Positions 1 to 64,000 of a stretch of 64,000 bases of DNA are shown piece after piece. The stretch is from Terriglobus roseus DSM 18391. Lineage in GTDB: Bacteria; Acidobacteriota; Terriglobia; Terriglobales; Acidobacteriaceae. The number at the start of each line of letters is the position of its first letter. Position 1 is the first letter of the stretch. The DNA is taken from the NCBI RefSeq assembly GCF_000265425.1, contig NC_018014.1, positions 4,154,001 to 4,218,000 of the forward strand, read 5' to 3'. The position numbers and the translations under genes are program-made. The notes under the pieces are model-generated. The model was not told where the DNA came from and did no database searches. It saw nothing but the letters and a program-made list of their open reading frames with translations.

Positions 1-1
1 G

Positions 2-205
2 GACAAGCTGGAGCACATCTTTGGGCGCTTCCAGCAAGTAGACGCGTCGGACGCGCGCGTGATGGGTGGAACGGGACTTGGCCTCGCCATTTGTCGCTCC
101 ATCGTTGCGCAGCATGGCGGGCGCATCTGGGCCGAGAGTGAGATCGGTCAGGGCGCGCGCTTCCTGCTCACGCTGCCGACCAAGCCCAGCAGTCATCTTC
201 GATAA
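2..205 (+). CDS. Sensor histidine kinase, C-terminal fragment (5' end outside window)
   Basis: Only the last 67 codons are present; the reading frame enters from the left edge. The fragment is the end of a GHKL ATPase domain: an F-box-like IFGRFQQVD stretch, then the G2 box GGTGLGLAI, then the usual closing segment HGGRIWAESEIGQGARFLLTLP. This is the typical C-terminus of a transmembrane or PAS-containing histidine kinase that autophosphorylates and passes phosphate to a response regulator. Sensor domain, H-box and partner lie outside the window. It converges on acs and shares a hairpin terminator with it. Confidence 0.9.
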   Translation, partial: DKLEHIFGRFQQVDASDARVMGGTGLGLAICRSIVAQHGGRIWAESEIGQGARFLLTLPTKPSSHLR

Positions 206-213
206 CAGAAGCT

Positions 214-262
214 AAAAGCGGCTTCCGACCATCGATATCGATGGGTGGGAGCCGCTTTCATT
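214..262. terminator. Bidirectional hairpin terminator between the kinase and acs
   Basis: AAAGCGGCT at 215-223 pairs perfectly with AGCCGCTTT at 250-258. Between them lies a further perfect 16-bp palindrome, CCATCGATATCGATGG (229-244). The A-run before and T-run after the stem fit intrinsic termination in both directions, which suits two convergent genes. Confidence 0.75.
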
Positions 263-289
263 TCGGCGCATCGATCTCCTTGCGGAGAT

Positions 290-2263
290 CTATTCTTCGT
301 CTTTCTCTTTCAGCTTCGCAACGACGCTGAAGTCTTCCAGCGTTGTTGTATCTCCTTTGACATCGCCAGTTGCTGCAAGTTCACGCAGCAGGCGACGCAT
401 GATCTTGCCGGAGCGCGTCTTCGGCAAAGACGGAGTGAAGCGGATCTCATCCGGACGCGCCAGCGCGCCGATCTCCTTCGCAACGTGCTTCTTCAGCTCG
501 TCCTTCAGTGTGGGCGTCACTTCGGCGTCGTCGTGCAGCGAGACGAAGACCACGATACCCTCCCCCTTCATCTCGTCAGGGCGACCGACGACAGCGGCCT
601 CTGCGACCTTGGGATGCGCGACGAGTGCCGACTCAATCTCGGCAGTGCCCAGACGATGTCCGCTAATGTTCAGTACGTCATCGACGCGGCCCATCAGCCA
701 GAAGTAGCCGTCCATGTCTCGCCTGGCGCCGTCACCAGTGAAGTAGCTGCCGGGAATCTCGCTCCAGTAGGCCTTCTTGTAGCGCTCGGCATCGCCGAAG
801 ATGGTGCGTGCCATCGCGGGCCAGGGCTTGCGGACGACGAGCAATCCGCCGTGGCCGAGCGGTACCGGCTCGCCTTCCTTGGTGACAATCTCAGGCTCGA
901 TGCCGAAAAACGGCAGCGTTGCCGATCCGGGCTTCGTGGGCACCGCACCGGGGATGGGCGCGATCATGATGGAGCCTGTCTCCGTCTGCCACCACGTGTC
1001 TGCGATAGGGCAACGTTTCTTGCCGATCTCGCGGTGATACCACATCCAAGCCTCAGGATTGATGGGTTCGCCAACGGTACCGAGCATGCGCAACGAGGCC
1101 AGCGAGTGCTTATGCACGTGCTCTGTTCCCCACTTCATGAAGGCGCGGATCGCCGTCGGCGCGGTGTAGAAGATGCTGACCTTGTGCCGGTCGACGATCT
1201 GCCAGAAACGATCGCACTCGGGCCAGTTCGGCGCACCTTCGTAAAGCATGATCGTCGCGCCATTCAGTAGTGGACCGTAGACGACGTAGCTGTGACCGGT
1301 GACCCAGCCTACGTCGGCGGTGCACCAGTACACGTCGCTGTCCTGCAGGTCGAAGATGTACTTCGTCGTGAGGAGTGTGCCGACGCCGTAGCCGCCGGTG
1401 GTGTGGACGAGGCCCTTGGGCTTACCAGTGGTTCCGCTGGTGTAGAGGATGTAGAGCGGGTCCTCGGAGTCCATTGGCTCTGCGGCGCACTCGGCATCGG
1501 CCTTCGCCAGTTCCTCGTGGAGCCAGTGATCGCGGCCTTCCTTCATGCTCACGGGCTTGCCGCTGCGCTGGTAGACGAGCACGTGCTCGACGCCGGGCGA
1601 GCGATCCAACGCCTCGTCGGCGATGGACTTCAGTGCGACGTCCTGGCCGCGGCGAAAGCTAGTGTCCTGCGTGATGAGCAGCTTGCACTGCGCGTCGTTC
1701 ATGCGGTCCGCAAGGGCCTGCGCGGCGAAGCCGCCGAAGACCACGTTGTGCACCGCGCCGATGCGGGCGCAGGCGAGGACGGCGAGCACGATCTCCGGGC
1801 AGACACCCATGTAGATGGCTACGCGATCTCCCTTGGCGATGCCGAGGCTCTTGAGTACGTTGGCGAAGCGCTGCACTTCTGCATGCAGTTCTGCGTAGGT
1901 GAGCGAGCGGACTTCGCCTGGCTCGCCTTCCCAGAGCAGCGCAGTCTTGTCCGCGCGGCTGCCGAGTGCGTGACGATCGACTGCGTTGTGGCAGAGGTTC
2001 AGCTTGCCGCCGACGAACCACTTTGCCTCAGGGACGTTCCACTCAAGCACCTTGTCGAAGGGCTTGAACCAGTCGAGTGCCTGAGCCTGCTCGGCCCAGA
2101 AGGCTTCGTTGTCATCGATGGAACGACGGTACATTTCGTCGTACTCTGCGCGTGAGCGGATGTGCGCGCGGGCCGCAAACTCTGGCGGCGGTGGAAAGAG
2201 GCGATCTTCGCGCATGGTGGACGTAAACGAGTTCGGTGACGCTTCGGAGTGCTGCTCAACCAT
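290..2263 (-). CDS. acs: Acetyl-CoA synthetase (AMP-forming)
   Basis: Cytosolic enzyme activating acetate to acetyl-CoA through acetyl-AMP. The 657-aa product has the full family length. The acyl-adenylate P-loop [11 protein letters not shown] lies near residue 270, WWQTETGS is the ANL-family TE motif, [10 protein letters not shown] is the hinge region, and [11 protein letters not shown] near the C-terminus carries the catalytic lysine that Pat-type acetyltransferases modify in other bacteria. The frame stays open 18 codons further upstream (to 2317), but the ATG at 2263 (MVEQHSEAS) matches the expected length better; neither start has a strong Shine-Dalgarno. No actP or regulator adjoins it; it is probably monocistronic. 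Confidence 0.96.
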
Positions 2264-2320
2264 GCAGGCGATTCTACGTGGTGAGACACACGACCTTCCA
2301 TCGACTGGTAGGCTCAAGTT

Positions 2321-2524
2321 ATGTACGGCTTTGCCGTCTCCTCACTTATCGGTGTTTGCCTGGGCTTTATGTTCGGGGTTGGTTGCGCTTTGGCGGTGAT
2401 GTACTCCATCTACATGGGCGGCTATCGCGCGGCACTGCGTGACGCAGGCCGCGACGTGAAGCCGGATCGCTGGTTCGAGGAGCAGGCGAAGGTCGATAAG
2501 GACCCTGAGAAGAGACCGGGTTAG
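2321..2524 (+). CDS. Small single-span membrane protein, unknown
   Basis: A 67-aa protein. Residues 5-30 form one hydrophobic, glycine-rich transmembrane segment ([20 protein letters not shown]). It is followed by a charged cytosolic tail with Arg, Asp and Lys ([16 protein letters not shown]). The gene is divergent from acs and converges on the DUF421 gene; the two stop codons overlap by two bases (2522-2523). A weak TAGG lies about 8 bases before the ATG. I do not recognise a family. The clear membrane-plus-basic-tail layout argues for a real gene. Confidence 0.6.
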
Positions 2525-3093
2525 CGGGCTGCGTCGCTCTGCTGCAGTTTCTTCACTTCCTGCATGAGTTCTTCGATCCTGCTGAGAATCTCTTCGTGCC
2601 GCGTGCGTGGGAAGCTGTCCTTCTTCGCTTCGACGTAAAAGGTGCCGCTCGGCTCGAGCGTTGCTTCCTCGACGTCTCCGAGGCCCCGGATGCCCTGCTT
2701 ATGCAGGACGCCAACGAGCTCTTCCCTGGTCAGGATCTCGTCACGCATGGCTTTCTCGTCAAGCATGCCGTCGCGGATGAGGACTGTCTCCTCTCCCTGG
2801 ACGATGTCATTCAGCTTTGGGTACGCGAAGAGGATGCGGTTGAGCACCCAGTTGGCGGCGAGCAGTGAAAGCGCTCCGACCAGACCGCCGGTCAGCGAGT
2901 TGTCGTCGCCGATGATCGCGTTCTGCACGGTGTTGGACAGCGAAAGCAGGACGACCAGGTCGAACGGATTGAGCTGCGCCAGCTCCCGCTTCCCGAAGAC
3001 ACGCAACAGGATGATCAGTGCGAGGTAGACGACGATGGGCCGAAGAATCTTTTCCAGCAGCGGAACGGGCAGGTGGAGCATGTCATGCAGCAT
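2521..3093 (-). CDS. DUF421 (YetF-like) membrane protein
   Basis: A 190-aa protein of the DUF421/YetF family; function is unknown, though Bacillus relatives have been linked to spore or envelope functions. Two to three N-terminal transmembrane segments (about residues 15-90) carry the family pattern LRVFGKRELAQLNPFDLVVLL and the following LSNTVQNAIIGDD. The cytosolic or exposed C-terminal domain has the typical VLIRDGML..KAMRDEILTREEL.. block and a polar coiled end (RIEELMQEVKKLQ). An alternative start at MLHLPV, four codons in, is possible. Monocistronic by position. Confidence 0.9.
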   Translation of the reverse strand: MLHDMLHLPVPLLEKILRPIVVYLALIILLRVFGKRELAQLNPFDLVVLLSLSNTVQNAIIGDDNSLTGGLVGALSLLAANWVLNRILFAYPKLNDIVQGEETVLIRDGMLDEKAMRDEILTREELVGVLHKQGIRGLGDVEEATLEPSGTFYVEAKKDSFPRTRHEEILSRIEELMQEVKKLQQSDAAR

Positions 3094-3123
3094 GCGGACA
3101 GAGTATCGCGGCGTCGCCGAACG

Positions 3124-3246
3124 CTACCCCCTCCCCCTCCCCCTTTTTCCGTAAAAATCAGATTCTAAAGGAGTTGAGTTTTCGGTATGACTGCAAATAT
3201 TAGATTTGATTGGAGTTACGGGCAAAAATTAGATTCTAAAGGAGTT
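3124..3246 (+). repeat. C-rich tract followed by three direct repeats of an AAAGGAGTT-type unit
   Basis: The stretch begins with a pyrimidine tract of CCCCCT units (3125-3147). It continues with AGATTCTAAAGGAGTT at 3160-3175 and an identical copy at 3231-3246; a diverged copy, AGATTTGATTGGAGTT, lies at 3202-3217. The flanks AAAAAT(C/T) and GTTACG are partly shared too. The segment is much more AT-rich than the rest of the window. It lies between two minus-strand genes and just before a plus-strand hairpin terminator. It may be a dispersed intergenic element, but only one locus is visible here. Confidence 0.55.
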
Positions 3247-3276
3247 ACGCGCCGAAACGTGAACGGAAGAGCCTGA
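3187..3276 (+). other. Possible 29-codon ORF inside the repeat element
   Basis: ATG at 3187 opens a 29-codon frame that ends with TGA inside the stem-loop at 3262-3288. An AAAGGAG motif (first repeat copy) lies about 13 bases upstream, too far for an ideal Shine-Dalgarno. The predicted peptide is short and basic (starts MTANIRFDWSYG, ends NVNGRA), with no recognisable family. The coincidence of start, repeat and terminator hairpin is suggestive only. Confidence 0.15.
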
Positions 3277-3300
3277 GGCTCTCCCGTTTCGTCTTCTTTT
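3254..3300 (+). terminator. Plus-strand intrinsic terminator without an obvious upstream gene
   Basis: AACGG-A-AGAGCC (3262-3273) pairs with GGCTCT-C-CCGTT (3277-3288) around a TGA loop, with one A/C mismatch. An alternative outer pairing is GAAACG/CGTTTC (3254-3259/3285-3290). A T-rich tail, TTTCGTCTTCTTTT, follows on the plus strand; the minus-strand exit is less U-rich. No annotated plus-strand gene precedes it, so it may end a small RNA that starts in the repeat element. Confidence 0.55.
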
Positions 3301-3362
3301 ATTGTATCGGTGGTGTCAAGTGGGTTGTTTCTATTCGAGTCAGAGCGGAAGCAGTGAGTTCT

Positions 3363-4334
3363 CTACTTTGCGCGTAGTTTCTGGTGCCATTCCCAAGCGC
3401 TGGCGATGATGCTGTCCAGGTCGCTGAAGTTTGGCTTCCAGCCCAGGTCACGCATGATCCGGTCGGAGCTGGCGACGAGAACGGCCGGGTCGCCGGGGCG
3501 GCGGGCTTCTTCAATGACGTGAATGTCACGGCCGGTGACGCGACGGGCGCTCTCAATGACCTGGCGGACGCTGAAACCCTGGCCGTTTCCGATGTTGTAG
3601 ATGGCGCGGTTCTGGCGATTGAGCGAGTCCATGGCGAGCAGGTGCGCGTCTGCGAGGTCCTGAACGTGGATGTAATCGCGGACGCAGGTTCCGTCGGGCG
3701 TGGGATAGTCCTGGCCGTAGATGCGGATGCTGTCGCGCAGGCCGAGCGCCGCGTCGAGGATGAGCGGGATCAGGTGGGATTCCGGCTCATGGGCTTCGCC
3801 ATAGCCTGTCACGGCGCCAGCGACGTTGAAGTAACGCAGGATGGCGTAGCGGAGGCCCATCTGGCTGCCGAACCACTTCATCATGCTCTCCGACAGGAGT
3901 TTGCTTTCTCCGTAGGGATTGGTCGGGAGCAGTTCGTCATCTTCCTGAATCGGCGTGCGTTTCGGTTCGCCATAACAAGCGGCCGTCGAGGAAAAGACAA
4001 GGTGGTTGGCGCCAGTATTTTGCATGCACTCGAGCAACGAAAGTGTGCCGACCGTGTTGTTACGGAAGTAGAGGTCGGGCCGGTTCATGCTTTCGCCCGC
4101 TTCAATCAACGCAGCGAAATGGAAGACACCATCGAATTTGCCCTTGGAGAGAGTGTCAATCAGGAGATCGCGTTGTGCGAGATCCCCTTGCACGAAAGTT
4201 GCACCATCTGGGAGGGCCGTGCGATTGCTGTGGCAAAGGTTGTCGTAGACAGTAACGGTATACCCACGCTGGAGTAACAGCCGGGTGACGGTACCGCCGA
4301 TGTAGCCGGCGCCGCCGGTAACCAGATAGTTCAT
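3363..4334 (-). CDS. galE: UDP-glucose 4-epimerase
   Basis: NAD-dependent short-chain dehydrogenase/reductase interconverting UDP-glucose and UDP-galactose for the Leloir pathway and envelope glycans. The 323-aa product starts MNYLVTGGAGYIGG, with the GGAGYIG dinucleotide-binding motif at residues 7-13, the catalytic Ser/Thr in FSSTAA (about 116) and the YxxxK pair Y141/K145 in NPYGESK. The open frame continues 38 codons upstream, but that extension carries no conserved sequence and the ATG at 4334 puts the Rossmann strand at the N-terminus, as in the family. Stands alone, divergent from the TonB-like gene. Confidence 0.96.
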   Translation of the reverse strand: MNYLVTGGAGYIGGTVTRLLLQRGYTVTVYDNLCHSNRTALPDGATFVQGDLAQRDLLIDTLSKGKFDGVFHFAALIEAGESMNRPDLYFRNNTVGTLSLLECMQNTGANHLVFSSTAACYGEPKRTPIQEDDELLPTNPYGESKLLSESMMKWFGSQMGLRYAILRYFNVAGAVTGYGEAHEPESHLIPLILDAALGLRDSIRIYGQDYPTPDGTCVRDYIHVQDLADAHLLAMDSLNRQNRAIYNIGNGQGFSVRQVIESARRVTGRDIHVIEEARRPGDPAVLVASSDRIMRDLGWKPNFSDLDSIIASAWEWHQKLRAK

Positions 4335-4569
4335 TAGGTCTCTCACAAGTTCAGCAGTAAAAGCGGGAAGCGGGATTGCTTCCACCTGATTCTTGCACAC
4401 GGCAAGTGGCCGTTTTGGCCTTGCCTGACGTCTCAACCTATATGCCATTTATTGAAGGGAGACCAGACCGGATGAGAGACATTATCTGTTGACGGCGCGA
4501 AATTATATTGCATTCGCGGCCGGGTCGCATATCATGGCGGTAATATCCCAGACTTCCATGTGTGAAACG

Positions 4570-4692
4570 GTTACCCTTGTGGTAACGGGGAGTACTCTCC
4601 CCGGCAACAACGTATGACCGTAATAGCGGCATATATGTCCCATGCCTACGCGATGGGAACGGCGCTGACAGGGAGTTTTCCCTGCGAGCGCC
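4570..4692 (+). promoter_or_regulatory. Hairpin-rich 5' leader of the TonB-like gene (intergenic 4335-4722)
   Basis: The 388-base gap between galE and the TonB-like gene holds four consecutive perfect or near-perfect hairpins on the plus strand: GTTACC/GGTAAC (4570-4575/4581-4586); CGGGGAG/CTCCCCG with a TACT loop (4586-4603); TCCCAT/ATGGGA (4638-4643/4653-4658); and GGCGCT..CAGGGA/TCCCTG..AGCGCC (4661-4692). The last ends 30 bases before the ATG. A TTGACG (4489-4494) upstream could be a -35 box, but I see no well-spaced -10. I recognise no known riboswitch class. The rest of the gap (4335-4569) shows no gene I can support. Confidence 0.45.
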
Positions 4693-4722
4693 CAACACTG
4701 AAGTCTGAGGATTGCATTACCT

Positions 4723-5847
4723 ATGGCAAATGAGCAGGCCTATCTAGAAGACACGCAGGCCGCAGCAGTGGCAGAGCGCGTTGCCGCCACTCCGTCCCAA
4801 CGTGAATTAGCGTTTAAAACCTTTGGCGTGATGAACGCGGGCGAGCAGAGCAAGAGCTCTGTGGTCACCTCGTTGATCATCAACGGTTTGATCCTATTGA
4901 TCGTGATTGCGGTCAGCCTGACGGCAAAGAAGATCGTCAAGACGGCTACGTTGACGACGCTGACGGCACCGATCCCGATCAAGAAGGAAGCGCCGCCGAA
5001 ACCACCACCGCCCAAGCTGCCGAAGCCGCCCGTTGTTAAGGTGACGCCGCCGCCACAGATCCCAGATGTTCCGAAGATTGAAGTTCCTGAGCCGCCGAAG
5101 ATTCAGCCGGTGATCATGAAGGCGTCGCCGGTTCCTGTTGTGACGCCGCCCGCGCCCAAGGCTGTGACACCGCCGCCCGCTCCCAAGCCGGTCGCGATCC
5201 AGCTGGCCCAGGCCGCTTCGGTTCCGAATAACGATCCGCATCCTTCTGCGATTCGCCTGGGCAGCCAGACAAATCCGATCAACAACACGTCTGGTCCCGC
5301 AGTTTCGCCAGTGAACCTGGGTCGCAGCGGTGCACCCGGCATGGCGGCCGGCAATACCGGTCTGGGCGCACCTTCCAAGATTGCCATTGGCGGTTCCGGA
5401 TCGCCGAACGGTCAGATGGGCGGCCGTGACAATGGACCGCAGCCAATCAAGGGCATCTCCACTGGTATGACCGGCGGGACAGGCCCGACGTCGGCTCGGC
5501 CTGTGGGCGCGATTGCGATCGCAAAGGCGACGCCGCCACCCTCTATCCAGCAGCCGCAGGCTTCCGTTACGCCCGCAAAGACTTCTCCGAAGGTGCTGTT
5601 CAAGCCGAAGCCGGAGTACACGGAGGAGGCTCGTAGCCTCCACCTGGAAGGCACCGTGAACGTAAAGATTCACGTGTCGGCGACCGGTACAGTGTCTGTG
5701 GTGGGCGTGCAGAGCGGACTGGGCCACGGCCTGGATCAGGCAGCCGTACGCGCCGTTCAGGGCATGCGCTTCCAGCCGGCAATGGCGAACGGCCAACCCA
5801 CCGAGTGGGAAGGCGTCGTCAGCATCAACTTCCAGCTTGCGGGCTAG
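4723..5847 (+). CDS. TonB-family energy transducer
   Basis: A 374-aa TonB-like protein that would couple the inner-membrane proton gradient to outer-membrane transporters. Architecture: a cytosolic N-terminus of about 45 residues, one transmembrane helix (about 47-68), a long Pro/Lys-rich periplasm-spanning linker (about 85-200, KPPPPKLPKPP type), a Gly/Ser-rich stretch, and a C-terminal TonB domain (about 290-374: VLFKPKPEYTEEAR, LEGTVNVKIHVSATG, AVRAVQGMRFQPA). The cytosolic extension before the helix is longer than in E. coli TonB. A GAGGA-like site lies about 11 bases before the ATG. exbB/exbD are not adjacent. A structured leader precedes it. Confidence 0.9.
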   Translation: MANEQAYLEDTQAAAVAERVAATPSQRELAFKTFGVMNAGEQSKSSVVTSLIINGLILLIVIAVSLTAKKIVKTATLTTLTAPIPIKKEAPPKPPPPKLPKPPVVKVTPPPQIPDVPKIEVPEPPKIQPVIMKASPVPVVTPPAPKAVTPPPAPKPVAIQLAQAASVPNNDPHPSAIRLGSQTNPINNTSGPAVSPVNLGRSGAPGMAAGNTGLGAPSKIAIGGSGSPNGQMGGRDNGPQPIKGISTGMTGGTGPTSARPVGAIAIAKATPPPSIQQPQASVTPAKTSPKVLFKPKPEYTEEARSLHLEGTVNVKIHVSATGTVSVVGVQSGLGHGLDQAAVRAVQGMRFQPAMANGQPTEWEGVVSINFQLAG

Positions 5848-5950
5848 AGCTCGCGGTCGCATCTACGGACGTCGAGAGTTCACTACGTCCGATCAAACTT
5901 TTGTGTACGCTGAACCTGTTACCGGGAAAAACACCAGGAGTCGTTCAACC

Positions 5951-7837
5951 ATGAGGAACCTTCGCAAGTCTTGCATCGCGGGAGTCGCCGCTATCCTTCT
6001 TGCCGCAACGGCAATGCCCGCTATGGCCGGCATCCCGCTGCTGGGCAAGAAGAAAAAAGAAGACCTGCCCGCACGCAAGCTAACACCCGCTCAGATTGCC
6101 CTGCTAGACAAAGCGATCGCACGTGAGGCGGACGTGATTAAGGTTGTGCAGGAACGCGCACCCCTGGTCGAGACCTACATCCAGAACATGAAGCCGGATC
6201 AGGCGCTGCTACAGGTTCCCGCTTCGGACCAGCACTTTCTGGGTCGCGTGGACTTCAAAAAGGTGCTGAGCGGCGACACCTACGAGACGGAAGATAACCA
6301 CAAGGCAAAGGGCAAGCTGGGGTTCTTCAAGAACTCGATGTCCTACATCGGCGGCCTGAACAAGCAGTTGCACCTGCAGTTCAACGAGGTCGGCTTTATC
6401 CAGATGATCCTGGTCGATGCGCATAGCTTCGACAAGGAAACCTACAAGTTCGGCTTTGTTCGGAATGACTTTCTAGGCTCGGTGCCGACGATGGTGTTCG
6501 ACGTAGAGCCGGCCACCAACAAGTCGCGCGGTCGCTTCTTCGGCCGCATCTGGGTTGAGCGCCGCAACGGCAACATTGTCCGCTTCAACGGTTCGTTCGC
6601 TGGTTCTGAGAAGGACTTCCGCGAGTTCTACCACTTCGATTCGTGGCGTACCAACGTCCAGGAAAACCTGTGGCTGCCGACCGCTTTCTACGTGGAAGAG
6701 AGCGATCCGAAGAGCGACGAGCACACCGTTAAGTTCAAGGCTGTCAATCACATCTGGGGTTACGCGCTGAAGGTTCCGACCGGCGACGCGGAGAACGTGG
6801 ACGTGGAAGTAAAGGGCGCGGACGACGTTTCTGCCGATGCCCAGGACATCTCGCCACTGGGCGCACAGCGCGCTTGGGTGCAGCAGGCTGAAGACAACGT
6901 CGTCACCCGCCTGTTCCAGGCAGGCCTGCTGGATGCTCCGTCGGACTTCGACAAGATCATGGAGCAGATTGCTGGCAACGTGCTTGCCTACAACAACATC
7001 CAGGTTGCGCGGCCCATCCGTGTGCGCACCCTGCTGACGGAGCCGTTGGAGTCGCTGGCCATTGGCAACACCATCGTGATCTCGAAGAGCCTGATCGATA
7101 CCACTGCGGTTCCCGGCAACAACAACGAACAGGTGAACAACCTGTACGCGATTATTGCCTTCCAGGTGGCGCACATCATCCAGGGTCATCGTCTGGATAC
7201 GAAGTATGCGTTTAACGACCGGTTGCTGTTCCCGGATACGTCCGCCTTCACGCGGATCCCGATGCACCACACCGATCATGACAACGAAGAAGCATCGAAG
7301 AAGACGCTGGAACTGTTGAGCCCGAAGGAACTGAACGACGCCTCCGCACAGTTTGGCCTGTACCTGGCCCAGCTGCAGGACCGTTACAAGTCGCTGACGG
7401 CGCTGAACGAGCCCATGATCGGCGATTCGCTGATCAAGGACCCCAAGACCGGCGTGTTCTGGCTGCAGGCACTGGTGGGCAAGGGCGGCAAGCTGGATAT
7501 GAACGACCTGAAGCAGAACGCGGCGATGCCGCTGTCGAGCTTCCTGCGTTTCGATCCGTGGACCGACCAGGTTGTGCAGATGCACCCGGCTTACGAGCCG
7601 CTGCTGTCTTCGCGCGACAAGATGCCGTTTGAAGTGACGCCCGTCTACCTGAAGCTGAGCTACTACAAGGCACCGACGAACGCCCTGGACGCTGCTGCCG
7701 CAGCTGCCGCGGCAGCCGGAGCGAACGCCACGACCGATGCTGCGGGTAACGCAGTCTCGGCACCGCCGGCTTCGACTGGAACGCCCGCTGCTGCACCGGT
7801 GGCGACTCCCTCCACTGGAGTACCCGCAAACCAGTAA
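5951..7837 (+). CDS. Secreted protein with a degenerate M48-like metallopeptidase region
   Basis: A 628-aa exported protein. Start at the ATG at 5951, with AGGAG (5936-5940) about 10 bases upstream; the frame is open further upstream but without signal. Signal peptide residues 1-25 (ending AMPAMAG), then a lysine cluster. The N-terminal half contains a beta-rich stretch (about 80-270) resembling outer-membrane lipoprotein-sorting folds. The C-terminal half resembles M48 peptidases: NTIVISKSLID, then YAIIAFQVAHIIQGH near residues 399-413, then a DNEEASKK segment where the third ligand normally lies. The expected HExxH is FQVAH (404-408), so two zinc/catalytic residues are missing. The C-terminus is Ala/Pro low complexity. 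Likely enzymatically inactive; role unknown. Confidence 0.75.
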   Translation: MRNLRKSCIAGVAAILLAATAMPAMAGIPLLGKKKKEDLPARKLTPAQIALLDKAIAREADVIKVVQERAPLVETYIQNMKPDQALLQVPASDQHFLGRVDFKKVLSGDTYETEDNHKAKGKLGFFKNSMSYIGGLNKQLHLQFNEVGFIQMILVDAHSFDKETYKFGFVRNDFLGSVPTMVFDVEPATNKSRGRFFGRIWVERRNGNIVRFNGSFAGSEKDFREFYHFDSWRTNVQENLWLPTAFYVEESDPKSDEHTVKFKAVNHIWGYALKVPTGDAENVDVEVKGADDVSADAQDISPLGAQRAWVQQAEDNVVTRLFQAGLLDAPSDFDKIMEQIAGNVLAYNNIQVARPIRVRTLLTEPLESLAIGNTIVISKSLIDTTAVPGNNNEQVNNLYAIIAFQVAHIIQGHRLDTKYAFNDRLLFPDTSAFTRIPMHHTDHDNEEASKKTLELLSPKELNDASAQFGLYLAQLQDRYKSLTALNEPMIGDSLIKDPKTGVFWLQALVGKGGKLDMNDLKQNAAMPLSSFLRFDPWTDQVVQMHPAYEPLLSSRDKMPFEVTPVYLKLSYYKAPTNALDAAAAAAAAAGANATTDAAGNAVSAPPASTGTPAAAPVATPSTGVPANQ

Positions 7838-7854
7838 TTCCGTTTCGTTCAACC

Positions 7855-7887
7855 AAGGGGAGACACGAATCGTGTCTCCCCTTTTTC
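7855..7887 (+). terminator. Strong intrinsic terminator
   Basis: AAGGGGAGACACG (7855-7867) pairs perfectly with CGTGTCTCCCCTT (7871-7883) around an AAT loop, followed by TTTTT. It ends the 5951-7837 transcript. Confidence 0.9.
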
Positions 7888-8032
7888 TTGCTCAAAAGGA
7901 AGCTCTGGTACGGTGCCGTGTGTTTCGGTAGACTCGGACAGTACCCAAGACATACAGAGATCCACACGCTCACAAGTCCTTCCCCGCCCGCATGACCACG
8001 GCTCAAGAGGTACGAAGCGAGGAGGAGTTTCC

Positions 8033-8620
8033 TTGTTGCAAACAAGTCAGTTGACGCGGTTCCGCCGTTTTCTGTCCGGAGCTGCACTGCTCGCAGTGAT
8101 GGGTGGAGCTGCCGGTCTTACCGGGCGACTGCATGCGCAGGCATCCACCACGACTGCCAGCCGGGCAGCGGATCTGCAGATTGGCCTGACCTACTCGGGC
8201 GCGCCCATCAGCGATCGATCGCTATTCCTGTATGAATCGAACCGTCTGTATGGATTTGGTGGGTATGCGACCCTGGATTTCAAGGCGCACTACGGCATTG
8301 AAGTGAACATCCGCCAGTTGAATTCAGGGTCGGGCGACAAAGTCTATGAGCGCACGTATGAGGTGGGCGGTCGATACATCCGGCATTACGGGCGGTTCGG
8401 TCCCTATGGCCGCGCGAGCTACGGCCGCGGTGTCTTCAACTTCCGCAATGATGCGGCAAATCTGGCCTACAACCTGTATGCCTTTGGTGGCGGGGTGGAT
8501 GTGAACCTGGTCCCGTCGATCAATCTTCGTGGGGATTTCGACTATCAGAAGTGGATGGGATTCCCGCTGGGGCTAAGTCCAATGGTAGTCACCGCGGGTA
8601 TCGCGTATCACTTCCACTAA
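8033..8620 (+). CDS. Outer-membrane beta-barrel protein
   Basis: A 195-aa exported barrel protein. I start it at TTG 8033 because GGAGGAG (8021-8026) sits 6 bases before it and a clean signal peptide follows (RFRRFLSGAALLAVMGG...LHAQA). The open frame to 7913 adds only unstructured residues. After the signal comes a run of alternating amphipathic strands (ADLQIGLTYSG, YGFGGYATLDFKAHYGIEVNI, YEVGGRYIRHYGRFGPYGRASYGRG, LYAFGGGVDVNL) ending in AGIAYHFH. This is the pattern of OmpA-like 8-stranded barrels. Ligand or role not deducible. Tail to tail with another barrel gene. Confidence 0.8.
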   Translation: MLQTSQLTRFRRFLSGAALLAVMGGAAGLTGRLHAQASTTTASRAADLQIGLTYSGAPISDRSLFLYESNRLYGFGGYATLDFKAHYGIEVNIRQLNSGSGDKVYERTYEVGGRYIRHYGRFGPYGRASYGRGVFNFRNDAANLAYNLYAFGGGVDVNLVPSINLRGDFDYQKWMGFPLGLSPMVVTAGIAYHFH

Positions 8621-8656
8621 AGGAAGATCCGGCGGGACTCATCTGCAGAGACAGCA

Positions 8657-8680
8657 AAGCCCCGGAGTGCTCCGGGGCTT
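8657..8680. terminator. Shared terminator of two convergent barrel genes
   Basis: AAGCCCCGGAG (8657-8667) pairs perfectly with CTCCGGGGCTT (8670-8680) across a TG centre. The tail TCTGCTTTGG on the plus strand is moderately U-rich. It lies between the convergent genes at 8033-8620 and 8705-9307. Confidence 0.8.
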
Positions 8681-8704
8681 CTGCTTTGGTTCGATAGCGG
8701 ACGT

Positions 8705-9307
8705 TTAGAAGTGGTATGCCAGGCCCAGGGTGGGCATGGAGATGACTTCGTAGCGGCCGGTCTTGAAGTTCTGGTTATCCAGCTTAAAGTCAGGCGCCTT
8801 TGCGAGAAGTCCGCGGTATCCAATGCGGATGTCGTAGCTGGGGCTGATCTCATAGGCCAAGCCCGCGCCAAAGAAACCACCCAGCGAGATCTGCCGCTTG
8901 GCATCCAGCGATTGGGTCTCAAAGTCACGAATCGGCGAGAACATGATGGCGCCGATACCGACTTCCGCAAACGGATTGTAGTTGCGGTAGTTCCGGCTAT
9001 AGACGTAGCCGAACGAGACTTCCTGCTGGCGCGTGTGAACCTGGTAGCGCTTGAAGCTGGTCGCCGTCAGATCGCTGGTGTACTGCGAGAAGCTGTAGTT
9101 TGCTTCCAGCGCGCTGCGAGGCGTCAACATAAAGCGATAACTGGCCAGCGCGCCAAGAGCCATGCTGGCATTCAGTTGCGATCCCTGGCCGTTGACCTGG
9201 GGCGGGATATTTCCGGTTGCGCTAAGGCTTACATCCTGGCGGCTCTCCTGAGCATGGGCCGACATTGCGCCAGCCAGCAGAGCACACATCCACATCATCT
9301 TCTTCAT
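8705..9307 (-). CDS. Outer-membrane beta-barrel protein, OmpA-like barrel type
   Basis: A 200-aa protein with signal peptide MKKMMWMCALLAGAMSAHAQ; start chosen at the ATG at 9307, which places the signal at the N-terminus (the frame is open 12 codons further). The mature part alternates strands such as ALGALASYRFMLTPRSALEANYSFSQY, VSFGYVYSRNYRNYNPFAEVGIGA and GGFFGAGLAYEISPSYDIRIGYRGL. It ends ISMPTLGLAYHF, with the terminal phenylalanine favoured by the BAM complex. Fits small 8-strand barrels; no function can be assigned. Convergent with the 8033-8620 barrel, which shares the layout but not clear sequence identity. Confidence 0.82.
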   Translation of the reverse strand: MKKMMWMCALLAGAMSAHAQESRQDVSLSATGNIPPQVNGQGSQLNASMALGALASYRFMLTPRSALEANYSFSQYTSDLTATSFKRYQVHTRQQEVSFGYVYSRNYRNYNPFAEVGIGAIMFSPIRDFETQSLDAKRQISLGGFFGAGLAYEISPSYDIRIGYRGLLAKAPDFKLDNQNFKTGRYEVISMPTLGLAYHF

Positions 9308-9424
9308 TCGTATGACCAACCTCAACGTCTTCCGGTGACTCATCGCAGCCAGTCTGGCGCGTGCAACGGACGTACATGTTTCATTGTACCTGTTAGGACT
9401 GCCCTGATCGCCGGAAGTGAGCGA

Positions 9425-10348
9425 TCAATCCGCACGTTCGGGTACAAAGCAGTATGCGCCGCCGGTTGTCTCAGCATATTCCCTTACGCCCTTGAGGAAT
9501 TCGAGTGCGGCATGGGAAAGGTTCGCTTCTTTGCGATGGACGAGGCGGAGCTTGCGTTCCATCTGCAGTTCTTTGACATGGACGCGGACGAGCGCGCCGC
9601 TCTTGAGTTCGCGTTCGACGGTGAGACCGGGTACGAGCGCGACGCCATTGCCGAGTTCGACGAAACGGCGGACGGCTTCAAGGCTGGGGAGTTCCACGTC
9701 GATGCGCAGCTCAGTTTTATGGCGGCGGAAGGCTTCGACGACCTTAATCCGCTGTGGCGAGGGGACGTTGTGCGCGATGAAGTTCTGGTCGCCGAGGTCG
9801 CGGATGGAGACCGATTTCGTGCGGGCGAGGGCGTGGCGCGGGTTGACGACAAAGGCCAGTTCGTCGCGATAGACGACGATGGATTTGAGGGCGCGGTCGT
9901 CGGGTTTGAAGCTGAGGACGCCGATCTCGACGGAGTGAAGCAGGACTTCGTCGGCGATGCGGCTGGCGAGCGAGCGCTGCACGCTGACCTTGACGCGCGG
10001 GTGCAGGCGGCGGAAGCCGTCAAGTACGGGCAGCAGGTAGAGGCAGGTGTACTCGTTTGCGGCGAGGTTGAGTGTGCCGCGATGGAGGCTGCGGAGTTCG
10101 CCGAGTGCGTGGTTGGCTTCGACGCGCAGGTTTAGTAGTTTTTGTGCGTACTCGCGAAGGACCTCACCGGCGTCTGTTAGAAGGCCATCGCGTGAGGCGC
10201 GGTCGAAGAGGGCTTCGCCGAGCTGGCCTTCGAGCTTGGCGACTGCCTGGCTTACGGCCGGCTGCGTTCGATGCAGGCGCGCTGCGGCTCGCGAAAAGCT
10301 GCGCTCTTCCGCGACTGCAAGAAAGGTTTCGAGTGCGAACAGGTCCAA
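9425..10348 (-). CDS. LysR-type transcriptional regulator, divergent from leuA
   Basis: A 307-aa LTTR. The N-terminal winged HTH is clear: MDLFALETFLAVAEERSFSRAAARLHRTQPAVSQAVAKLE, followed by the linker helix and a C-terminal periplasmic-binding-protein-like effector domain (from about residue 90: TLNLAANEYTCLYLLPVLDGF). The start is TTG at 10348 with AGGAG about 9 bases upstream; no in-frame ATG fits better. It is transcribed away from the leu/ilv operon across a 112-base gap holding a T-N11-A palindrome. Known LTTRs usually control the divergent operon and themselves, so it is the best candidate regulator of branched-chain amino acid synthesis here. The effector is unknown. Confidence 0.93.
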   Translation of the reverse strand: MDLFALETFLAVAEERSFSRAAARLHRTQPAVSQAVAKLEGQLGEALFDRASRDGLLTDAGEVLREYAQKLLNLRVEANHALGELRSLHRGTLNLAANEYTCLYLLPVLDGFRRLHPRVKVSVQRSLASRIADEVLLHSVEIGVLSFKPDDRALKSIVVYRDELAFVVNPRHALARTKSVSIRDLGDQNFIAHNVPSPQRIKVVEAFRRHKTELRIDVELPSLEAVRRFVELGNGVALVPGLTVERELKSGALVRVHVKELQMERKLRLVHRKEANLSHAALEFLKGVREYAETTGGAYCFVPERAD

Positions 10349-10390
10349 CGGGACAGACTCCTATGGCGGGTAAACAGCAAATCGCCCTAT

Positions 10391-10457
10391 AAGTACTTCT
10401 GATGATGCTATCACCGCATATAAACATTCCTTATCGCTATACTTCAATACAGAGGGA
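10391..10457 (+). promoter_or_regulatory. Candidate LTTR operator and promoter of the leu/ilv operon
   Basis: ATAA-N7-TTAT (10420-10434) is an interrupted palindrome of the T-N11-A type favoured by LysR regulators. TATACT (10438-10443) is a good -10 box. No good -35 lies 17 bases upstream, as expected for an activator-dependent promoter; the palindrome overlaps that position. AAGTACTT (10391-10398) is a second short palindrome. AGAGGGA (10451-10457) is the leuA ribosome site. A start near 10450 would give only about 10 bases of leader, leaving no room for attenuation. Confidence 0.5.
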
Positions 10458-10460
10458 CCG

Positions 10461-11624
10461 ATGAGCACTACATCCGACCGTGTATTTTTCTTTGACACCA
10501 CGCTGCGCGATGGCGAGCAATCGCCGGGCTGCACCATGCACCATGAAGAGAAGCTGCGCTTTGCGCACCAGCTTGGGGCATTGGGCGTGGACATTATCGA
10601 GGCTGGCTTTCCGATCGCCTCGGACGGCGATTTTGCCAGCGTTCAGGCGATTGCACGCGAAGTGCGCGGACCGCGCATTGCTGCGCTGGCACGCTGCAAG
10701 ACGGGCGATATCGAGCGCGCGGCACGGGCCGTGGAAGGTGCCGGCAGCAATCGCATCCACACCTTTATTGCGTCGAGCGATCTGCATCTGGAAGCGAAGC
10801 TTCGCATCACGCGTCAGCAGGCTCTGGACCAGACGGGCGAATGTGTGCGCCTGGCGAAGACTTACACCGAGGATGTTGAGTTCTCGGCGGAAGATGCGAC
10901 GCGCTCCGATCGCGAGTTCCTGGTGCAGATGGTCGAGATTGCGATAGCGGCTGGTGCTACGACGATCAACCTGCCGGATACTGTCGGCTATTCGACACCC
11001 GCGGAGTATCGCGCGATGTTTGAGTCAATGTGCGCGCGTTTCAGCGGCGCGAAGGACGTGATCTTTTCCACGCACTGCCATGACGATCTTGGCCTTGCCG
11101 TCATTAATACGGTGAGTGGTGTGGAGGGTGGTGCGCGCCAGGTCGAGGTGTCGATGCATGGCATCGGTGAACGTGCCGGTAACGCTGCCCTGGAAGAGGT
11201 TGCGGCACTCTTCAAGATCCGCCATGACCAGTACCCGTTCAGCAACAACCTGAAGATGGATGAGATTGGCGCGACGAGCAAGATGCTGGACGGCATCATC
11301 TCGTTTGCACCGTCGCCGAATAAGGCGATTGTGGGTAAGAACGCGTTTGCGCATGCCAGCGGGATTCATCAGCACGGGATGCTGGCCAATCCGCTGACCT
11401 ACGAGATTATGAAGCCTGCCATCTTCGGTGTGGACGCCAACACCATTGTGCTGGGTAAGCACAGCGGCCGTCGCGCGCTGGAACATCGCCTGAAGGAACT
11501 GGGGTTCGACCTGAACAAGGACGAGGTCGAGCAGACCTATACGCGGTTCACGGCGCTGGCCGATCGCAAGAAGAATATCTACGACCAGGACATTGTGGCG
11601 CTGGTGCCGCAGTCCGTCTCGTAG
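10461..11624 (+). CDS. leuA: 2-isopropylmalate synthase, catalytic part only
   Basis: Condenses acetyl-CoA with 2-oxoisovalerate, the first committed leucine step. Motifs: DTTLRDGEQSPG (12-23), the metal histidines H205/H207 in STHCHDDLGLAV, the GERAGN loop and VLGKHSGRRA. The product is 387 aa and stops after the second linker subdomain; classical LeuA proteins are about 510 aa because of the C-terminal LeuA_dimer domain that binds leucine. That domain is absent and is not found in the 83 bases before leuB. A homocitrate or citramalate synthase is possible from length alone, but position in the leu operon favours LeuA. First gene of the operon. Confidence 0.92.
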   Translation: MSTTSDRVFFFDTTLRDGEQSPGCTMHHEEKLRFAHQLGALGVDIIEAGFPIASDGDFASVQAIAREVRGPRIAALARCKTGDIERAARAVEGAGSNRIHTFIASSDLHLEAKLRITRQQALDQTGECVRLAKTYTEDVEFSAEDATRSDREFLVQMVEIAIAAGATTINLPDTVGYSTPAEYRAMFESMCARFSGAKDVIFSTHCHDDLGLAVINTVSGVEGGARQVEVSMHGIGERAGNAALEEVAALFKIRHDQYPFSNNLKMDEIGATSKMLDGIISFAPSPNKAIVGKNAFAHASGIHQHGMLANPLTYEIMKPAIFGVDANTIVLGKHSGRRALEHRLKELGFDLNKDEVEQTYTRFTALADRKKNIYDQDIVALVPQSVS

Positions 11625-11707
11625 TTTCCCGATATCTCACAGGGCAGCAACACCGCTGGCTTGTTGACTCGTTCGGCGCACTGCGCCTCTGAATTGCTGG
11701 AGCATTC

Positions 11708-12808
11708 ATGAAGTTGAAGATCGCACTCCTCGCCGGTGACGGCATCGGCCCTGAAGTGACGCAGGAAGCTGTGAACGTACTGAATGCCGTCGCTGCAAGT
11801 GGCGGCCACACCTTCGAGTATGTGCCGCTGCTGATTGGTGGCGCAGCCATCGACGCACACGGTACACCGCTTCCGGACGAGACGCTGCAGGCCACGCTGG
11901 CCTGCGATGCCGCGTTGCTGGGTGCGGTGGGTGATAACAAGTTCAACAAGCTGGCACCGAGTGAGCGGCCGGAGGCGGGCCTGCTCAAGATCCGTTCAGA
12001 GCTTGGCGGCTTTGCGAATCTGCGTCCTGCCGTCGCGTACAAGGCTCTTGCGGACAACTCTCCACTGCGGCCCGAGATCACTGAGGGCGCTGACATCATG
12101 TTTGTGCGTGAGCTGCTGGGTGGCTTGTACTTCGGTCAGCCGCGCCAGTGGGACAAGCAGACTGGCCGCGCGCACAACACCATGGTCTACACGCAGGAAG
12201 AGGTCGAGCGCGTTGCGCGCATCGCCTTCGATATCGCAGCGAAGCGCCCGAAGCGCAAGCTGACCAGCGTGGACAAGGCGAACGTTCTGGAGTGCTCGCA
12301 GATGTGGCGCTTCGTCGTCGACCAGGTTGCGAAGGACTATCCGACGGTCACCGTCGAGCATCAGCTTGTCGACTCCATGGCCATCCACCTGATGAACCGT
12401 CCACGCGACTTCGATGTGGTGCTGACCGAGAACTTGTTCGGCGACATCCTCTCGGATGAGAGCGGCGTCATCACGGGATCGCTTGGCATGCTGCCTTCGG
12501 CAACGCTGGGCGGCAAGGTGAATCTGTATGAGCCGGTGCATGGTTCTGCGCCCGATATCGCGGGCCAGGGCAAAGCGAATCCGATTGGCGCGATCCTGAC
12601 TGCGGCGATGGTGCTGCGCTTCTCCGCGAACCTGGAGCGCGAGGCAAAGATCATCGAAGATGCCGTGGTCAAGGTGCTTGAGGCTGGATATCGCACGAGC
12701 GACATTGCGCGCGGTGACATTGCGGGGCAGACGAAGGTTTCGACGATGGAGATGGGACGACTGGTTCTGGATCGCGTAGAAGCCGAGCTGGGAGTAGCCG
12801 CGTCATGA
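11708..12808 (+). CDS. leuB: 3-isopropylmalate dehydrogenase
   Basis: NAD-dependent oxidative decarboxylation of 3-isopropylmalate to 2-oxoisocaproate. The 366-aa product has the normal length and order: MKLKIALLAGDGIGPEVTQEAV at the N-terminus, the RSELGGFANLRPA substrate loop, the ELLGGLYFGQPR segment, the catalytic/metal region LTENLFGDILSDESGVITGSLGMLPSA, and the NAD site EPVHGSAPDIAGQGKANPIGAILTAAM. It follows leuA by 83 bases that hold only a small GGCGC/GCGCC hairpin (11674-11686). Its TGA overlaps the next ATG (ATGA), so the 67-aa gene behind it is translationally coupled. Confidence 0.97.
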   Translation: MKLKIALLAGDGIGPEVTQEAVNVLNAVAASGGHTFEYVPLLIGGAAIDAHGTPLPDETLQATLACDAALLGAVGDNKFNKLAPSERPEAGLLKIRSELGGFANLRPAVAYKALADNSPLRPEITEGADIMFVRELLGGLYFGQPRQWDKQTGRAHNTMVYTQEEVERVARIAFDIAAKRPKRKLTSVDKANVLECSQMWRFVVDQVAKDYPTVTVEHQLVDSMAIHLMNRPRDFDVVLTENLFGDILSDESGVITGSLGMLPSATLGGKVNLYEPVHGSAPDIAGQGKANPIGAILTAAMVLRFSANLEREAKIIEDAVVKVLEAGYRTSDIARGDIAGQTKVSTMEMGRLVLDRVEAELGVAAS

Positions 12809-13008
12809 CGCAGCGAACAACGTCTTCCCCGCTGCTGCGCGTTCTGATCGTGAACATCTTCATCATTGCCGGACTGGTAATGGTGCAGCGTAGCGGGAAG
12901 CTGACCGGCGGCATGATCGGCTTCTACGTATTCTTTTTCGTGGCGGCCAACGCATTGATGTACTTCTCCGCACGCGCGCGTCGGCGGATGATGGAACGCA
13001 ACAGGTAG
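12805..13008 (+). CDS. 67-aa membrane protein coupled between leuB and leuC
   Basis: Starts in an ATGA overlap with the leuB stop and ends 13 bases before leuC, so it is an integral part of the operon. Residues about 11-27 ([17 protein letters not shown]) and 35-53 ([19 protein letters not shown]) are two transmembrane segments joined by a short SGKLTGG turn. The C-terminus is strongly basic ([11 protein letters not shown]) and so probably cytosolic. No catalytic motif and no family recognised. Candidate roles are a small membrane anchor or transport accessory; nothing in the sequence decides. Confidence 0.75.
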
Positions 13009-13021
13009 GAAAGCTAACGAT

Positions 13022-14488
13022 ATGTCGACACCGAAAACGCTCTTCGAAAAAGTCTGGCAGCAACATCTGGTGGCCGAGCCCGCGGGCGAACCGCCGTTGC
13101 TCTACATTGATCTGCAACTGGTCCATGAAGTGACATCGCCGCAGGCGTTTGAAGGTCTGCGCCTGGCCGGCCGCAAGCTGCGCCGCCCGGACCGCCACAT
13201 CGCCACCGTGGATCACAATGTACCGACGACCAGCGTGCAGGATCGGCTGCACATCGTAGATCAGATTGCGTCGAAGCAGGTGCAGGCACTGCGCAATAAC
13301 TGCGCTGAGTTCGGCATTGAGTTCTTCGACGTGCAGGATGCGTCTCAGGGCATCGTGCACATGATTGGACCGGAGCTGGGTGCGACAAAGCCCGGCATGA
13401 CGATTGTCTGCGGCGACTCGCACACGAGCACGCATGGTGCGTTCGGTGCGATGGCTTTCGGCATCGGCACCAGCGAAGTCGAGCATGTGATGGCGACGCA
13501 GACACTGCCGCAGCCGAAGCCGAAGACCTTCCGCATTAACGTAGAGGGCGAACTGCCCTTTGGCGTGACGGCGAAGGACATCATTCTCGACATCATCGGG
13601 CGTATCGGCACCGATGGTGCGACCGGGTATGCCGTGGAGTATGCAGGTTCTGCCATCCGCGCGTTGAGCATGGAAGGCCGCATGACGGTCTGCAACATGA
13701 GCATTGAAGCAGGCGCGCGCGCCGGCATGATCGCTCCGGATGAGACGACGTTTGCTTACCTGAAGGGGCGGCGCTTCAGCCCGCAGGGCACAGCGTGGGA
13801 TGAGGCCGTCGCTCACTGGCAGACGCTGCCGACTGACGAAGGTGCGACCTTCGATCGCGAGATGCACATTGATGCCGCAACGCTGGCCCCTGCAGTGACG
13901 TGGGGCACATCGCCGGGCATGCACGCGACGATCGATGGGAATGTGCCGACACTGGATGAGGCTCCGTCCGAGGCCGACAAGAAGAGCTTTGCAAAGGCCT
14001 ACGAGTACATGGACCTGAAGCCTGGCATGCCAATGGATCAGATCAAGATTGACACGGTCTTCCTTGGTTCGTGCACGAACGGCCGCATCGAGGATCTGCG
14101 CGCTGCAGCCGCTGTCGTGAAGGGGCACCACATTGCGACGAAGATTCGCGCGATGGTTGTGCCCGGATCGCAGGCGGTGAAGCGGCAGGCGGAAGCAGAG
14201 GGTCTGGACGAGATCTTCAAGACCGCGGGCTTTGAGTGGCGCGAACCAGGATGCAGCATGTGCCTGGGCATGAACCCGGACATTCTGCAGCCCGGCGAGC
14301 GTTGCGCATCGACTTCAAACCGCAACTTCGAAGGCCGCCAGGGTCGTGGTGGACGTACGCATCTGGTGTCGCCCGAGATGGCGGCTGCGGCTGCGATCAC
14401 CGGGCACTTCACGGATATTCGCAAGTGGAAGAGCAACGAGCTGAATATTGCAACGAAGCAGATGCTCGCAGAAGGAGGATCGCTGTAA
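13022..14488 (+). CDS. leuC: 3-isopropylmalate dehydratase, large subunit
   Basis: Aconitase-family [4Fe-4S] subunit that isomerises 2- to 3-isopropylmalate together with LeuD. The 488-aa product shows [12 protein letters not shown] at the start, the TVDHNVPT-like DHN motif, [24 protein letters not shown], and the three cluster cysteines C351 (GSCTNGR), C411 and C414 (CSMCLGMN). The C-terminal [14 protein letters not shown] block is standard. A GGAGGA inside its 3' end (14473-14478) serves leuD, and TAATG couples the two genes by one base. Of normal length and apparently functional. Confidence 0.97.
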
Positions 14489-15120
14489 TGGTTCCCATCA
14501 ACGAACTGAAGTCAAAGGCCATGCCGCTGCCGTTGCCGAACATCGACACGGATCAGATTATTCCGAAGCAGTTCCTGAAGCGCATCGAGCGCACGGGTTA
14601 TGAGGACTTCCTCTTCTACGACTGGCGTTACAACCTGGATGTGGCTGACTCCGTAACGCCGAACATGGACTTTGTGCTGAACAAGCCGGAGTACAAGGGC
14701 GCGCAGATCCTTATTGCGGAGAAGAACTTTGGTTGTGGCTCGTCGCGTGAGCATGCTGCGTGGGCGATCAATCAGTTTGGTTTCCTGGCGGTGATCGCGC
14801 CGACGTTCGCGGACATTTTTTATTCGAACGCGGGCAAGAACGGCATCATCCTGGTGCGATTGGATGACGAGCAGGTGAAGACGCTGATGGACCGGTCGAC
14901 GAAGAACCCGGACCACATCATCACGATCAACCTCGAACACCAGACCGTTACGGATGATGAGGGCTTTCACGCGCGGTTTGAGATTGATCCGTTCCGCAAG
15001 TTCTGCCTGCTGAACGGCTATGACGACATTGGTCTGACGCTGCGTCATGTGGACGACCTCGACAACTTTGAAGCGAAGCACGACAACGAATTCTGGTCTG
15101 CGCCGAAGACGGCTGCATAG
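14488..15120 (+). CDS. leuD: 3-isopropylmalate dehydratase, small subunit
   Basis: A 210-aa swivelling subunit of isopropylmalate isomerase. Start at ATG 14488 overlapping the leuC stop (TAATG); the frame continues upstream inside leuC but the family N-terminus begins here (PLPLPNIDTDQIIPKQFLK). The active-site loop GCGSSREHAAWAI and the FADIFYSNAGKNGIILV segment are intact. The C-terminal region FEIDPFRKFCLLNGYDDIGLTL is typical of the bacterial LeuD type. Ends 16 bases before ilvD. Confidence 0.97.
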   Translation: MVPINELKSKAMPLPLPNIDTDQIIPKQFLKRIERTGYEDFLFYDWRYNLDVADSVTPNMDFVLNKPEYKGAQILIAEKNFGCGSSREHAAWAINQFGFLAVIAPTFADIFYSNAGKNGIILVRLDDEQVKTLMDRSTKNPDHIITINLEHQTVTDDEGFHARFEIDPFRKFCLLNGYDDIGLTLRHVDDLDNFEAKHDNEFWSAPKTAA

Positions 15121-15136
15121 CAAGGAAAGAGATCAA

Positions 15137-16864
15137 GTGAGCAACGAATTACTCCCAGGCAAGCGTCAGTCCGCAGTTCTTACCGAAGGTCCTTCCCGCG
15201 CGGCTGCTCGCGCCATGCTGCGTGGCGTTGGATTCACGAAGGAAGATCTGCACAAGCCGATCATCGGCATTGCAAATACGTGGACCGAGATTGGGCCCTG
15301 TAACTATCACCTGCGTGATGTGGCCGAGGCTGTGAAGGAAGGCATTCGCGCAGCGGGCGGTACTCCTATGGAGTTCAACACTGTTACCATCTCCGATGGC
15401 ATCACGATGGGCACCGAGGGCATGAAGGCTTCGCTTATTTCGCGCGAAGTGATTGCCGACTCTATTGAACTGGTGGCGCGTGGCAACAGCTTTGATGGCC
15501 TGGTGTGCATTGCGGGCTGCGACAAGAACATGCCGGGTGCGGTGATGGCACTGGCGCGTCTCGATATCCCGGGCATGATGCTGTACGGCGGTTCGATTGC
15601 GCCGGGCCACATGCACGTGGGTGCGGACGGCAAGACGCCGGAGCCCGGCAGCAACAAGACGATCGACATCACGATTCAGCAGGTGTTTGAGGCCATTGGC
15701 GCGCATGCTGCGGGCAAGATCAATGATGCGCAGCTGGAAGAGGCCGAAGGCACGGCATGCCCGGGACCGGGTGCGTGCGGTGGTCAGTTCACGGCGAACA
15801 CCATGGCGATGGCCGGTGAGTTCCTGGGCATCAGCCCCATCCAGATCACGGGTGTTCCCGCGATGAGCCAGGACAAGCACGCAGCAAGCCGCGAGGCGGG
15901 CAAGCTGGTGATGGAGCTGGTTCGCAACAACATCAAGCCGTCGCAGATCATGACGCGTGAGGCGATCGATGATGCTATCGCCGCCGTCTGCGCGAGTGGC
16001 GGCAGCACCAATGCCGTACTGCACCTGATTGCGATTGCGCATGAGTTGCAGGTACCTCTGACGATGGATGACTTCGACACCATCAGCGAGAAGACGCCGT
16101 TCATTTGCGATCTGCAGCCCGGTGGCAAGCGCGTTGCGCGTGATTACCAGGATGCGGGTGGATCGCGTGTGCTGGCAGCGCGCCTGGTAGAGAAGGGCCT
16201 GCTGAACGGCAACACGCCGACAGTGACGGGCAAGAGTATTCGTGAAGAGGCGAAGTCCGCGGCAGAGACGCCGGGCCAGGATGTGATCCTGCCGTGGTCT
16301 GCACCGCTGAAGCCCACGGGTGGTCTTGTGATCCTGAAGGGCAATCTTGCGCCTGAGGGTTGCGTGGTGAAGGTGGCCGGACACGAGCGCGTTCTGCACA
16401 CCGGCCCTGCGCGTGTGTTCGATTCAGAAGATCTTTGCTTTGCTGCGGTAAACCGTGGCGACATCAAGCCGAACGATGTTTGCGTGATTCGTTATGAGGG
16501 CCCGAAGGGCGGACCGGGTATGCGCGAGATGCTGGCTGTGACGGCAGCGATCAAGGGCATTCCGGAGTTGAGCGAGACGGTAGCGCTGTTGACGGATGGA
16601 CGGTTCAGCGGTGCGACACGCGGTTTGATGGCGGGCCACGTTGCTCCGGAGGCACTGGATGGTGGTCCTATCGCGTTCGTGCACGAGGGCGACAGCATCA
16701 CCTTTGACATCAAGAATCGTGAGCTGCGTGTTGAGATCAGCGATGCGGAACTGGAAGCCCGCAAGAAGAACTTCAAGGCTCCGGAACCGCGGTATAAGCG
16801 TGGCGTTTTTGCGAAGTATGCCAACACCGTAAGCAGTGCCAGCCTGGGAGCCGTGACCTCTTGA
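15137..16864 (+). CDS. ilvD: Dihydroxy-acid dehydratase
   Basis: Fe-S enzyme dehydrating 2,3-dihydroxy-isovalerate and -methylvalerate to the 2-oxo acids for valine and isoleucine. The GTG at 15137, with AAGGAAAGAG (15122-15131) six bases upstream, gives a 575-aa product; the longer open frame would overlap leuD by about 70 bases. Motifs: GIANTWTEIGPCNYHL, VTISDGITMGTEGMKASL, the cluster motif CDKNMPG, CPGPGACGGQFTANTM, and the C-terminal LLTDGRFSGATRGLMAGHVAPEA. The stop overlaps the TTG start of the next gene (TTGA). Confidence 0.96.
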   Translation: MSNELLPGKRQSAVLTEGPSRAAARAMLRGVGFTKEDLHKPIIGIANTWTEIGPCNYHLRDVAEAVKEGIRAAGGTPMEFNTVTISDGITMGTEGMKASLISREVIADSIELVARGNSFDGLVCIAGCDKNMPGAVMALARLDIPGMMLYGGSIAPGHMHVGADGKTPEPGSNKTIDITIQQVFEAIGAHAAGKINDAQLEEAEGTACPGPGACGGQFTANTMAMAGEFLGISPIQITGVPAMSQDKHAASREAGKLVMELVRNNIKPSQIMTREAIDDAIAAVCASGGSTNAVLHLIAIAHELQVPLTMDDFDTISEKTPFICDLQPGGKRVARDYQDAGGSRVLAARLVEKGLLNGNTPTVTGKSIREEAKSAAETPGQDVILPWSAPLKPTGGLVILKGNLAPEGCVVKVAGHERVLHTGPARVFDSEDLCFAAVNRGDIKPNDVCVIRYEGPKGGPGMREMLAVTAAIKGIPELSETVALLTDGRFSGATRGLMAGHVAPEALDGGPIAFVHEGDSITFDIKNRELRVEISDAELEARKKNFKAPEPRYKRGVFAKYANTVSSASLGAVTS

Positions 16865-17436
16865 TCGAAGCGCTCAAATCGATCCTGAAGCAGGCGACGC
16901 ATGGCCGCTCGCCGGAGGACCTCGAAGCAGAGGCGGACCGGCTTGCGCTGGAACAGGCTGCGCTGGCTGCGAAGGCGGACGAGATCACGGCGCGTGCCGA
17001 GGAGCTGATGGCTTCGGCGCAGATGCGGCGGGATCGCGGCGACCGGATTGGTGCGGCGATCTTCTACGCGGAGGCGATTACGCTGCTGCGTGCGAACAGC
17101 AACACGACGCGGGAACTGGCGTATGCCTTGCGGCATGCTGCGGATGTTCGCAGCGAGTTGAAGGAATACGCGGTTGCAGGAGCGCACATTGAAGAGGCGA
17201 TCCGGCTGTATCGGTCGCTGGTGATGAGCGAAGAAGCGACACCGCTGGACCTGGCAAATGCGTTGCGCGTCGCTGCACTGAATGGTGAGCGCCAGGCGCA
17301 CTCAGCTTGGGTTGAGGCCTGCGATCTTTACACCGATCTGGCCATTACGACTGCAACCGATGAGTGCGCGCAACATCTGGAATGCCTGAAGCACCACAAC
17401 GAAGTGAGTAAGAATCTGCAGGAGCCCGCAGCATGA
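16861..17436 (+). CDS. 191-aa helical TPR-like protein between ilvD and ilvB
   Basis: Overlaps both neighbours: TTG start inside the ilvD stop and ATGA into ilvB, so it must be co-translated with the acetolactate synthase. GGGAG lies about 10 bases before the TTG. The protein is almost wholly helical and charged. Residues about 18-58 look like a coiled coil (DLEAEADRLALEQAALAAKADEI), followed by two or three TPR-like helix pairs (DRIGAAIFYAEAITLLRANS, LAYALRHAADVRSELKEYAVAGAHIEEAIRLYRSL, LDLANALRVAALNGERQ). No signal peptide, so cytosolic. Possibly a scaffold or assembly factor for neighbouring enzymes; this is inference from position only. Confidence 0.8.
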   Translation: MIEALKSILKQATHGRSPEDLEAEADRLALEQAALAAKADEITARAEELMASAQMRRDRGDRIGAAIFYAEAITLLRANSNTTRELAYALRHAADVRSELKEYAVAGAHIEEAIRLYRSLVMSEEATPLDLANALRVAALNGERQAHSAWVEACDLYTDLAITTATDECAQHLECLKHHNEVSKNLQEPAA

Positions 17437-19205
17437 GTGATACGACACAGAATACGCAGGGAGCACCAATCTTGACTGGCGCAGAGATTCTCTGGGCCAC
17501 ACTGGAAGGCGAAGGCGTTACGACTGTCTTCGGCTATCCCGGTGGCGCGATCCTTCCGATCTATGACGCACTGCGCAAGTTCCCGAATGTTCACCATGTT
17601 CTGACGCGGCATGAGCAGGGCGCTTCACACATGGCCGACGGCTATGCGCGTGCCAGTGGCAAGGTGGGCGTATGTATGGCGACGAGCGGGCCTGGTGCGA
17701 CGAATCTGGTTACAGGTCTTGCGACGGCGATGCTGGACAGCATCCCGATGGTTGCGATTACGGGCCAGGTTGCGAGCAAGGTGCTGGGTACCGATGCGTT
17801 TCAGGAAGTGGATATCACCGGGATTACGCTGCCGATCACAAAGCACAACTTCGTGGTGACGAAGGCGGAGGACATCGCGACCACTGTGCGTGAGGCTTTC
17901 CAGATTGCGCGCAGCGGCCGGCCTGGTCCTGTACTGGTGGATATTACGAAGGATGCGCAGCAGGCAAGTTGCATCTTTGACTTCGCGATGTCGAAGCCGC
18001 GTGAGTATCGTCCGCACCCGATGCTGAATACGCATGCGGGCGATATGAAGAATGCGCTGGAGCTGATTCAGCAGTCGCGCAAGCCGATCATCTTTGCGGG
18101 CCACGGCATCATCCACTCCGAGGCGGAGCAGGAGGTTTTGCGCTTTGCGGAGCGGCATGGCATTCCTGTCGCGACGACGTTGCTGGGGCTTGGGTCCTTC
18201 CCTGCTTCGCATCCGCTGGCACTGGGCATGATGGGCATGCATGGCGAGTCGTGGGTGAACCATGCGATTCAAAATGCTGACTTGATCCTTGCCTTCGGCA
18301 TGCGCTTCGATGATCGCGTGACTGGCAACCTGGCTCACTATGCGCCGAATGCGAAGAAGATCCACATCGAGATCGATCCCAGCGAGATCAACAAGAACGT
18401 GAAGGTGGATGTTGCGCTGATTGGCGATCTGAAGCAGGTGTTGACGAAGATCGAATCGTCGACGGAGGTCGCATCGCTGGACCGTACGTTGACTGCTCCG
18501 TGGCGTGATGAGATTCGCGCGATGAAGGGTGATGCCAGTGTGCGCGACATCATCAATCTGCCAGACAATGGGCACCTGTATGCCGCGCATGTCATCAACG
18601 ACATCTGGCAGGAGGCGAAGGCCGCGGGCCGGTTGTCGGACACGATCATTGCGAGCGACGTGGGCCAGCACCAGATGTGGGAGGCGCAGTACTTCAAGCA
18701 CGAGAACACGCGCACGCTGATCACGAGCGGTGGACTGGGCACGATGGGTTTCGCACTGCCTGCGGCGATTGGCGCAAAGATGGCCTGCCCGGAGAAGGAT
18801 GTGTGGGTGGTCGTGGGAGATGGCGGCTTCCAGATGACTGCGTCGGAACTGTCGACCATTCAACAGGAGGGCCTGCACATCAACATCGCCGTCATCAACA
18901 ACGGCTTCCTGGGCATGGTTCGTCAGTGGCAGGAGGCGTTCTATGACAAGAACTACTCGTGCTCGCCGATTCTGTCGCCGGACTTCGTAAAGCTGGCGGA
19001 TGCGCATGGCATTCCCGGTGCGCACGTTGCGACGCGCGGCGATGTGCTGCCGGCTGTGAAGAAGGCTCGCAATGGGGCGTCGGCATTCCTGATCAACTTT
19101 GCCGTTGAGAAGGAAGATGGTGTCTATCCAATGATTGCGCCGGGCTCTGCTCTGCACGAGATGGTGCGCCGTCCGAATCCGTTGATCGAAACGAGCGAGG
19201 AGTAG
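17433..19205 (+). CDS. ilvB: Acetolactate synthase, large catalytic subunit
   Basis: ThDP- and FAD-dependent enzyme making acetolactate or acetohydroxybutyrate, the first common step of branched-chain synthesis. The 590-aa product has family length: GAEILWATLEGEGVTTVFGYPGGAILPIYDAL, the catalytic Glu in RHEQGASHMADGYAR, the central FAD-binding region with GLGSFPASHPLALGMMGMHG, and the ThDP/Mg motif GDGGFQMTASELSTIQQ..INIAVINNG. The catalytic subunit is normally followed at once by its regulatory subunit; here the antisense transposase gene at 19216-19665 intervenes. Confidence 0.97.
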   Translation: MSDTTQNTQGAPILTGAEILWATLEGEGVTTVFGYPGGAILPIYDALRKFPNVHHVLTRHEQGASHMADGYARASGKVGVCMATSGPGATNLVTGLATAMLDSIPMVAITGQVASKVLGTDAFQEVDITGITLPITKHNFVVTKAEDIATTVREAFQIARSGRPGPVLVDITKDAQQASCIFDFAMSKPREYRPHPMLNTHAGDMKNALELIQQSRKPIIFAGHGIIHSEAEQEVLRFAERHGIPVATTLLGLGSFPASHPLALGMMGMHGESWVNHAIQNADLILAFGMRFDDRVTGNLAHYAPNAKKIHIEIDPSEINKNVKVDVALIGDLKQVLTKIESSTEVASLDRTLTAPWRDEIRAMKGDASVRDIINLPDNGHLYAAHVINDIWQEAKAAGRLSDTIIASDVGQHQMWEAQYFKHENTRTLITSGGLGTMGFALPAAIGAKMACPEKDVWVVVGDGGFQMTASELSTIQQEGLHINIAVINNGFLGMVRQWQEAFYDKNYSCSPILSPDFVKLADAHGIPGAHVATRGDVLPAVKKARNGASAFLINFAVEKEDGVYPMIAPGSALHEMVRRPNPLIETSEE

Positions 19206-19215
19206 TCGGTTGCAG

Positions 19216-19665
19216 CTACTTCCACACGAACCGTTCATCGAAGCCGGCGTCGTACTTGGCGTACATGGCTCGCATCTCCTGCTGGAAGGTGCGGGTGCGG
19301 TGAAGGGTGTCCTGCGTGTGGATGTATTGCATCAGGGCGGAGCGGTCCGCGGGGCTCACGGAGAAGACACTAAAGCCCTTTTGCCAGCGGAAACTTTCGT
19401 ATTCGGTTCCCTGGCGAATGATCCAGCGCGTGGCCGCAGTCTTCAGGCGGTCGACGAGTTTGGCGACAGTCATCTTGCGCGAGAGGTAGGCGGCGATGTG
19501 CACGTGGTCGGCGGTGCCGCCGATGGCGAGCAGGATGTTCTCCGACTGGCCGATGTCTTCGACCATGCGCGCATGGGCTTCGGCGCGGATGTTGTCCGTC
19601 AGCGTTGGCCGCTGATTTTTTGTGCTGAAGATCACGTGCAGCACCACATGGTCCATCACTTGCAT
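19216..19665 (-). CDS. IS200-like Y1 (HUH) transposase, single-gene
   Basis: A 149-aa protein of the Y1_Tnp fold, which nicks single-stranded DNA at hairpins through a tyrosine. N-terminal HVIFSTKNQRP, the metal-binding H54/H56 in GGTADHVHIAAYL, and the catalytic Y114 in MQYIHTQDTLHRTRTFQQEM are all present, so it could be active. Start at ATG 19665 or 19656. It lies antisense in the 519-base gap between ilvB and ilvN, only 10 bases after the ilvB stop, leaving no space for the flanking end hairpins of a full IS200 element. It is therefore better read as a REP-associated-type (RAYT) or stranded transposase than as a mobile unit. Confidence 0.9.
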   Translation of the reverse strand: MQVMDHVVLHVIFSTKNQRPTLTDNIRAEAHARMVEDIGQSENILLAIGGTADHVHIAAYLSRKMTVAKLVDRLKTAATRWIIRQGTEYESFRWQKGFSVFSVSPADRSALMQYIHTQDTLHRTRTFQQEMRAMYAKYDAGFDERFVWK

Positions 19666-19724
19666 GGTCCGGCGAGTATAGCGCCCGCCCAATGCAATCC
19701 CACACGGCGAAAGGCTGCCTAAGT

Positions 19725-20351
19725 ATGCTTCACACGTTTATTGCACTTGTTGACAACCGGCCCGGCGTGCTGACGCGCGTAGCGTCGTTGTTTCGGCGAC
19801 TGAACATCAACATCGTCTCGCTGACGGTCGGTGAGACGGAGCGCGAAGAGTGTTCGCGGATGACGATTGTCTGTGATGCACCGGAGACCGCTGCCTTCCG
19901 CGTGCGCGCCTCGCTCTTCAAGCTGGAGATCATGCGCGAGGTCGACGAGGTCGGCCGCAGCGAGGCCGTGGTGCGCGAGCTCTGCCTGATCAAGGTGGCA
20001 GCGGGTCCCAGCGTGCCGCATGGCCTGCAATCGCGCTCGCAGATCTTCGAGCTGGCACAGGTCTTTCGCGCGCGGGTGGTCGATCTGGCTCCGGACTCGG
20101 TGATGCTTGAGATGACCGGCTCCGCTTCCAAGATCGAGGGTCTGATCCAGGTACTGCGTGAGAGCGCGTACGAGATTCTGGAAGTCAGCCGCACCGGTCG
20201 CATGGCCATGCGACGCGGTGCCCACAGCGGCAAGGTGATGAAGGCGCTGGGTAGCAAGGCGCACCAGACTGTCTTCGATGACAGCAGCGATCCCGATGCA
20301 CTGGATCCTATGGATGCGCTGCCGAACACGTTTGCGGAGCATGACGCTTAG
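19725..20351 (+). CDS. ilvN: Acetolactate synthase, small regulatory subunit
   Basis: ACT-domain subunit that activates IlvB and confers valine feedback inhibition. ATG 19725 gives MLHTFIALVDNRPGVLTRVASLFRRLNINIVSLTVGETE, the canonical ACT N-terminus with the valine-site pattern. A second ACT-like half and the C-terminal segment (FRARVVDLAPDSVMLEMTGSASKIEGLIQVLR) follow. At 208 aa it is longer than E. coli IlvH (163 aa), with an acidic C-terminal tail of about 40 residues. It is separated from ilvB by the antisense transposase gene, and has only a weak AAGG before the ATG. Could equally be called ilvH. Confidence 0.95.
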   Translation: MLHTFIALVDNRPGVLTRVASLFRRLNINIVSLTVGETEREECSRMTIVCDAPETAAFRVRASLFKLEIMREVDEVGRSEAVVRELCLIKVAAGPSVPHGLQSRSQIFELAQVFRARVVDLAPDSVMLEMTGSASKIEGLIQVLRESAYEILEVSRTGRMAMRRGAHSGKVMKALGSKAHQTVFDDSSDPDALDPMDALPNTFAEHDA

Positions 20352-20435
20352 CGATTCGCCACTGCCTGCTGTATTGCAAAGGCATGAAGGCATAGACTTT
20401 TAGAGATAACCATACAAAGGAAAGAACACAGACCA

Positions 20436-21476
20436 ATGGCAAAGACTTATCACGATCAGGACGCAGACCTTTCCCTCATCCAGGCGAAGAAGGTCGCCAT
20501 CATCGGCTACGGCTCGCAGGGCCATGCGCATGCGTTGAACCTGAAGGATTCGGGCGTTGAGGTAAAGGTGGGTCTACGCGCAGGCTCGAAGGGCGCTGCG
20601 AAGGCGCAGGCTGCCGGACTGGAAGTTCTCTCAGTTGCCGATGCAGCACAGTGGGCAGACACCATCATGGTGCTGGTTCCCGATCAGACCGCCGCTGCTG
20701 TCTATAAGGAGATCGAGCCGGGCCTGAGCCTGAAATCGGCTGATGGCTCTGGCAAGACCCTGATGTTCGCGCACGGATTCAACATCCGCTTCCGTACGAT
20801 CACGCCGCCTGCTGACGTCGACGTCTCGCTGGTTGCGCCCAAGTCGCCGGGTCACCGCGTTCGCGAAGTATTCACCGAGGGTGGTGGTGTTCCCGGCCTG
20901 GTTGCCGTGGAGCAGGACGCGACCGGCAACGCTCTGGCCAACGCGCTGAGCTACGCCAAGGGCATCGGCTGCACCCGCGCCGGCGTACTGCAGACGACCT
21001 TCACGGAAGAGACCGAGACAGATCTGTTCGGTGAGCAGGCTGTTCTTTGCGGCGGCACCGCTGCACTCGTCAAGGCTGGCTTTGAAGTGCTGACCGAGGC
21101 TGGCTATCAGCCAGAGCTGGCGTACTTTGAAGTGCTGCACGAGCTGAAGCTGATTGTCGACCTGATGTACCGTGGCGGCCTGGAGTACATGCGTCACTCC
21201 ATCAGCGACACGGCCGAATGGGGCGACTACGTTGCCGGCCCGCGCATTGTGACGCCTGCGGTGAAGGATGCCATGAAGGGCCTGCTGAAGGACATTCAGG
21301 ACGGCAGCTTCGCGAAGCGCTTCATCGAAGACCAGAACAGCGGCCGCAAGGAATTCACGAAGTTCCGCGAGCAGGACCGCGAGCACCCCATCGAGAAGGT
21401 TGGCGCAGAACTTCGTGCGGCAATGCCTTTCCTTGATCCGGTGAAAGTGGAGAACGGCAACGTCGTAAAGGCATAA
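20436..21476 (+). CDS. ilvC: Ketol-acid reductoisomerase (class I)
   Basis: NADPH- and Mg-dependent isomerisation and reduction of acetolactate. The 346-aa length is that of the short class I enzyme with a single C-terminal knotted domain. [28 protein letters not shown] is the Rossmann fingerprint and cofactor loop. [32 protein letters not shown], the metal-ligand segment [16 protein letters not shown] and [35 protein letters not shown] are all intact. AAAGGAAAG lies before the ATG. It is the last operon gene; a strong hairpin follows at 21490. Confidence 0.98.
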
Positions 21477-21489
21477 CTTCAACCAAGAT

Positions 21490-21530
21490 AAAGGGCGCGC
21501 AACCTGCTTAACAGGTGCGCGCCCTTTGTC
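21490..21530 (+). terminator. Terminator of the leu/ilv operon
   Basis: AAAGGGCGCGC (21490-21500) and ACCTG (21502-21506) pair with CAGGT (21512-21516) and GCGCGCCCTTT (21517-21527), a stem of about 16 bp with a short loop. The tail TTTGTCTTG is only moderately U-rich. Confidence 0.85.
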
Positions 21531-21572
21531 TTGCGGGTTAAGCAGCCAATTCGCTCTGCTATCATTCGTCGG

Positions 21573-23276
21573 ATGCAGCAGGCACAAAGTAGATGGCAGG
21601 GCAAGCTTATTGCAGCGTTGGGAGCACTGACTCTTCTTGTAGCAACATTCTTCTTACCCTTTGCATTCCCACCGGGTCCCTCCGTTTCACTTTCTTATAC
21701 TGCGGGTTTTAATAACCGCGTCGCGTTGCTGGGATTTGTCTGTAGCACCTTTGCGTTGGCATTTGTGTTTGCGAGGAAGTTTCCCCGCGAATCGGTCGCT
21801 GACAAACCTCTCTCGCGCTGGCTGCCGGTGACGTTCACGGTGCTTTACACCGGACTCACCGCCGTATGGCAACATACACGCCCAATCGGTGCGGAAGTCG
21901 CTTATTGCCTGGAACGTCAGTTACAGCTGGATCGGGGTAGACGTCTCTACACGGACTTTCAATACTTTTACGGACCAGCCCTTATCTATCCAGGGCATTT
22001 CTTCCATACGGTCTTTCACCTGTCGTCCGGTGGTGCTTATTTTTTGTACTGGGTGCTGTGCTGGTGTTGCGGAACCGCAATGATCGGATATGTCGTTCGA
22101 CGTATCGACGTACCAACACGCTTCCGGATTGCGATTTACTTGCTCGTGGTTTTGGTATCGTTCTTGTCGATACGAGACGAAGGGATGCAATACACGCCTC
22201 TTCGACTTTGGTGCAGTGCCTTTTGTGCGGTGTGGGTTTACGACCTACGACGCGAGCGCGTGCGGCCAACCACACTGCTTGCTGCCATGACAGCTTCGCT
22301 ACTGGGTTGCATGGCGATATCCCCTGAGCATGGGCTCGCTGTGCTCATCGGCTTATCCGCATATTCCTGTCTTCTTTTCGCCCTGCAGCGTCGCGCATGG
22401 CCCGCGTCATTCCTGGTCTCACAGCTACTCATCTTCGCGATCGTGGCAGCGGTCGCGGGTCACTTTCATCTCTTCGATGGAATCAAGGCGTTCAGTACCG
22501 GCGGCTATAACTTCCCTCTCCTTCTCTCACCCGCCGTGCTGGTTGTGCTTTCGGTTTATGTGTGCGCAATCTTTAGTCTTTGCGCGAACCTTCTCCGGCG
22601 CAATCTGGACAACGCAACCGTTCCGCTAGCGTTATGTGGAATCCCGCTTCTCGCGTCTGCGTTCGGACGATGCGACATCGGCCATCTCGCTGGTGATGCG
22701 CCCTTATGGATTGCCGGCCTCTTCCTGATTTCCTCACAAAGACAGTTGGCTGTGCTGTGGGTCCCGCTCGCCTTACTCACGGTGTACGGACCGATCGGGG
22801 TTCCAATGCTCCTCGGCTTTACGCAAGCGCATCTGCACAAACAGATGAAGGTGGTCGTCTCCGATGGGGCGGTGAGCCGCGACCATCCGATCGACATGAA
22901 TAGAACGTATTACCTGCCGTTTGAACTACCAATCGCTAAACGCCTTAAGATCCCGGAAGAGGCACTGGATTCGGGATTTTATGCGGGCACGCAGGGCATC
23001 ACAGACTTGGCTTCGATGACTCGCAAGATCGAGGAAATTAAGGCGATGCGACACATTCCGTTCCTGCTCCCGGTAGCATCCGCAGAGTTGCCGCAGGAGC
23101 CTTACTTCGATCAGCATATGCTTACGCTAAAAGCTTTTGAGCTGTCCTTTTATGTGCCGAGAGTCAAGCGTCCCTACCTTAGCCCACAGCCTATTCTTGA
23201 CAGCATCGAGGATTCGCACCGACCAGGCGATCAGGTGATTGACGGGATGCGGGTATGGGAACCAGTCGAACCCTAA
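21573..23276 (+). CDS. Multi-spanning membrane protein, GT-C-like
   Basis: A 567-aa integral membrane protein with roughly ten hydrophobic segments in the first 400 residues and a soluble C-terminal part of about 150 residues. The segment LDRGRRLYTDFQYFYGPALIYPGHFF after the second or third helix resembles the G-x-x-x-Y-x-D-F pattern of GT-C/GT39 glycosyltransferase-like proteins, which suggests sugar transfer from a polyprenyl carrier. No full match is claimed. Start at ATG 21573, without a clear Shine-Dalgarno; the upstream open frame runs into the ilvC terminator. Base and codon use look less GC-rich than in its neighbours, so acquisition by transfer is possible. It stands alone. Confidence 0.7.
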   Translation: MQQAQSRWQGKLIAALGALTLLVATFFLPFAFPPGPSVSLSYTAGFNNRVALLGFVCSTFALAFVFARKFPRESVADKPLSRWLPVTFTVLYTGLTAVWQHTRPIGAEVAYCLERQLQLDRGRRLYTDFQYFYGPALIYPGHFFHTVFHLSSGGAYFLYWVLCWCCGTAMIGYVVRRIDVPTRFRIAIYLLVVLVSFLSIRDEGMQYTPLRLWCSAFCAVWVYDLRRERVRPTTLLAAMTASLLGCMAISPEHGLAVLIGLSAYSCLLFALQRRAWPASFLVSQLLIFAIVAAVAGHFHLFDGIKAFSTGGYNFPLLLSPAVLVVLSVYVCAIFSLCANLLRRNLDNATVPLALCGIPLLASAFGRCDIGHLAGDAPLWIAGLFLISSQRQLAVLWVPLALLTVYGPIGVPMLLGFTQAHLHKQMKVVVSDGAVSRDHPIDMNRTYYLPFELPIAKRLKIPEEALDSGFYAGTQGITDLASMTRKIEEIKAMRHIPFLLPVASAELPQEPYFDQHMLTLKAFELSFYVPRVKRPYLSPQPILDSIEDSHRPGDQVIDGMRVWEPVEP

Positions 23277-23417
23277 AATTCGAGTGATCAAGAAAGGCTC
23301 TAAGACTCTCTACTGGCATTCCGTTTGTCTTCATCTGTGACCTTGAACACGATCGGTCGTCACTACCCGGGGCTTTCGTTCAGGTGCCGAAGAACCGTCC
23401 GCTGCATCCAATCGGAC

Positions 23418-24437
23418 ATGCAAACCAAAGCACTCCGACTCTCCGGCGACTTCAGCATTGATGCACTTACCTTCGACGCGTATGACCTGGCTGCGCCTGG
23501 GCCGCAGGAAGTGCTTGTGCGGGTGCGCGCCGTTTCTCTCAACCAGCGCGACCTGATGCTAGCGGAGGGTCGCTATGACCCCAATCAGCCAAAGCCCCGG
23601 GTTCTGGGTTCCGATGGCGCGGGCGATGTGGTTGCTGTGGGCAGCGAGGTTACAGCGTTCAAGATCGGCGACCGGGTGGTGGCGGGGTTCTTTCGTGACT
23701 GGGTGGATGGTGACCTGACGTTTGAAGCTGCCGGGACGGCGCTGGGTGGTGGTGTGGACGGCACCTTGACGACGCATCTGTTGATGCCAGCCCACTCGCT
23801 GGTGCGCATCCCGGATGCGCTCACCTATGAAGATGCGGCTACCCTGCCCTGCGCGGCGGTTACAGCGTGGCATGCACTGGTGACGACCGGCAATGTGGGG
23901 CCGGACGATACGGTCCTGCTGCTGGGCACCGGTGGCGTGAGTGTGGTGGCGCTGCAGATTGCAAAGATGCGCGGCGCCAAGACCATCATCACCAGCAGTT
24001 CTGACGAGAAGCTGGCACGCGCTAAGGCGATGGGCGCGGACGAAACCATCAATTACAAGACGACGCCGGACTGGGACAAGCGTGTCCGCGAACTGACGGA
24101 CAAGCGCGGTGTGACGCATGTGGTGGAGACGGGTGGAAGCGCGACGCTGCCCCTGTCCCTGAGTTCGTGCGCGATGCATGCGCAGGTGAGCATCATCGGC
24201 CTGATCAGCGGTGTGGAAGCGACGATCGATCTAAGGCAGATTCTGGGCCGGAGCGTGCGTGTGCAAGGCATCTACGTTGGCTCGGTGAAGATGCTGCAGG
24301 AGGTCGCGGAAGCACTGGCAGGCGCGGGCCAGCACGCCGTGATCGACCAGACCTTTCACTTCGATCACGCGGTCGACGCATTCCGGGCGCTGAAGGCGGC
24401 AGACCACTTTGGCAAGATTGTTATCACGTTGCCGTAA
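23418..24437 (+). CDS. Medium-chain (quinone oxidoreductase-like) NAD(P)H dehydrogenase
   Basis: A 339-aa MDR-superfamily enzyme. Start MQTKALRLSGDFSIDALTF at ATG 23418 is the usual N-terminus. The GroES-like domain has VRAVSLNQRDLMLAEGRY and LGSDGAGDVVAVGSEVTAFKIGDRV; the cysteine ligands of zinc alcohol dehydrogenases are absent there, so it is closer to the zinc-free quinone oxidoreductases. Rossmann motif LGTGGVSVVALQIAKMRGA, then SSSDEKLARAKAMGADETINYK. C-terminal AFRALKAADHFGKIVITL is typical. Substrate unknown. Followed after 19 bases by a DUF4174 gene, probably one transcript. Confidence 0.9.
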   Translation: MQTKALRLSGDFSIDALTFDAYDLAAPGPQEVLVRVRAVSLNQRDLMLAEGRYDPNQPKPRVLGSDGAGDVVAVGSEVTAFKIGDRVVAGFFRDWVDGDLTFEAAGTALGGGVDGTLTTHLLMPAHSLVRIPDALTYEDAATLPCAAVTAWHALVTTGNVGPDDTVLLLGTGGVSVVALQIAKMRGAKTIITSSSDEKLARAKAMGADETINYKTTPDWDKRVRELTDKRGVTHVVETGGSATLPLSLSSCAMHAQVSIIGLISGVEATIDLRQILGRSVRVQGIYVGSVKMLQEVAEALAGAGQHAVIDQTFHFDHAVDAFRALKAADHFGKIVITLP

Positions 24438-24456
24438 AGCTGGCATCCTAGTGGGC

Positions 24457-24921
24457 ATGAAGACATCTGCAACTGCCCTGCTGGTTACGGCGTCTGCTGT
24501 TGCGACCGGTGCGCAGCAGGCGCCACAGGATTTGCTGGCCGACCTGCACCATCTTGCGCGGCCCGTGCTGATTTTTGGGAGCGCCGGCGACGCACGCGTG
24601 AATGAGCAGTACAGCGCACTGAAAGACCACGCGGCCGAGAGCAACGACCGGCAGATGCACGTCATTCTGCTGTGCGATACACCGCTGCCGCAGTTTCAGG
24701 ACGGTGGTGCAAAACCGGAGATGTCGGTTGCAACTCTGGCCGAACAGCAGGCGTTGCGGAAGCGCTTCCACGTGGCACCCGAAGCCTTTGCTGTGATCCT
24801 GGTGGGTAAGGACGGCGGCGAAAAGCTTCGGTCGGACCGTCCCGTGACATGGGAGCGGCTGCAGTCCACCATTGATGCCATGCCGATGCGACAACAGGAG
24901 ATGCGCAGCAAACCCCAATGA
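24457..24921 (+). CDS. DUF4174-family secreted protein
   Basis: A 154-aa protein with a signal-like N-terminus (MKTSATALLVTASAVATGA) followed by a thioredoxin-like small domain of the DUF4174 type: RPVLIFGSAGDARVNEQYSALKDHAAESNDRQMHVILLC, then KRFHVAPEAFAVILVGKDGGEKLRSDRPVTWERLQSTIDAMPMRQQEM. No CxxC redox motif, so thiol chemistry is not supported. A GTG at 24451 is an alternative start. Lies 19 bases after the MDR gene. Confidence 0.8.
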   Translation: MKTSATALLVTASAVATGAQQAPQDLLADLHHLARPVLIFGSAGDARVNEQYSALKDHAAESNDRQMHVILLCDTPLPQFQDGGAKPEMSVATLAEQQALRKRFHVAPEAFAVILVGKDGGEKLRSDRPVTWERLQSTIDAMPMRQQEMRSKPQ

Positions 24922-25036
24922 GGGAACTTGCTGCCCAACACATGCGTATCACCGTCCAACCCGCAATTCTTTCCAATCGCTCACTCGTTGCATGTTGTGA
25001 CGAGAGCATCGAATACCATTGCGCTAGGAGTGGACC

Positions 25037-26545
25037 ATGGGATCAGCACTGATCACCAACCCGGCCGACACTGCCCACGAGGGCGATGACTATCTATTTG
25101 CGCAACTTGCCCCGGAACAGCCGACCGACACGTGCGAGATTGTAGCGGCGCTTCGCCGCATCAAAACGCTTGATCCGTTGAGCCAGGACGAGGTCGTCTG
25201 GCTGGCCGAGCACGGCACGGAGCGCAAGGCGCACGACGGCACGCTGATCTTCCATGGCGGCACTCCCGTCCATCACATGACGATCCTCCTGCGCGGAGAG
25301 ATTCATGTTCGGCGGAATGCGGGACCGCTCTCATTCTTCATTGGCCGCAGCGGCCTGGTGACGGGCAAACTGCCCTTCAGCCGCATGAAGAACTACGGCG
25401 GCGACGGCTATGCCGTAGGCGACGTGTGGACGCTGGACTTTGACGAGAGCACTTTTCCTGAGGTTCTGGCGGCTGTTCCGTCGCTGACGCAGATCGTTGT
25501 CTCAACGCTGCTGGACCGTACACGCGAAGTGACGCGCATGGAACAGCAGGCTGAGAAGCTGAACGCGCTGGGCAAGCTGGCCGCGAATCTTTCGCACGAA
25601 CTGAACAATCCCGCCAGCGCCGCACGCAGCGCCGCGAATAATCTGTGGACGGAACTGCGTCACTACGGCGACCAGAAGTTCAAGCTGGGTTCGCTCTGCT
25701 TCACAACCGAGACAAAGCAGGCTTATGGCCAATGGATTCAGTCAGTTCGCGATCTGCTGACGCCCGACGGCCGTCCCCATCGTGCGGACGCCTTTGAGGT
25801 CTCGTCGCGCGAAGATATGCTGATGGACTGGCTGAAGAGCAAGGGCATCGAAGAGGGCTGGCGCATTGCGCCTGTGCTGGCGGAGACGCGGATCGATGTG
25901 CCGCAGTTGGAGCGGCTGGCAGGCATTATGTCCGGCGAGGCACTTACTGTCTCTCTTGGAGCGTTTGCCAGTGCACTGCAGGCGGAGCGTATGACCGACG
26001 CGGTCATCGACAGCACGCGCCGCATCTTTGAACTGATCAGCGCCATCAAGGACTACTCGTACATGGATCAGGGTCCGATCCAAGAAGTGGACCTGGGACA
26101 GGCGCTGGACAACACGATGACGATGCTGAACTCTCGCCTGGCGTCTGTGGAAGTGCGGCGGGAGTACGCCGTGGATGTCCCACAGATCTCAGCCTATGGT
26201 GGCGAGTTAAACCAGGTCTGGACTGCCCTGCTGGAGAACGCGCTCGACGCCATGGCGCTGTGCGCGGATAAGCAGAAGGCGGTGCTGACGCTGCGCACAT
26301 GCCTCTCTGGTTCCACCGTGCTGGTCGAGGTTTGTGATAACGGCCCGGGCATCCCGGAGGAGATCCGTTCGCGGATCTTCGAGCCGTTCTTCACGACCAA
26401 GGCGGTAGGGCAGGCGCTTGGACTGGGCCTGGACACGGCGAACCGGCTGGTGACGAAGCACAAGGGTCAACTCAGCGTCCTGAGCAAGCCTGGCGAGACC
26501 TGCATCCAGGTGCGCCTGCCGATCGAGCAGACCGGCGCCTACTAG
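25037..26545 (+). CDS. Histidine kinase with N-terminal cNMP-binding-type domain
   Basis: A 502-aa soluble sensor kinase. N-terminal cyclic-nucleotide-binding fold (about 35-165: LDPLSQDEVVWLAEHGTERKAHDGTLIFHGGTPVHHMTILLRGEI), without transmembrane segments. A coiled stretch follows, then the H-box LGKLAANLSHELNNPASAARSA near residue 190, an alpha-helical insert of about 130 residues between the H-box and the N-box, and the GHKL domain (N-box LNQVWTALLENALDAM, G1 VCDNGPGIPEEI, F-box FEPFFTTK, G2 GLGLDTANRLV). The ligand-binding Arg/Glu of true cAMP sites is not obvious. No response regulator adjoins it: an orphan kinase. Confidence 0.92.
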   Translation: MGSALITNPADTAHEGDDYLFAQLAPEQPTDTCEIVAALRRIKTLDPLSQDEVVWLAEHGTERKAHDGTLIFHGGTPVHHMTILLRGEIHVRRNAGPLSFFIGRSGLVTGKLPFSRMKNYGGDGYAVGDVWTLDFDESTFPEVLAAVPSLTQIVVSTLLDRTREVTRMEQQAEKLNALGKLAANLSHELNNPASAARSAANNLWTELRHYGDQKFKLGSLCFTTETKQAYGQWIQSVRDLLTPDGRPHRADAFEVSSREDMLMDWLKSKGIEEGWRIAPVLAETRIDVPQLERLAGIMSGEALTVSLGAFASALQAERMTDAVIDSTRRIFELISAIKDYSYMDQGPIQEVDLGQALDNTMTMLNSRLASVEVRREYAVDVPQISAYGGELNQVWTALLENALDAMALCADKQKAVLTLRTCLSGSTVLVEVCDNGPGIPEEIRSRIFEPFFTTKAVGQALGLGLDTANRLVTKHKGQLSVLSKPGETCIQVRLPIEQTGAY

Positions 26546-26548
26546 CGC

Positions 26549-26572
26549 CTGGACGGGCCGTCACGGCTCCAG
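26549..26572. terminator. Hairpin spanning the convergent kinase/cytochrome ends
   Basis: CTGGA (26549-26553) pairs with TCCAG (26568-26572), and inside it GCCG pairs with CGGC around a TCA loop (26557-26567). It overlaps the stop of the minus-strand cytochrome gene. There is no U-run, so its terminator role is tentative. Confidence 0.4.
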
Positions 26573-27571
26573 CGACGCGAGATAGCCGGTGATTGCGACG
26601 ATGTCTACCGTGGTCAGTTTTTCGACCGGGGCCTTCATCTGCGCCGCGCCGGCGCCGTTCCTGTTGCCTCGCTGAAAGTCGATGAGCTGCCGGGTCATCT
26701 GACTCGGCGACCGGCCGGCGATGGGTGGGGCGATCGCTGTTCCCTTCAGGTTGGTCCCATGGCACTGGGTACAGGCTGGTCCTGCGCCGGGAGCCTTGGT
26801 GACGAGCTGCCTGCCGCGTGCGAGGCTGCCCTTTGGGACGTAAGCGATAAAGCCGGAATGCGGGTTGCGCAGTTCGGTCTGCTCGAAATCCTCTGAGATC
26901 TCGATGACACGGTTGCCGATGGGCTCGGTGGTCTTTGCGTCGGTCACGACCATCATCAGGTTTTCGACCTTCGTCAGCGGCACCCGGTCCGTCTCGATGA
27001 CGCGAATCCACTTCGTCAGCTTGAGCCCCGCAAAGTACGCAGCGGCGGACTTTGCTTCTTCCGGCGTGATGCTCTTGCTGAGACGGATCATCCACGTGAC
27101 GGAGGCAAGCCGCGGCTCAGAGCTTTTGCGTGCGCCGGTCTTGAAGTCCTCCATCTGTTGCAGGATGTAGCTCTCGCTCAACCCGGCGACACTTGCGTTC
27201 TCTGGCCTGCCGAGGCCGTTGGGAAGGTGGCAGTGACCGCAGGAAGGCACGTCCGGTCTGCGGCCGTCGGCCACCGAGGCCGGCATGGGGCCGTGCTCTT
27301 GCGGGAACCAGTCGGGCACGGTGAACAGGTCGGGAATCTGCCGGCTCGTGTACATCGCGCTGCTGCCGGGGACGTGCCTTTCCCTGGCCTCTGCAGGTTG
27401 GGAGGCAGGTGCTGCCGCGTTCCGTGGGACCGGTGGCAGCACCGGATAGGCCCAGACCGGCAGCGGATCGACAGGCGCGGTCGCCGTTTGCGCGAGGGCA
27501 CGCTGTCCGAGGGACGGCGGAGGCACCGTCGTTGCGAGGAGTAGAACGGCAGAGGCGAGGGTGCGTTTCAC
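26561..27571 (-). CDS. Secreted dihaem cytochrome c
   Basis: A 336-aa exported protein with two c-type haem sites, CGHCH (111-115) and CTQCH (267-271), each in a class I-like domain; the C-terminal one has the PIAGRSPSQMTRQLIDFQ and LTTVDIVAITGYLASLEP pattern of cytochrome c553/c4-type domains. The GTG at 27571 (VKRTLASAVLLLATT..ALAQ) yields a signal peptide and has GGAAG about 10 bases upstream; the frame is open 85 codons further but without homology. Likely a periplasmic electron carrier; no partner oxidase or dehydrogenase adjoins. Divergent from the RND efflux genes. Confidence 0.88.
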   Translation of the reverse strand: MKRTLASAVLLLATTVPPPSLGQRALAQTATAPVDPLPVWAYPVLPPVPRNAAAPASQPAEARERHVPGSSAMYTSRQIPDLFTVPDWFPQEHGPMPASVADGRRPDVPSCGHCHLPNGLGRPENASVAGLSESYILQQMEDFKTGARKSSEPRLASVTWMIRLSKSITPEEAKSAAAYFAGLKLTKWIRVIETDRVPLTKVENLMMVVTDAKTTEPIGNRVIEISEDFEQTELRNPHSGFIAYVPKGSLARGRQLVTKAPGAGPACTQCHGTNLKGTAIAPPIAGRSPSQMTRQLIDFQRGNRNGAGAAQMKAPVEKLTTVDIVAITGYLASLEP

Positions 27572-27609
27572 AGGGAGAATTCTTCCACAGGTGTCGTCTA
27601 AGCCGCCGC

Positions 27610-27650
27610 CGTATCGGGTTTCTGGCGAGACCTTCCTCTCGACCGATACG
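27610..27650. promoter_or_regulatory. Nested inverted repeat between cytochrome and RND genes
   Basis: CGTATCGG (27610-27617) pairs perfectly with CCGATACG (27643-27650); inside it CGAGA (27626-27630) pairs with TCTCG (27637-27641). It lies in the 201-base divergent gap. It could be an operator for either gene or a leader hairpin. No regulator gene (for example TetR) adjoins the pump. Confidence 0.35.
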
Positions 27651-27772
27651 TATTTTGTCGCATCCTTGAGCGACTCGCGCACATCTTGCATGTGCAGCTG
27701 AAAACAGGAATCATTCGAACCGGGCGCCACGCCAGTGCGCCCATTCCCCTCAGCACTGAACAGGAGTTGCAA

Positions 27773-28906
27773 GTGTTTCGACCGAATCAGTTTCCTCGTC
27801 TTGCCGCAGACGCGCGCGCAGAACATTCATGTGTCAATCGTGCACTGAGCGTCGCAGCAGGAGCCTTGCTGGTTCTTCTGGTGGCCGGGTGCAGCAAACC
27901 CGCGCCCGCCGCACCCGCAGCACCACAGGCGATGCCGGTGGCCACACAGCCGGTGGCCCTGGGGGATGTGCCGCAGCGTGACAGCTACGTTGCCACCATC
28001 AAGAGCCGCCGCACCACGACGCTGCAGCCGCAGGTGGATGGCCGCATCACGCGCATCCTGGTTCATAGCGGCCAGATGGTGAAGGCAGGCGACCTGCTGA
28101 TGCAGATCGATCCTCTGAAGCAGCAGGCCGCCGTGCAGCAGGGACTCGCGACCGAGTTCCAGCAGAAGGCGCAGCTCCAGTACAACCAGGCCGATCTGCA
28201 GCGCCAGAAGGCGCTGTTCGAGGCAGGCGTCATCTCGAAGCAGGCATACGACCAGTCCACGCAGGGCTTTGGAACATCTACGGGCGCGTACAACGCAGCC
28301 GTCGCGTCCACTTCCACGCAGCGTGAGGTTTTGGCGTACTACCAGATCCGTGCGCCGTTCGCAGGTATCGTCGGCGATGTGCCGGTACACCAGGGCGATT
28401 ACGTCTCGCCGACCACGGTGCTGACCACCGTCGATGAGGACCGCGATCTGGAGGCGTACATTTACGTTCCCACGGAGCGCTCGTCCATCGTGCACAGCGG
28501 CTTGCCGGTCGAACTGCTGGACACCGCCGGCAAGACGCTGACGAAGACCGCGTTGAACTTCGTTTCGCCGCAGGTCGACAACGGCACCCAAAGCATTCTG
28601 GCGAAGGCTCCAGTATCGGCATCGGGCAATCTGCGCAACCAGCAGATCGTGAGTGCGCGTATTACGTGGGATACGAAGCCCGGCGCGACGGTGCCGATCC
28701 TTGCGGTGACCCGCATCGGCGGCGCGGCATTCGTCTACCTTGCGACGGCACGCGGTGCGGGTTTTGCCGCGCACCTTACACCGGTCACCCTTGGCGATCC
28801 CATCGGCAACAGCTATCCCGTTGTCACCGGCCTTAAGCCGGGTGATCGCGTTATCGTATCCGGCCTGCAGATGTTGCAGGAGGGCGCACCTGTTCGGCCG
28901 TTGTAA
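27773..28906 (+). CDS. RND efflux periplasmic adaptor lipoprotein
   Basis: A 377-aa membrane-fusion protein of the AcrA/MexA type linking an RND pump to an outer-membrane channel. Start GTG 27773, because AGGAG (27762-27766) sits six bases before it. Lipobox LVAGC with the lipidated cysteine at about residue 40, unusually far in (a long polar n-region). Biotinyl-lipoyl half-motifs (LQPQVDGRITRILVHSGQMVKAGDLLMQID ... YYQIRAPFAGIVGDVPVHQGDYV), the alpha-hairpin between them (FQQKAQLQYNQADLQRQKALFEAGVISKQAYDQ), then the beta-barrel and membrane-proximal domains. Operon partner is the RND pump 118 bases downstream. Confidence 0.93.
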   Translation: MFRPNQFPRLAADARAEHSCVNRALSVAAGALLVLLVAGCSKPAPAAPAAPQAMPVATQPVALGDVPQRDSYVATIKSRRTTTLQPQVDGRITRILVHSGQMVKAGDLLMQIDPLKQQAAVQQGLATEFQQKAQLQYNQADLQRQKALFEAGVISKQAYDQSTQGFGTSTGAYNAAVASTSTQREVLAYYQIRAPFAGIVGDVPVHQGDYVSPTTVLTTVDEDRDLEAYIYVPTERSSIVHSGLPVELLDTAGKTLTKTALNFVSPQVDNGTQSILAKAPVSASGNLRNQQIVSARITWDTKPGATVPILAVTRIGGAAFVYLATARGAGFAAHLTPVTLGDPIGNSYPVVTGLKPGDRVIVSGLQMLQEGAPVRPL

Positions 28907-29024
28907 GGCCCTGTAACTTTCATAGATTCAAGGGCGCTGTGTTGCTTTGGGCATGGCGCGCCTTTGCTCTTGAATCGCCGCGTGCCCTGGTGGTGCGCGG
29001 CGCAAGCTCCACAGGAAAGAAACC

Positions 29025-32000
29025 ATGGTTGAGTTTTTCATCCGCCGGCCCATCTTTGCGACCGTGTGCGCCCTGCTGATCGTGCTGGCGGGCGCCGTGT
29101 CCATCCCGACGATCCCTATTTCGTTGTATCCGCAGTTAGCACCGCCGCAGGTGATCGTTGCCTGCAACTATGTCGGCGCAAACTCGCAGACGGTGGAGTC
29201 GGCCGTGACCTTCCCGCTGGAGACAGCGATCAACGGCGTCGAAGGCATGCGGTACATGAGTTCGACGAGCTCGAACGACGGTACGTCGTCGATCACCGTC
29301 ACCTTCCAGACGGGCTATGATCTTGCCATCGCTGCGGTCGACGTGCAGAACCGTGTTGCCACTGCTTCGGGCCGTCTGCCCGCTGTCGTCAATGCAACGG
29401 GTATCAGCATCACGAAGGCGAACAGCAACTTCGTCTTTGCTGCCGGCTTCCTCTCGCCCGACAAGAGCCTTTCGCAGGGCTTCATCTCGAACTACATCGA
29501 TGTCTACGTGAAGGACGCGCTGAAGCGTGTTCCCGGCGTGGGCGACGTGGTCATCTTCGGCGAGCGCAAGTACGCCATGCGCATCTGGCTTGATCCGGCC
29601 CGCCTTGCGGCGCGCCAGTTGACTGCTTTGGATGTCACGAGTGCGTTGGCGGAACAGAACGTCGAAGTGGCCGCGGGTCAGCTTGGCCAGCCGCCGAATG
29701 ATCCGAAGCAGCAGTACTCCATGGCTGTTCGCGTCGTTGGCCGACTTTCAGAGCCGGCAGAGTTCAACAACATCATCCTGAAGAACGGCACCGGGTTGAA
29801 CGGGCTGGTGATGTTGAAGGACGTGGGCCATGCCGAACTGGGCGCCGAAAATTACAACACCGATCTACAGTTCAACTACGGGAACATTGGCGGCGCAGCC
29901 GTCGGTGTGGGTGTCCAGCAGCTCTCGAACGCGAACGCGCTGGACGTGGACAAGAAGTGCCGCGCAGTACTTGCGGAACTGCAAAAGAGCTTCCCGCCGG
30001 GCATGACGGGCATCATCGCCGTTGATACCACGACGGTCATCGGCGACAGTATCAAGGAAGTTGAGACGACGATCTTCGAAGCGATCGTGATCGTTATCGC
30101 CGTCATCTTCCTCTTCCTGCAAGACTGGCGCTCGACAATTATTCCTGCGGTGACGATTCCCGTATCGCTGATCGGAACCTTTGCGTTCATCAAGGTCTTC
30201 GGCTTCTCGATCAACTCGCTTACATTGTTCGGCATCACGCTGGCCACCGGCCTTGTGGTGGATGACGCCATCGTCGTCATCGAGAACGTGCAGCGACATT
30301 TGGAAGAGGGTATCGAGAGTTCGATGGAGGCGACGAGCGTCGCCATGGCAGAAGTTACGTCTGCCGTCATCGCGACATCGCTCGTGCTCATCAGCGTGTT
30401 CGTTCCGGTCAGCTTCTTCCCCGGCACAACGGGCATCCTGTACAAGCAGTTCTCGCTGACGATTGCGTTCTCGATCGCCATCTCCGCCTTCAACGCGCTG
30501 ACACTTTCGCCCGCACTGGCAGCTATCCTTCTGCACCGCGACAAGCAGTTGCTGCCGAAGTTCTTCGGCCCGGTCGGACGCTTCTTTGAGAAGCCTGTGG
30601 GTTGGTTTGAGTATGGCTTGAAGAAGCTGATCTCTGCGTACGCGACGGCCGTCACCGCTGTGGTTCGTTGGCGCTATGCGATGCTCGTGCTCTTCGTTGT
30701 GGCTCTCGGCGCAACGGCGTACACGTACACCGCGGTACCGACTGCCTTCCTGCCGCAGGAAGACCAGGGCTACGCGCTGGTCATCGTGCAGACGCCTCCC
30801 GGCGCATCGCTTGCCTACACGCAGGAGTTTGCTGCACGCGGCACGGCGCTGATCCGCCAAAGTGAAGACGTGGCGGCGACCTTCTCCGTCATGGGCTTCT
30901 CGCTCTCGGGTGGATCGTCCCCCAATTCCGGCATCATCTTCGTGCCGTTGAAGCCCGTGGATGAGCGCACCAAGTTGGGCCCCGGTCATGATGCGCATAC
31001 CTTCGTGACCACGGTTGGCCCCAAGCTCTTCGGTGTTCCGGGTGGCATCCTCTTTATGGCAGAACCACCAGCCGTTGCCGGCATCGGTACCGTCGGCGGC
31101 TTTCAGTTCATGCTGCAGGACAGCGGCCGTAATAGCTTCGGCGATATCGATAAGGTTGCTCACGCACTGGCAGCTGAGGGCTACAACCCGCAGTCTGGTC
31201 TGACTGCGCTGAACACCACCTTCACCGCAAACGATCCCCAGGTCTTTGTCACGATCGATCGTGAGAAGGCCAAGGCGATCGGTGTGCCGATGTCGCAGAT
31301 CACGTCCTCTCTGAACACCTACATGGGTTCGAGCTATGTGAACGACTTCAACTTCAACAACCGCTCGTACCGCGTGTACATCCAGGCGGATCAGCAGTTC
31401 CGCCGCAACACGCAGGACCTGCGCCAGTTCTATGTGCGCGCCGATACGGGCAACATGGTGCCGCTGGATAACCTGGTGCGCATCGTGGAGACGAGCGGAC
31501 CGCAGGTGGTGAGCCACTACAACATCTTCCGTTCGGCAGAAATCGATGGCTCGCAGGCCGCCGGGCTTTCGTCAGGCCAGGGACTTGCCGCGATGGAGCG
31601 TGCCTTCAACAAACACAAGCTGCAGGGCATGACCTTCCAATGGAGCGGTCTTGCCCTGGAAGAAGTCGAGGCAGGCGGCAAGTCTCTCATCATCTTCGCG
31701 CTTGGTTTGCTGGTGGTGTATCTCACACTGTCGGCACAGTATGAGAGCTTCGCGCTGCCCTTCATCATCCTGCTCGCAGTGCCAATGGCCGTGCTGGGAG
31801 CACTGGCACTGGTCGCTGCGCGTGGCCTGGTGGATGACGTGTATGTGCAGATCGGTCTCGTCATGCTGATTGGACTTTCCGCGAAGAACTCGATCCTGAT
31901 CGTGGAGTTCGCAGAAGAGATCCGGCACAAGGGCAAGAGCATCATCGACTCCGCGATCGAGGCTGCAGAGCTTCGTCTGCGGCCGATCCTGATGACCAGC

Positions 32001-32249
32001 GTCGCCTTCATCCTGGGCGTGTTGCCGCTCTACTTCGCAACGGGTGCAGGCTCGCTAGGACGTCACTCGGTCGGCACGGCCATCGTGGGCGGCATGGTGC
32101 TGTCCACGATCCTCAACCTGTTCTTCATCCCGGTGCTGTACGTGCTGCTGCAGACGCTGCTCGCCCGGTTCAACAAGAAGGACAACAACGTGACGCCACC
32201 GCCGCACATGGCGCCGGATCACCTGCTACCGCCACCGCACGAGGCGTAA
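29025..32249 (+). CDS. RND (HAE1-type) multidrug efflux pump
   Basis: A 1074-aa AcrB-like inner-membrane proton antiporter. AGGAAAG precedes the ATG. N-terminal MVEFFIRRPIFATVCALLIVLAGAVSIPTIPISLYP is diagnostic. Proton-relay residues are present: the two aspartates in TLATGLVVDDAIVVIENVQRH (TM4) and the lysine in LSAKNSILIVEFAEEI (TM10). Two large periplasmic loops and twelve predicted helices fit the family length. The third component (TolC/OprM-like) is not encoded here, so an outer-membrane channel must come from elsewhere. Substrate unknown. Confidence 0.96.
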   Translation: MVEFFIRRPIFATVCALLIVLAGAVSIPTIPISLYPQLAPPQVIVACNYVGANSQTVESAVTFPLETAINGVEGMRYMSSTSSNDGTSSITVTFQTGYDLAIAAVDVQNRVATASGRLPAVVNATGISITKANSNFVFAAGFLSPDKSLSQGFISNYIDVYVKDALKRVPGVGDVVIFGERKYAMRIWLDPARLAARQLTALDVTSALAEQNVEVAAGQLGQPPNDPKQQYSMAVRVVGRLSEPAEFNNIILKNGTGLNGLVMLKDVGHAELGAENYNTDLQFNYGNIGGAAVGVGVQQLSNANALDVDKKCRAVLAELQKSFPPGMTGIIAVDTTTVIGDSIKEVETTIFEAIVIVIAVIFLFLQDWRSTIIPAVTIPVSLIGTFAFIKVFGFSINSLTLFGITLATGLVVDDAIVVIENVQRHLEEGIESSMEATSVAMAEVTSAVIATSLVLISVFVPVSFFPGTTGILYKQFSLTIAFSIAISAFNALTLSPALAAILLHRDKQLLPKFFGPVGRFFEKPVGWFEYGLKKLISAYATAVTAVVRWRYAMLVLFVVALGATAYTYTAVPTAFLPQEDQGYALVIVQTPPGASLAYTQEFAARGTALIRQSEDVAATFSVMGFSLSGGSSPNSGIIFVPLKPVDERTKLGPGHDAHTFVTTVGPKLFGVPGGILFMAEPPAVAGIGTVGGFQFMLQDSGRNSFGDIDKVAHALAAEGYNPQSGLTALNTTFTANDPQVFVTIDREKAKAIGVPMSQITSSLNTYMGSSYVNDFNFNNRSYRVYIQADQQFRRNTQDLRQFYVRADTGNMVPLDNLVRIVETSGPQVVSHYNIFRSAEIDGSQAAGLSSGQGLAAMERAFNKHKLQGMTFQWSGLALEEVEAGGKSLIIFALGLLVVYLTLSAQYESFALPFIILLAVPMAVLGALALVAARGLVDDVYVQIGLVMLIGLSAKNSILIVEFAEEIRHKGKSIIDSAIEAAELRLRPILMTSVAFILGVLPLYFATGAGSLGRHSVGTAIVGGMVLSTILNLFFIPVLYVLLQTLLARFNKKDNNVTPPPHMAPDHLLPPPHEA

Positions 32250-32264
32250 TGCTTCGTGCGACGG

Positions 32265-32300
32265 CAACAAGAGGGCAGCGCTTCGGCGCTGCCCTTGTTG
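32265..32300 (+). terminator. Terminator behind the RND pump
   Basis: GGGCAGCGC (32273-32281) pairs with GCGCTGCCC (32286-32294) around a stable TTCG tetraloop. CAACAA (32265-32270) and TTGTTG (32295-32300) extend the stem across a two-base bulge. A U-rich tail follows. Confidence 0.8.
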
Positions 32301-32372
32301 TTCTGGTCGAGACCAGGTCATCGAGTGCGAAGCGAGAATTCTTGCGTTGCACCCATCGCACGCCGCAGACTG

Positions 32373-32672
32373 ATGCACATGCCTATCGCCACGCTGACCA
32401 TCGAACTCGCCATCGAACATGCGCAGTCATTGAAGGATCGCCGCCAGGTCGTGCGTTCGTTGAAGGACAAGCTGCGGCAGGGCTTCAACATCTCCGTCGC
32501 GGAGCTGGATGATGTTGCGCTGTGGAATCGCGCGACGCTCGGCATTGCTGCGATCCACAGTTCACGCGACTACCTCGATGGGCAGTTACACGAGGTGGAG
32601 GACGCGGTGAACCGGCTAGCCGTGGGTCTGGGTGCGAGCATCCTCGACGCGCAGATCGAGATCATCGACTAA
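32373..32672 (+). CDS. YlxP-like DUF503 protein
   Basis: A 99-aa protein of the DUF503/YlxP family: ATLTIELAIEHAQSLKDRRQVVRSLKDKLRQGFNISVAELDDVALWNRATLGIAAIHSSRDYLDGQLHEVEDAVNRL. The SLKdkRqvvrsLkdkLr and fNvsvaEldd..lwq.a.lgia patterns are diagnostic. In many bacteria this small protein sits between infB and rbfA and is thought to aid ribosome biogenesis. Here it lies about 2 kb before rbfA with an ECF cassette between, and far from infB. Start at ATG 32373 or 32379; no clear Shine-Dalgarno. Confidence 0.88.
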   Translation: MHMPIATLTIELAIEHAQSLKDRRQVVRSLKDKLRQGFNISVAELDDVALWNRATLGIAAIHSSRDYLDGQLHEVEDAVNRLAVGLGASILDAQIEIID

Positions 32673-32705
32673 CAAAAAAAAGGACCGGGCGATGAGCCCC
32701 GGTCC
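32673..32705 (-). terminator. Minus-strand terminator of the ECF sigma cassette
   Basis: GGACCGGG (32682-32689) pairs with CCCGGTCC (32698-32705). Read on the minus strand the hairpin is followed by a run of eight U residues (A-run at 32674-32681 on the plus strand). It ends the cassette at 34485-32722. Confidence 0.85.
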
Positions 32706-32721
32706 GAATCTCAAGCTCCTG

Positions 32722-33474
32722 TTAACGCCGCGGAGGCGATGGCGGCTCGGGCGGTGCGGGAGACGCCGGAGGGCTGTTTGGCGAAGTAGAAGACGAGTTC
32801 GACGAATACGAGCGTGAGCCGGAGTGCGAAGCCGAGTGGGAGAGACCGTTCGCCATGCCGTTGATCGATCCGCTCATACCCATCATGGAACCCATAGCGC
32901 CGTTCACGTCTTCCATCTTGAAGTGTCCGCGCAGGTGAACGATGTTCACCTCTTTCGGCTCAACGTTGAGGATGACCATGTCATGGATCAGGCCGTCGCC
33001 GTCCGTACGGACGACGATCTCGTTGGATTCGCCTTCGCTTTCATTGCGCACCAGGTGCGACCATCCATTGCTATCGAGCCTGCGACGCAGCGTATCGAGA
33101 TCAGCCTTGGAGTACATGCCTTTGCTGGCGTACTCGTAGTTGCGCACGACGATGAAGTCCATCTTGTCCGACAGGCCGGCGTAGCGACCGCCCTTGCGGC
33201 CCCCGGCCAGCGCCATCATGTTCTTGTCCAGGTTGACCTCGTTCCGCTCCTTGGCATTGGCGCCAAGCTTGTCAAGGCCGTCCATCAGTTCGTCCTTTGC
33301 CTGCACGTCGTCGTCCACGGCGGAGGTCATCGATCCGTTCGCGGCGACTTCATAGCGGTAGCCCGCTGCGCCGGACCCAATCAACATGATCTGCTGCGCG
33401 TTCGCACCAACCGCAGTGAAGCAGAGCGCAAGCGATGCCGCCAGGACCATCCTGTTACTGATTGCTGTATTCAT
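32722..33474 (-). CDS. Secreted protein, last gene of the ECF cassette, unknown
   Basis: A 250-aa exported protein. Start at ATG 33474, with AAGGTGG ending five bases upstream; the open frame begins three codons earlier at a GTG. Signal peptide MNTAISNRMVLAASLALCFTAVGANAQ. The middle part (about 50-175) is mixed alpha/beta: DELMDGLDKLGANAKERNEVNLDKNMMALAG, MDFIVVRNYEYASKGMYSKADLDTLRRRL, EIVVRTDGDGLIHDMVILNVEPKEVNIVHLRGHFKM. This part resembles DUF4252-type secreted proteins, not confidently. The tail is Ser/Gly then Pro-rich (SPPASPAPPEPPSPPRR). Twenty bases behind the TM gene; a target or partner of the sigma system by position. Confidence 0.75.
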   Translation of the reverse strand: MNTAISNRMVLAASLALCFTAVGANAQQIMLIGSGAAGYRYEVAANGSMTSAVDDDVQAKDELMDGLDKLGANAKERNEVNLDKNMMALAGGRKGGRYAGLSDKMDFIVVRNYEYASKGMYSKADLDTLRRRLDSNGWSHLVRNESEGESNEIVVRTDGDGLIHDMVILNVEPKEVNIVHLRGHFKMEDVNGAMGSMMGMSGSINGMANGLSHSASHSGSRSYSSNSSSTSPNSPPASPAPPEPPSPPRR

Positions 33475-33494
33475 CCTGCCCACCTTCGCTTTCC

Positions 33495-33932
33495 CTATTT
33501 CCCGAACTCATAAACCATCTGCGTGTAGCGTCCGGCGTGACTGCGTTCCAGACTCACGTTCACCTCGTCCAGAGCATGGCTGGTCAACTGCATGGCCAGA
33601 TCCATCTGCTGCTGTACGTTGGCCGCTTCCCGTTCGGTCCGCTGGTGCCGCAGATAGGCGATGTCGCCGCCCATCGCAAGTAGCAGCATGGCAGCGATGG
33701 CCGGCCACCAGCCGGCATTCCGATGCATACCACCAAAGCCAGCACTGAAGGACTTTGCCGGAGCCGGCCGGGAGCCGCGTCCCGCCTCCCGCTGATTGAC
33801 ACGACCCATGACGCGATCGGTGAATCCGTCCGGCGCAGGCACATGCTTCAGCGCCTGCCGCAGTTCGCTTTCGACAACGCTCTCATCCAGATCGTCTTGT
33901 CCTGTCCTTACTGAACCTTCATCCACGGACAT
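33495..33932 (-). CDS. Membrane anti-sigma-like protein
   Basis: A 145-aa protein overlapping the ECF sigma stop by 14 bases, which implies translational coupling, as is usual for sigma/anti-sigma pairs. The N-terminal cytosolic part (about 1-70) has the acidic helical DESVVESELRQALKHVPAPDGFTDRVMGRV pattern seen in short regulators of ECF factors. One transmembrane helix follows (about 75-92, WWPAIAAMLLLAMGGDIAYL), then a periplasmic helical tail of about 50 residues. It lacks the zinc HxxxCxxC signature, so it would be a non-ZAS anti-sigma. Role inferred from context. Confidence 0.7.
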   Translation of the reverse strand: MSVDEGSVRTGQDDLDESVVESELRQALKHVPAPDGFTDRVMGRVNQREAGRGSRPAPAKSFSAGFGGMHRNAGWWPAIAAMLLLAMGGDIAYLRHQRTEREAANVQQQMDLAMQLTSHALDEVNVSLERSHAGRYTQMVYEFGK

Positions 33933-34485
33933 ACTCCTTCAAAACCACAGATCCCTTGCGGCGCAGCAGTTGCAATCCTCGCTGCAGGTGACTCTTCACA
34001 GTTGCCACCGGCTCGCCGGTGGTCTGTGCAATCTCATCGGGCGACAGGTCTTCGCCGTAGCGCAGCACCAGCACCGTCCTCTGCGACTCTGGCAGCGAGA
34101 GCAGCATGCGCTCCATGGCGACGTTCATCGCACGTGCGCCATCCTTGCCTGCGCCAGTCGCTGAGCGCTCATACTGCTCATCCCACTCTTCCGACGCGCC
34201 CTCCGGCCGAACCCTGCGACGCCGTATTGCGTCCGTAGCCCGGTGCGTCGCGACCCGGCGCAGCCAGTGCCGCACGTGGTCGGTGCTTTCCAGCCGCGGC
34301 AGCCAGCTGTGCAGTTCCAGGAAGACGTCCTGTGCGACTTCTTCCGCCAATCCGCGATCGCCGAGCAGACGCAGCGCTACCGAGAACACCATAGAACTGT
34401 GTCCGTCTACGATCGCGCGGAACTCGTCGTCTGTCGCTGTCAAACCTTCGTCCTGTTCCCTTTCGGGCCATACAAGCTTGCTCAC
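33919..34485 (-). CDS. ECF (RpoE-like) RNA polymerase sigma factor
   Basis: A 188-aa extracytoplasmic-function sigma factor. Region 2: FRAIVDGHSSMVFSVALRLLGDRGLAEEVAQDVFLELHSWLPRLE, with the core-binding and -10-recognising helices, followed by HWLRRVATHRATDAIRRRR. A short linker precedes region 4: LLSLPESQRTVLVLRYGEDLSPDEIAQTTGEPVATVKSHLQRGLQLLRR. First gene of a three-gene cassette with the TM protein and the secreted protein. It is divergent from rbfA across a 123-base gap. No consensus ECF -35 (GGAAC type) was seen upstream, so autoregulation is not supported by sequence. Confidence 0.93.
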   Translation of the reverse strand: MSKLVWPEREQDEGLTATDDEFRAIVDGHSSMVFSVALRLLGDRGLAEEVAQDVFLELHSWLPRLESTDHVRHWLRRVATHRATDAIRRRRVRPEGASEEWDEQYERSATGAGKDGARAMNVAMERMLLSLPESQRTVLVLRYGEDLSPDEIAQTTGEPVATVKSHLQRGLQLLRRKGSVVLKEYVRG

Positions 34486-34608
34486 TTGCCTATACGCCCT
34501 TTTCCCTAGTGCAGAACGCAGAATCTTTGCTAAATTGCACCTGCAGCCGGGTTTGGGATGAACCGGGTCCCTTTTGTTATTCTGAAGTGTCTATAGCAGG
34601 AGCCCGCC

Positions 34609-35010
34609 ATGCCAGAACACCGCGCCAGAGAACATCACCGCAATCGCGTACAGGACACCCTGCGCGAAGAGATCAGCGTCATCATCGACGGCGAGCTCTC
34701 GGATCCCCGCATCGGATCGGCGACCTGCACCGAAGTTACGCTGGAACCCGGTGGCAAGAGCGGCCATGCCTACATCCAGGTGGTCGGTGATGAAGCCGAG
34801 GAACAGAGCACGCTGGAAGGCCTGGTGGCTGCACGCGGCTACATCCGTTCGCAGCTGCTGATGCGCCTGGGCGTCCGGCACCTGCCGGAGATTTCGTTCC
34901 ACATCGACAGCTCGGAAAAGATCAATGCGCGTATGGACACCCTGTTGACTCGTATGAAGAAGCGCTCCGCCCGCCGTGCCAATTCCCAATCGGGGGCTGC
35001 ACGGACCTAA
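34609..35010 (+). CDS. rbfA: Ribosome-binding factor A
   Basis: A 133-aa KH-fold factor for 30S maturation that binds near helix 1 of 16S rRNA. Motifs: RNRVQDTLREEISVIIDGELSDPRIGSATCTEVTLEPGG, then the alpha-helix ARGYIRSQLLMRLGVRHLPEISFHIDSSEKINARMDTLL, with the conserved R-P-L-F equivalent region. AGGAG lies seven bases before the ATG. The stop overlaps the next ATG (TAATG), coupling it to the DHH phosphoesterase. Confidence 0.95.
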   Translation: MPEHRAREHHRNRVQDTLREEISVIIDGELSDPRIGSATCTEVTLEPGGKSGHAYIQVVGDEAEEQSTLEGLVAARGYIRSQLLMRLGVRHLPEISFHIDSSEKINARMDTLLTRMKKRSARRANSQSGAART

Positions 35011-36134
35011 TGTCCTCGTCTTTGGTATCGCGGTCGATTTCGGGAGAGTTTGCCGTCGCGGCTAGCCTGACAGAGGGTTCGGCGGGACCGTCCGCGGAGA
35101 TTCGCGACGGCGCACTGCAGTTGCCGCGTATCGTTGCGACGATTCAGCAGCACACACGCTTCCTGGTGACCTCCCACTCACGGCCCGACGGCGACGCCAT
35201 CGGATCGACGCTGGCCATGGGCAGCGTCCTGCACGCGCTGGGCAAACAGGTCGACATGGTCCTGGCCGACCCGGTGCCGGTCGTCTATCGCACCCTGCCC
35301 GGTGTGCAGCGCGTCCGTCAGACACTTGATATCGATCAGTCGAAGTACGACGTCGCGATTGTTCTGGAGTGCGACGGAACCGCCCGCACAGGCATCCGCG
35401 GCCTCGACGGTATGGCGAACCTCCTCAATATCGACCATCACCTGACGGGAGCCGCCTTCGGTTCGCTGAACTGGATCGATCCGTCCGCCGCGGCGGTCGC
35501 CGCCATGGTCTTTGAGATCGCAATCGCCCTGGGCGCCACCGTTACCCCGGCAATTGCAACCTGTCTGTACACCGCGGTCATGACGGACACTGGCTCCTTC
35601 ACCTATCCCGGTACCTCCGCCGACACCTTTACCCTGGCTCACGCGCTGATTGACCTGGGCGCGAAAGCCGACAGCGTGGCCCGCGATGTGCTGTACTCTG
35701 TGCCGGCCGCGCGGATCCACCTGTTGGGCCTTGCACTCTCGCGAGTCAGCATTCGCGGCCCCATCGCGTGGACGTGGATCACGCAGGATGACCTGGAGAA
35801 GTTGAACGCTACGGACGAGGACTCTGAGGGAACGGTGAACTACCTGATCTCCATCGCTGGCGTGGAGGCTGCAGCTTTCCTGCGCGAATTGCCACGGACC
35901 AGCTCGGATAAGAGCCTGTTCCGTACCTCGCTTCGTTCCAAGTCCAGCGTCGATGTGTCGCTGGTTGCGGCCAACTGTGGTGGCGGCGGCCATCGCAATG
36001 CAGCGGGATGCACGCTGCAGGGCCCCTTCGATGACGCAGTCGCTCACATCCTGCGTGAACTAGGCGCTGAAGTCACCCGCATCGCACGCGCTTCGGGTCA
36101 ACATTCGGTAGCTGTGCCATCCGCCGCACTCTGA
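35010..36134 (+). CDS. nrnA: DHH/DHHA1 phosphoesterase (NrnA-like oligoribonuclease/pAp phosphatase)
   Basis: A 374-aa DHH-family enzyme degrading short RNA and dephosphorylating pAp. The DHH domain begins about residue 40 (RIVATIQQHTRFLVTSHSRPDGDAIGSTLAMG); metal-ligand blocks are IVLECDGTARTGIRG, NIDHHLTG and VMTDTGSFTYPGTS. The C-terminal DHHA1 domain ends in GGGGHRNAAGCTL. It carries about 35 extra N-terminal residues with low conservation, but ATG 35010 overlapping the rbfA stop is the natural coupled start. The rbfA-nrnA order is common in bacteria. Confidence 0.93.
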   Translation: MSSSLVSRSISGEFAVAASLTEGSAGPSAEIRDGALQLPRIVATIQQHTRFLVTSHSRPDGDAIGSTLAMGSVLHALGKQVDMVLADPVPVVYRTLPGVQRVRQTLDIDQSKYDVAIVLECDGTARTGIRGLDGMANLLNIDHHLTGAAFGSLNWIDPSAAAVAAMVFEIAIALGATVTPAIATCLYTAVMTDTGSFTYPGTSADTFTLAHALIDLGAKADSVARDVLYSVPAARIHLLGLALSRVSIRGPIAWTWITQDDLEKLNATDEDSEGTVNYLISIAGVEAAAFLRELPRTSSDKSLFRTSLRSKSSVDVSLVAANCGGGGHRNAAGCTLQGPFDDAVAHILRELGAEVTRIARASGQHSVAVPSAAL

Positions 36135-36158
36135 TAGCCTCAGGTTCGACCAGCTAAG

Positions 36159-38093
36159 GTGAGCAGCTACCTACAGCCCGAACCGACCGCGCCCGAAAGC
36201 GCAGCACCGGAGCCTCGCTGGCGCCAATGGCTGGCCTCAGAGGCCGCCTGCAGCGCGCGCGAACTCATCGTGCTGTGCGTCACGGCGGCGTTGCTGCTCT
36301 TCTACGGCCTGGTCCCGCTTCGCATCGGACATGCCACGATCTCAGCTCCTAAGATTGGCCTGGTGGGCGCGGATGAGCCCCGCTACGCGCAGATCGCCTC
36401 CGAGATGCTGGAAGAGCACTCTGAAATCTGCCACACGCTGCATGCTCGCGTCATTCCGCACTCCCTGCGCGTGGCCGACCTGAAGGCGTCCATGAAGTGC
36501 GCGGAGGCAGGCATGATCACGCCGATCCTCTATGGGCACCCGTGGCTGGAGAAGCCGGCGCTCTACTACTGGCGCACCATGAGCTTCTACAAGGAGTTCG
36601 GCAAGAGCGACTGGACGGCACGCCTCTCCTCTGCAACCGGTGCCTTCGCGCTTGTCTTCCTGATCTTCCTGCACATGCGCCGCTTCCGCCCCGGCGGCCA
36701 TCTGGACGCAGCGCTGATCACCGCCTCTTCCGTCGCCATCATCGCCTTCGCGCGCGGTGCGTCGACCGACATGCAGCTCGCCGCCCCCTTCTGCATCGGT
36801 ATGCTGGGCTGGTACGCCTGGTATGAAACCGGCAAGAAGTTCTGGCTCTTCGATCTCTACTTCTTCGGCGGTATCGCGACGCTGGCGAAGGGCCCGGTCG
36901 CCATCTTCCTTTCGCTGAGCATCATCGTTCTATTTGTTGGTCTGCGACGTGAGTGGCAGGTGCTGCGCCGGATGATCTGGCTGCCGGGCATCGCGCTCTT
37001 TCTGCTGATCTCGCTGCCGTGGTTCATCGCGGTGCAGCTTCGCAATCCGACGTTCTACAAGTTCTTCCTCTTTGAGCAGAACCTGCAGCGCTTCGCCACG
37101 GACCGCTACCAGCACCACCAGACGCCCTTCTACTACCTGATCGTGCTTCTGCTGGCGCTGATGCCGTGGACGGTGCTGGCGCTGCGCGCACTGTGGGACT
37201 CGATCGACATCGCACGCGCGGAGTGGCGTGTCCGCCACAAGCCCGCACGCTACCTTGGGCACTCGCGCGCCGGTGACGCCTTCCCGGAGTTCCTGGTGCT
37301 CTGGGCGATCTTCCCGGTCATCTTCTTTTCGTTCTCCGGGTCGAAGCTGCCGGGCTACATCCTGCCTGCCATCCCGCCCATCACCATCCTTACGGGCGAC
37401 TATCTTGCACGCATCCGCCGCAATGGCCTGCCCAAGTGGCTGCTGATTGCCCACGGTGCGACCTGCGGCATCCTTACCTTCGTGCTGCTGCTGTGCCCGC
37501 AGTACATGGTCTACCAGCAGATCGTGCCGCCGCCCGGGACGCTCTTCTCAGCCTTTGCCATCGCTACCGCCTGCGGCGCGGGCATTGTTCTGCTGACGCA
37601 GCGGCTGGGTCTGAAGTGGATTCGTCCACTGACGCTTGCGCCCATCTTCATCCTGCTGTTCTTCCTGATGCACCAGAACGGCTGGCTGCTCGATCAGAAC
37701 TACTCGGCCCGGCCCATGGCACGGCAGATTGCCGCTGCGGCGCCCGAAGTGAAGTTGCTGGAGACGTACCATATCCGCCGCGACACCGACTACGGCCTGT
37801 GCTTCTACCGCAACCAGCCGCTGCGCCACTACCTGCAGGAAGAGTCCGCGACAGAGAAGCAATCCGTGATCACCGGCATCCCGAACGAGGAGCACATCCT
37901 CGTCATCCGCACGCAGGATGAAGGCGCGCTGACGCGGCTGCTGCCGCGTCGCACTTACAAGCAAATGTTCGTGAATGGATGGCAGGAGCTGGCGGTTTAC
38001 CGTGTCGCCGCTGCCGTGGTCGCGGCACCGGCAGTACACGTTGAGAACCATAAAGGTTCCCCCGCAGCGAAACGCCGCGCTCTACGGCGGTAA
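36159..38093 (+). CDS. ArnT-like (GT39/GT83) membrane glycosyltransferase
   Basis: A 644-aa GT-C enzyme using polyprenyl-phosphate sugars at the periplasmic face. After about 45 polar residues the first helix appears (LIVLCVTAALLLFYGLVPL). The family acidic loop LVGADEPRYAQIASEMLEE follows, with the catalytic-type DEPRYA motif, and then about eleven more helices (FALVFLIFLHMRRF, LWLFDLYFFGGIATLAKGPVAIFLSL, PFYYLIVLLLALMPWTVLAL, GYILPAIPPITILTGDYLA). GTG start 36159 lies 25 bases after nrnA. Target (lipid A, glycan or protein) is unknown. Operon with the following GNAT gene is likely. Confidence 0.88.
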   Translation: MSSYLQPEPTAPESAAPEPRWRQWLASEAACSARELIVLCVTAALLLFYGLVPLRIGHATISAPKIGLVGADEPRYAQIASEMLEEHSEICHTLHARVIPHSLRVADLKASMKCAEAGMITPILYGHPWLEKPALYYWRTMSFYKEFGKSDWTARLSSATGAFALVFLIFLHMRRFRPGGHLDAALITASSVAIIAFARGASTDMQLAAPFCIGMLGWYAWYETGKKFWLFDLYFFGGIATLAKGPVAIFLSLSIIVLFVGLRREWQVLRRMIWLPGIALFLLISLPWFIAVQLRNPTFYKFFLFEQNLQRFATDRYQHHQTPFYYLIVLLLALMPWTVLALRALWDSIDIARAEWRVRHKPARYLGHSRAGDAFPEFLVLWAIFPVIFFSFSGSKLPGYILPAIPPITILTGDYLARIRRNGLPKWLLIAHGATCGILTFVLLLCPQYMVYQQIVPPPGTLFSAFAIATACGAGIVLLTQRLGLKWIRPLTLAPIFILLFFLMHQNGWLLDQNYSARPMARQIAAAAPEVKLLETYHIRRDTDYGLCFYRNQPLRHYLQEESATEKQSVITGIPNEEHILVIRTQDEGALTRLLPRRTYKQMFVNGWQELAVYRVAAAVVAAPAVHVENHKGSPAAKRRALRR

Positions 38094-38139
38094 AGCCGCT
38101 ACCCTTCTCTTTGGGTGTGCGCTCCCCTACGGACCCTTC

Positions 38140-39135
38140 GTGCTCGACCGTTATGACATACGCGACCTTCGGCTCTTCACGGGCCGCGACCTTCGTCCGC
38201 TGCTGGCGGAGGAGGCTCGTCAGTGGCGGGAGCGTTTGCGCTGGGACTACACACAGTCCATCGAGCTTCTGATCTCCTACCTGGATTCCCGCATCCTGCC
38301 AGGCTTCGTCGCGGTCGATCGCGCAACGGCTGAGGTCCACGGCTATTGCTTCTCCGTCTACGAGACGCAGAAGGCGGTGGTGGGCGATGTCTTCGCCATT
38401 GGCGAATTCGCTCGCGATCTTGAAGTGACACTCCTGCATCATCTGCTGCCCATGCTGCAGCACACGCCCGGCGTCGACCGTGTCGAGTCACAGTTGCTGC
38501 TGGAGAGTGACGGCCTGCAGGGCCCCTTCCAGGAGTGCGACTTCCGGTCCTACACGCGGCTCTTTATGGAGGCCGACCTTCCCCACCAGCGCGAGCTGAT
38601 CGCAGAGAACAGCCTGGTCCGCCGCCCCGACGAGCCCGCGCCGCAACTGCCGCAGTACCTGAAACTGACCCGATGGATTCCGCCCCACTACCAGCCCGCG
38701 GGCGACCTCATCCACCGCTGCTACGAAGGCCACGGCGACTCGTACATCAACGACCAGTACCGCAGCGTGCAGGGCTCCCTGCGCTTCCTGCACAACATCG
38801 TGCGCTTTCCCGGCTGCGGTGTCTTCGACGCAGAGAACTCGTTCGTCGTCCGCGACGACCGCAGCGGCCAACTGGAGGCGCTGGCACTCGTCTCGCGCGT
38901 GGAACCGGATGTGGCGCACGTGACCCAACTCTGCGTCTCACCGCGCCGACGCGGCTACGGCCTGGGTCAGATGTTGCTGCGGCACGTTGCTACGTCCCTG
39001 GCTGCCAAAGGCATGCAGGCGATCACGCTGACCGTGACAGAAGCAAACCATCCTGCATTGAAGCTCTACGAAAGCCTTGGATTCCGGACGCGCATGACCT
39101 TCTGCGCCAACGTGTGGACCCGCACCAGAAGCTAG
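38140..39135 (+). CDS. GNAT acetyltransferase, two-domain
   Basis: A 331-aa protein. The C-terminal half is a clear GNAT domain: VTQLCVSPRRRGYGLGQMLLRHVATSLAAKGMQAITLTVTEANHPALKLYESLGF, with the acetyl-CoA loop RRRGYGLG. The N-terminal half (LRPLLAEEARQWRERLRWDYTQSIELLISYLDSRILPGFVAVD, then VHGYCFSVYETQKAVVGDVF) looks like a second, degenerate GNAT fold. The frame is open back to 37975, which would overlap the glycosyltransferase by 119 bases; GTG 38140 (LDRYDIRDLRLFTG) starts where conserved sequence begins. The start is uncertain. Substrate unknown. Confidence 0.85.
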   Translation: MLDRYDIRDLRLFTGRDLRPLLAEEARQWRERLRWDYTQSIELLISYLDSRILPGFVAVDRATAEVHGYCFSVYETQKAVVGDVFAIGEFARDLEVTLLHHLLPMLQHTPGVDRVESQLLLESDGLQGPFQECDFRSYTRLFMEADLPHQRELIAENSLVRRPDEPAPQLPQYLKLTRWIPPHYQPAGDLIHRCYEGHGDSYINDQYRSVQGSLRFLHNIVRFPGCGVFDAENSFVVRDDRSGQLEALALVSRVEPDVAHVTQLCVSPRRRGYGLGQMLLRHVATSLAAKGMQAITLTVTEANHPALKLYESLGFRTRMTFCANVWTRTRS

Positions 39136-39209
39136 CAGCCGCCACGAACGTGCGAACAGCCCACCCTCGCATCGCAGGAATGGGGCACCCATTATTGATG
39201 TTTGAGCCG

Positions 39210-39380
39210 TTAGTGCTTGAGGAAGTACATGCCCCAGCTCACAGCGATCGCTGCCAGCAGGAACAGACCAAAGCAGTAGGCGCCGAAGCGGATCATCATC
39301 TTCGGCTCTGACCGCTGGGTGATTCCGAAGACCACGGAAGCGAAGAGTGCGTAGACAGCGAGCGCGGAGAACTGTGACAT
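39210..39380 (-). CDS. 56-aa two-span membrane protein
   Basis: A small ORF with a strong context: its ATG (39380) overlaps the stop of the upstream 137-aa gene (TAATG), and AAAGG lies about 10 bases before it. The peptide has two hydrophobic helices, about residues 6-20 (ALAVYALFASVVFGI) and 33-50 (AYCFGLFLLAAIAVSWG), separated by a polar loop with Arg, Glu and Lys (TQRSEPKMMIRF). It ends in Lys-His. No family recognised. Coupled translation supports a real gene product acting with its neighbour. Confidence 0.65.
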   Translation of the reverse strand: MSQFSALAVYALFASVVFGITQRSEPKMMIRFGAYCFGLFLLAAIAVSWGMYFLKH

Positions 39381-39793
39381 TACAGGCCCGCCTTTCGTCC
39401 GTTCGCCAGCGACTGTGCGTCAACAGCGGCCATCACGTTCAGCAGACCGGCCACCACGACAAACTTCGTACCGTAGTCGCTCAGCGTATCGCTCAACTGC
39501 GTCGCACCAATGCCTGCAATCTTCGCAATGGCATACAGGCCGATGGCGCCAGCTTGCCCCACAAAGCCGAGCACATCCAGCGGATCGCCCGTCGTGGGCG
39601 TGTAGGTCTTGCCGTGCATCGCCAGGCCGAGGCAGAACATCACCAGGACTGAGACGAACAGCAACGCCGCGCGAATCGGCTTCTTCAGCAGCAGGTGGCC
39701 GAGACCGGGAACGAGCCATCCGGCGAGAAGCACCACCGTTGGAGAAAGCGTGCTCTGCCGCACCGGGATTGCTGTTGAGTGTGTCGCTGCCAT
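39380..39793 (-). CDS. Small membrane protein, TM2-like
   Basis: A 137-aa integral membrane protein (start ATG 39793; a GTG eight codons upstream at 39817 is the alternative). LSPTVVLLAGWLVPGLGHLLLKKPIRAALLFVSVLVMFCLGL resembles TM2-type membrane proteins, with the G-L-G-H turn and a conserved KKP. Next comes a polar segment (GKTYTPTTGDPLDVLGFVGQAG) and two more helices (GAIGLYAIAKIAGIG, FVVVAGLLNVMAAVDAQSLANG). It is translationally coupled to the 56-aa gene and lies close behind the 84-aa gene on the same strand. Function unknown. Confidence 0.7.
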   Translation of the reverse strand: MAATHSTAIPVRQSTLSPTVVLLAGWLVPGLGHLLLKKPIRAALLFVSVLVMFCLGLAMHGKTYTPTTGDPLDVLGFVGQAGAIGLYAIAKIAGIGATQLSDTLSDYGTKFVVVAGLLNVMAAVDAQSLANGRKAGL

Positions 39794-39852
39794 TCCGTTA
39801 CCGATGATACCAGCCACACCGAATGATCGGTCAGCTTTGCAGATTGCTGAGT

Positions 39853-40107
39853 CTATCGTTGCTGATCGGGCTCGTCACGCCGCACATTCGCACGGCTGAT
39901 CGTGTTCAACCCACTCTTTATCAGCGAGTAGGCGAAGCTGAACATGATCGCCAGCCCAACGACCGTGCCAACGATATATCCACTGCGCGAAGTAGTCCAA
40001 TGTTGCACCGCGTCGATCTGGCGAAAATCGGTGACGGCGGTCGTGAGCACAAGCAGAGCAAGAAACGCTCCGAGCAGGAACTTTACAACTCCCCAGGCTC
40101 TGCTCAT
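39853..40107 (-). CDS. 84-aa two-span membrane protein, unknown
   Basis: Two predicted helices: residues 6-26 (GVVKFLLGAFLALLVLTTAV) and 43-63 (GYIVGTVVGLAIMFSFAYSLI). A charged loop (TDFRQIDAVQHWTTSRS) separates them, and the C-terminus is basic then acidic (RANVRRDEPDQQR). Same strand as the two small membrane genes downstream, 59 bases before the next. No family recognised; membrane topology and operon position are the only support. Confidence 0.6.
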   Translation of the reverse strand: MSRAWGVVKFLLGAFLALLVLTTAVTDFRQIDAVQHWTTSRSGYIVGTVVGLAIMFSFAYSLIKSGLNTISRANVRRDEPDQQR

Positions 40108-40165
40108 CGGTCGGTACCCATAACTTTCCGTTCGTAGAAGAGGGCCGGGATGGGAAAGTGTGAAT

Positions 40166-41350
40166 TCATAGACGCACCAGCTCCCGCTGTATCTTCCCAG
40201 TCACCACGGCGCTCCCCGGCCTCGTGATCATATCGATCTCGCTGCGAACGCCGAAGCACTCAGGCCCGGGCGGCAGGTAGATGCCCGGCTCAACCGAGAA
40301 GCAGGTGTTGGGCAGGATCAGCCGCTCGTCGTGCGTTTCAAAGTTGTCCAGATGCGCACCGGCGCCGTGCAGCTCCGTGCCAATGTTGTGGCCGGTCCGA
40401 TGCGTGAACCACTCGCCGAAGCCATTGCGCATGATCACCTCGCGCGCTGCCGCGTCGGGCTCCCATCCTGCGACGGCCTGGTTCGCTGCAAAGCGGTCCT
40501 GCACCAGGCGAATGGCCGCATCGCGCGCGTCGGTGACCGCCTTGAAGACGCGGCCCTCAAGCTCCGTCGCATCGCGGTCGATAACGCCGGTCCACGTGAT
40601 GTCGTACCAGACAGCCTCGGGATCGTCCTTCAGCTTGCCCCAGATGTCGATCAGCAGGAATGATCCTCGCTCGATGCGCGACGACTTCCCTGCCAACGGC
40701 TCATAGTGCGAATCTGCAGCGTTGGCGCCGACGCTGACATTGGGCCCGTGCTCGGTGATGAGACCTTCCTTTGCAATCTCCGCCTGCAGCCACTCGACCA
40801 TGTCGAACTCGGTCACGCCGTGGTCGCCGCGCGCACGTGCGCCAATCTCGCGCCATGCATCTTCCAGAATGCGGTCGATCTTCTTCTGCGCGACGTAGTG
40901 CGTCTCAATCTGCCGGTCGGTGAGCACCGCTTCAAACTGGCTGACCAGGTTGGCGGACGACACGATCGTCTTGCCCATGCCCTGAAGCACCTCAATGGTG
41001 CCCGCATCCACCATCGCCACATACATCACGGCGTTGCGTGGCGAGTACTGCATGGCAATCGTCGTCGCGCCCTGCAGCAGCTTCTCGAGCGACTGCTCCA
41101 TCTCCTGCCAGGTGCTGTAGAGCGTGCGCTCGCCAGGCAGCTTATCCAGCTTGCCGGATTCGATGCGGTGGTTCAGCTTGCGCGGCTCTCCCGTTGCAGG
41201 GATGAAGTAGAACCACCGGCGCGTAACGTGCATACCGGGATCCAGGCCGAGGATGCGGTAGGCCAGCGGGTCGCGGACATGATGGTCATAGAACAACCAG
41301 CCATCCAACTTCGCATCCCGTAACGCCTGCTGCACCCTTGCCAGATCCAT
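40166..41350 (-). CDS. M24-family Xaa-Pro-type aminopeptidase
   Basis: A 394-aa metallopeptidase of the pita-bread fold. A creatinase-like N-terminal domain (1-170) is followed by the catalytic domain, with metal ligands in FLLIDIWGKLKDDPEAVWYDITWTG (two Asp), HRTGHNIGTELHG (His), FSVEPGIYLPPG (Glu) and GVRSEIDMI (Glu). The family usually removes N-terminal residues before proline. ATG 41350 (MDLARVQQALRDAKLDGWLFYD) follows AGAGG by 6-7 bases; the frame is open six codons more. No signal peptide, so cytosolic. Confidence 0.9.
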   Translation of the reverse strand: MDLARVQQALRDAKLDGWLFYDHHVRDPLAYRILGLDPGMHVTRRWFYFIPATGEPRKLNHRIESGKLDKLPGERTLYSTWQEMEQSLEKLLQGATTIAMQYSPRNAVMYVAMVDAGTIEVLQGMGKTIVSSANLVSQFEAVLTDRQIETHYVAQKKIDRILEDAWREIGARARGDHGVTEFDMVEWLQAEIAKEGLITEHGPNVSVGANAADSHYEPLAGKSSRIERGSFLLIDIWGKLKDDPEAVWYDITWTGVIDRDATELEGRVFKAVTDARDAAIRLVQDRFAANQAVAGWEPDAAAREVIMRNGFGEWFTHRTGHNIGTELHGAGAHLDNFETHDERLILPNTCFSVEPGIYLPPGPECFGVRSEIDMITRPGSAVVTGKIQRELVRL

Positions 41351-41428
41351 GAAGCACCTCTGCATCAAGGCTACAACTTTCCACGATCCTCATTTGGTGA
41401 CGCGCTACGTCATCCTGAGCGAAGCATG

Positions 41429-41504
41429 CCTTTGCATGTTTGGCTGTCATGACTGCCAAAGGCTTCGGCCACGGAAGCGATCTCCGTGGCCGAAACAATG
41501 ACAG
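41429..41504. repeat. REP-like compound palindrome
   Basis: In the 166-base gap between the M24 peptidase and DUF2911 genes. Core: TTCGGCCACGGA (41464-41475) pairs perfectly with TCCGTGGCCGAA (41483-41494), a 12-bp stem with a 7-base loop. Outer arms CTGTCAT (41444-41450) and ATGACAG (41498-41504) also pair. A small CATGC/GCATG hairpin lies just upstream. The gap also carries CATCCTGAGCGAAGC. The layout recalls bacterial REP/BIME sequences moved by Y1 transposases; copies elsewhere in the genome were not checked. Confidence 0.45.
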
Positions 41505-41516
41505 TCGTGTGAAGAA

Positions 41517-42074
41517 CTACATGGCAGTGACAGGCACCGAGACATCAAACGTGTCCCACTTGATATGCAACTGTGTCTTCTTGCCTGCGGTCTTCTCAAA
41601 GCCGATGGACATCAACTCCTGCTTGGGGATCGCGGTCTTCATCATGGGCACCTTGCCCAGGTCTTCCGCGGCAAAGCGCTCCGTGCCCCACTGGCCGGTG
41701 TGCTTGCAGAGGACAAGCTGCCACTGGCCTTCCGCCGGCAGCGTGACCAGTGTGTACTTGCCGGCCGGTACGTGCAGGCTGCCGACCATCACATCGCCCG
41801 TTGTCTCGAAGGTCGTCGCTTCGTTGGCGCCGGTCCGCCACCAGGTGGTGTACGGCACCAGATCCGTACCCAGAACCTTGCGGCCGCGGACGCTGGGCGC
41901 GCCATAGCTGATGTGGACCTTCTTGCCGGCCAGGTCCACGTCCGCCTCGTGCCGCGGGCTTGGCATCGCTTCCTTGCTGGCTGGCTTCGACATCTTCATC
42001 CCACCCATGTCCTGGGCGAACATCGGCACACTGCAACAGGCGGCAAGCGCCACCATTCCTACAAGCTTTTTCAT
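41517..42074 (-). CDS. DUF2911-family secreted protein
   Basis: A 185-aa exported protein with signal peptide MKKLVGMVALAACCSVPMFAQ and a short Met-rich stretch (DMGGMKMSK). The DUF2911 core follows: VHISYGAPSVRGRKVLGTDLVPYTTWWRTGANEATTFETTGDVMVGSLHVPAGKYTLVTLP, then WQLVLCKHTGQWGTE. WRTGANEAT is the family signature. Start at ATG 42074 with GGGAG nine bases upstream; ATG 42083 lies too close to that site. Function of the family is unknown; it is common in Bacteroidota and Acidobacteriota. Confidence 0.88.
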   Translation of the reverse strand: MKKLVGMVALAACCSVPMFAQDMGGMKMSKPASKEAMPSPRHEADVDLAGKKVHISYGAPSVRGRKVLGTDLVPYTTWWRTGANEATTFETTGDVMVGSLHVPAGKYTLVTLPAEGQWQLVLCKHTGQWGTERFAAEDLGKVPMMKTAIPKQELMSIGFEKTAGKKTQLHIKWDTFDVSVPVTAM

Positions 42075-42157
42075 GACGAACATCTCCCTTGAAAACTACG
42101 GCCTACAGCCTATCAAGAGAGACGTGCCACGAGCGGTTTGGGGTGGTTCTGAAACGA

Positions 42158-42646
42158 TCAATGTTTGAGAGCGCTGCCCTGAAACTGCCGGATCAGGTCG
42201 ACGACCACGGTCGGCCATGGACGATCCTCCTGGCCGTCAAAGGTCTCGGCCCAGATCAGGCCGCGTCGGCCGGCGCCCCTGCCTGGGTCGTATACGGTCA
42301 GGATTCCAATGCCCATATCCGCCGGGCCAAAGTCGATGCGGCCGCTGCGGTCGATGGGCGCGATCCCGAAGATAAGATCCGGCCGCTGCTCCGGCCCGAC
42401 GATCTGTTTTCCCAGACCTTCCACCAGCTTGCCCATCTCTTTGCGTGCAAACAGATCCATGCGCCCCGTGTCGATGCGGACGGTGTGCGCCGCAGCCAGC
42501 CGCCGCTGGAAGGCCGGCGCATCGCACAGGTAGTGCTCGACCTTCTTGTCCGCGGTGCAACGCGGCTCGCCGGTCGATTGCGCCCGCAACGCCGGCGCAG
42601 CCAGCGTTGCTGCAAACACGACGAATGCTACTGTCCCTGGCCGCAT
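42158..42646 (-). CDS. Secreted hypothetical protein
   Basis: A 162-aa protein; ATG 42646 with GAGGA nine bases upstream. Signal peptide MRPGTVAFVVFAATLAAPALRAQ. The mature part begins with a cysteine pair region (EPRCTADKKVEHYLCDAP) that could form a disulfide. It continues with RRLAAAHTVRIDTGRMDLFARKEMGKLVEGLGKQIVG, PDLIFGIAPIDRSGRIDFGPADMGIGILTVYDPG and a final TVVVDLIRQFQGSALKH. It looks like a small alpha/beta domain. No family recognised. Same strand as the DUF2911 gene, 83 bases upstream of it. Confidence 0.75.
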   Translation of the reverse strand: MRPGTVAFVVFAATLAAPALRAQSTGEPRCTADKKVEHYLCDAPAFQRRLAAAHTVRIDTGRMDLFARKEMGKLVEGLGKQIVGPEQRPDLIFGIAPIDRSGRIDFGPADMGIGILTVYDPGRGAGRRGLIWAETFDGQEDRPWPTVVVDLIRQFQGSALKH

Positions 42647-42680
42647 GGATAAATTCCTCACTCACGGTAAGACGCAGCAA

Positions 42681-42708
42681 AAGGGCCTCCGAATGTCCGG
42701 AGGCCCTT
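42681..42708 (-). terminator. Terminator of the YciE/F-like gene
   Basis: AAGGGCCTCCG (42681-42691) pairs perfectly with CGGAGGCCCTT (42698-42708). Read on the minus strand the stem is followed by UUUUG, so it ends the minus-strand gene at 42729-43331. Confidence 0.85.
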
Positions 42709-42728
42709 CCACTACAACCAGCACAAAG

Positions 42729-43331
42729 TTACCTGGATTTTCCCGAGACAGAGGCCGAAGCCTTCTTCTCGTCTTCCTTGCTCTTCTTGTCGCTGTACTT
42801 TTCCTTGCCGCTCTTGGGCTTGCTCTCTTCTTCGTTCTCGGTGGGATCGCCCTCGGTCAGCGCGGCGCGCAGCAGCGGCTTGGTGCCGGCAAAGATCGCC
42901 TTTGCTGCCGCAACTTCTTCCGCCAGGTTCTGGTTCAGAAGGTTCACAACATCCTTCAGACCAAGCGCCTTCGCCATGCCGATTGCCGTGGTGTAACCGG
43001 CGATCTCGTAATGCTCCACGCGGCTGCTTGCGCCGCAGATGCCGAGGTCCTTGTTCGCGCCCTCTTCATCCTTTTCCAGAGCATCCTGGCCTTCTTCGAG
43101 CAGGCCTTCCATGCCGTTGCAGTGCTGGCCCGTGGGCTTCTTGCCCAGGATGCCAAAGGCATCGCGCAGGCGCTGAACCTGGCCCTTGGTCTCTTCCAGG
43201 TGGTTCTTCAACAATGACTTCACGGCCGGGTCAACCGCACCCTTGGCCATCTTCGGCAGTGCCTTTACCAACTGGTTTTCTGCGCTGTACAGGTCCCGCA
43301 TTTCATCGAGCAATACGTCCATCAATGCCAT
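42729..43331 (-). CDS. YciE/YciF-like ferritin-fold protein (DUF892)
   Basis: A 200-aa protein with the DUF892 four-helix bundle over the first about 160 residues: LLDEMRDLYSAENQLVKALPKMAKGAVDPAVKSLLKNHLEETKGQVQRLRDAFGILG, HYEIAGYTTAIGMAKALGLKDVVNLLNQNLAEEVAA. Glu and His residues at bundle positions (E in YSAENQL, ETKGQ, EHYEIA, EEVAA) are those proposed to bind a di-metal site. The last 40 residues are a Lys/Glu/Ser-rich disordered tail. AGGGAG precedes the ATG. Family members are stress-induced and of unclear function. Confidence 0.92.
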   Translation of the reverse strand: MALMDVLLDEMRDLYSAENQLVKALPKMAKGAVDPAVKSLLKNHLEETKGQVQRLRDAFGILGKKPTGQHCNGMEGLLEEGQDALEKDEEGANKDLGICGASSRVEHYEIAGYTTAIGMAKALGLKDVVNLLNQNLAEEVAAAKAIFAGTKPLLRAALTEGDPTENEEESKPKSGKEKYSDKKSKEDEKKASASVSGKSR

Positions 43332-43490
43332 TGGTCTTCACTCCCTGAGTGCTCCGCGCGCTTGCTGCCGCGCTTGAGTCAACACGTTGGAGAGGAAAGA
43401 CGCAGGCATAGTTGCCGCGGCGACAGAAGTATTACTTATGTCTGACACCCCACAAAAGCCGCATGGCCATTGCTTTTTCGCTAGGAGGAC

Positions 43491-44756
43491 CTACGCGCGT
43501 ATCGCAGTGCCTCGCTTCGCGATGATCGGTTCCATGCGCGTGTAGAGTTCCTGCAGGATCTTCACGCCTGCCTCCGCAACACCACGATCGGGCTGCTCGT
43601 TCGTGTCATTCCAGCCTTCATCTTCACCGCCAAAGCTGGGCTGCATCACGATGCCATCACGTCGTGCGAGCAGGTTCAGATTCTTGTAGCCGATACCGTA
43701 CTGCGCGCCCTCCTGCGGGATCAGCCAGGCGATCTGCCCCCGCACCGGCACCACGCTCTCGTCCGACCACAGCGCGCGCGAGTCATACCCCGTGCAGCAG
43801 ATCACAACACCCTGCGGCAGAGTAGCGAACTCATTTGGCGTATGGAACTCGCGATACTCCATGCGTCCGCCGGCGATGAAGAACTCCTGCATCAACTGCT
43901 TTGCATAACCCGCGACGTTGAAGCTCAACGAGGTCGAGCGCCGCACATACTTTGTGGGGAACGGTGTCGATCCCGGCGGCAGCAACTGGCTCTTCGGGTG
44001 CAGATCCGCAATGCTGTCGGCGTAGCGCGCAAAGTCATGCTGCGGCTTCTGGTGCTCCGCATCCGTCGGCATATTCGGATCGACGGGAGCATTCGGATTG
44101 CGCGGCGGGTCGTCGGAAAGCTGGTAACGATCGGTCCATTCAATTGGATTGCCGGCCGTCCCCAGGTAGCTGTTGTACATGCCCCACGAGGTGCGGGCCA
44201 TCTTCTCCCAGTCCGCCGCGAAGGTCGCGGGTGCCTTGTCGGTCAGCGCCACCCGCGAGTCCGGCGTCCACGACCCCGTCGCACGGACCGAGCGAATGTA
44301 GGGCGCACGCTCCTTCGCGTAGATGGTCACGTTGTAGCCCATGCGCTGCGCCGTCAGAGCAGCCGTCAGGCCCAGCGCACCCGCGCCAATCACAGCGCAG
44401 TCCTTCACACCCGGCGCGGCCTCCATCGCCTTGCGCACGGCAAAGTCCGCGGATCCCCACGAAAGCGACCATCCGCTGCCGCCGTGACCGTAATTCGTCA
44501 CAACAGGCTTGTCGCCCATCTTGACCACCTCAATCCGCGGTCCCTGAGCGCGGAAGGGTCGCAGGCAGACGGTGATCCGGAAGATGCGATCGAGATCCGC
44601 GCGGATGGGCACAATGTTGCCCGGCATGTCATAGAACGGCACCGTCGGCGCGCCGGCGGCAGCGACCGCGGGCATAGCGACACGCTTTGCACAGCCATTC
44701 AAAAGTCCAAGCCCGGCAAGTGCACCGGATCCCTGCAGAAAAAGACGACGATCCAT
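43491..44756 (-). CDS. Tat-exported FAD oxidoreductase, D-amino-acid-oxidase-like, permuted
   Basis: A 421-aa protein. ATG 44756 has GGGAG eight bases upstream. The N-terminus MDRRLFLQGSGALAGLGLLNGC is a twin-arginine type signal with a possible lipobox cysteine at 22. Residues 64-101 read CLRPFRAQGPRIEV...VVTNYGHGGSGWSLSWG; in canonical D-amino-acid oxidases this block lies at the C-terminus. The FAD Rossmann motif VIGAGALGLTAAL (about 122-134), normally N-terminal, follows it, then the substrate domain with VICCTGYDSRAL and VPVRGQIAWLIPQ. The chain ends with LQELYTRMEPIIAKRG, which aligns with the segment preceding the moved block. This reads as a circular permutation; substrate is unknown. 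Confidence 0.85.
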   Translation of the reverse strand: MDRRLFLQGSGALAGLGLLNGCAKRVAMPAVAAAGAPTVPFYDMPGNIVPIRADLDRIFRITVCLRPFRAQGPRIEVVKMGDKPVVTNYGHGGSGWSLSWGSADFAVRKAMEAAPGVKDCAVIGAGALGLTAALTAQRMGYNVTIYAKERAPYIRSVRATGSWTPDSRVALTDKAPATFAADWEKMARTSWGMYNSYLGTAGNPIEWTDRYQLSDDPPRNPNAPVDPNMPTDAEHQKPQHDFARYADSIADLHPKSQLLPPGSTPFPTKYVRRSTSLSFNVAGYAKQLMQEFFIAGGRMEYREFHTPNEFATLPQGVVICCTGYDSRALWSDESVVPVRGQIAWLIPQEGAQYGIGYKNLNLLARRDGIVMQPSFGGEDEGWNDTNEQPDRGVAEAGVKILQELYTRMEPIIAKRGTAIRA

Positions 44757-44943
44757 CGGATTTTCTCCCGTGGTGAAAACAACAGCGCCGCACGCGCGGC
44801 ATGACCTGCGCAAGTGGAAAGGGATAGTAGGTTTGCTAACCCTTTATATCGCAGGCTCCCCGCCTCCCTGGATCTCTTACGGCGACGGAGGCGAACAACG
44901 TGCGATTGGCGCGTAAACCCCGCCCGCGAGACAATGGAGAGGT

Positions 44944-46041
44944 ATGCCATTGAATGTCGGAATCGTCGGTCTGCCCAACGTGGGCAAGAGCACCATCTTC
45001 AGCGCACTGACTGCCATTGAGGCCGTCGCGGCGAACTATCCCTTCTGCACCATCGAACCCAACGTCGGCATCGTTCCCGTGCCCGACGTGCGGCAGGACA
45101 AGATCGTCGCGCTGGTGAAGCCGAACAGCATCGTGCCCACCGTCATGGAGTTCGTCGACATCGCGGGCCTCGTCGCCGGCGCCAGCAAGGGTGAGGGCCT
45201 GGGCAACCAGTTCCTCGCGAACATCCGCTCGACCGACGCCACGCTGCACATCGTGCGCTGCTTCGAAGACAACGAGATCATCCACGTTGCGGGCAAGGTC
45301 GATCCCATCAGCGACATCGATGTCATCAATACCGAACTGATGCTGGCCGATCTGGACACCGTCACGCGCCGTCATGAAAAGGCGCAGAAGCTTGCAAAGA
45401 ACTCGCAGGACTCCAAGATCAAGAACGAGTTCAGCGCGCTGACCAAGCTGCTGGAAGCCCTGAACGCTGGCAAGCCCGCGCGCACGGCAGACCTGACCGA
45501 AGAAGAGAAGCCCATGGTTCGCGATCTGCACCTGATCACCATGAAGCCCACGCTCTACGTCGCGAACGTCGACGAGGCCGGTCTGACCGACGGCAACGCA
45601 CACACCGCTGCCGTCGAAAAGCGTGCCGCTGAAGAGGGCAACGAAGTCGTGCGCATCTGCGGCGCTCTCGAAGCCGAGATCTCACAGCTTGAACCCGCAG
45701 AACGCGATGAGTTCTTGAAGGATATGGGCGTCACAGAGCCCGGCCTGACACGCCTCATCCACGCGGCCTACCGCATGCTCGGCCTCATCACCTACTTCAC
45801 CTCAGGCGTGCAGGAAGTCCGCGCCTGGACGATCCGCAAGGGCACCAAGGCGCCAGGCGCCGCGGGCGTCATCCACACCGATTTCGAGCGCGGCTTCATC
45901 AAGGCCGACGCCTATAACTGCGAGGACCTCTTCCGCCTCGGCAGCGAACAGGCTGTGAAGGAAAAGGGTCTGCTGCGCAGTGAAGGCAAGGAATATGTCG
46001 TGAAGGACGGCGACATCCTCTTCTTCAAGTTCAATGTCTGA
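44944..46041 (+). CDS. ychF: Obg-superfamily ATPase/GTPase YchF
   Basis: A 365-aa universally conserved P-loop NTPase (OLA1 family, prefers ATP) linked to ribosomes and the oxidative stress response. G1 GLPNVGKSTIFSAL (9-22), switch II FVDIAGLVAGASKGEGLGNQFL, a coiled-coil insert (about 135-200), the NVDE-type G4 (LYVANVDEAG), and a C-terminal TGS domain (TIRKGTKAPGAAGVIHTDFERGFIKADAYNCEDLF .. GKEYVVKDGDILFFKFNV). All blocks are complete. AGAGG lies three bases before the ATG. Followed by a strong hairpin. Confidence 0.97.
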   Translation: MPLNVGIVGLPNVGKSTIFSALTAIEAVAANYPFCTIEPNVGIVPVPDVRQDKIVALVKPNSIVPTVMEFVDIAGLVAGASKGEGLGNQFLANIRSTDATLHIVRCFEDNEIIHVAGKVDPISDIDVINTELMLADLDTVTRRHEKAQKLAKNSQDSKIKNEFSALTKLLEALNAGKPARTADLTEEEKPMVRDLHLITMKPTLYVANVDEAGLTDGNAHTAAVEKRAAEEGNEVVRICGALEAEISQLEPAERDEFLKDMGVTEPGLTRLIHAAYRMLGLITYFTSGVQEVRAWTIRKGTKAPGAAGVIHTDFERGFIKADAYNCEDLFRLGSEQAVKEKGLLRSEGKEYVVKDGDILFFKFNV

Positions 46042-46072
46042 AGCTGGCCGCATCCAACGCTCTACAGGTGTC

Positions 46073-46110
46073 GTCCGTTGGTGTCCACGGGAACGCGGAC
46101 ACCAGCGGAC
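46073..46110 (+). terminator. Hairpin behind ychF
   Basis: GTCCG-T-TGGTGTCC (46073-46086) pairs with GGACACCA-G-CGGAC (46097-46110): 13 bp with one T/G mismatch and a 10-base loop. The tail (ATCAGTTTCAT) is weakly U-rich. Confidence 0.6.
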
Positions 46111-46168
46111 ATCAGTTTCATCGGATTGGTGACCTGCAAGTCGTCAGCTTCGAAACCCTCCTGGCCTG

Positions 46169-46285
46169 ATGGCGTGGCAGACGCGTAAGAACAAGATGAT
46201 CCAGTACGCAGCCCAATTGGTAGAGAATCAGCGAACCGCAACAGCGCCTCTCGGCGGTGACCTGCTGGAGAGCCTGCCGACCTAA
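46169..46285 (+). other. Possible 38-codon ORF upstream of the MOSC gene
   Basis: ATG 46169 opens a 38-codon frame (MAWQTRKNKMIQYAAQLVENQ...LLESLPT) whose TAA overlaps the MOSC ATG (TAATG). The stop-start coupling is the only support: there is no Shine-Dalgarno before the ATG and no recognised family. It could be a leader ORF or chance. Confidence 0.2.
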
Positions 46286-46842
46286 TGACATCCAAACCCA
46301 CTTCCGCTCAAGTCGCTGCCGTGTGCAGCTCTCCGCGCCACGGCTTCAGCAAGCAGCAGCAGCCCTCGATTCGCCTGCTGACAGGTCGCGGCGTCGAAGG
46401 GGATGCACACTGTGGCGAGACTGTGCAGCACCTGTATCTCAAACGCAGAAATCCACTCGCACCGAACCTCATGCAGGTCCACTTATTCCAGCAAGAGTTA
46501 CTCGATGACTTAGCAGGCAGCGGCTTCCACCTGGAGCCCGGTCAATTCGGCGAGAACATCACAACCCGCGATATCGACCTACTCCACCTGCCGCTCGGCA
46601 CACAGTTACGCCTCGGCGCAGACGCTGTCGTCGAACTCACCGGCCTGCGCACACCGTGCAAGAAGATCGAGGACTTCCGTGCCGGATTGCTGAAACAGGT
46701 AGCTCTGCGTGATGAGAAGAAAATCGTGCAGGCAAGAGCAGGCGTGATGGCGATCGTAGTGCAGGGTGGCATCATTGCACCGGGCGCCGCCATCACAGCC
46801 ACTTTGCCCTGCGGCCCCGTTCGTCCGATGCAGATGATCTAG
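46285..46842 (+). CDS. MOSC-domain protein
   Basis: A 185-aa MOSC (molybdenum-cofactor sulfurase C-terminal) domain protein. Motifs: VAAVCSSPRHGFSKQQQPSIRLLTGRGVEGDAHCG, QVHLFQQELLDDLAGSGFHLEPGQFGENITTRDIDLLHLPLGTQLRLG, and VELTGLRTPCKKIEDF, which contains the conserved cysteine. MOSC proteins bind or transfer sulfur or molybdenum cofactor; stand-alone forms such as YiiM detoxify N-hydroxylated compounds. Length fits the YiiM-like group. No molybdoenzyme gene adjoins. GGAGAG lies about 12 bases before the ATG. Confidence 0.9.
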   Translation: MTSKPTSAQVAAVCSSPRHGFSKQQQPSIRLLTGRGVEGDAHCGETVQHLYLKRRNPLAPNLMQVHLFQQELLDDLAGSGFHLEPGQFGENITTRDIDLLHLPLGTQLRLGADAVVELTGLRTPCKKIEDFRAGLLKQVALRDEKKIVQARAGVMAIVVQGGIIAPGAAITATLPCGPVRPMQMI

Positions 46843-46976
46843 CGAACACCGCTAAGATGTCTCGCTTATTCGTCTGGCCGACAAATCACCCGAATGGTGC
46901 ATTTTCTCAACGGCCCCATGGTGCAACAATCCTCCCTATCCTTACATCCCTTGTAAGTGTTCTGGAAGGCTCCCAA

Positions 46977-47771
46977 TTGATTGCCAAGTGTTCTGCCTGC
47001 AAGGACGGCATCGCGCAGCCCATGCAGTTCAGCATGGCATTTCAGCCGATCGTGGACGTATCCACGCGGCGCGTCTACGCCTACGAGGCGCTCGTGCGTG
47101 GGCCGCAGGGTCAGGCAGCAGGAACAGTTCTATCGCAGGTCAATGATGACAACCTGTACGCCTTCGATCAGAGCTGTCGCGTGAAGGCCCTGACACTGGC
47201 AAGCCGGCTCGGACTCGCAGACAATGGCGCACTGCTTTCCATCAATTTCCTGCCCGGAGCAGTTTACAGTCCTGCTGCATGTATTCAGCTCACCCTAAAG
47301 ACCGCCCGCGACCTGAATTTTCCACTCGACCGGCTGATCTTCGAAGTCACCGAAGGTGAAAAAGTTAAGGATGCGAACCATCTGGAAGGCATCGCAAGCG
47401 AGTACAACAAGCACGGCTTTAAGATTGCCATCGATGACTTCGGTGCTGGGTTCGCCAACCTGAACCTGCTGGCCGATTTGTCCGCGGACATTGTGAAGGT
47501 CGACATGGCACTGACGCGCAATCTTCACCTGCGAAAGAAGGCTCGCGCCATTGTCCGCTCGCTGGTCCAACTCTGCCAGACGCTTGACATCACGATAGTC
47601 GCCGAAGGCGTGGAGACTGCTGACGAATACTCTGCGCTTCTCGATTGTGGCATCCACAGGATGCAGGGCTATCTCCTCGCGCGCCCGCAGTTTGAAGCAC
47701 TGCCCGTCTTCACCCTGCCCGGCGACCCCGTTGTTGCAGTACCAATCTTCAGCCTCTTCCAGCCAAGCTAA
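46977..47771 (+). CDS. EAL-domain c-di-GMP phosphodiesterase, copy 1
   Basis: A 264-aa stand-alone EAL protein. I start it at TTG 46977 because GGAAGG (46964-46969) sits seven bases upstream and the product then aligns end to end with its neighbour. N-terminal KCSACKDG (C5, C8), then FSMAFQPIVDVSTRRVYAYEALVRG with the EAL glutamate at 37. Metal and catalytic blocks are intact: INFLPGA, RLIFEVTEGE, IAIDDFGAGFANL, DIVKVDMAL, IVAEGVET, MQGYLLARP. It should hydrolyse c-di-GMP. No sensor or membrane domain. Same strand as the paralogue 180 bases downstream. Confidence 0.92.
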   Translation: MIAKCSACKDGIAQPMQFSMAFQPIVDVSTRRVYAYEALVRGPQGQAAGTVLSQVNDDNLYAFDQSCRVKALTLASRLGLADNGALLSINFLPGAVYSPAACIQLTLKTARDLNFPLDRLIFEVTEGEKVKDANHLEGIASEYNKHGFKIAIDDFGAGFANLNLLADLSADIVKVDMALTRNLHLRKKARAIVRSLVQLCQTLDITIVAEGVETADEYSALLDCGIHRMQGYLLARPQFEALPVFTLPGDPVVAVPIFSLFQPS

Positions 47772-47951
47772 CCCCGGTACTTATTGCGAACGTATCCCGG
47801 AACCGGGAAGAAACATCTCGATCCGCTCTGCATCGCATCTCGCAGGCAGGCACATTCTTCGTAGCACATAAGGTGCACCGCCGGACCTCTCAATGTGGTC
47901 TACCTTGAGGTGCGGGCCGCTAACTTCCGCCCCATGTACGGGAAGGTCGCT

Positions 47952-48773
47952 ATGGCAGAAAAATGCGGTGCATGTAAGAACGGTATTCAGAAGCCCATGG
48001 CTTTCAGCATGGCCTTTCAACCAATCGTCGACATCGTAGAGCGCCGCGTCTTCGCTTACGAAGCGCTCGTGCGTGGACCCCATGGAGAACCATCCATCAC
48101 GGTCCTGTCCCAGGTGAATGAACAGAATTTGTACGAGTTCGACCAAAGCTGCAGGATTCAGGCGATCACCCTGGCTGCAAACCTCGGCCTGGTGGAGACA
48201 GGCGCATGCCTCGCGATTAACTTTCTTCCCGGCGCCGTCTACACCCCTGCTGCCTGCATCCGTGTCACACTGAATGCGGCTGACAAGGTCAACTTTCCAA
48301 GCGACCGCCTGATCTTCGAAGTCTCAGAAGCAGAGCATGTCACCAACCCAGCCCATCTGCAGTCCATTGCCGACGAGTACTGCCGGCACGGCTTCCGCAT
48401 GGCTCTTGACGACTTCGGCGCAGGCTTCGCCAACATGAGTTTGTTGGCTGACCTGTCGGTCGACATCGTGAAGATCGACATGGCGCTCATCCGCGATATC
48501 CACCTTCGGCCCAAGGCTCAGATGATCGTTGCCTCGCTCGCTGCGCTGGGCAAATTGATCCGAGCAGATGTTGTCGCAGAAGGCGTTGAAACCGTAGAGG
48601 AGTATGCAATGGTGCGATCCTGCGGGGTGCGCCTGATGCAGGGCTATCTGCTCGCACGGCCGGCTTTCGAAGCGTTGCCAACCTTCACGCTGCCAACCGT
48701 GGAAGCACCGAGCGCCATCAGCATGCTTCCCCGCTCCAGCCGTGGCCTGCACGTCATCCACACCGCCGCCTGA
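47952..48773 (+). CDS. EAL-domain c-di-GMP phosphodiesterase, copy 2
   Basis: A 273-aa paralogue of the preceding gene. ATG 47952 with GGAAGG five bases upstream gives MAEKCGACKNGIQKPMAFSMAFQPIVDIVERRVFAYEALVRG. The CxxC (C5, C8) and EAL are at the same positions. All active-site blocks are kept: INFLPGA, RLIFEVSEAE, MALDDFGAGFANM, DIVKIDMAL, VVAEGVET, MQGYLLARP. The C-terminus differs (TVEAPSAISMLPRSSRGLHVIHTAA). The tandem arrangement shows duplication followed by moderate divergence, which suggests subfunction or dosage. A small palindrome, TCCCGG-AA-CCGGGA (47795-47808), lies upstream. Confidence 0.92.
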   Translation: MAEKCGACKNGIQKPMAFSMAFQPIVDIVERRVFAYEALVRGPHGEPSITVLSQVNEQNLYEFDQSCRIQAITLAANLGLVETGACLAINFLPGAVYTPAACIRVTLNAADKVNFPSDRLIFEVSEAEHVTNPAHLQSIADEYCRHGFRMALDDFGAGFANMSLLADLSVDIVKIDMALIRDIHLRPKAQMIVASLAALGKLIRADVVAEGVETVEEYAMVRSCGVRLMQGYLLARPAFEALPTFTLPTVEAPSAISMLPRSSRGLHVIHTAA

Positions 48774-48788
48774 AGGCTCGAGCAAACA

Positions 48789-48820
48789 GCAGAAGGCCAG
48801 ACAATTCGTCGGCCTTCTGC
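48789..48820. terminator. Shared hairpin of convergent EAL and hydrolase genes
   Basis: GCAGAAGGCC (48789-48798) pairs perfectly with GGCCTTCTGC (48811-48820); inside the loop GAC/GTC extends the stem. It lies between the plus-strand EAL gene and the minus-strand dienelactone hydrolase. There is no strong U-run, so efficiency is uncertain. Confidence 0.7.
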
Positions 48821-48837
48821 TATTTGCGATCCAGCAC

Positions 48838-49749
48838 TTACGCGCGCGTGTACTTGTTGAACCAATCGATCGTCCGGCCCCACGCCAGATCCGCCGCAGC
48901 CTTGTTATAGCGCTCCGGTGTTGCATCGCAATTGAAGCCATGTACGGCGTTGGGATAGATGTACCCCTCGTGTGCCACACCAGCAGCCGTCAGCGCCTTG
49001 TCATACGCCGGATACGACGCGGCGGCATTCTTATCCAACTCACCGTGATGGACCAAGACCGCAGCCTTGATCTTGGGAATCTCCGCGTCGGGAGGCACGC
49101 CACCGTAGAACGGAACCGCCGCTGCCAGGTCCGCTCCCATGCGCGCTGCCAGGTTGTTGGACACGCTGCCGCCGTAGCAGAAGCCAGTCACACCAATCTT
49201 GCCCGTGCAGTCCGGCCGCGCCTTCAGCCACTCCGCCGCAGCCTGCATGTCCTCCATCATTTTGGCCTTGTCGATCTTATTGAAGAGCAGACCGCCCTTA
49301 TAGTCATCGCCGGGAAAGCCACCCTGCGAAGTAAGGCCATCGGGCGCAAACGCCATAAAGTTGGAGAGTGCCACGCGCCGCGCAATGTCTTCAATATGCG
49401 GATTCAATCCACGGTTCTCATGCACGACCAGAATGCCTGGCAGCTTCGACGGCTTTTCACTGCGCGAGTCCGCACTCACTGGCCGCACGAAGTAGCCCTT
49501 GATCGTGCCGTTCCCTTTCGGCGAAGGAATCGTCTCGTAGCTTGTCTTAATGCGATCGTCAGTCTTCGAAATCTGCTGACCCAATGCATAGTTCGGCATG
49601 AGTGCTTCTATGACTGCGGTGGCGCCCAGTCCGGCGACCGCAAGTCCCTGCACGCGCGTCATGAAGGCGCGGCGACTCATGCCGCCGTGGATGAACTCGT
49701 TGTACAACTCAACAGCTTCGATCGGCAGTTTCGGACGCTCAGATGACAT
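48838..49749 (-). CDS. Exported dienelactone hydrolase-family protein
   Basis: A 303-aa alpha/beta-hydrolase of the DLH family. An N-terminal extension of about 24 residues precedes a twin-arginine motif (SRRAFMTRV) and a hydrophobic stretch (GLAVAGLGATAVIEALM), so it is probably Tat-exported. Catalytic triad: Cys in VTGFCYGGSVSNN (nucleophile elbow), Asp in HHGELDKNAAASYPAYD and His in NAVHGFNCD. HENRGLNPHIEDIARRVA is the DLH block. Substrate (lactone or ester) unknown. Lies 58 bases behind trhO on the same strand, so co-transcription is possible. Confidence 0.9.
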   Translation of the reverse strand: MSSERPKLPIEAVELYNEFIHGGMSRRAFMTRVQGLAVAGLGATAVIEALMPNYALGQQISKTDDRIKTSYETIPSPKGNGTIKGYFVRPVSADSRSEKPSKLPGILVVHENRGLNPHIEDIARRVALSNFMAFAPDGLTSQGGFPGDDYKGGLLFNKIDKAKMMEDMQAAAEWLKARPDCTGKIGVTGFCYGGSVSNNLAARMGADLAAAVPFYGGVPPDAEIPKIKAAVLVHHGELDKNAAASYPAYDKALTAAGVAHEGYIYPNAVHGFNCDATPERYNKAAADLAWGRTIDWFNKYTRA

Positions 49750-49807
49750 GGGTCACTCCCGAGCGGATGATAGCAGCCGAAGCTTCAGCATTTGAAGTAC
49801 GAAAGCG

Positions 49808-50518
49808 TCAGCCTTTGTAGTCTTTGTGTCCCACGGCGACGCGCTCATCAAACACGTAACACTCGCCCTTCCACTGGCTCTCCTCCACCGGCACCTCTTC
49901 CAGGTACCGCAGAATGCCGCCCTTCAGGTGGTACACCTCGGGAAAGCCGTGCTGCAGCATGTACGCCGAAGCCTTCTCGCAGCGAATGCCGCCCGTGCAG
50001 AACATCGCCACTTTGCGATGCTTCGTAGCGTCCAGGTTTGTGCGCACATACTCAGCAAAATCAGAGAAGGTATTCAGCGGCGGCGCCACCGCACCTTCAA
50101 ACGTACCGATCTCGCTCTCATACGTATTGCGCGTATCCAGCAGCAGCACCTCAGGATCGGCGAGCAGTTGATTCCACTCCGCAGGAGCGACATACTGCCC
50201 CGGCCGCGTGGGATCGACCGCTGCCGTGTTGAAGGTGATGATCTCGCGCTTCCGCTTGATCTTCAGGCGGCGGAAGGGCGGCGTCTCGGAGGTGGAGAAC
50301 TTCACCTCGGCCCGCTCCAGCCCCGTCCGCTCCTTCAGAAAATCCAACAGCCGATCGATGGTCGCGGCCGAACCAGCCATCGTCCCATTGATGCCCTCGG
50401 GCGCAATCAGCGTCGTGCCGAGTAAGTCAGTGTCGAGGAAAGCCGCGCGCAGTTCATCGCGCAGCGCCAAAGGGTCGGCCACGGCGAAGAAGCGGTAGTA
50501 GGCAGCAACGGTATACAT
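49808..50518 (-). CDS. trhO: tRNA uridine(34) hydroxylase, rhodanese-related
   Basis: A 236-aa YceA/TrhO-family protein that makes 5-hydroxyuridine at tRNA position 34 in an oxygen-dependent way. An acylphosphatase-like N-terminal domain (YYRFFAVADPLALRDELRAAF..LIAPEGINGTMAG) is followed by a rhodanese domain (VLLLDTRNTYESEIGTFEGAV, KVAMFCTGGIRCEKASAYMLQHGF), with the active cysteine C174 and a second cysteine C180, and the closing HLKGGILRYLEEV. The C-terminus is shorter than in E. coli TrhO. Gene name rests on family resemblance. Confidence 0.92.
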   Translation of the reverse strand: MYTVAAYYRFFAVADPLALRDELRAAFLDTDLLGTTLIAPEGINGTMAGSAATIDRLLDFLKERTGLERAEVKFSTSETPPFRRLKIKRKREIITFNTAAVDPTRPGQYVAPAEWNQLLADPEVLLLDTRNTYESEIGTFEGAVAPPLNTFSDFAEYVRTNLDATKHRKVAMFCTGGIRCEKASAYMLQHGFPEVYHLKGGILRYLEEVPVEESQWKGECYVFDERVAVGHKDYKG

Positions 50519-50607
50519 AGCCTCTCTAGTTTAGATGGTTACCCGCCGACCGCTGCGCTCCCCGCCACAGCTGGAAACAAGCAATTGCTAGACTTAAGCC
50601 CAGCCGC

Positions 50608-51390
50608 ATGCCAGTCGAAATCATTCTGCAGCCCAGCCCGGATGCCATCGCCCTCCTTGAAAAGCGAGAGCAGCTCGCCAGCGTCCGCAACACACTGGCC
50701 GAGCGCGAATCCGAAGTTGCGCAGATGCGCGCGCAGCTCAAGAGCTTTGAGGGACGCTACCTGCGCCAGGTCGCCGTCCTCTACGCTGAACTGGACGATC
50801 TGGAAGCACGCATCGCCGAACGCGAAGCCGCTCTCTCCGATTCGGACGACGCACGTCGTCACGCGGAAGAGAGTCGCCAGCGCGCGCAGGAGACCCACGA
50901 CGCGACCTACGGTGAGGCGCTCGAGGCGGAGGACTTCGAGCCGCCGCCCAGTTTGAAAACGCTCTTCCGCGAACTCGCGAAGCGTATCCACCCGGACTTC
51001 GCGCGCGACGATGCCGAGGCAAAGTACTTCACCATGCTGATGGCGCGCGCCAACCAGGCCTACAGCCGCGGCGACGCGGAAACATTGCAGCGCCTTCTCG
51101 ACGATCATCTGGAGATCAACGCCTCCGTCGCCGGCGAAGACAGCGCTGCTGAAGTCCTCCGCATCACCCGACAGATACGGCATGCCGAGCGCGACATCGC
51201 GCGACTCGACGTCGAGCAGCAGTCCCTGTTCTCCAGCGAGATCGCACAACTCCACCTCGATGCCGAGGTCGCTGCAAGCCAGCATCGCGACCTGCTCACC
51301 GAACTCGCCACCACCATCCGCGAACAGATCGCCGACGCGCAACGACGCCTCACTCAGATCCATCCACAGACCGACACGCATGGACGATAA
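50608..51390 (+). CDS. Coiled-coil protein with a J-domain-like HPD segment
   Basis: A 260-aa cytosolic protein. Residues 15-100 are a long coiled coil (EKREQLASVRNTLAERESEVAQMRAQLKSFEGRYLRQVAVLYAELDDLEARIAERE). A J-domain-like segment follows at 115-165: LKTLFRELAKRIHPDFARDDAEAKYFTMLMARANQAYSRGD, with the HPD tripeptide at 128-130 that activates Hsp70 in DnaJ proteins; helix I is poorly conserved. A second coiled coil occupies 175-255. It overlaps the next (Sel1) gene by 11 bases. A role as co-chaperone or complex adaptor is inferred from HPD and context. Confidence 0.8.
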   Translation: MPVEIILQPSPDAIALLEKREQLASVRNTLAERESEVAQMRAQLKSFEGRYLRQVAVLYAELDDLEARIAEREAALSDSDDARRHAEESRQRAQETHDATYGEALEAEDFEPPPSLKTLFRELAKRIHPDFARDDAEAKYFTMLMARANQAYSRGDAETLQRLLDDHLEINASVAGEDSAAEVLRITRQIRHAERDIARLDVEQQSLFSSEIAQLHLDAEVAASQHRDLLTELATTIREQIADAQRRLTQIHPQTDTHGR

Positions 51391-52168
51391 GACCAGGGGC
51401 GGCCTGCAACACATACCCACCGGCAGCACGCTGGCGCTCGGGTCCACGCGTTCCGGCATCTTCGCGCGCGGCCGTCGCGACGCCGCCAACACCGCCACCA
51501 ATCCGCACTATCGCCAGGCCGTCAGCGACTACAACGCCGGCAACTTCACGGCGGCCGCAGCATCCTTCCGCCAGGCCGCAGAGGCAGGCCACGCAGAATC
51601 CCAATACCTGCTCAGCACCCTCTACGACGCAGGTCAGGGTGCGCCGCAGGACGACGCAGAGGCCGCCCTGTGGGAGCGCCGCGCAGCCGAGCAGGGCCAC
51701 GCCTACGCGCAGGCCAACCTCAGCTTCCGTTACTACGCGGCAAACGATTTTGCCGAAGCCTTCGCCTGGTGCCAACGCGCTGCGCACAGCAACCTCGCAT
51801 GGGCGCAGTACAACCTAGGCCTGATGTATCGCAAGGGCGAAGGAGTCGCGCAGAGTAACGCGGAAGCGGCCCACTGGTACCGCCTCGCCGCCACCCAGGG
51901 CTTCCCGGAAGCCGAACAGAAGCTTGCCGAGCTGTATTACCTGGGCCGCGGCCTGCCGCTCAATTACACGCAAGCTGCCACGTGGTATCGCCGTGCCGCA
52001 GAGCACGGCAACGCGGAAGCGCAATTCCAGCTCGGCCACATGTACGCCACCGGCCAGGGCCTCGAGCATGACTACACGCAGTCACGCCACTGGATCCGAC
52101 TCGCCGCACAGCAGGGCCACGACCAGGCAGTGCGCGAACTGAAACGCCGCCAATACCGCGATCCATAA
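51380..52168 (+). CDS. Sel1-like repeat protein
   Basis: A 262-aa protein starting at ATG 51380 inside the end of the J-like gene (11-base overlap). After about 45 polar residues it consists of Sel1-like repeats, an alpha-alpha solenoid: ASFRQAAEAGHAESQYLLSTLYDAGQG, ALWERRAAEQGHAYAQANLSFRYYA, AFAWCQRAAHSNLAWAQYNLGLMYRKGEG, HWYRLAATQGFPEAEQKLAELYYLGRG, TWYRRAAEHGNAEAQFQLGHMYATGQG, HWIRLAAQQGHDQAV. There are about six repeats. No signal peptide. Sel1 proteins serve as interaction scaffolds. Coupled with the J-like gene, they probably work together. Confidence 0.87.
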   Translation: MDDKTRGGLQHIPTGSTLALGSTRSGIFARGRRDAANTATNPHYRQAVSDYNAGNFTAAAASFRQAAEAGHAESQYLLSTLYDAGQGAPQDDAEAALWERRAAEQGHAYAQANLSFRYYAANDFAEAFAWCQRAAHSNLAWAQYNLGLMYRKGEGVAQSNAEAAHWYRLAATQGFPEAEQKLAELYYLGRGLPLNYTQAATWYRRAAEHGNAEAQFQLGHMYATGQGLEHDYTQSRHWIRLAAQQGHDQAVRELKRRQYRDP

Positions 52169-52226
52169 ATAGAACAGGCGAAGACTGTTCGTCCCCGCCC
52201 GCTCCACGAATCGAATTACGACCGGC

Positions 52227-53600
52227 TTACTTGGCGGCCTTCTGTTCCCGCTTCGCTTCCTTCTGCACATCACCCCACACGCGAAGCAGATTCCCGCTCC
52301 ACAACTGGCCGATCTGCTTCTCCGTGTAACCGCGGCGAACCAGTTCCAGCGTCACATTGAACGACTCCGCAGTGCTGTCCCAGCCATCGATTCCGCCACC
52401 ACCATCAAAGTCCGACGCGATGCCAACATGGTCGATCCCGATCAGCTTCACGGCGTAGTCAATCTGGTTCACAAGGTCTTTCACGTTCGCACGCGGAACC
52501 GCAGGGTACTGCGCATCGATCTCCGCAAGGCGCTTCATCAATGCGTCGCGCTTCTCCTCCGGCAACGTGGCCGCAAACGCAGCGTAAGGATTGCGGCGCA
52601 CACGCGCAGTCGTGGTCGGTCCCTCCACCGGGCATGGCCGGGAAGCAGCAGCTTCTCCGCCTGCATTAGCAGCAGCGGCACGCCGGCCTGCACCAGCACC
52701 CGTGCCAAAGAACTCCGCTGCAAGCTTCGATAGAGCCTCGGTCCGCTCCGGCGACTCTGGCTTCAGGTAAGCCGCGAAGCCAACAACCTGGATCACACCA
52801 CCGCTCTTCTTCAACGCCAGCAACTGCTCATCGTCCATGTCGCGGCTGACGCTCGGCGCAAGCGCACGCACGCCCGAGTGTGACGCGATCACCGGTGCCT
52901 TGGACAGCTTGATCGCCTCCAGGTTCGCGCCCTTCGCAGGATGCGAAAGATCCACCATCATGCCCAGGCGATTCATCTCTGCGATGACCTGTCGTCCCTC
53001 GTCCGACAGGCCATTGTTGTAGGAGTACCCATCCTTCTCGCCGGTGTTGGAATCCGAAAGCTGGCTGTTACCGTTGTGCGCCAGAGACATATAGCGCGCG
53101 CCACGATCGTAGAACTCCTGCACACGCTTGACGTCCAGGCCAATGGGGTACCCATTCTCCACACCGATCACCGCGATCTTCTTGCCCTGCTTATGCAGCG
53201 ACAGAACATCCGCCGGCGTGAGTGCCAGGCCAATCTTGTCGGGAGCGATCTTCTCCGTCAGCAGGTGGATCGCGTCGAACTTCGCGCTGGCCTGCTTGTA
53301 CGCGTTGTCATAACCTTCCGGCGTCAAAGGCCCCTGTCCCACGTAGACGATCATGAACGACACATCCATGCCGCCTTCTACCATCTTCGGAATGTTCACC
53401 TGCGTCGTAAGCCGCATGGTGTAGTTACACTCCGGCGTGAAGTTCGCGGGCTCAATATCGTTGTGCGTGTCCAGCGGAATCACGTGGCTGTGAATGCGCT
53501 TCGCCTTGGCCATCAGCGCCGCGTCATCGGTCTGCGCAGGCAGCGCCAGTGAGGGCATCAGCAGAACCGCAACCAGGGATAAAGCCGTCAGGTGTTTCAA
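52227..53600 (-). CDS. Membrane dipeptidase (M19 family), exported
   Basis: A 457-aa zinc dipeptidase of the renal dipeptidase family. TTG 53600 is chosen because GGAGG lies seven bases upstream and a signal peptide follows (KHLTALSLVAVLLMPSLALPAQ); the frame is open a further 68 codons without conserved sequence. Zinc ligands: HxD in PLDTHNDIE, Glu in AVIGVENGYPIG, His in APVIASHSGVRALAP, plus DHVGIASDFDGGGGIDGW. Residues about 330-385 form an Ala/Gly/Arg-rich insertion (GTGAGAGRRAAAANAGGEAAASR) not typical of the family. Cleaves dipeptides or D-amino-acid peptides in the periplasm. Confidence 0.93.
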   Translation of the reverse strand: MKHLTALSLVAVLLMPSLALPAQTDDAALMAKAKRIHSHVIPLDTHNDIEPANFTPECNYTMRLTTQVNIPKMVEGGMDVSFMIVYVGQGPLTPEGYDNAYKQASAKFDAIHLLTEKIAPDKIGLALTPADVLSLHKQGKKIAVIGVENGYPIGLDVKRVQEFYDRGARYMSLAHNGNSQLSDSNTGEKDGYSYNNGLSDEGRQVIAEMNRLGMMVDLSHPAKGANLEAIKLSKAPVIASHSGVRALAPSVSRDMDDEQLLALKKSGGVIQVVGFAAYLKPESPERTEALSKLAAEFFGTGAGAGRRAAAANAGGEAAASRPCPVEGPTTTARVRRNPYAAFAATLPEEKRDALMKRLAEIDAQYPAVPRANVKDLVNQIDYAVKLIGIDHVGIASDFDGGGGIDGWDSTAESFNVTLELVRRGYTEKQIGQLWSGNLLRVWGDVQKEAKREQKAAK

Positions 53601-53926
53601 AGTGCAACCTCCAGAAAACGAGTTGGGGACGCGAAGAGACAGCCGGCAACAAAGGAGGGAAAGCCCACGCGGGCGGGCCATCTGCCGAAGTAAGATGTTT
53701 GGGACTTTAAGCGAATTGTAACGTGCGGCGCGCGAAACCAACACGCACCACCGTCCCATCAAAGAAGTCGCCCTCCGAACGTTTAAAACAATGGGTGATG
53801 GCATCCGCAGACTCGTAGCGGTTCATCATAGATACAGCCAGCCACCAGAAGTAACTCCACAGAGTTTTCTATGTCCCGCTGGGCGGAAGACCGGAAGAAG
53901 ACTCCCGGTTACCGAAGGCCACTTGA
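53601..53926. other. Divergent intergenic region (dipeptidase / EAL-PAS gene)
   Basis: The 326-base gap holds the dipeptidase ribosome site (GGAGG, minus strand) and probably both promoters. I see an imperfect hairpin near 53889-53911 (ACCGG/CCGGT) and AAGG before the ATG at 53927. I see no convincing ORF and no known riboswitch. Confidence 0.4.
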
Positions 53927-55528
53927 ATGCTTGCTTCACTCCAAGAATTAGAGCGGGCCATCGGCCGCGACGAAATCGTCCCCTACTTCCAGCCCATCGT
54001 TGAGCTAGGCGATCGTCGCCTGCGGGGGTTTGAAGTGCTCGCCCGATGGCCGAACTCGCCCGATGGGTTTCTGGAACCATCGGCATTTATTCGACAGGCA
54101 GAAGACTCTGGCCTGATTCAACAGCTGACAGAGAGCGTCCTCTCTCAGGCATGCGCGGCGGCCCGCACCTGGCCCGCAGAAATCCGCCTCTCCGTCAATC
54201 TCTCGACCCTTCAGCTCAGTGACCAAACGCTGTCTAAACGACTAAGGGCAGTTGTTGAAGCAGAGCGGTTTTCCATGGACCGCATTACCTTTGAGATCAC
54301 AGAGAGCGCCCTCCTCGGCGATGTCGATACGGCCAGGAGTGTCGTGCGCAGTCTGAAGGACGCGGGAAGCCGTCTGGCCATAGACGACTTCGGTACTGGC
54401 TACTCCAGTTTGAATCACCTGCGCGCGCTGCCGTTCGACGTCCTGAAGGTCGATGCCAGCTTCGTCCGGTCCATGACCTGGAGGCGAGAAGATCGCAAGA
54501 TCGTCGCCGCCGTGGTTGGTCTGGGCCACAGCCTGGGTCTAACCACCATCGCAGAAGGCGTGGAAGAACTCGTGCAGGCAGAGATGCTCATCTGCCTCGG
54601 CTGTCATATAGGCCAGGGGTGGCTCTACGGCAGAGCGGTCCCGGCGAACGAGGCTGATGAACACGTCGCCATCGAACCCTCTCGCGTGGCCATGAACTAC
54701 CCTTCGCAGGACATGGCAAGAAACGTCGCATCCGCCTTGGAAGCTCTGCCAGGTGAGCGTCTGGCGCAACTGCAGGCACTCTATGAAGGTGCGCCCGTTG
54801 GCATATGTTTTCTGGATCGCCAGCTTCGCTACGTCAGCCTGAATAAGCGCATGGCCGACATCCATAACGTCCCTGTAGAAGCACATCTCGGCCGAACGGT
54901 TGCCGCCGTCTTGCCGGACATCTACGAGTCTCTGCGGCCCCGGCTGGAAGCCGCTCTCCGCGGAGAAGCATCCGGCTATGAAGTCACATTGGGAGATCGC
55001 GCGCTCTTGGCGAACTATCAGCCAGCCCGCGATGAAGTAGGAGAGGTCGTCGGCATCTCGGTCGCCGTCATCGACATCTCCCGCAGAAAGCGTGCAGAGA
55101 ATGCTCTTCGCGAACGGGAAGCCAACTATCTCAGTGCGGTAGGACAGAACGCCCAGGTCTCATGGACGGCGGATCCCTCCGGCCTGATTCTGGATGTCAG
55201 CCCACGGTGGACGCTGCTCACCGGGCTCACCCAGGAAGAGGTCACAAACGACGGCTGGCAGACCATCGTGCATCCCGATGATCTCCCAAGCGTCATGTCG
55301 GAATGGATGACGTGTATCAACACAGGCGATCCCCTGGATGTGAAATATCGCGTTCGCTGTGCCTCTGGCGCATGGCTGTGGATGGACGTCCGAGCGGCCG
55401 CACGCAAAGATGATCAGGGGCAGGTCATACGTTGGTACGGCACTGCCGCCGAGCTCGGGCGGGAGTACGCCGATTTTCAGCAGATCAATGATGCGCAAGC
55501 CGCATTCGCCTTTCTCGATAAATCCTGA
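53927..55528 (+). CDS. EAL-PAS-PAS c-di-GMP phosphodiesterase
   Basis: A 533-aa cytosolic protein with the EAL domain first (about 1-250) and two PAS domains behind it (about 280-395 and 400-520). EAL blocks: VPYFQPIVELGDRRLRGFEVLARW (EVL variant of the signature), SVNLSTLQL, ITFEITESALL, LAIDDFGTGYSSLNHL, DVLKVDASFV, TIAEGVEELVQAEML, IGQGWLYG. All catalytic positions appear kept. PAS1 has GAPVGICFLDRQLRYVSLNKRMADIHN; PAS2/PAC has TADPSGLILDVSPRWTLLTGLTQEEV and YRVRCASGAWLWMDVRA. No GGDEF. Sensor domains at the C-terminus are the reverse of the common order. Confidence 0.92.
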   Translation: MLASLQELERAIGRDEIVPYFQPIVELGDRRLRGFEVLARWPNSPDGFLEPSAFIRQAEDSGLIQQLTESVLSQACAAARTWPAEIRLSVNLSTLQLSDQTLSKRLRAVVEAERFSMDRITFEITESALLGDVDTARSVVRSLKDAGSRLAIDDFGTGYSSLNHLRALPFDVLKVDASFVRSMTWRREDRKIVAAVVGLGHSLGLTTIAEGVEELVQAEMLICLGCHIGQGWLYGRAVPANEADEHVAIEPSRVAMNYPSQDMARNVASALEALPGERLAQLQALYEGAPVGICFLDRQLRYVSLNKRMADIHNVPVEAHLGRTVAAVLPDIYESLRPRLEAALRGEASGYEVTLGDRALLANYQPARDEVGEVVGISVAVIDISRRKRAENALREREANYLSAVGQNAQVSWTADPSGLILDVSPRWTLLTGLTQEEVTNDGWQTIVHPDDLPSVMSEWMTCINTGDPLDVKYRVRCASGAWLWMDVRAAARKDDQGQVIRWYGTAAELGREYADFQQINDAQAAFAFLDKS

Positions 55529-55531
55529 CTA

Positions 55532-55567
55532 CGACTAACTCCGAGGCGGATTCTCCGGAGTTAGTCG
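55532..55567 (+). terminator. Hairpin behind the EAL-PAS gene
   Basis: CGACTAACTCCG (55532-55543) pairs perfectly with CGGAGTTAGTCG (55556-55567), a 12-bp stem with a 12-base loop. No U-run follows, so it may be a processing or attenuating hairpin rather than a full terminator. Confidence 0.55.
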
Positions 55568-55626
55568 CGGACTTAATCCGAGTGAATCGCTACGCTTGAA
55601 AGCAATGCAAAAATTGAGGTTGCTTG

Positions 55627-56196
55627 ATGCATCTGTCAGAACTCGGAGATCGCATCTGCGTTCTAGGCCCGTCCAATAGCGGCAAATCAACGCTCGCAGA
55701 AGCCATCGCGAGGAAGCGTGGCTTGAGCGCTGTTCACCTCGACCAGCTTCACCATCTTCCCCATACCAACTGGAAGCCGCGTCCACCCGCCGACTTCGTA
55801 GCCCTGCATGACGCGGCGATCGCGAACGATCGTTGGGTCATCGACGGTAATTACTCGAAGTTATTCCCGCAGCGCTTCCAGCGTGCAACAGGGCTCATCC
55901 TTCTCGATATCTCCACGGCTGCAAGTCTCTTTCGATACGTCCGCAGAACAATCTTCCATCACGGTAGAGTCGGTGGCCTGCAGGGTGGCATCGACAGTAT
56001 CAAGTGGACGATGCTCCATCACATCGCGATCGTCACACCAGGAAATCGCAGGCGCTACGCGGAGGTATACCGGCAGCTCCAACTACCCAGGGTCTTCCTG
56101 CCATCGATTCGCGCCATCGACGCGTGCTATCAGGAATGGGAGCTGGAACGTCCGCGGCTTCGTCAACCCGTTCGAGAATCGCAATTCTTACAATAA
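55627..56196 (+). CDS. Small P-loop kinase-like (adenylate-kinase-type) protein
   Basis: A 189-aa P-loop protein of the topology-modulation/FlaR-like kinase type. Walker A GPSNSGKSTLAEAIA lies at about 14-28. LDQLHHLPHTNWKPRPPADFVALHDAAI and WVIDGNYSKLFPQRF are characteristic of this family, followed by TGLILLDISTAASLFRYVRRTI and a tail of helices. Substrate not established for the family. ATG 55627 with GAGG seven bases upstream; a TTG one codon earlier is the alternative. Followed after nine bases by a GNAT gene, likely one transcript. Confidence 0.85.
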   Translation: MHLSELGDRICVLGPSNSGKSTLAEAIARKRGLSAVHLDQLHHLPHTNWKPRPPADFVALHDAAIANDRWVIDGNYSKLFPQRFQRATGLILLDISTAASLFRYVRRTIFHHGRVGGLQGGIDSIKWTMLHHIAIVTPGNRRRYAEVYRQLQLPRVFLPSIRAIDACYQEWELERPRLRQPVRESQFLQ

Positions 56197-56205
56197 ACTC
56201 CGCAC

Positions 56206-56712
56206 ATGCCCAACAATCTGCGCGATCCCTACCGATCCAGAACCGCAACCGTCGAAGACGCACCGCAGATCGCGTTGCATCGCGCAAAGATGTTTCAAGA
56301 CATGGGCCTGCTTTCCGAAGCCGAGCTATCTCTGCTGCGCGACGCAGGGGAACCATGGTTCGCAAGCGTCATCGAAGACGGCAGTTACCTCGCCTGGATG
56401 CTGCACCATGACACGGACATCGTCGGTGGCGGCGGCATGCATCTTCGCCCGCATGGACCCATGCCAGGATCGCTCACCGCAGGTCTCGCCGGTCACATCG
56501 CGAACGTCTACATCGAGCCAACCCATCGGCGAAAAGGTCTCGCAGAGGCCCTGATGAGAGACATGATCGAGTGGGCGAACGACCATGACATCAAGGAACT
56601 GACACTGACCGCGTCAGCACATGGCCAGTCGATCTACCAACGCCTCGGCTTCCTGCCAAGCCCCGCGTTCCACACCATGAAACTCGCGCCTCCTCACTCT
56701 GCAGATCAGTAA
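56206..56712 (+). CDS. GNAT-family N-acetyltransferase
   Basis: A 168-aa acetyl-CoA-dependent acetyltransferase. RTATVEDAPQIALHRAKMFQDMGLLSE forms the first helices. HIANVYIEPTHRRKGLAEALMRDMIEWANDHDIKELTLTAS carries the acetyl-CoA-binding RRKGLA loop, and GQSIYQRLGFLP is the closing motif. Substrate unknown. Begins nine bases after the P-loop kinase gene. Confidence 0.9.
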   Translation: MPNNLRDPYRSRTATVEDAPQIALHRAKMFQDMGLLSEAELSLLRDAGEPWFASVIEDGSYLAWMLHHDTDIVGGGGMHLRPHGPMPGSLTAGLAGHIANVYIEPTHRRKGLAEALMRDMIEWANDHDIKELTLTASAHGQSIYQRLGFLPSPAFHTMKLAPPHSADQ

Positions 56713-56824
56713 GTCAGAGACGCCGCACATCCCTGCTCCGTCGTTCCGCTGCGGCAGCACGAGATAGAGAAGTGTCCGCGTCGCGACCGTCTGCATCTCA
56801 GCCTCCTGAAGACAGAGGACAAGT

Positions 56825-57694
56825 ATGAGCGAGGCATCACGCAGCGGCACGTCAAAGCCGCAGAAGGAACTCTCCCGCCCGACAGCGAAGGAAATTTACG
56901 TTCAGGTCGCAGGCAACGCCCGCGACGAACTCAAGCGATCCGCGCTCTCGCTCGGCATCTCCGGCCTGGTGGGCGGTATCTTCACTGGCCTCTCCGGCCT
57001 CGGTGTCGCCATCGCGCTGGTGCAGCTTGGACCAACCGCGACTGCCGGCTTCATCTCGCAGATGTTCTACCCCATCGGCTTCATCATCGTCATCCTGGGC
57101 CGCGCGCAACTCTTCACTGAGAACACGCTCTACCCCGTCGCGCTCCTCTTCGCCGAGCGCAAGCACTTCCTGCGCACACTGCGCCTCTGGGCAATCGTCC
57201 TCACCGCAAACGTCATTGGCGCGCTGGGCTTCGCGACGCTGATGGCCCGCACCCCCGCGATCAGGCCGGCATTCCTGACGCAGCTTGCGCACATCGGCCT
57301 TGAGGCCGTTCAGCAGGCATCGCCTGCAATCTTCTGGAGCGCCGTTATCGCCGGCAGCGTGATCGCCATGGTCGCATGGCTCGTCTCCGCATCCCACTCC
57401 GTCACCGGCTCCATGATGGTCATCTGGGCGCTCACCTTCGTCATCGGCCTCGGCCACTTCGCCCACTGCATCGCCGGCAGCGGCGAAGTCATCACCGCTG
57501 TCCTCATGCACCAGGTCGCATGGAGCGGCTACTTCCACTGGCTCGCGCTCGCCGTAGCCGGCAACGTCAGCGGCGGCGTCCTCATCGTCACCCTGCTCGA
57601 GTACGGCCAGGTGATCGCCGACAAGGAAGGCGAAAGAGCTATCAGCGAAGACGCAGAAAAGCACGCGGCAGAAGAAGCAGAACTCGATCTCTGA
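56825..57694 (+). CDS. Formate/nitrite transporter-family protein
   Basis: A 289-aa FNT-family channel (FocA/NirC/YfdC type). A cytosolic N-terminus (RPTAKEIYVQVAGNARDELKRSALSL) precedes six transmembrane helices. LFTENTLYPVALLFAERKHFLRTLRLWAIVLTANVIGALGF matches the conserved FNT N-x-x-G-A/TEN region, and a second half HFAHCIAGSGEVITAVLMHQVAWSGYFHWLALAVAGNVSGGVLIVTLLEYGQV carries the pore His and the GN-x-x-GG motif. The C-terminus is charged. Transported anion not deducible. No formate lyase or nitrite reductase gene is near. Confidence 0.92.
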   Translation: MSEASRSGTSKPQKELSRPTAKEIYVQVAGNARDELKRSALSLGISGLVGGIFTGLSGLGVAIALVQLGPTATAGFISQMFYPIGFIIVILGRAQLFTENTLYPVALLFAERKHFLRTLRLWAIVLTANVIGALGFATLMARTPAIRPAFLTQLAHIGLEAVQQASPAIFWSAVIAGSVIAMVAWLVSASHSVTGSMMVIWALTFVIGLGHFAHCIAGSGEVITAVLMHQVAWSGYFHWLALAVAGNVSGGVLIVTLLEYGQVIADKEGERAISEDAEKHAAEEAELDL

Positions 57695-57710
57695 CACTCC
57701 GCAATCAAAA

Positions 57711-57744
57711 GCAAAAGGCCGGGCATGATGCCCGGCCTTCTCTT
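57711..57744. terminator. Shared terminator of the FNT gene and infB
   Basis: AAGGCCGGGC (57715-57724) pairs perfectly with GCCCGGCCTT (57730-57739) around ATGAT, flanked by AAAA before and TTCTCTTTT after. It serves convergent genes on both strands. Confidence 0.85.
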
Positions 57745-57763
57745 TTGTCGCTGTTGATGAGGA

Positions 57764-60700
57764 TTAGACTGCGGCGGGCTCGTTGGCAGCGGCGGCTGCA
57801 GCGTTTGCCGCTGCTGCCTTCTCTGCCTTGGCCGTGGCTGCCTTGCGCTCGGCGATATTCTCGCCCAGCTCGGCTGCCATCTTCTCCGTGGAGAACGCCT
57901 CGATCATGTCGCCCACGCGGACATCGCGGAAGGTCAGATCGATACCGCACTCCATACCGCTCGTCACTTCCTTCACGTCGTCCTTGAAGCGCTTCAGGTT
58001 GGTGATCTTTCCCTTCCAGATCTCCTCCGTGCCGCGCATCAGGCGAACCTGTGCGTTGCGCGGGATGCTGCCGTCGCGAACCATGCAACCGGCAATCTGG
58101 CCAACCTTGGTGATCTTGAAGACGTTGAGCACCTCTGCCTTGCCGAGATAGTTCTCGCGGAAGACGGGGTCCAGCAGTCCAAGCATCGCCTTGGTCATCT
58201 CGTCCTGCAGCTCGTAGATGATCGAGTGCAGACGGATTTCCACGTTGTCCTGATCCGCCAGTTCCTGAGCCTTGCGCTCCGGCCGCACGTTGAAGCCGAT
58301 GATGACGGCGTTCGACGCGGTGGCAAGCAGCACATCGCTCTCGGTGATAGCACCCACGCCGGAGTGCAGCACGCGAACGCGTACCTTCTCCGTCGACATG
58401 CGCTGCAGACTGTCGACCAGCACCTGCACCGAACCCTGCACATCGCCCTTGAGGATGAGGTTGAGGTCCTTGACGCCGGCCTGCTTGATCTGTTCTGCAA
58501 GGCCTTCCAGGGACACGCGGCTGCTCTTGGCAAGCTGTGCCTCGCGCTCCTTGAGCGTACGGTAGCGTGCAATCTCCTTGGCGCGATCGCGATCGGCCAT
58601 GACGATGAACGTATCGCCCGCATCCGGAATGCTCTCGAGTCCGAGGATCTCGACCGGGGTCGAAGGTCCAGCGGTCACGATAGCGCGGCCACGATCGTCG
58701 AACATGGCGCGGATCTTACCAAAGGTGTTGCCGACGATGTAGCTGTCACCAATCTTCAGCGTACCGTTCTGCACCAGGATGGACGCAACCACACCGCGGC
58801 CACGATCCAGCTTGGCTTCGATGACCGTTCCGACAGCCGGACGATCCAGGATGGCGCGCTGAACATTCGTATCAGCGACCAGGCAGATCATCTCCTCAAG
58901 TCCATCGAGGTTGATCTTCTTCTTCGCCGAGACCAGGATGAACGGCGTGTCGCCGCCCCATGTGTCAGGCTGCAGACCGCGCTCGGCCATCTGCTGCATG
59001 ATCTTCTCGGGGTTGGCGCCTTCCTTGTCGATCTTGTTCACCGCAACGATGATCGGAACCTTCGCTGCACGTGCGTGATCGATGGCTTCGATGGTCTGCG
59101 GCATCACGCCGTCGTCAGCAGCAACGACGATGACGACAATGTCGGTAACCTTGGCGCCACGTGCACGCATACGCGTAAACGCTTCATGACCAGGTGTATC
59201 CAGGAAGACGATCTCGCGGCCAAACGCCGGTGAGTCGGGCTTCTGCACATGGACCTTGTAAGCGCCGATATGCTGCGTGATACCGCCGGCTTCGCCGCCA
59301 GCCACGTTGACCTCGTCGGCCTCGGTGGAGCGGATCGCATCCAGCAGCGACGTCTTGCCGTGATCGACGTGACCCATGACGGTGACCACTGGCGAGCGGA
59401 TGACTTCCGTCATACCGGTCGTATCTTCCAGCAGGCCCTCGATGGCCTCGTTCTCCATCTGCTCTTCCACCGTCTGGATCTGTGCGTCAGCGCCATATGC
59501 GGCGGCGACGGACTTCACCAGATCGTTGTCGAGCGACTGGTTGACGGTGACGAAGACGCCACGCATCAGCAACGTTGCGATCAAATCCTTGCCGCGCAGA
59601 TCCAGCTTTTCCGCCAGATCCTTTACGGTGATGCCCTCCGTCACGGTGATGGTGCGCGTGATGGGCTGATCTCCCATCGAGATCTGAGCGCCGCCGAAAC
59701 GTGACGGCGGAGCAAAGCCTTTCATCGGGCCTTCCTTGCTCTTCTCGTAACGCTTCTTGTTCGCTGCGCCCTTGCGAGCAGCAGGACGCATGCCGGGCTT
59801 GGTTGCACCCGGACCCTCTGCGCCCATCGGAGCGCCACCAGGACGCGGTCCGCCAAAGCCGGGACGGCCACCAGGGCCGGCAAAGCCAGGACGTGCACCG
59901 AAGCCGGGACGTGCGCCCGGTCCGCCGGCAGGAGGTCCGCCGGGGAACGTGCGTGTGGGGTGCATCGGACGGCGAGCTCCGGGGCCGCCCGGACCTGCGG
60001 GACCGCCAGGTCCACCCTGGTATGGCGGACGTGAGCCGGGACCTCCCGGACCTGCGCCAGGACCACCTGGGCGCTGGAAAATAGGGCGGCGTGCCGGCTG
60101 ACCGGGAACCGGTGGTGGAGCGGTATAGGTCGGACGTGGACCCGTCTGCGGCATGATGACGCGACGAACGGGCGGCGGTGCCGGTGCTTCCACAACGGGA
60201 GGCGCTGCCGGTGCCTCCACCACAGCCGGCGCGGACATCGCCGTCATCGCTGCGGAAGGGATGAACTCTCCAACCTTGGTCGGCGGACGCGCGACCACAA
60301 CGCCTGCGGGCGGCGGTGTGCTATTGGAAATGGCAGGACGATCGCCGGCAGGTGCGCCCGGACGAACGACAACACCAGCCGGAGGACGTGCACCGAGTGC
60401 CGGACGAGCCACAGGCTGCACAATTACCGGGGCTTGCCGAGCCTGGGGCACAATGCGGCGCGGAGCATCGCCCGAGGGCGCGGCTTCCGTACGCGGCTGC
60501 GCAATCTTCAGCGTCGGCATGACCGGCGTGGTCACGGGTGCCCGGGCAGGAACGACCGGAGCAACGGGTACCACAGGAGCAGGAGGGGGCGGAGGCGGCG
60601 CGGCAACCACAACGGGAGGCGCAGCAACCACAGGACGCGGCGCTACAGGCGCTGCCACCGGAGCAGCCGGTGCGGCTGCGACGGGTGCAGGTGCCGGCGG

Positions 60701-61102
60701 CACCACAACAACGGGTGCGGGCGCTTCCACAGGAGCAACTACAACAGGCCTGGGCGGAGGAGGCACAGCAACCACGGCGGGCCGTGGAGCAGCAACGACA
60801 GCAGGACGCGAAGCCGCAGCCTGCTCAGCCTGCTTCCGCTCCAGAATCGCCTTCATGACATCGCCAGGCTTCGTCGCCTTTGAAAAGTCGACCTTAGGCC
60901 GGTTATCTACCTGCGACGCGGCTGGGCGCGAAGAGGTGCGTCCACCCGTCAGGTAGCCGCGGACCTTCTCCGCTTCATCTTCCTCGATGGAACTCGAGTG
61001 GGTCTTTTTTTCCTGAACTCCGACAGCAGTAAGCGCGTCAAGAATGCTCTTGCTCTTGACCTCAAGCTCACGCGCCAGATCGTTGATACGTACTTTACTC
61101 AT
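57764..61102 (-). CDS. infB: Translation initiation factor IF-2
   Basis: A 1112-aa GTPase that places initiator tRNA on the ribosome; much longer than E. coli IF-2 (890 aa). Order: IF2_N ([26 protein letters not shown], 4-50), a Pro/Ala/Val then Gly/Pro/Arg-rich linker of about 370 residues (to about 450), a second IF2_N-type module ([35 protein letters not shown]), the G domain with G1 [12 protein letters not shown] (about 575), [13 protein letters not shown] and SAKK, then domains II, III and the fMet-tRNA-binding C-terminal domain ([22 protein letters not shown]). The linker is the repetitive, GC-rich part. Terminal gene of rimP-nusA-infB. Confidence 0.98.
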
Positions 61103-61274
61103 CCGCCCTCGTTACTCCGTAACCCTCTGCTAGCTGTTCATGGCAGCTCCACTCCAGAAGGAATCAATCCCTGTACATCCATTATCGCTCACCGGCGTAG
61201 AATACGCGCCGGGAAAGCAGCCTGCCGTGGTACGGGGGTGGGCGGCGCACACGTTCACGCCGCCCTGTGCGCCC

Positions 61275-63023
61275 CTAACCACGGGTATTCTCGTCCGGAT
61301 CAATGGTCTCGTTTGAGATTTCGCCAGCCTGATCGGCCAGGTCTTCCATCGTCTGGTTATCCAGTTCAATCTGTGCTTCGCGGACGTCCGCGTCGCTGCC
61401 AAAGCCGTCGAACTGGCCTTCGGCCTCTTCGCGCTCCAACAACTCGTCAGCACTCTCCTCGACTTCGATCGGCTCTACGCCGTCAATGCCGCGCTCCGCG
61501 ATGATCGCTTCCGGTGTCTTGCTCATGGAACTTTCCTCCGTCAGGTCGCCCTCGACGCCGCCCGGCTCGTTCTGATCCGCAGCCAGAAGGAGCACTTCGC
61601 CCTCTTCCGAACCCTTCTCAGACGCCGGATCGTATGGCTTGCCATCCTCTTCGGTCGGCGCGTCATGCGATACCGAAGATTCAGATGCTGCATTGTCGCC
61701 AAGCGCAGCCGCAGCCTCACTCACAACTGCAGGACGCTCTTCACCCTCTTCGTACTGACCGAAGTAATGGCGAACCGCAACCGCAATCTTCTCGACCGAC
61801 TTCTCGCCGATGCCCGGGACTTCACCCAGCTCCTCAGCAGTCATGTCGGAAAGGTGTTCGACCGTGGTAATACCCGCCGCAATCAGCTTCTCCAGGACGT
61901 GCTCACCCAACTCGGTGACCGCTTCAATCGCCGTGGAAGGTCCGCCACCAAGAGCGGACATGGCCTGCTCCACTTCCTGGCGCTTCTCTTCCTCGCTCTT
62001 GATGTCGATCTTCCAGCCCAGCAACTTCGCCGCAAGGCGAACATTCTGCCCCTTCTTGCCGATGGCCAGGGAGAGCTGCGTGTCATCCACGATGACCTCA
62101 AGCTGCTTCTCGCCAAGATCCGTGATCGAAACGCGCGACACCTTCGCCGGCTGCAGAGCCTTCTCCGCAAAGGTCGTGATCTCTTCCGAGAACTCGATGA
62201 TGTCGATCTTCTCGCCGCGCAGTTCACGGATGATCGACTGCACACGCATCCCCTTCATGCCCACGCAGGCGCCGACCGGATCGACGTCCTTGTCGCGCGA
62301 CACGACGGCAATCTTCGTACGTTCGCCCGCCTCACGCGCAATCGCACGAATCGCAACGGTACCGTCGTAGATCTCCGGCACTTCGCTCTGGAACAGTGTC
62401 TGCACCAGCGAAGGAGCAGCACGGCTCACGATCACCTGCGGACCCTTGGCCGCACGATCCACACGCAGCAACGCCACGCGAATGCGCTCGCCCACGCTGA
62501 ATTGCTCCAGGCGGCTCTGCTCGCGCTTCGGCATACGAGCCTCGGCCTTGCCAAGGTCGAAGATCACGTCCATCGGCTCAATGCGCTTGACGGTCGCGTT
62601 AATGATCTCGCCCACGCGGTGGTTGTACTCGTTGAACACGGTATCGCGCTCAGCCTCGCGCACCTTCTGGAAGATCACCTGCTTCGCCATCTGTGCGGCA
62701 ATGCGGCCCAGCGGCGACGTGTCCTTGTAGAAACGCAGCTCAGCGCCCACTTCGACCTCCGGAGCAAGCTCACGGGCATCGGTCAGCGTAAGGACGTTCT
62801 CAGGATCTTCGATCTCGGCATCGTCTTCTACGACTGTCTTAAAGACATAGGCGCGGATCTCACCGCTCTCCTTGTCGAACTCGCCGCGCATGTTTTCCTG
62901 CGTCTTGTAGAACTTGCGAGTTGCCAGTGCGATGGCGTCTTCCACGGCGCCCACCACGATCTCAGGGTCAATCCCTTTGTCGCGGCTCATCGTCTCAATT
63001 GCCTGATACAGTGCGCTTGCCAT
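61275..63023 (-). CDS. nusA: Transcription termination/antitermination factor NusA
   Basis: A 582-aa factor binding RNA polymerase and nascent RNA. N-terminal domain ASALYQAIETMSRDKGIDPEIVVGAVEDAIALATRK, S1 domain (GEIINATVKRIEPMDVIFDLGKAEARMPKREQ), two KH domains with DPVGACVGMKGMRVQSIIRELRGEKIDII, then a helix-hairpin-helix (ELGEVPGIGEKSVEKIAVAVRHYFG). The last about 130 residues are strongly acidic and Ser/Glu-rich, replacing the acidic AR2-type repeats of E. coli. Between it and infB lie 172 bases without ylxR or another gene I can support. Confidence 0.97.
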   Translation of the reverse strand: MASALYQAIETMSRDKGIDPEIVVGAVEDAIALATRKFYKTQENMRGEFDKESGEIRAYVFKTVVEDDAEIEDPENVLTLTDARELAPEVEVGAELRFYKDTSPLGRIAAQMAKQVIFQKVREAERDTVFNEYNHRVGEIINATVKRIEPMDVIFDLGKAEARMPKREQSRLEQFSVGERIRVALLRVDRAAKGPQVIVSRAAPSLVQTLFQSEVPEIYDGTVAIRAIAREAGERTKIAVVSRDKDVDPVGACVGMKGMRVQSIIRELRGEKIDIIEFSEEITTFAEKALQPAKVSRVSITDLGEKQLEVIVDDTQLSLAIGKKGQNVRLAAKLLGWKIDIKSEEEKRQEVEQAMSALGGGPSTAIEAVTELGEHVLEKLIAAGITTVEHLSDMTAEELGEVPGIGEKSVEKIAVAVRHYFGQYEEGEERPAVVSEAAAALGDNAASESSVSHDAPTEEDGKPYDPASEKGSEEGEVLLLAADQNEPGGVEGDLTEESSMSKTPEAIIAERGIDGVEPIEVEESADELLEREEAEGQFDGFGSDADVREAQIELDNQTMEDLADQAGEISNETIDPDENTRG

Positions 63024-63109
63024 TGTTTCGTTACCTCGAATTCTTCTATTCAGTTGTGATGTTCGTCGTACCCAGGATTCACGTCAGTCTGTTCCCTGAT
63101 CCCTGTTCC

Positions 63110-63715
63110 CTAAATCTCTGCAACCAGATTCGCCTTCTCAATGTCCCGCAGCGGAATCGTAACCTTCTCCGGCGGCGGCGTGGCGCCCTGCTTCTTCTTA
63201 CCCTTCTGCTTCACCGCGCCCAGGTCCAGCGTGACGGTGTCATCGGCGAAGGTCATACGACCGGTCAGCGTCTTCATGCTGTTGATCGCTGTAAACAGCT
63301 TGACTGCCACCACAAATCCGCTGAAGCGTTCATAGTCGGCGGCGGTATAAAGCTTCCGCTCAATGCCAGGCGACGAGACCTCCAGCGTGTACTCCTGCGA
63401 TCCGGGAATCAGGTCTTCCACGTCCAGCACCGTACCAAAGTCCGAGGAGAAGACCGCGCAATCCTCGTGCGTCGTCCCCGAGAGCGCCTCCACCGGCACG
63501 CCGCTGGGCAATCCCAGTGCTTCTGCCTCCGGATCGGCCGCAGCAGCCGCAGCCTTGGCCTTCAGCGCCTCGCGGCCCGCAGCATCCTTCTCCAGGTACA
63601 CGCGCAAAGCGCGCTGCTTGCCGGCGCCAGTGAACTCGACGTCCACCACGTCCAGGCCATGGCTCGCCGCAACGCGCTGAGCCGCCGCACGAATTGCATC
63701 GATCGCGATTGCCAT
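63110..63715 (-). CDS. rimP: Ribosome maturation factor RimP
   Basis: A 201-aa assembly factor for the 30S subunit. N-terminal domain: AIDAIRAAAQRVAASHGLDVVDVEFTGAGKQRALRVYLEKDA. Then VFSSDFGTVLDVEDLIPGSQEYTLEVSSPGIERKL, with the family motif LEVSSPGIERKL, and a C-terminal SH3-like domain (FSGFVVAVKLFTAIN.. TLTGRMTFADDTVTL..) ending KVTIPLRDIEKANLVAEI. An Ala-rich insert (KAKAAAAAADPEAEALG) lies between strands. First gene of the rimP-nusA-infB transcript. Confidence 0.96.
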   Translation of the reverse strand: MAIAIDAIRAAAQRVAASHGLDVVDVEFTGAGKQRALRVYLEKDAAGREALKAKAAAAAADPEAEALGLPSGVPVEALSGTTHEDCAVFSSDFGTVLDVEDLIPGSQEYTLEVSSPGIERKLYTAADYERFSGFVVAVKLFTAINSMKTLTGRMTFADDTVTLDLGAVKQKGKKKQGATPPPEKVTIPLRDIEKANLVAEI

Positions 63716-64000
63716 GTGAAAGTCCCTCCGCGTGCAGCCTTATCCGCTGACGAAATCAACATTTGTCCAAAGAAAATGGCGGGCTCACGCCCACCAGTTG
63801 TTTTGCCGGCATCAATGGCCCGGCGGAATAACTTGCCAACTGACCTATGTTACCCGTTCCGCGCCTGCTGTTCAACCCCATGGCAGCACGCACCCTCTTT
63901 TTCGCTGGCGGCAACATTTCGCAAGGCAAATCCGGACGCGGAAAATTTATCCGCCATTCGGGGCCGCCGTAACGGTCGCCGCATGCCATGCTGGAGTCGA
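63716..64000 (-). promoter_or_regulatory. Upstream region of rimP-nusA-infB
   Basis: The 285 bases to the window end should contain the operon promoter. The rimP ribosome site is not strong (a GAGGGA-type sequence on the minus strand). I do not see a confident -35/-10 pair or structured leader. The 77-codon minus-strand frame here (63756-63989) has no protein-like features. Confidence 0.3.

Follow-up and report, generated by a model that had tools for sequence, protein, structure and literature searches.

A very probable natural circular permutation in a family of bacterial D-amino acid oxidase-like flavoproteins

We found here that a gene of the soil bacterium Terriglobus roseus DSM 18391 very probably encodes a natural circular permutation within the branch of FAD enzymes that holds D-amino acid oxidase (DAAO) and D-aspartate oxidase (DASPO). 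The gene lies in the window, by which we mean the whole 64,000-nucleotide stretch of DNA that was analysed (contig NC_018014.1, positions 4,154,001 to 4,218,000). The block that closes a canonical DAAO chain here precedes the Rossmann start, this order of parts is conserved over a large family, and the motifs for FAD and for the substrate carboxylate are kept. The old C-terminal block, made of the RP...NYGHGG strands and a helix, would open the domain and run through a linker of some five residues into the Rossmann strand, and the chain would then adopt the usual DAAO fold. DAAO serves both as a model for flavoenzymes and as a catalyst in industry. As far as searched, this conserved permutation of a well-known flavoenzyme is undescribed: no permuted DAAO is described in what we read of the open-licence PMC literature, including passages of PMC7503967, PMC13359353, PMC7801447, PMC4432964, PMC4686048 and PMC6697736, although this coverage is partial and is weak evidence of absence.

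The open reading frame runs on the minus strand from an ATG at 44754-44756 to a stop codon at 43491-43493, and its parts are collected in Table 1. Along the chain CLRPFRAQGPRIE comes first, starting at C64, followed by NYGHGGSGWSLSWG at 88-101 and then by VIGAGALGLTAAL at 122-134 (with numbering, and in the same order, C64LRPFRAQGPRIE, N88YGHGGSGWSLSWG and V122IGAGALGLTAAL). The moved block contains LRPFR with the carboxylate-binding Arg66, NYGHGG with Gly93, and a helix. The protein terminates in LYTRMEPIIAKRGTAIRA, which is the point where a canonical DAAO would enter the moved block. A first-pass annotation, made from the letters of the window, had put the block motifs of this gene ahead of its Rossmann motif and had reported the same C-terminus; the reading frame and the motif positions agree with it.

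Table 1. Parts of the permuted gene and their positions in the window.
Feature	Position	Strand	Evidence
Whole gene, circularly permuted DAAO-like FAD oxidoreductase (very probable), 421 aa	43491..44756	minus	Pfam, phmmer and profile searches
Residues 1-24, twin-arginine-type signal MDRRLFLQGSGALAGLGLLNGC and lipobox-like LNGC (Cys22)	44685..44756	minus	sequence; pattern counts in relatives
Residues 58-114, former DAAO C-terminal block, now on the N-terminal side	44415..44585	minus	phmmer, HMM, profile, residue counts
Residues 115-119, short linker from old C-terminus to old N-terminus (helix to Rossmann strand 1)	44400..44414	minus	predicted helix at about 99-113 and strand at about 119-123
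Residues 118-408, Rossmann start (GAGALG) and remaining DAAO fold	43533..44405	minus	Pfam DAO 1-300 over 119-408
Asn361, aligned with the Tyr that binds the substrate carboxylate (ReDAAO Tyr244)	43674..43676	minus	profile alignment

In sequence alignments two parts of the protein match known enzymes in swapped order. The Pfam DAO model (PF01266) matches the window protein in two stretches (6e-17), the best of which pairs residues 119-408 with profile positions 1-300 of 353. When the single sequence is searched against the PDB with phmmer, query residues 58-114 correspond to residues 320-376 of 7ct4, the DAAO of Rasamsonia emersonii (ReDAAO), with 2.6e-6 for the stretch, and query residues 118-163 have a weak counterpart in residues 24-69 of that chain. 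Twelve relatives in their natural, unrotated order were combined into a profile (A4), which at E 0.001 or better matched 39 PDB sequences; 17 of these are DAAO or DASPO, and for 16 of the 17 the match is significant in two separate stretches. The four of the 17 with printed alignments all show the swapped order. In human DASPO (6rkf, whole E 1.3e-45) profile positions 109-368 align to chain residues 11-269 (1.7e-31) and positions 54-107 to residues 280-336 (1.1e-10). Two swapped stretches are likewise found in 7ct4 (4.3e-20 and 2.9e-13) and 8hy5 (2.0e-19 and 1.1e-8), and 1c0i shows the swapped order too, its second part broken into weak pieces. As an outside relative, glycine oxidase is matched by the same profile beginning at the start of its chain (residues 17-302 and 19-302 of 382). 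An HMM built from seven canonical Acidobacteriota DAAO-like proteins runs along the window protein in the profile order 261-313, 4-67, 131-197, and the reverse search, with a canonical query against permuted genes, gives the mirror order (e.g. 258-308, 6-54, 118-260 in G061). By HMM, reverse search and profile alike, the canonical N-to-C order of DAAO/DASPO is absent from the window protein.

Rotating the sequence in silico clarifies what these searches detect. Placing the front block at the end joins it with the third stretch in a single HMM match (131-313). An identical fused match comes from three of the six control rotations (those at 100, 150 and 200), all of which again leave the block behind the substrate domain, and the rotation test therefore locates the block but not the exact cut. 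The whole-sequence HMM score is nearly unchanged by rotation (from 110.1 to 111.8 bits for the window protein and from 118.3 to 116.7 bits for the Kozakia protein), and the gain in the best PDB match is small (6.3e-10 to 1.9e-10). The benefit of rotation is in how the pieces join and not in the total score: the rotated window protein aligns to pig DAAO 124-323 in one piece, with 5.2e-8 versus 9.1e-6 for the unrotated sequence.

The same order recurs throughout a family. Fifty-six family ORFs were parsed from 59 loci, with the block first in 49 and last in 7, and each of the 56, the window gene included, carries the block exactly once; the second, C-terminal copy that the first-pass annotation had named as telling against a permutation is absent. 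Among the 49 permuted ORFs, L004 and L097 are the same gene and L081, in which the Rossmann pattern was missed, was assigned by hand. The strict motif missed three of the 59 loci (L078, L079 and L091); a looser one shows L078 and L079 to be permuted, and L091 is a fragmented gene that was not recovered. A second permuted gene at L076 likewise escaped the strict motif. The block and the Rossmann motif are 32-36 residues apart in all measured permuted ORFs except four (L068, L069, L086 and L087), which form one well-supported subclade with a longer joint between the old termini and a spacing of 42-68 residues. An artefact of assembly, frameshift or annotation has practically no probability, and we regard it as ruled out by an order identical in 49 parsed open frames, including those of named isolates, a plasmid and one-contig genomes. 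We consider it very improbable that the front block forms an extra domain of its own, or is exchanged between subunits, and so does not complete the FAD site of its own chain. Such an arrangement would have to accommodate the missing second copy, a predicted linker of about five residues, the narrow range of spacings outside the four exceptions, and block motif residues that are kept as in DAAO. The proposal of the first-pass annotation, that this is a circular permutation of the DAAO fold, is thus upheld by the swapped PDB alignments, by the mirror order of the reverse search and by the block-first frames.

Structure prediction is consistent with a permuted chain that takes up the DAAO fold. 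The AlphaFold2 model of the unrotated mature part (residues 46-421; nine sequences, all permuted) has a mean pLDDT of 69 and a pTM of 0.72, as against a poor model for the full chain with seven sequences (pLDDT 44, pTM 0.45); the improvement followed removal of the signal region and addition of two distant relatives. Searched against the PDB with Foldseek, this moderate model finds DAAO/DASPO chains in all of its best 33 matches (best E 1.4e-11), with TM mostly around 0.5 and rmsd of 5-7 Å; four of the 33 titles (4qfc, 4qfd) are incomplete and were counted as human DAAO. The first matches below the 33 are to flavin opine dehydrogenase. In the model the front block forms strand-strand-strand-helix, the first strand at low confidence, and about five residues separate the block helix from the Rossmann strand.

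Our wide searches covered Acidobacteriota genomes together with plasmid, phage and viral collections. A match was found in 52 of 297 Acidobacteriota genomes, and by count from the search table these divide into 26 with a permuted gene, 7 with a canonical relative and 19 with only short weak matches; all of the 26 and the 7 were read. Three of the 26 hold three to four copies. Plasmid-collection records with permuted genes come from Kozakia, Niveispirillum, Bradyrhizobium, Rhizobium, Mesorhizobium (frameshifted) and Nonomuraea, and overall permuted genes occur in Acidobacteriota, Alphaproteobacteria and one actinomycete. Spread into Rhodanobacteraceae, as the title of L006 (G297) would have it, was set aside: the phylum search for L006 largely repeated the places and scores of the Acidobacteriota search, so the title is probably wrong and the sample is not independent. 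The Mesorhizobium copy (L142:4735-5798) carries a frameshift inside its Rossmann motif and has been annotated as a pair of genes; what looks like two ORFs is this frameshift and not a natural split. The viral collection yielded two further kinds of permuted gene (L143 and L144/L145), its three scans converging on three contigs. In the phage collection the window protein had no match and the rhizobial permuted protein gave one weak match. The contigs that carry the permuted genes L143:1420-2454 and L144:2926-4014 also carry terminase-like ORFs, by eye those of a phage or gene-transfer agent. For the one-contig genome of the window itself (G000), contamination is listed as 9.37%.

We built a maximum-likelihood tree from 51 permuted rows, rotated before alignment, and 11 canonical ones (62 in all). 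All permuted rows fall on one side of a single 100/100 branch, so a single event suffices, with the proviso from the tree tool that long branches meet where permuted and canonical rows join and that joins of this kind can be spurious. L004 was left out of the tree, and the second L076 gene, L078, L079, L091, L142, L143 and L144 are absent from both the tree and the residue counts. The root shown is the midpoint; if a root on the canonical side is assumed, the set of Rhizobium, Bradyrhizobium and Nonomuraea splits first. The canonical bacterial DAAO-like proteins (Acidobacteriota L098-L104 and actinomycete plasmids L135-L138) belong to the family by profile and have the LRP...NYGHGG block, but in them the block is C-terminal and the 100/100 branch divides them from the permuted group. 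Because glycine oxidase is matched from its chain start, the canonical order is likely to be ancestral. Its occurrence in many bacteria makes the rearranged form look like a single ancient event rather than an error. The permutation may have arisen once, by duplication or fusion followed by trimming in an ancestor of canonical order, and would then predate the split of exported and cytosolic branches.

The active site combines conserved and altered features. In ReDAAO the substrate carboxylate is held by Tyr244 and Arg308 and the amino group by Gly335, as set out in section 6 of PMC6697736. In our alignment, which uses an offset of 20 between the 7ct4 chain (388 long) and the protein (368), these residues are N361, R66 and G93 of the window protein. 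R66 and G93 are each kept in 51/51 permuted and 11/11 canonical sequences, and the GxGxxG for FAD is present (G124, G126 and G129, each in 51/51 permuted sequences), although it lies within the chain, at residues 118-134, instead of at the N-terminus. The Tyr ligand of the carboxylate is absent from the window protein; its position is Tyr in 9 of 11 canonical sequences, and in the 51 permuted ones it is Tyr in 17, His in 14, Asn in 11, Ser in 4, Gly in 4 and Glu in 1. We take the pig DAAO equivalent of this position to be Tyr228. The residue before NYG is His in 45 of the 51 permuted sequences and Thr in five, the window protein (T87) among them. With Asn for Tyr and Thr for His, substrate and activity may differ. 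The permuted fold might accordingly act on something other than free amino acids, such as small peptides, opines or amines, and the rank of flavin opine dehydrogenase directly below the DAAO/DASPO chains in Foldseek also points that way; we nevertheless judge this unlikely, given that the carboxylate Arg is invariant (51/51) and that the neighbouring genes chosen in relatives concern amino acids and peptides. FAD-dependent amino acid deamination is instead the likely activity of the window product, the amino acids probably being D-amino acids, and the label 'oxidase' is putative. Overall, the window protein resembles human and pig DAAO, ReDAAO and human DASPO in its predicted FAD fold, by profile and structure model, and in its GxGxxG, carboxylate Arg (ReDAAO Arg308) and Gly (ReDAAO Gly335), but differs from them in its permuted chain, its signal of Tat/lipoprotein type, Asn361 and Thr87. 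DadA D-amino acid dehydrogenase and glycine oxidase share the Pfam PF01266 DAO family with it, but they are distant in sequence and have the Rossmann part at the chain start.

A natural permutation which retains the carboxylate Arg and the FAD motifs would show where the DAAO fold tolerates being cut and rejoined. The canonical relatives in the same phylum make a natural before-and-after pair for study, and the permuted proteins are ready-made permuted scaffolds. Domain models of fixed order detect the permuted form only piecewise, and the relatives with annotations examined here are named plain 'FAD-dependent oxidoreductase'. The suspicion of the first-pass annotation that related proteins might exist without their permutation having been noted fits the annotations seen, which say only this.

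The N-terminus of the window protein has, by eye, an RR motif, a hydrophobic stretch and the lipobox-like Cys22, in agreement with the export signal described in the first-pass annotation; the residue at -2 of the lipobox is Asn, which is atypical. With the lipobox-like LNGC behind a Tat-type signal, we favour a Tat lipoprotein over a Tat-exported protein that has no lipid anchor. Among 47 relatives, 46 show RR or KR near the start and 35 a loose lipobox, counts which lean that way because the 47 start codons were chosen by a script favouring RR. We suppose that the Tat system would carry the protein folded with its FAD and that it would be anchored as a lipoprotein. There it may deaminate amino acids, probably D-, freed by peptidases outside the cytosol, to imino acids and hence to 2-oxo acids and ammonia. 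The further idea, that positioning the signal peptide is what the permutation is for, finds no support in the permuted forms of Bradyrhizobium, Rhizobium and Nonomuraea, which share the order, show no signal peptide by eye and are the earliest to split under a canonical-side root. As the permuted order occurs in two rhizobia and Nonomuraea without a signal peptide, export need not explain it.

Gene neighbourhoods bear on function, with the caveat that the roughly 35 neighbours given Pfam or NCBIfam assignments were picked by eye, vary and carry no background rate. With 48 loci clustered, the window gene has no conserved partners beyond close relatives. Its surroundings (an M24 peptidase, a protein without a Pfam match, DUF892, DUF2911 and YchF) include no obvious partners; the M24 metallopeptidase ORF (40166-41368, minus strand) lies 2.1 kb from the permuted gene, and a similar ORF is near the gene in six close relatives. 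Elsewhere the neighbours include an amine oxidase with a Tat-type start, a Rid-family (Ribonuc_L-PSP) protein and an M19 dipeptidase in Granulicella (L003), an aminotransferase with an RR start (L005, L007), S9 and M20 peptidases (L059, with similar ORFs in 6 and 8 of the 48 clustered loci), an amino acid permease (L066), an S15 peptidase (L068), an amidase (L080) and amine oxidases (L056, L094). Unrelated neighbours also occur, namely SpoIID (L086), a glycine dehydrogenase-like protein (L069) and an SSF symporter (L064). In the cytosolic permuted branch (L139-L142) the gene for a ThDP enzyme comes directly after the permuted gene in 4/4 loci, and the two of these enzymes that were searched are nearest to indolepyruvate/phenylpyruvate decarboxylase, below the model cut-off. 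In L140 and L141 an FAD-binding oxidoreductase gene precedes the permuted gene, and multicopper oxidase or azurin genes are nearby.

The Kozakia cluster holds a DadA-like dehydrogenase, S9 and S15 peptidases, a beta-lactamase-type hydrolase, a TonB receptor and a cytochrome c, and in Kozakia baliensis the cytochrome c gene begins five bases downstream of the permuted gene. This neighbour makes a dehydrogenase possible, in which case the exported branch would use a cytochrome c of the periplasm or the quinone pool, and not oxygen, as its electron acceptor. Such a role is compatible with the permutation as proposed here, and the DadA-like D-amino acid dehydrogenase gene in the cluster and CxxCH ORFs (motif only) within about 4 kb in L075, L076, L080 and L089, among the matches listed, speak for it. 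We see it as possible rather than probable, in that the closest solved relatives are oxidases and no CxxCH ORF stands beside the window gene among the matches listed. The fullest version of the proposal, an undescribed natural permutation of the DAAO fold with one origin, present in at least three phyla, tolerated in the cytosol as well as after Tat export, and with an exported branch that dehydrogenates D-amino acids in the periplasm and supplies a cytochrome, is doubtful as a whole. Two further features of the window lie beyond the permuted gene. Adjoining similar ORFs of 304 and 292 aa (46857-47771 and 47895-48773, plus strand) look from their motif like tandem EAL-type proteins, and the ORF at 48838-49749 (minus strand) is, by eye, dienelactone-hydrolase-like with a Tat-type start.
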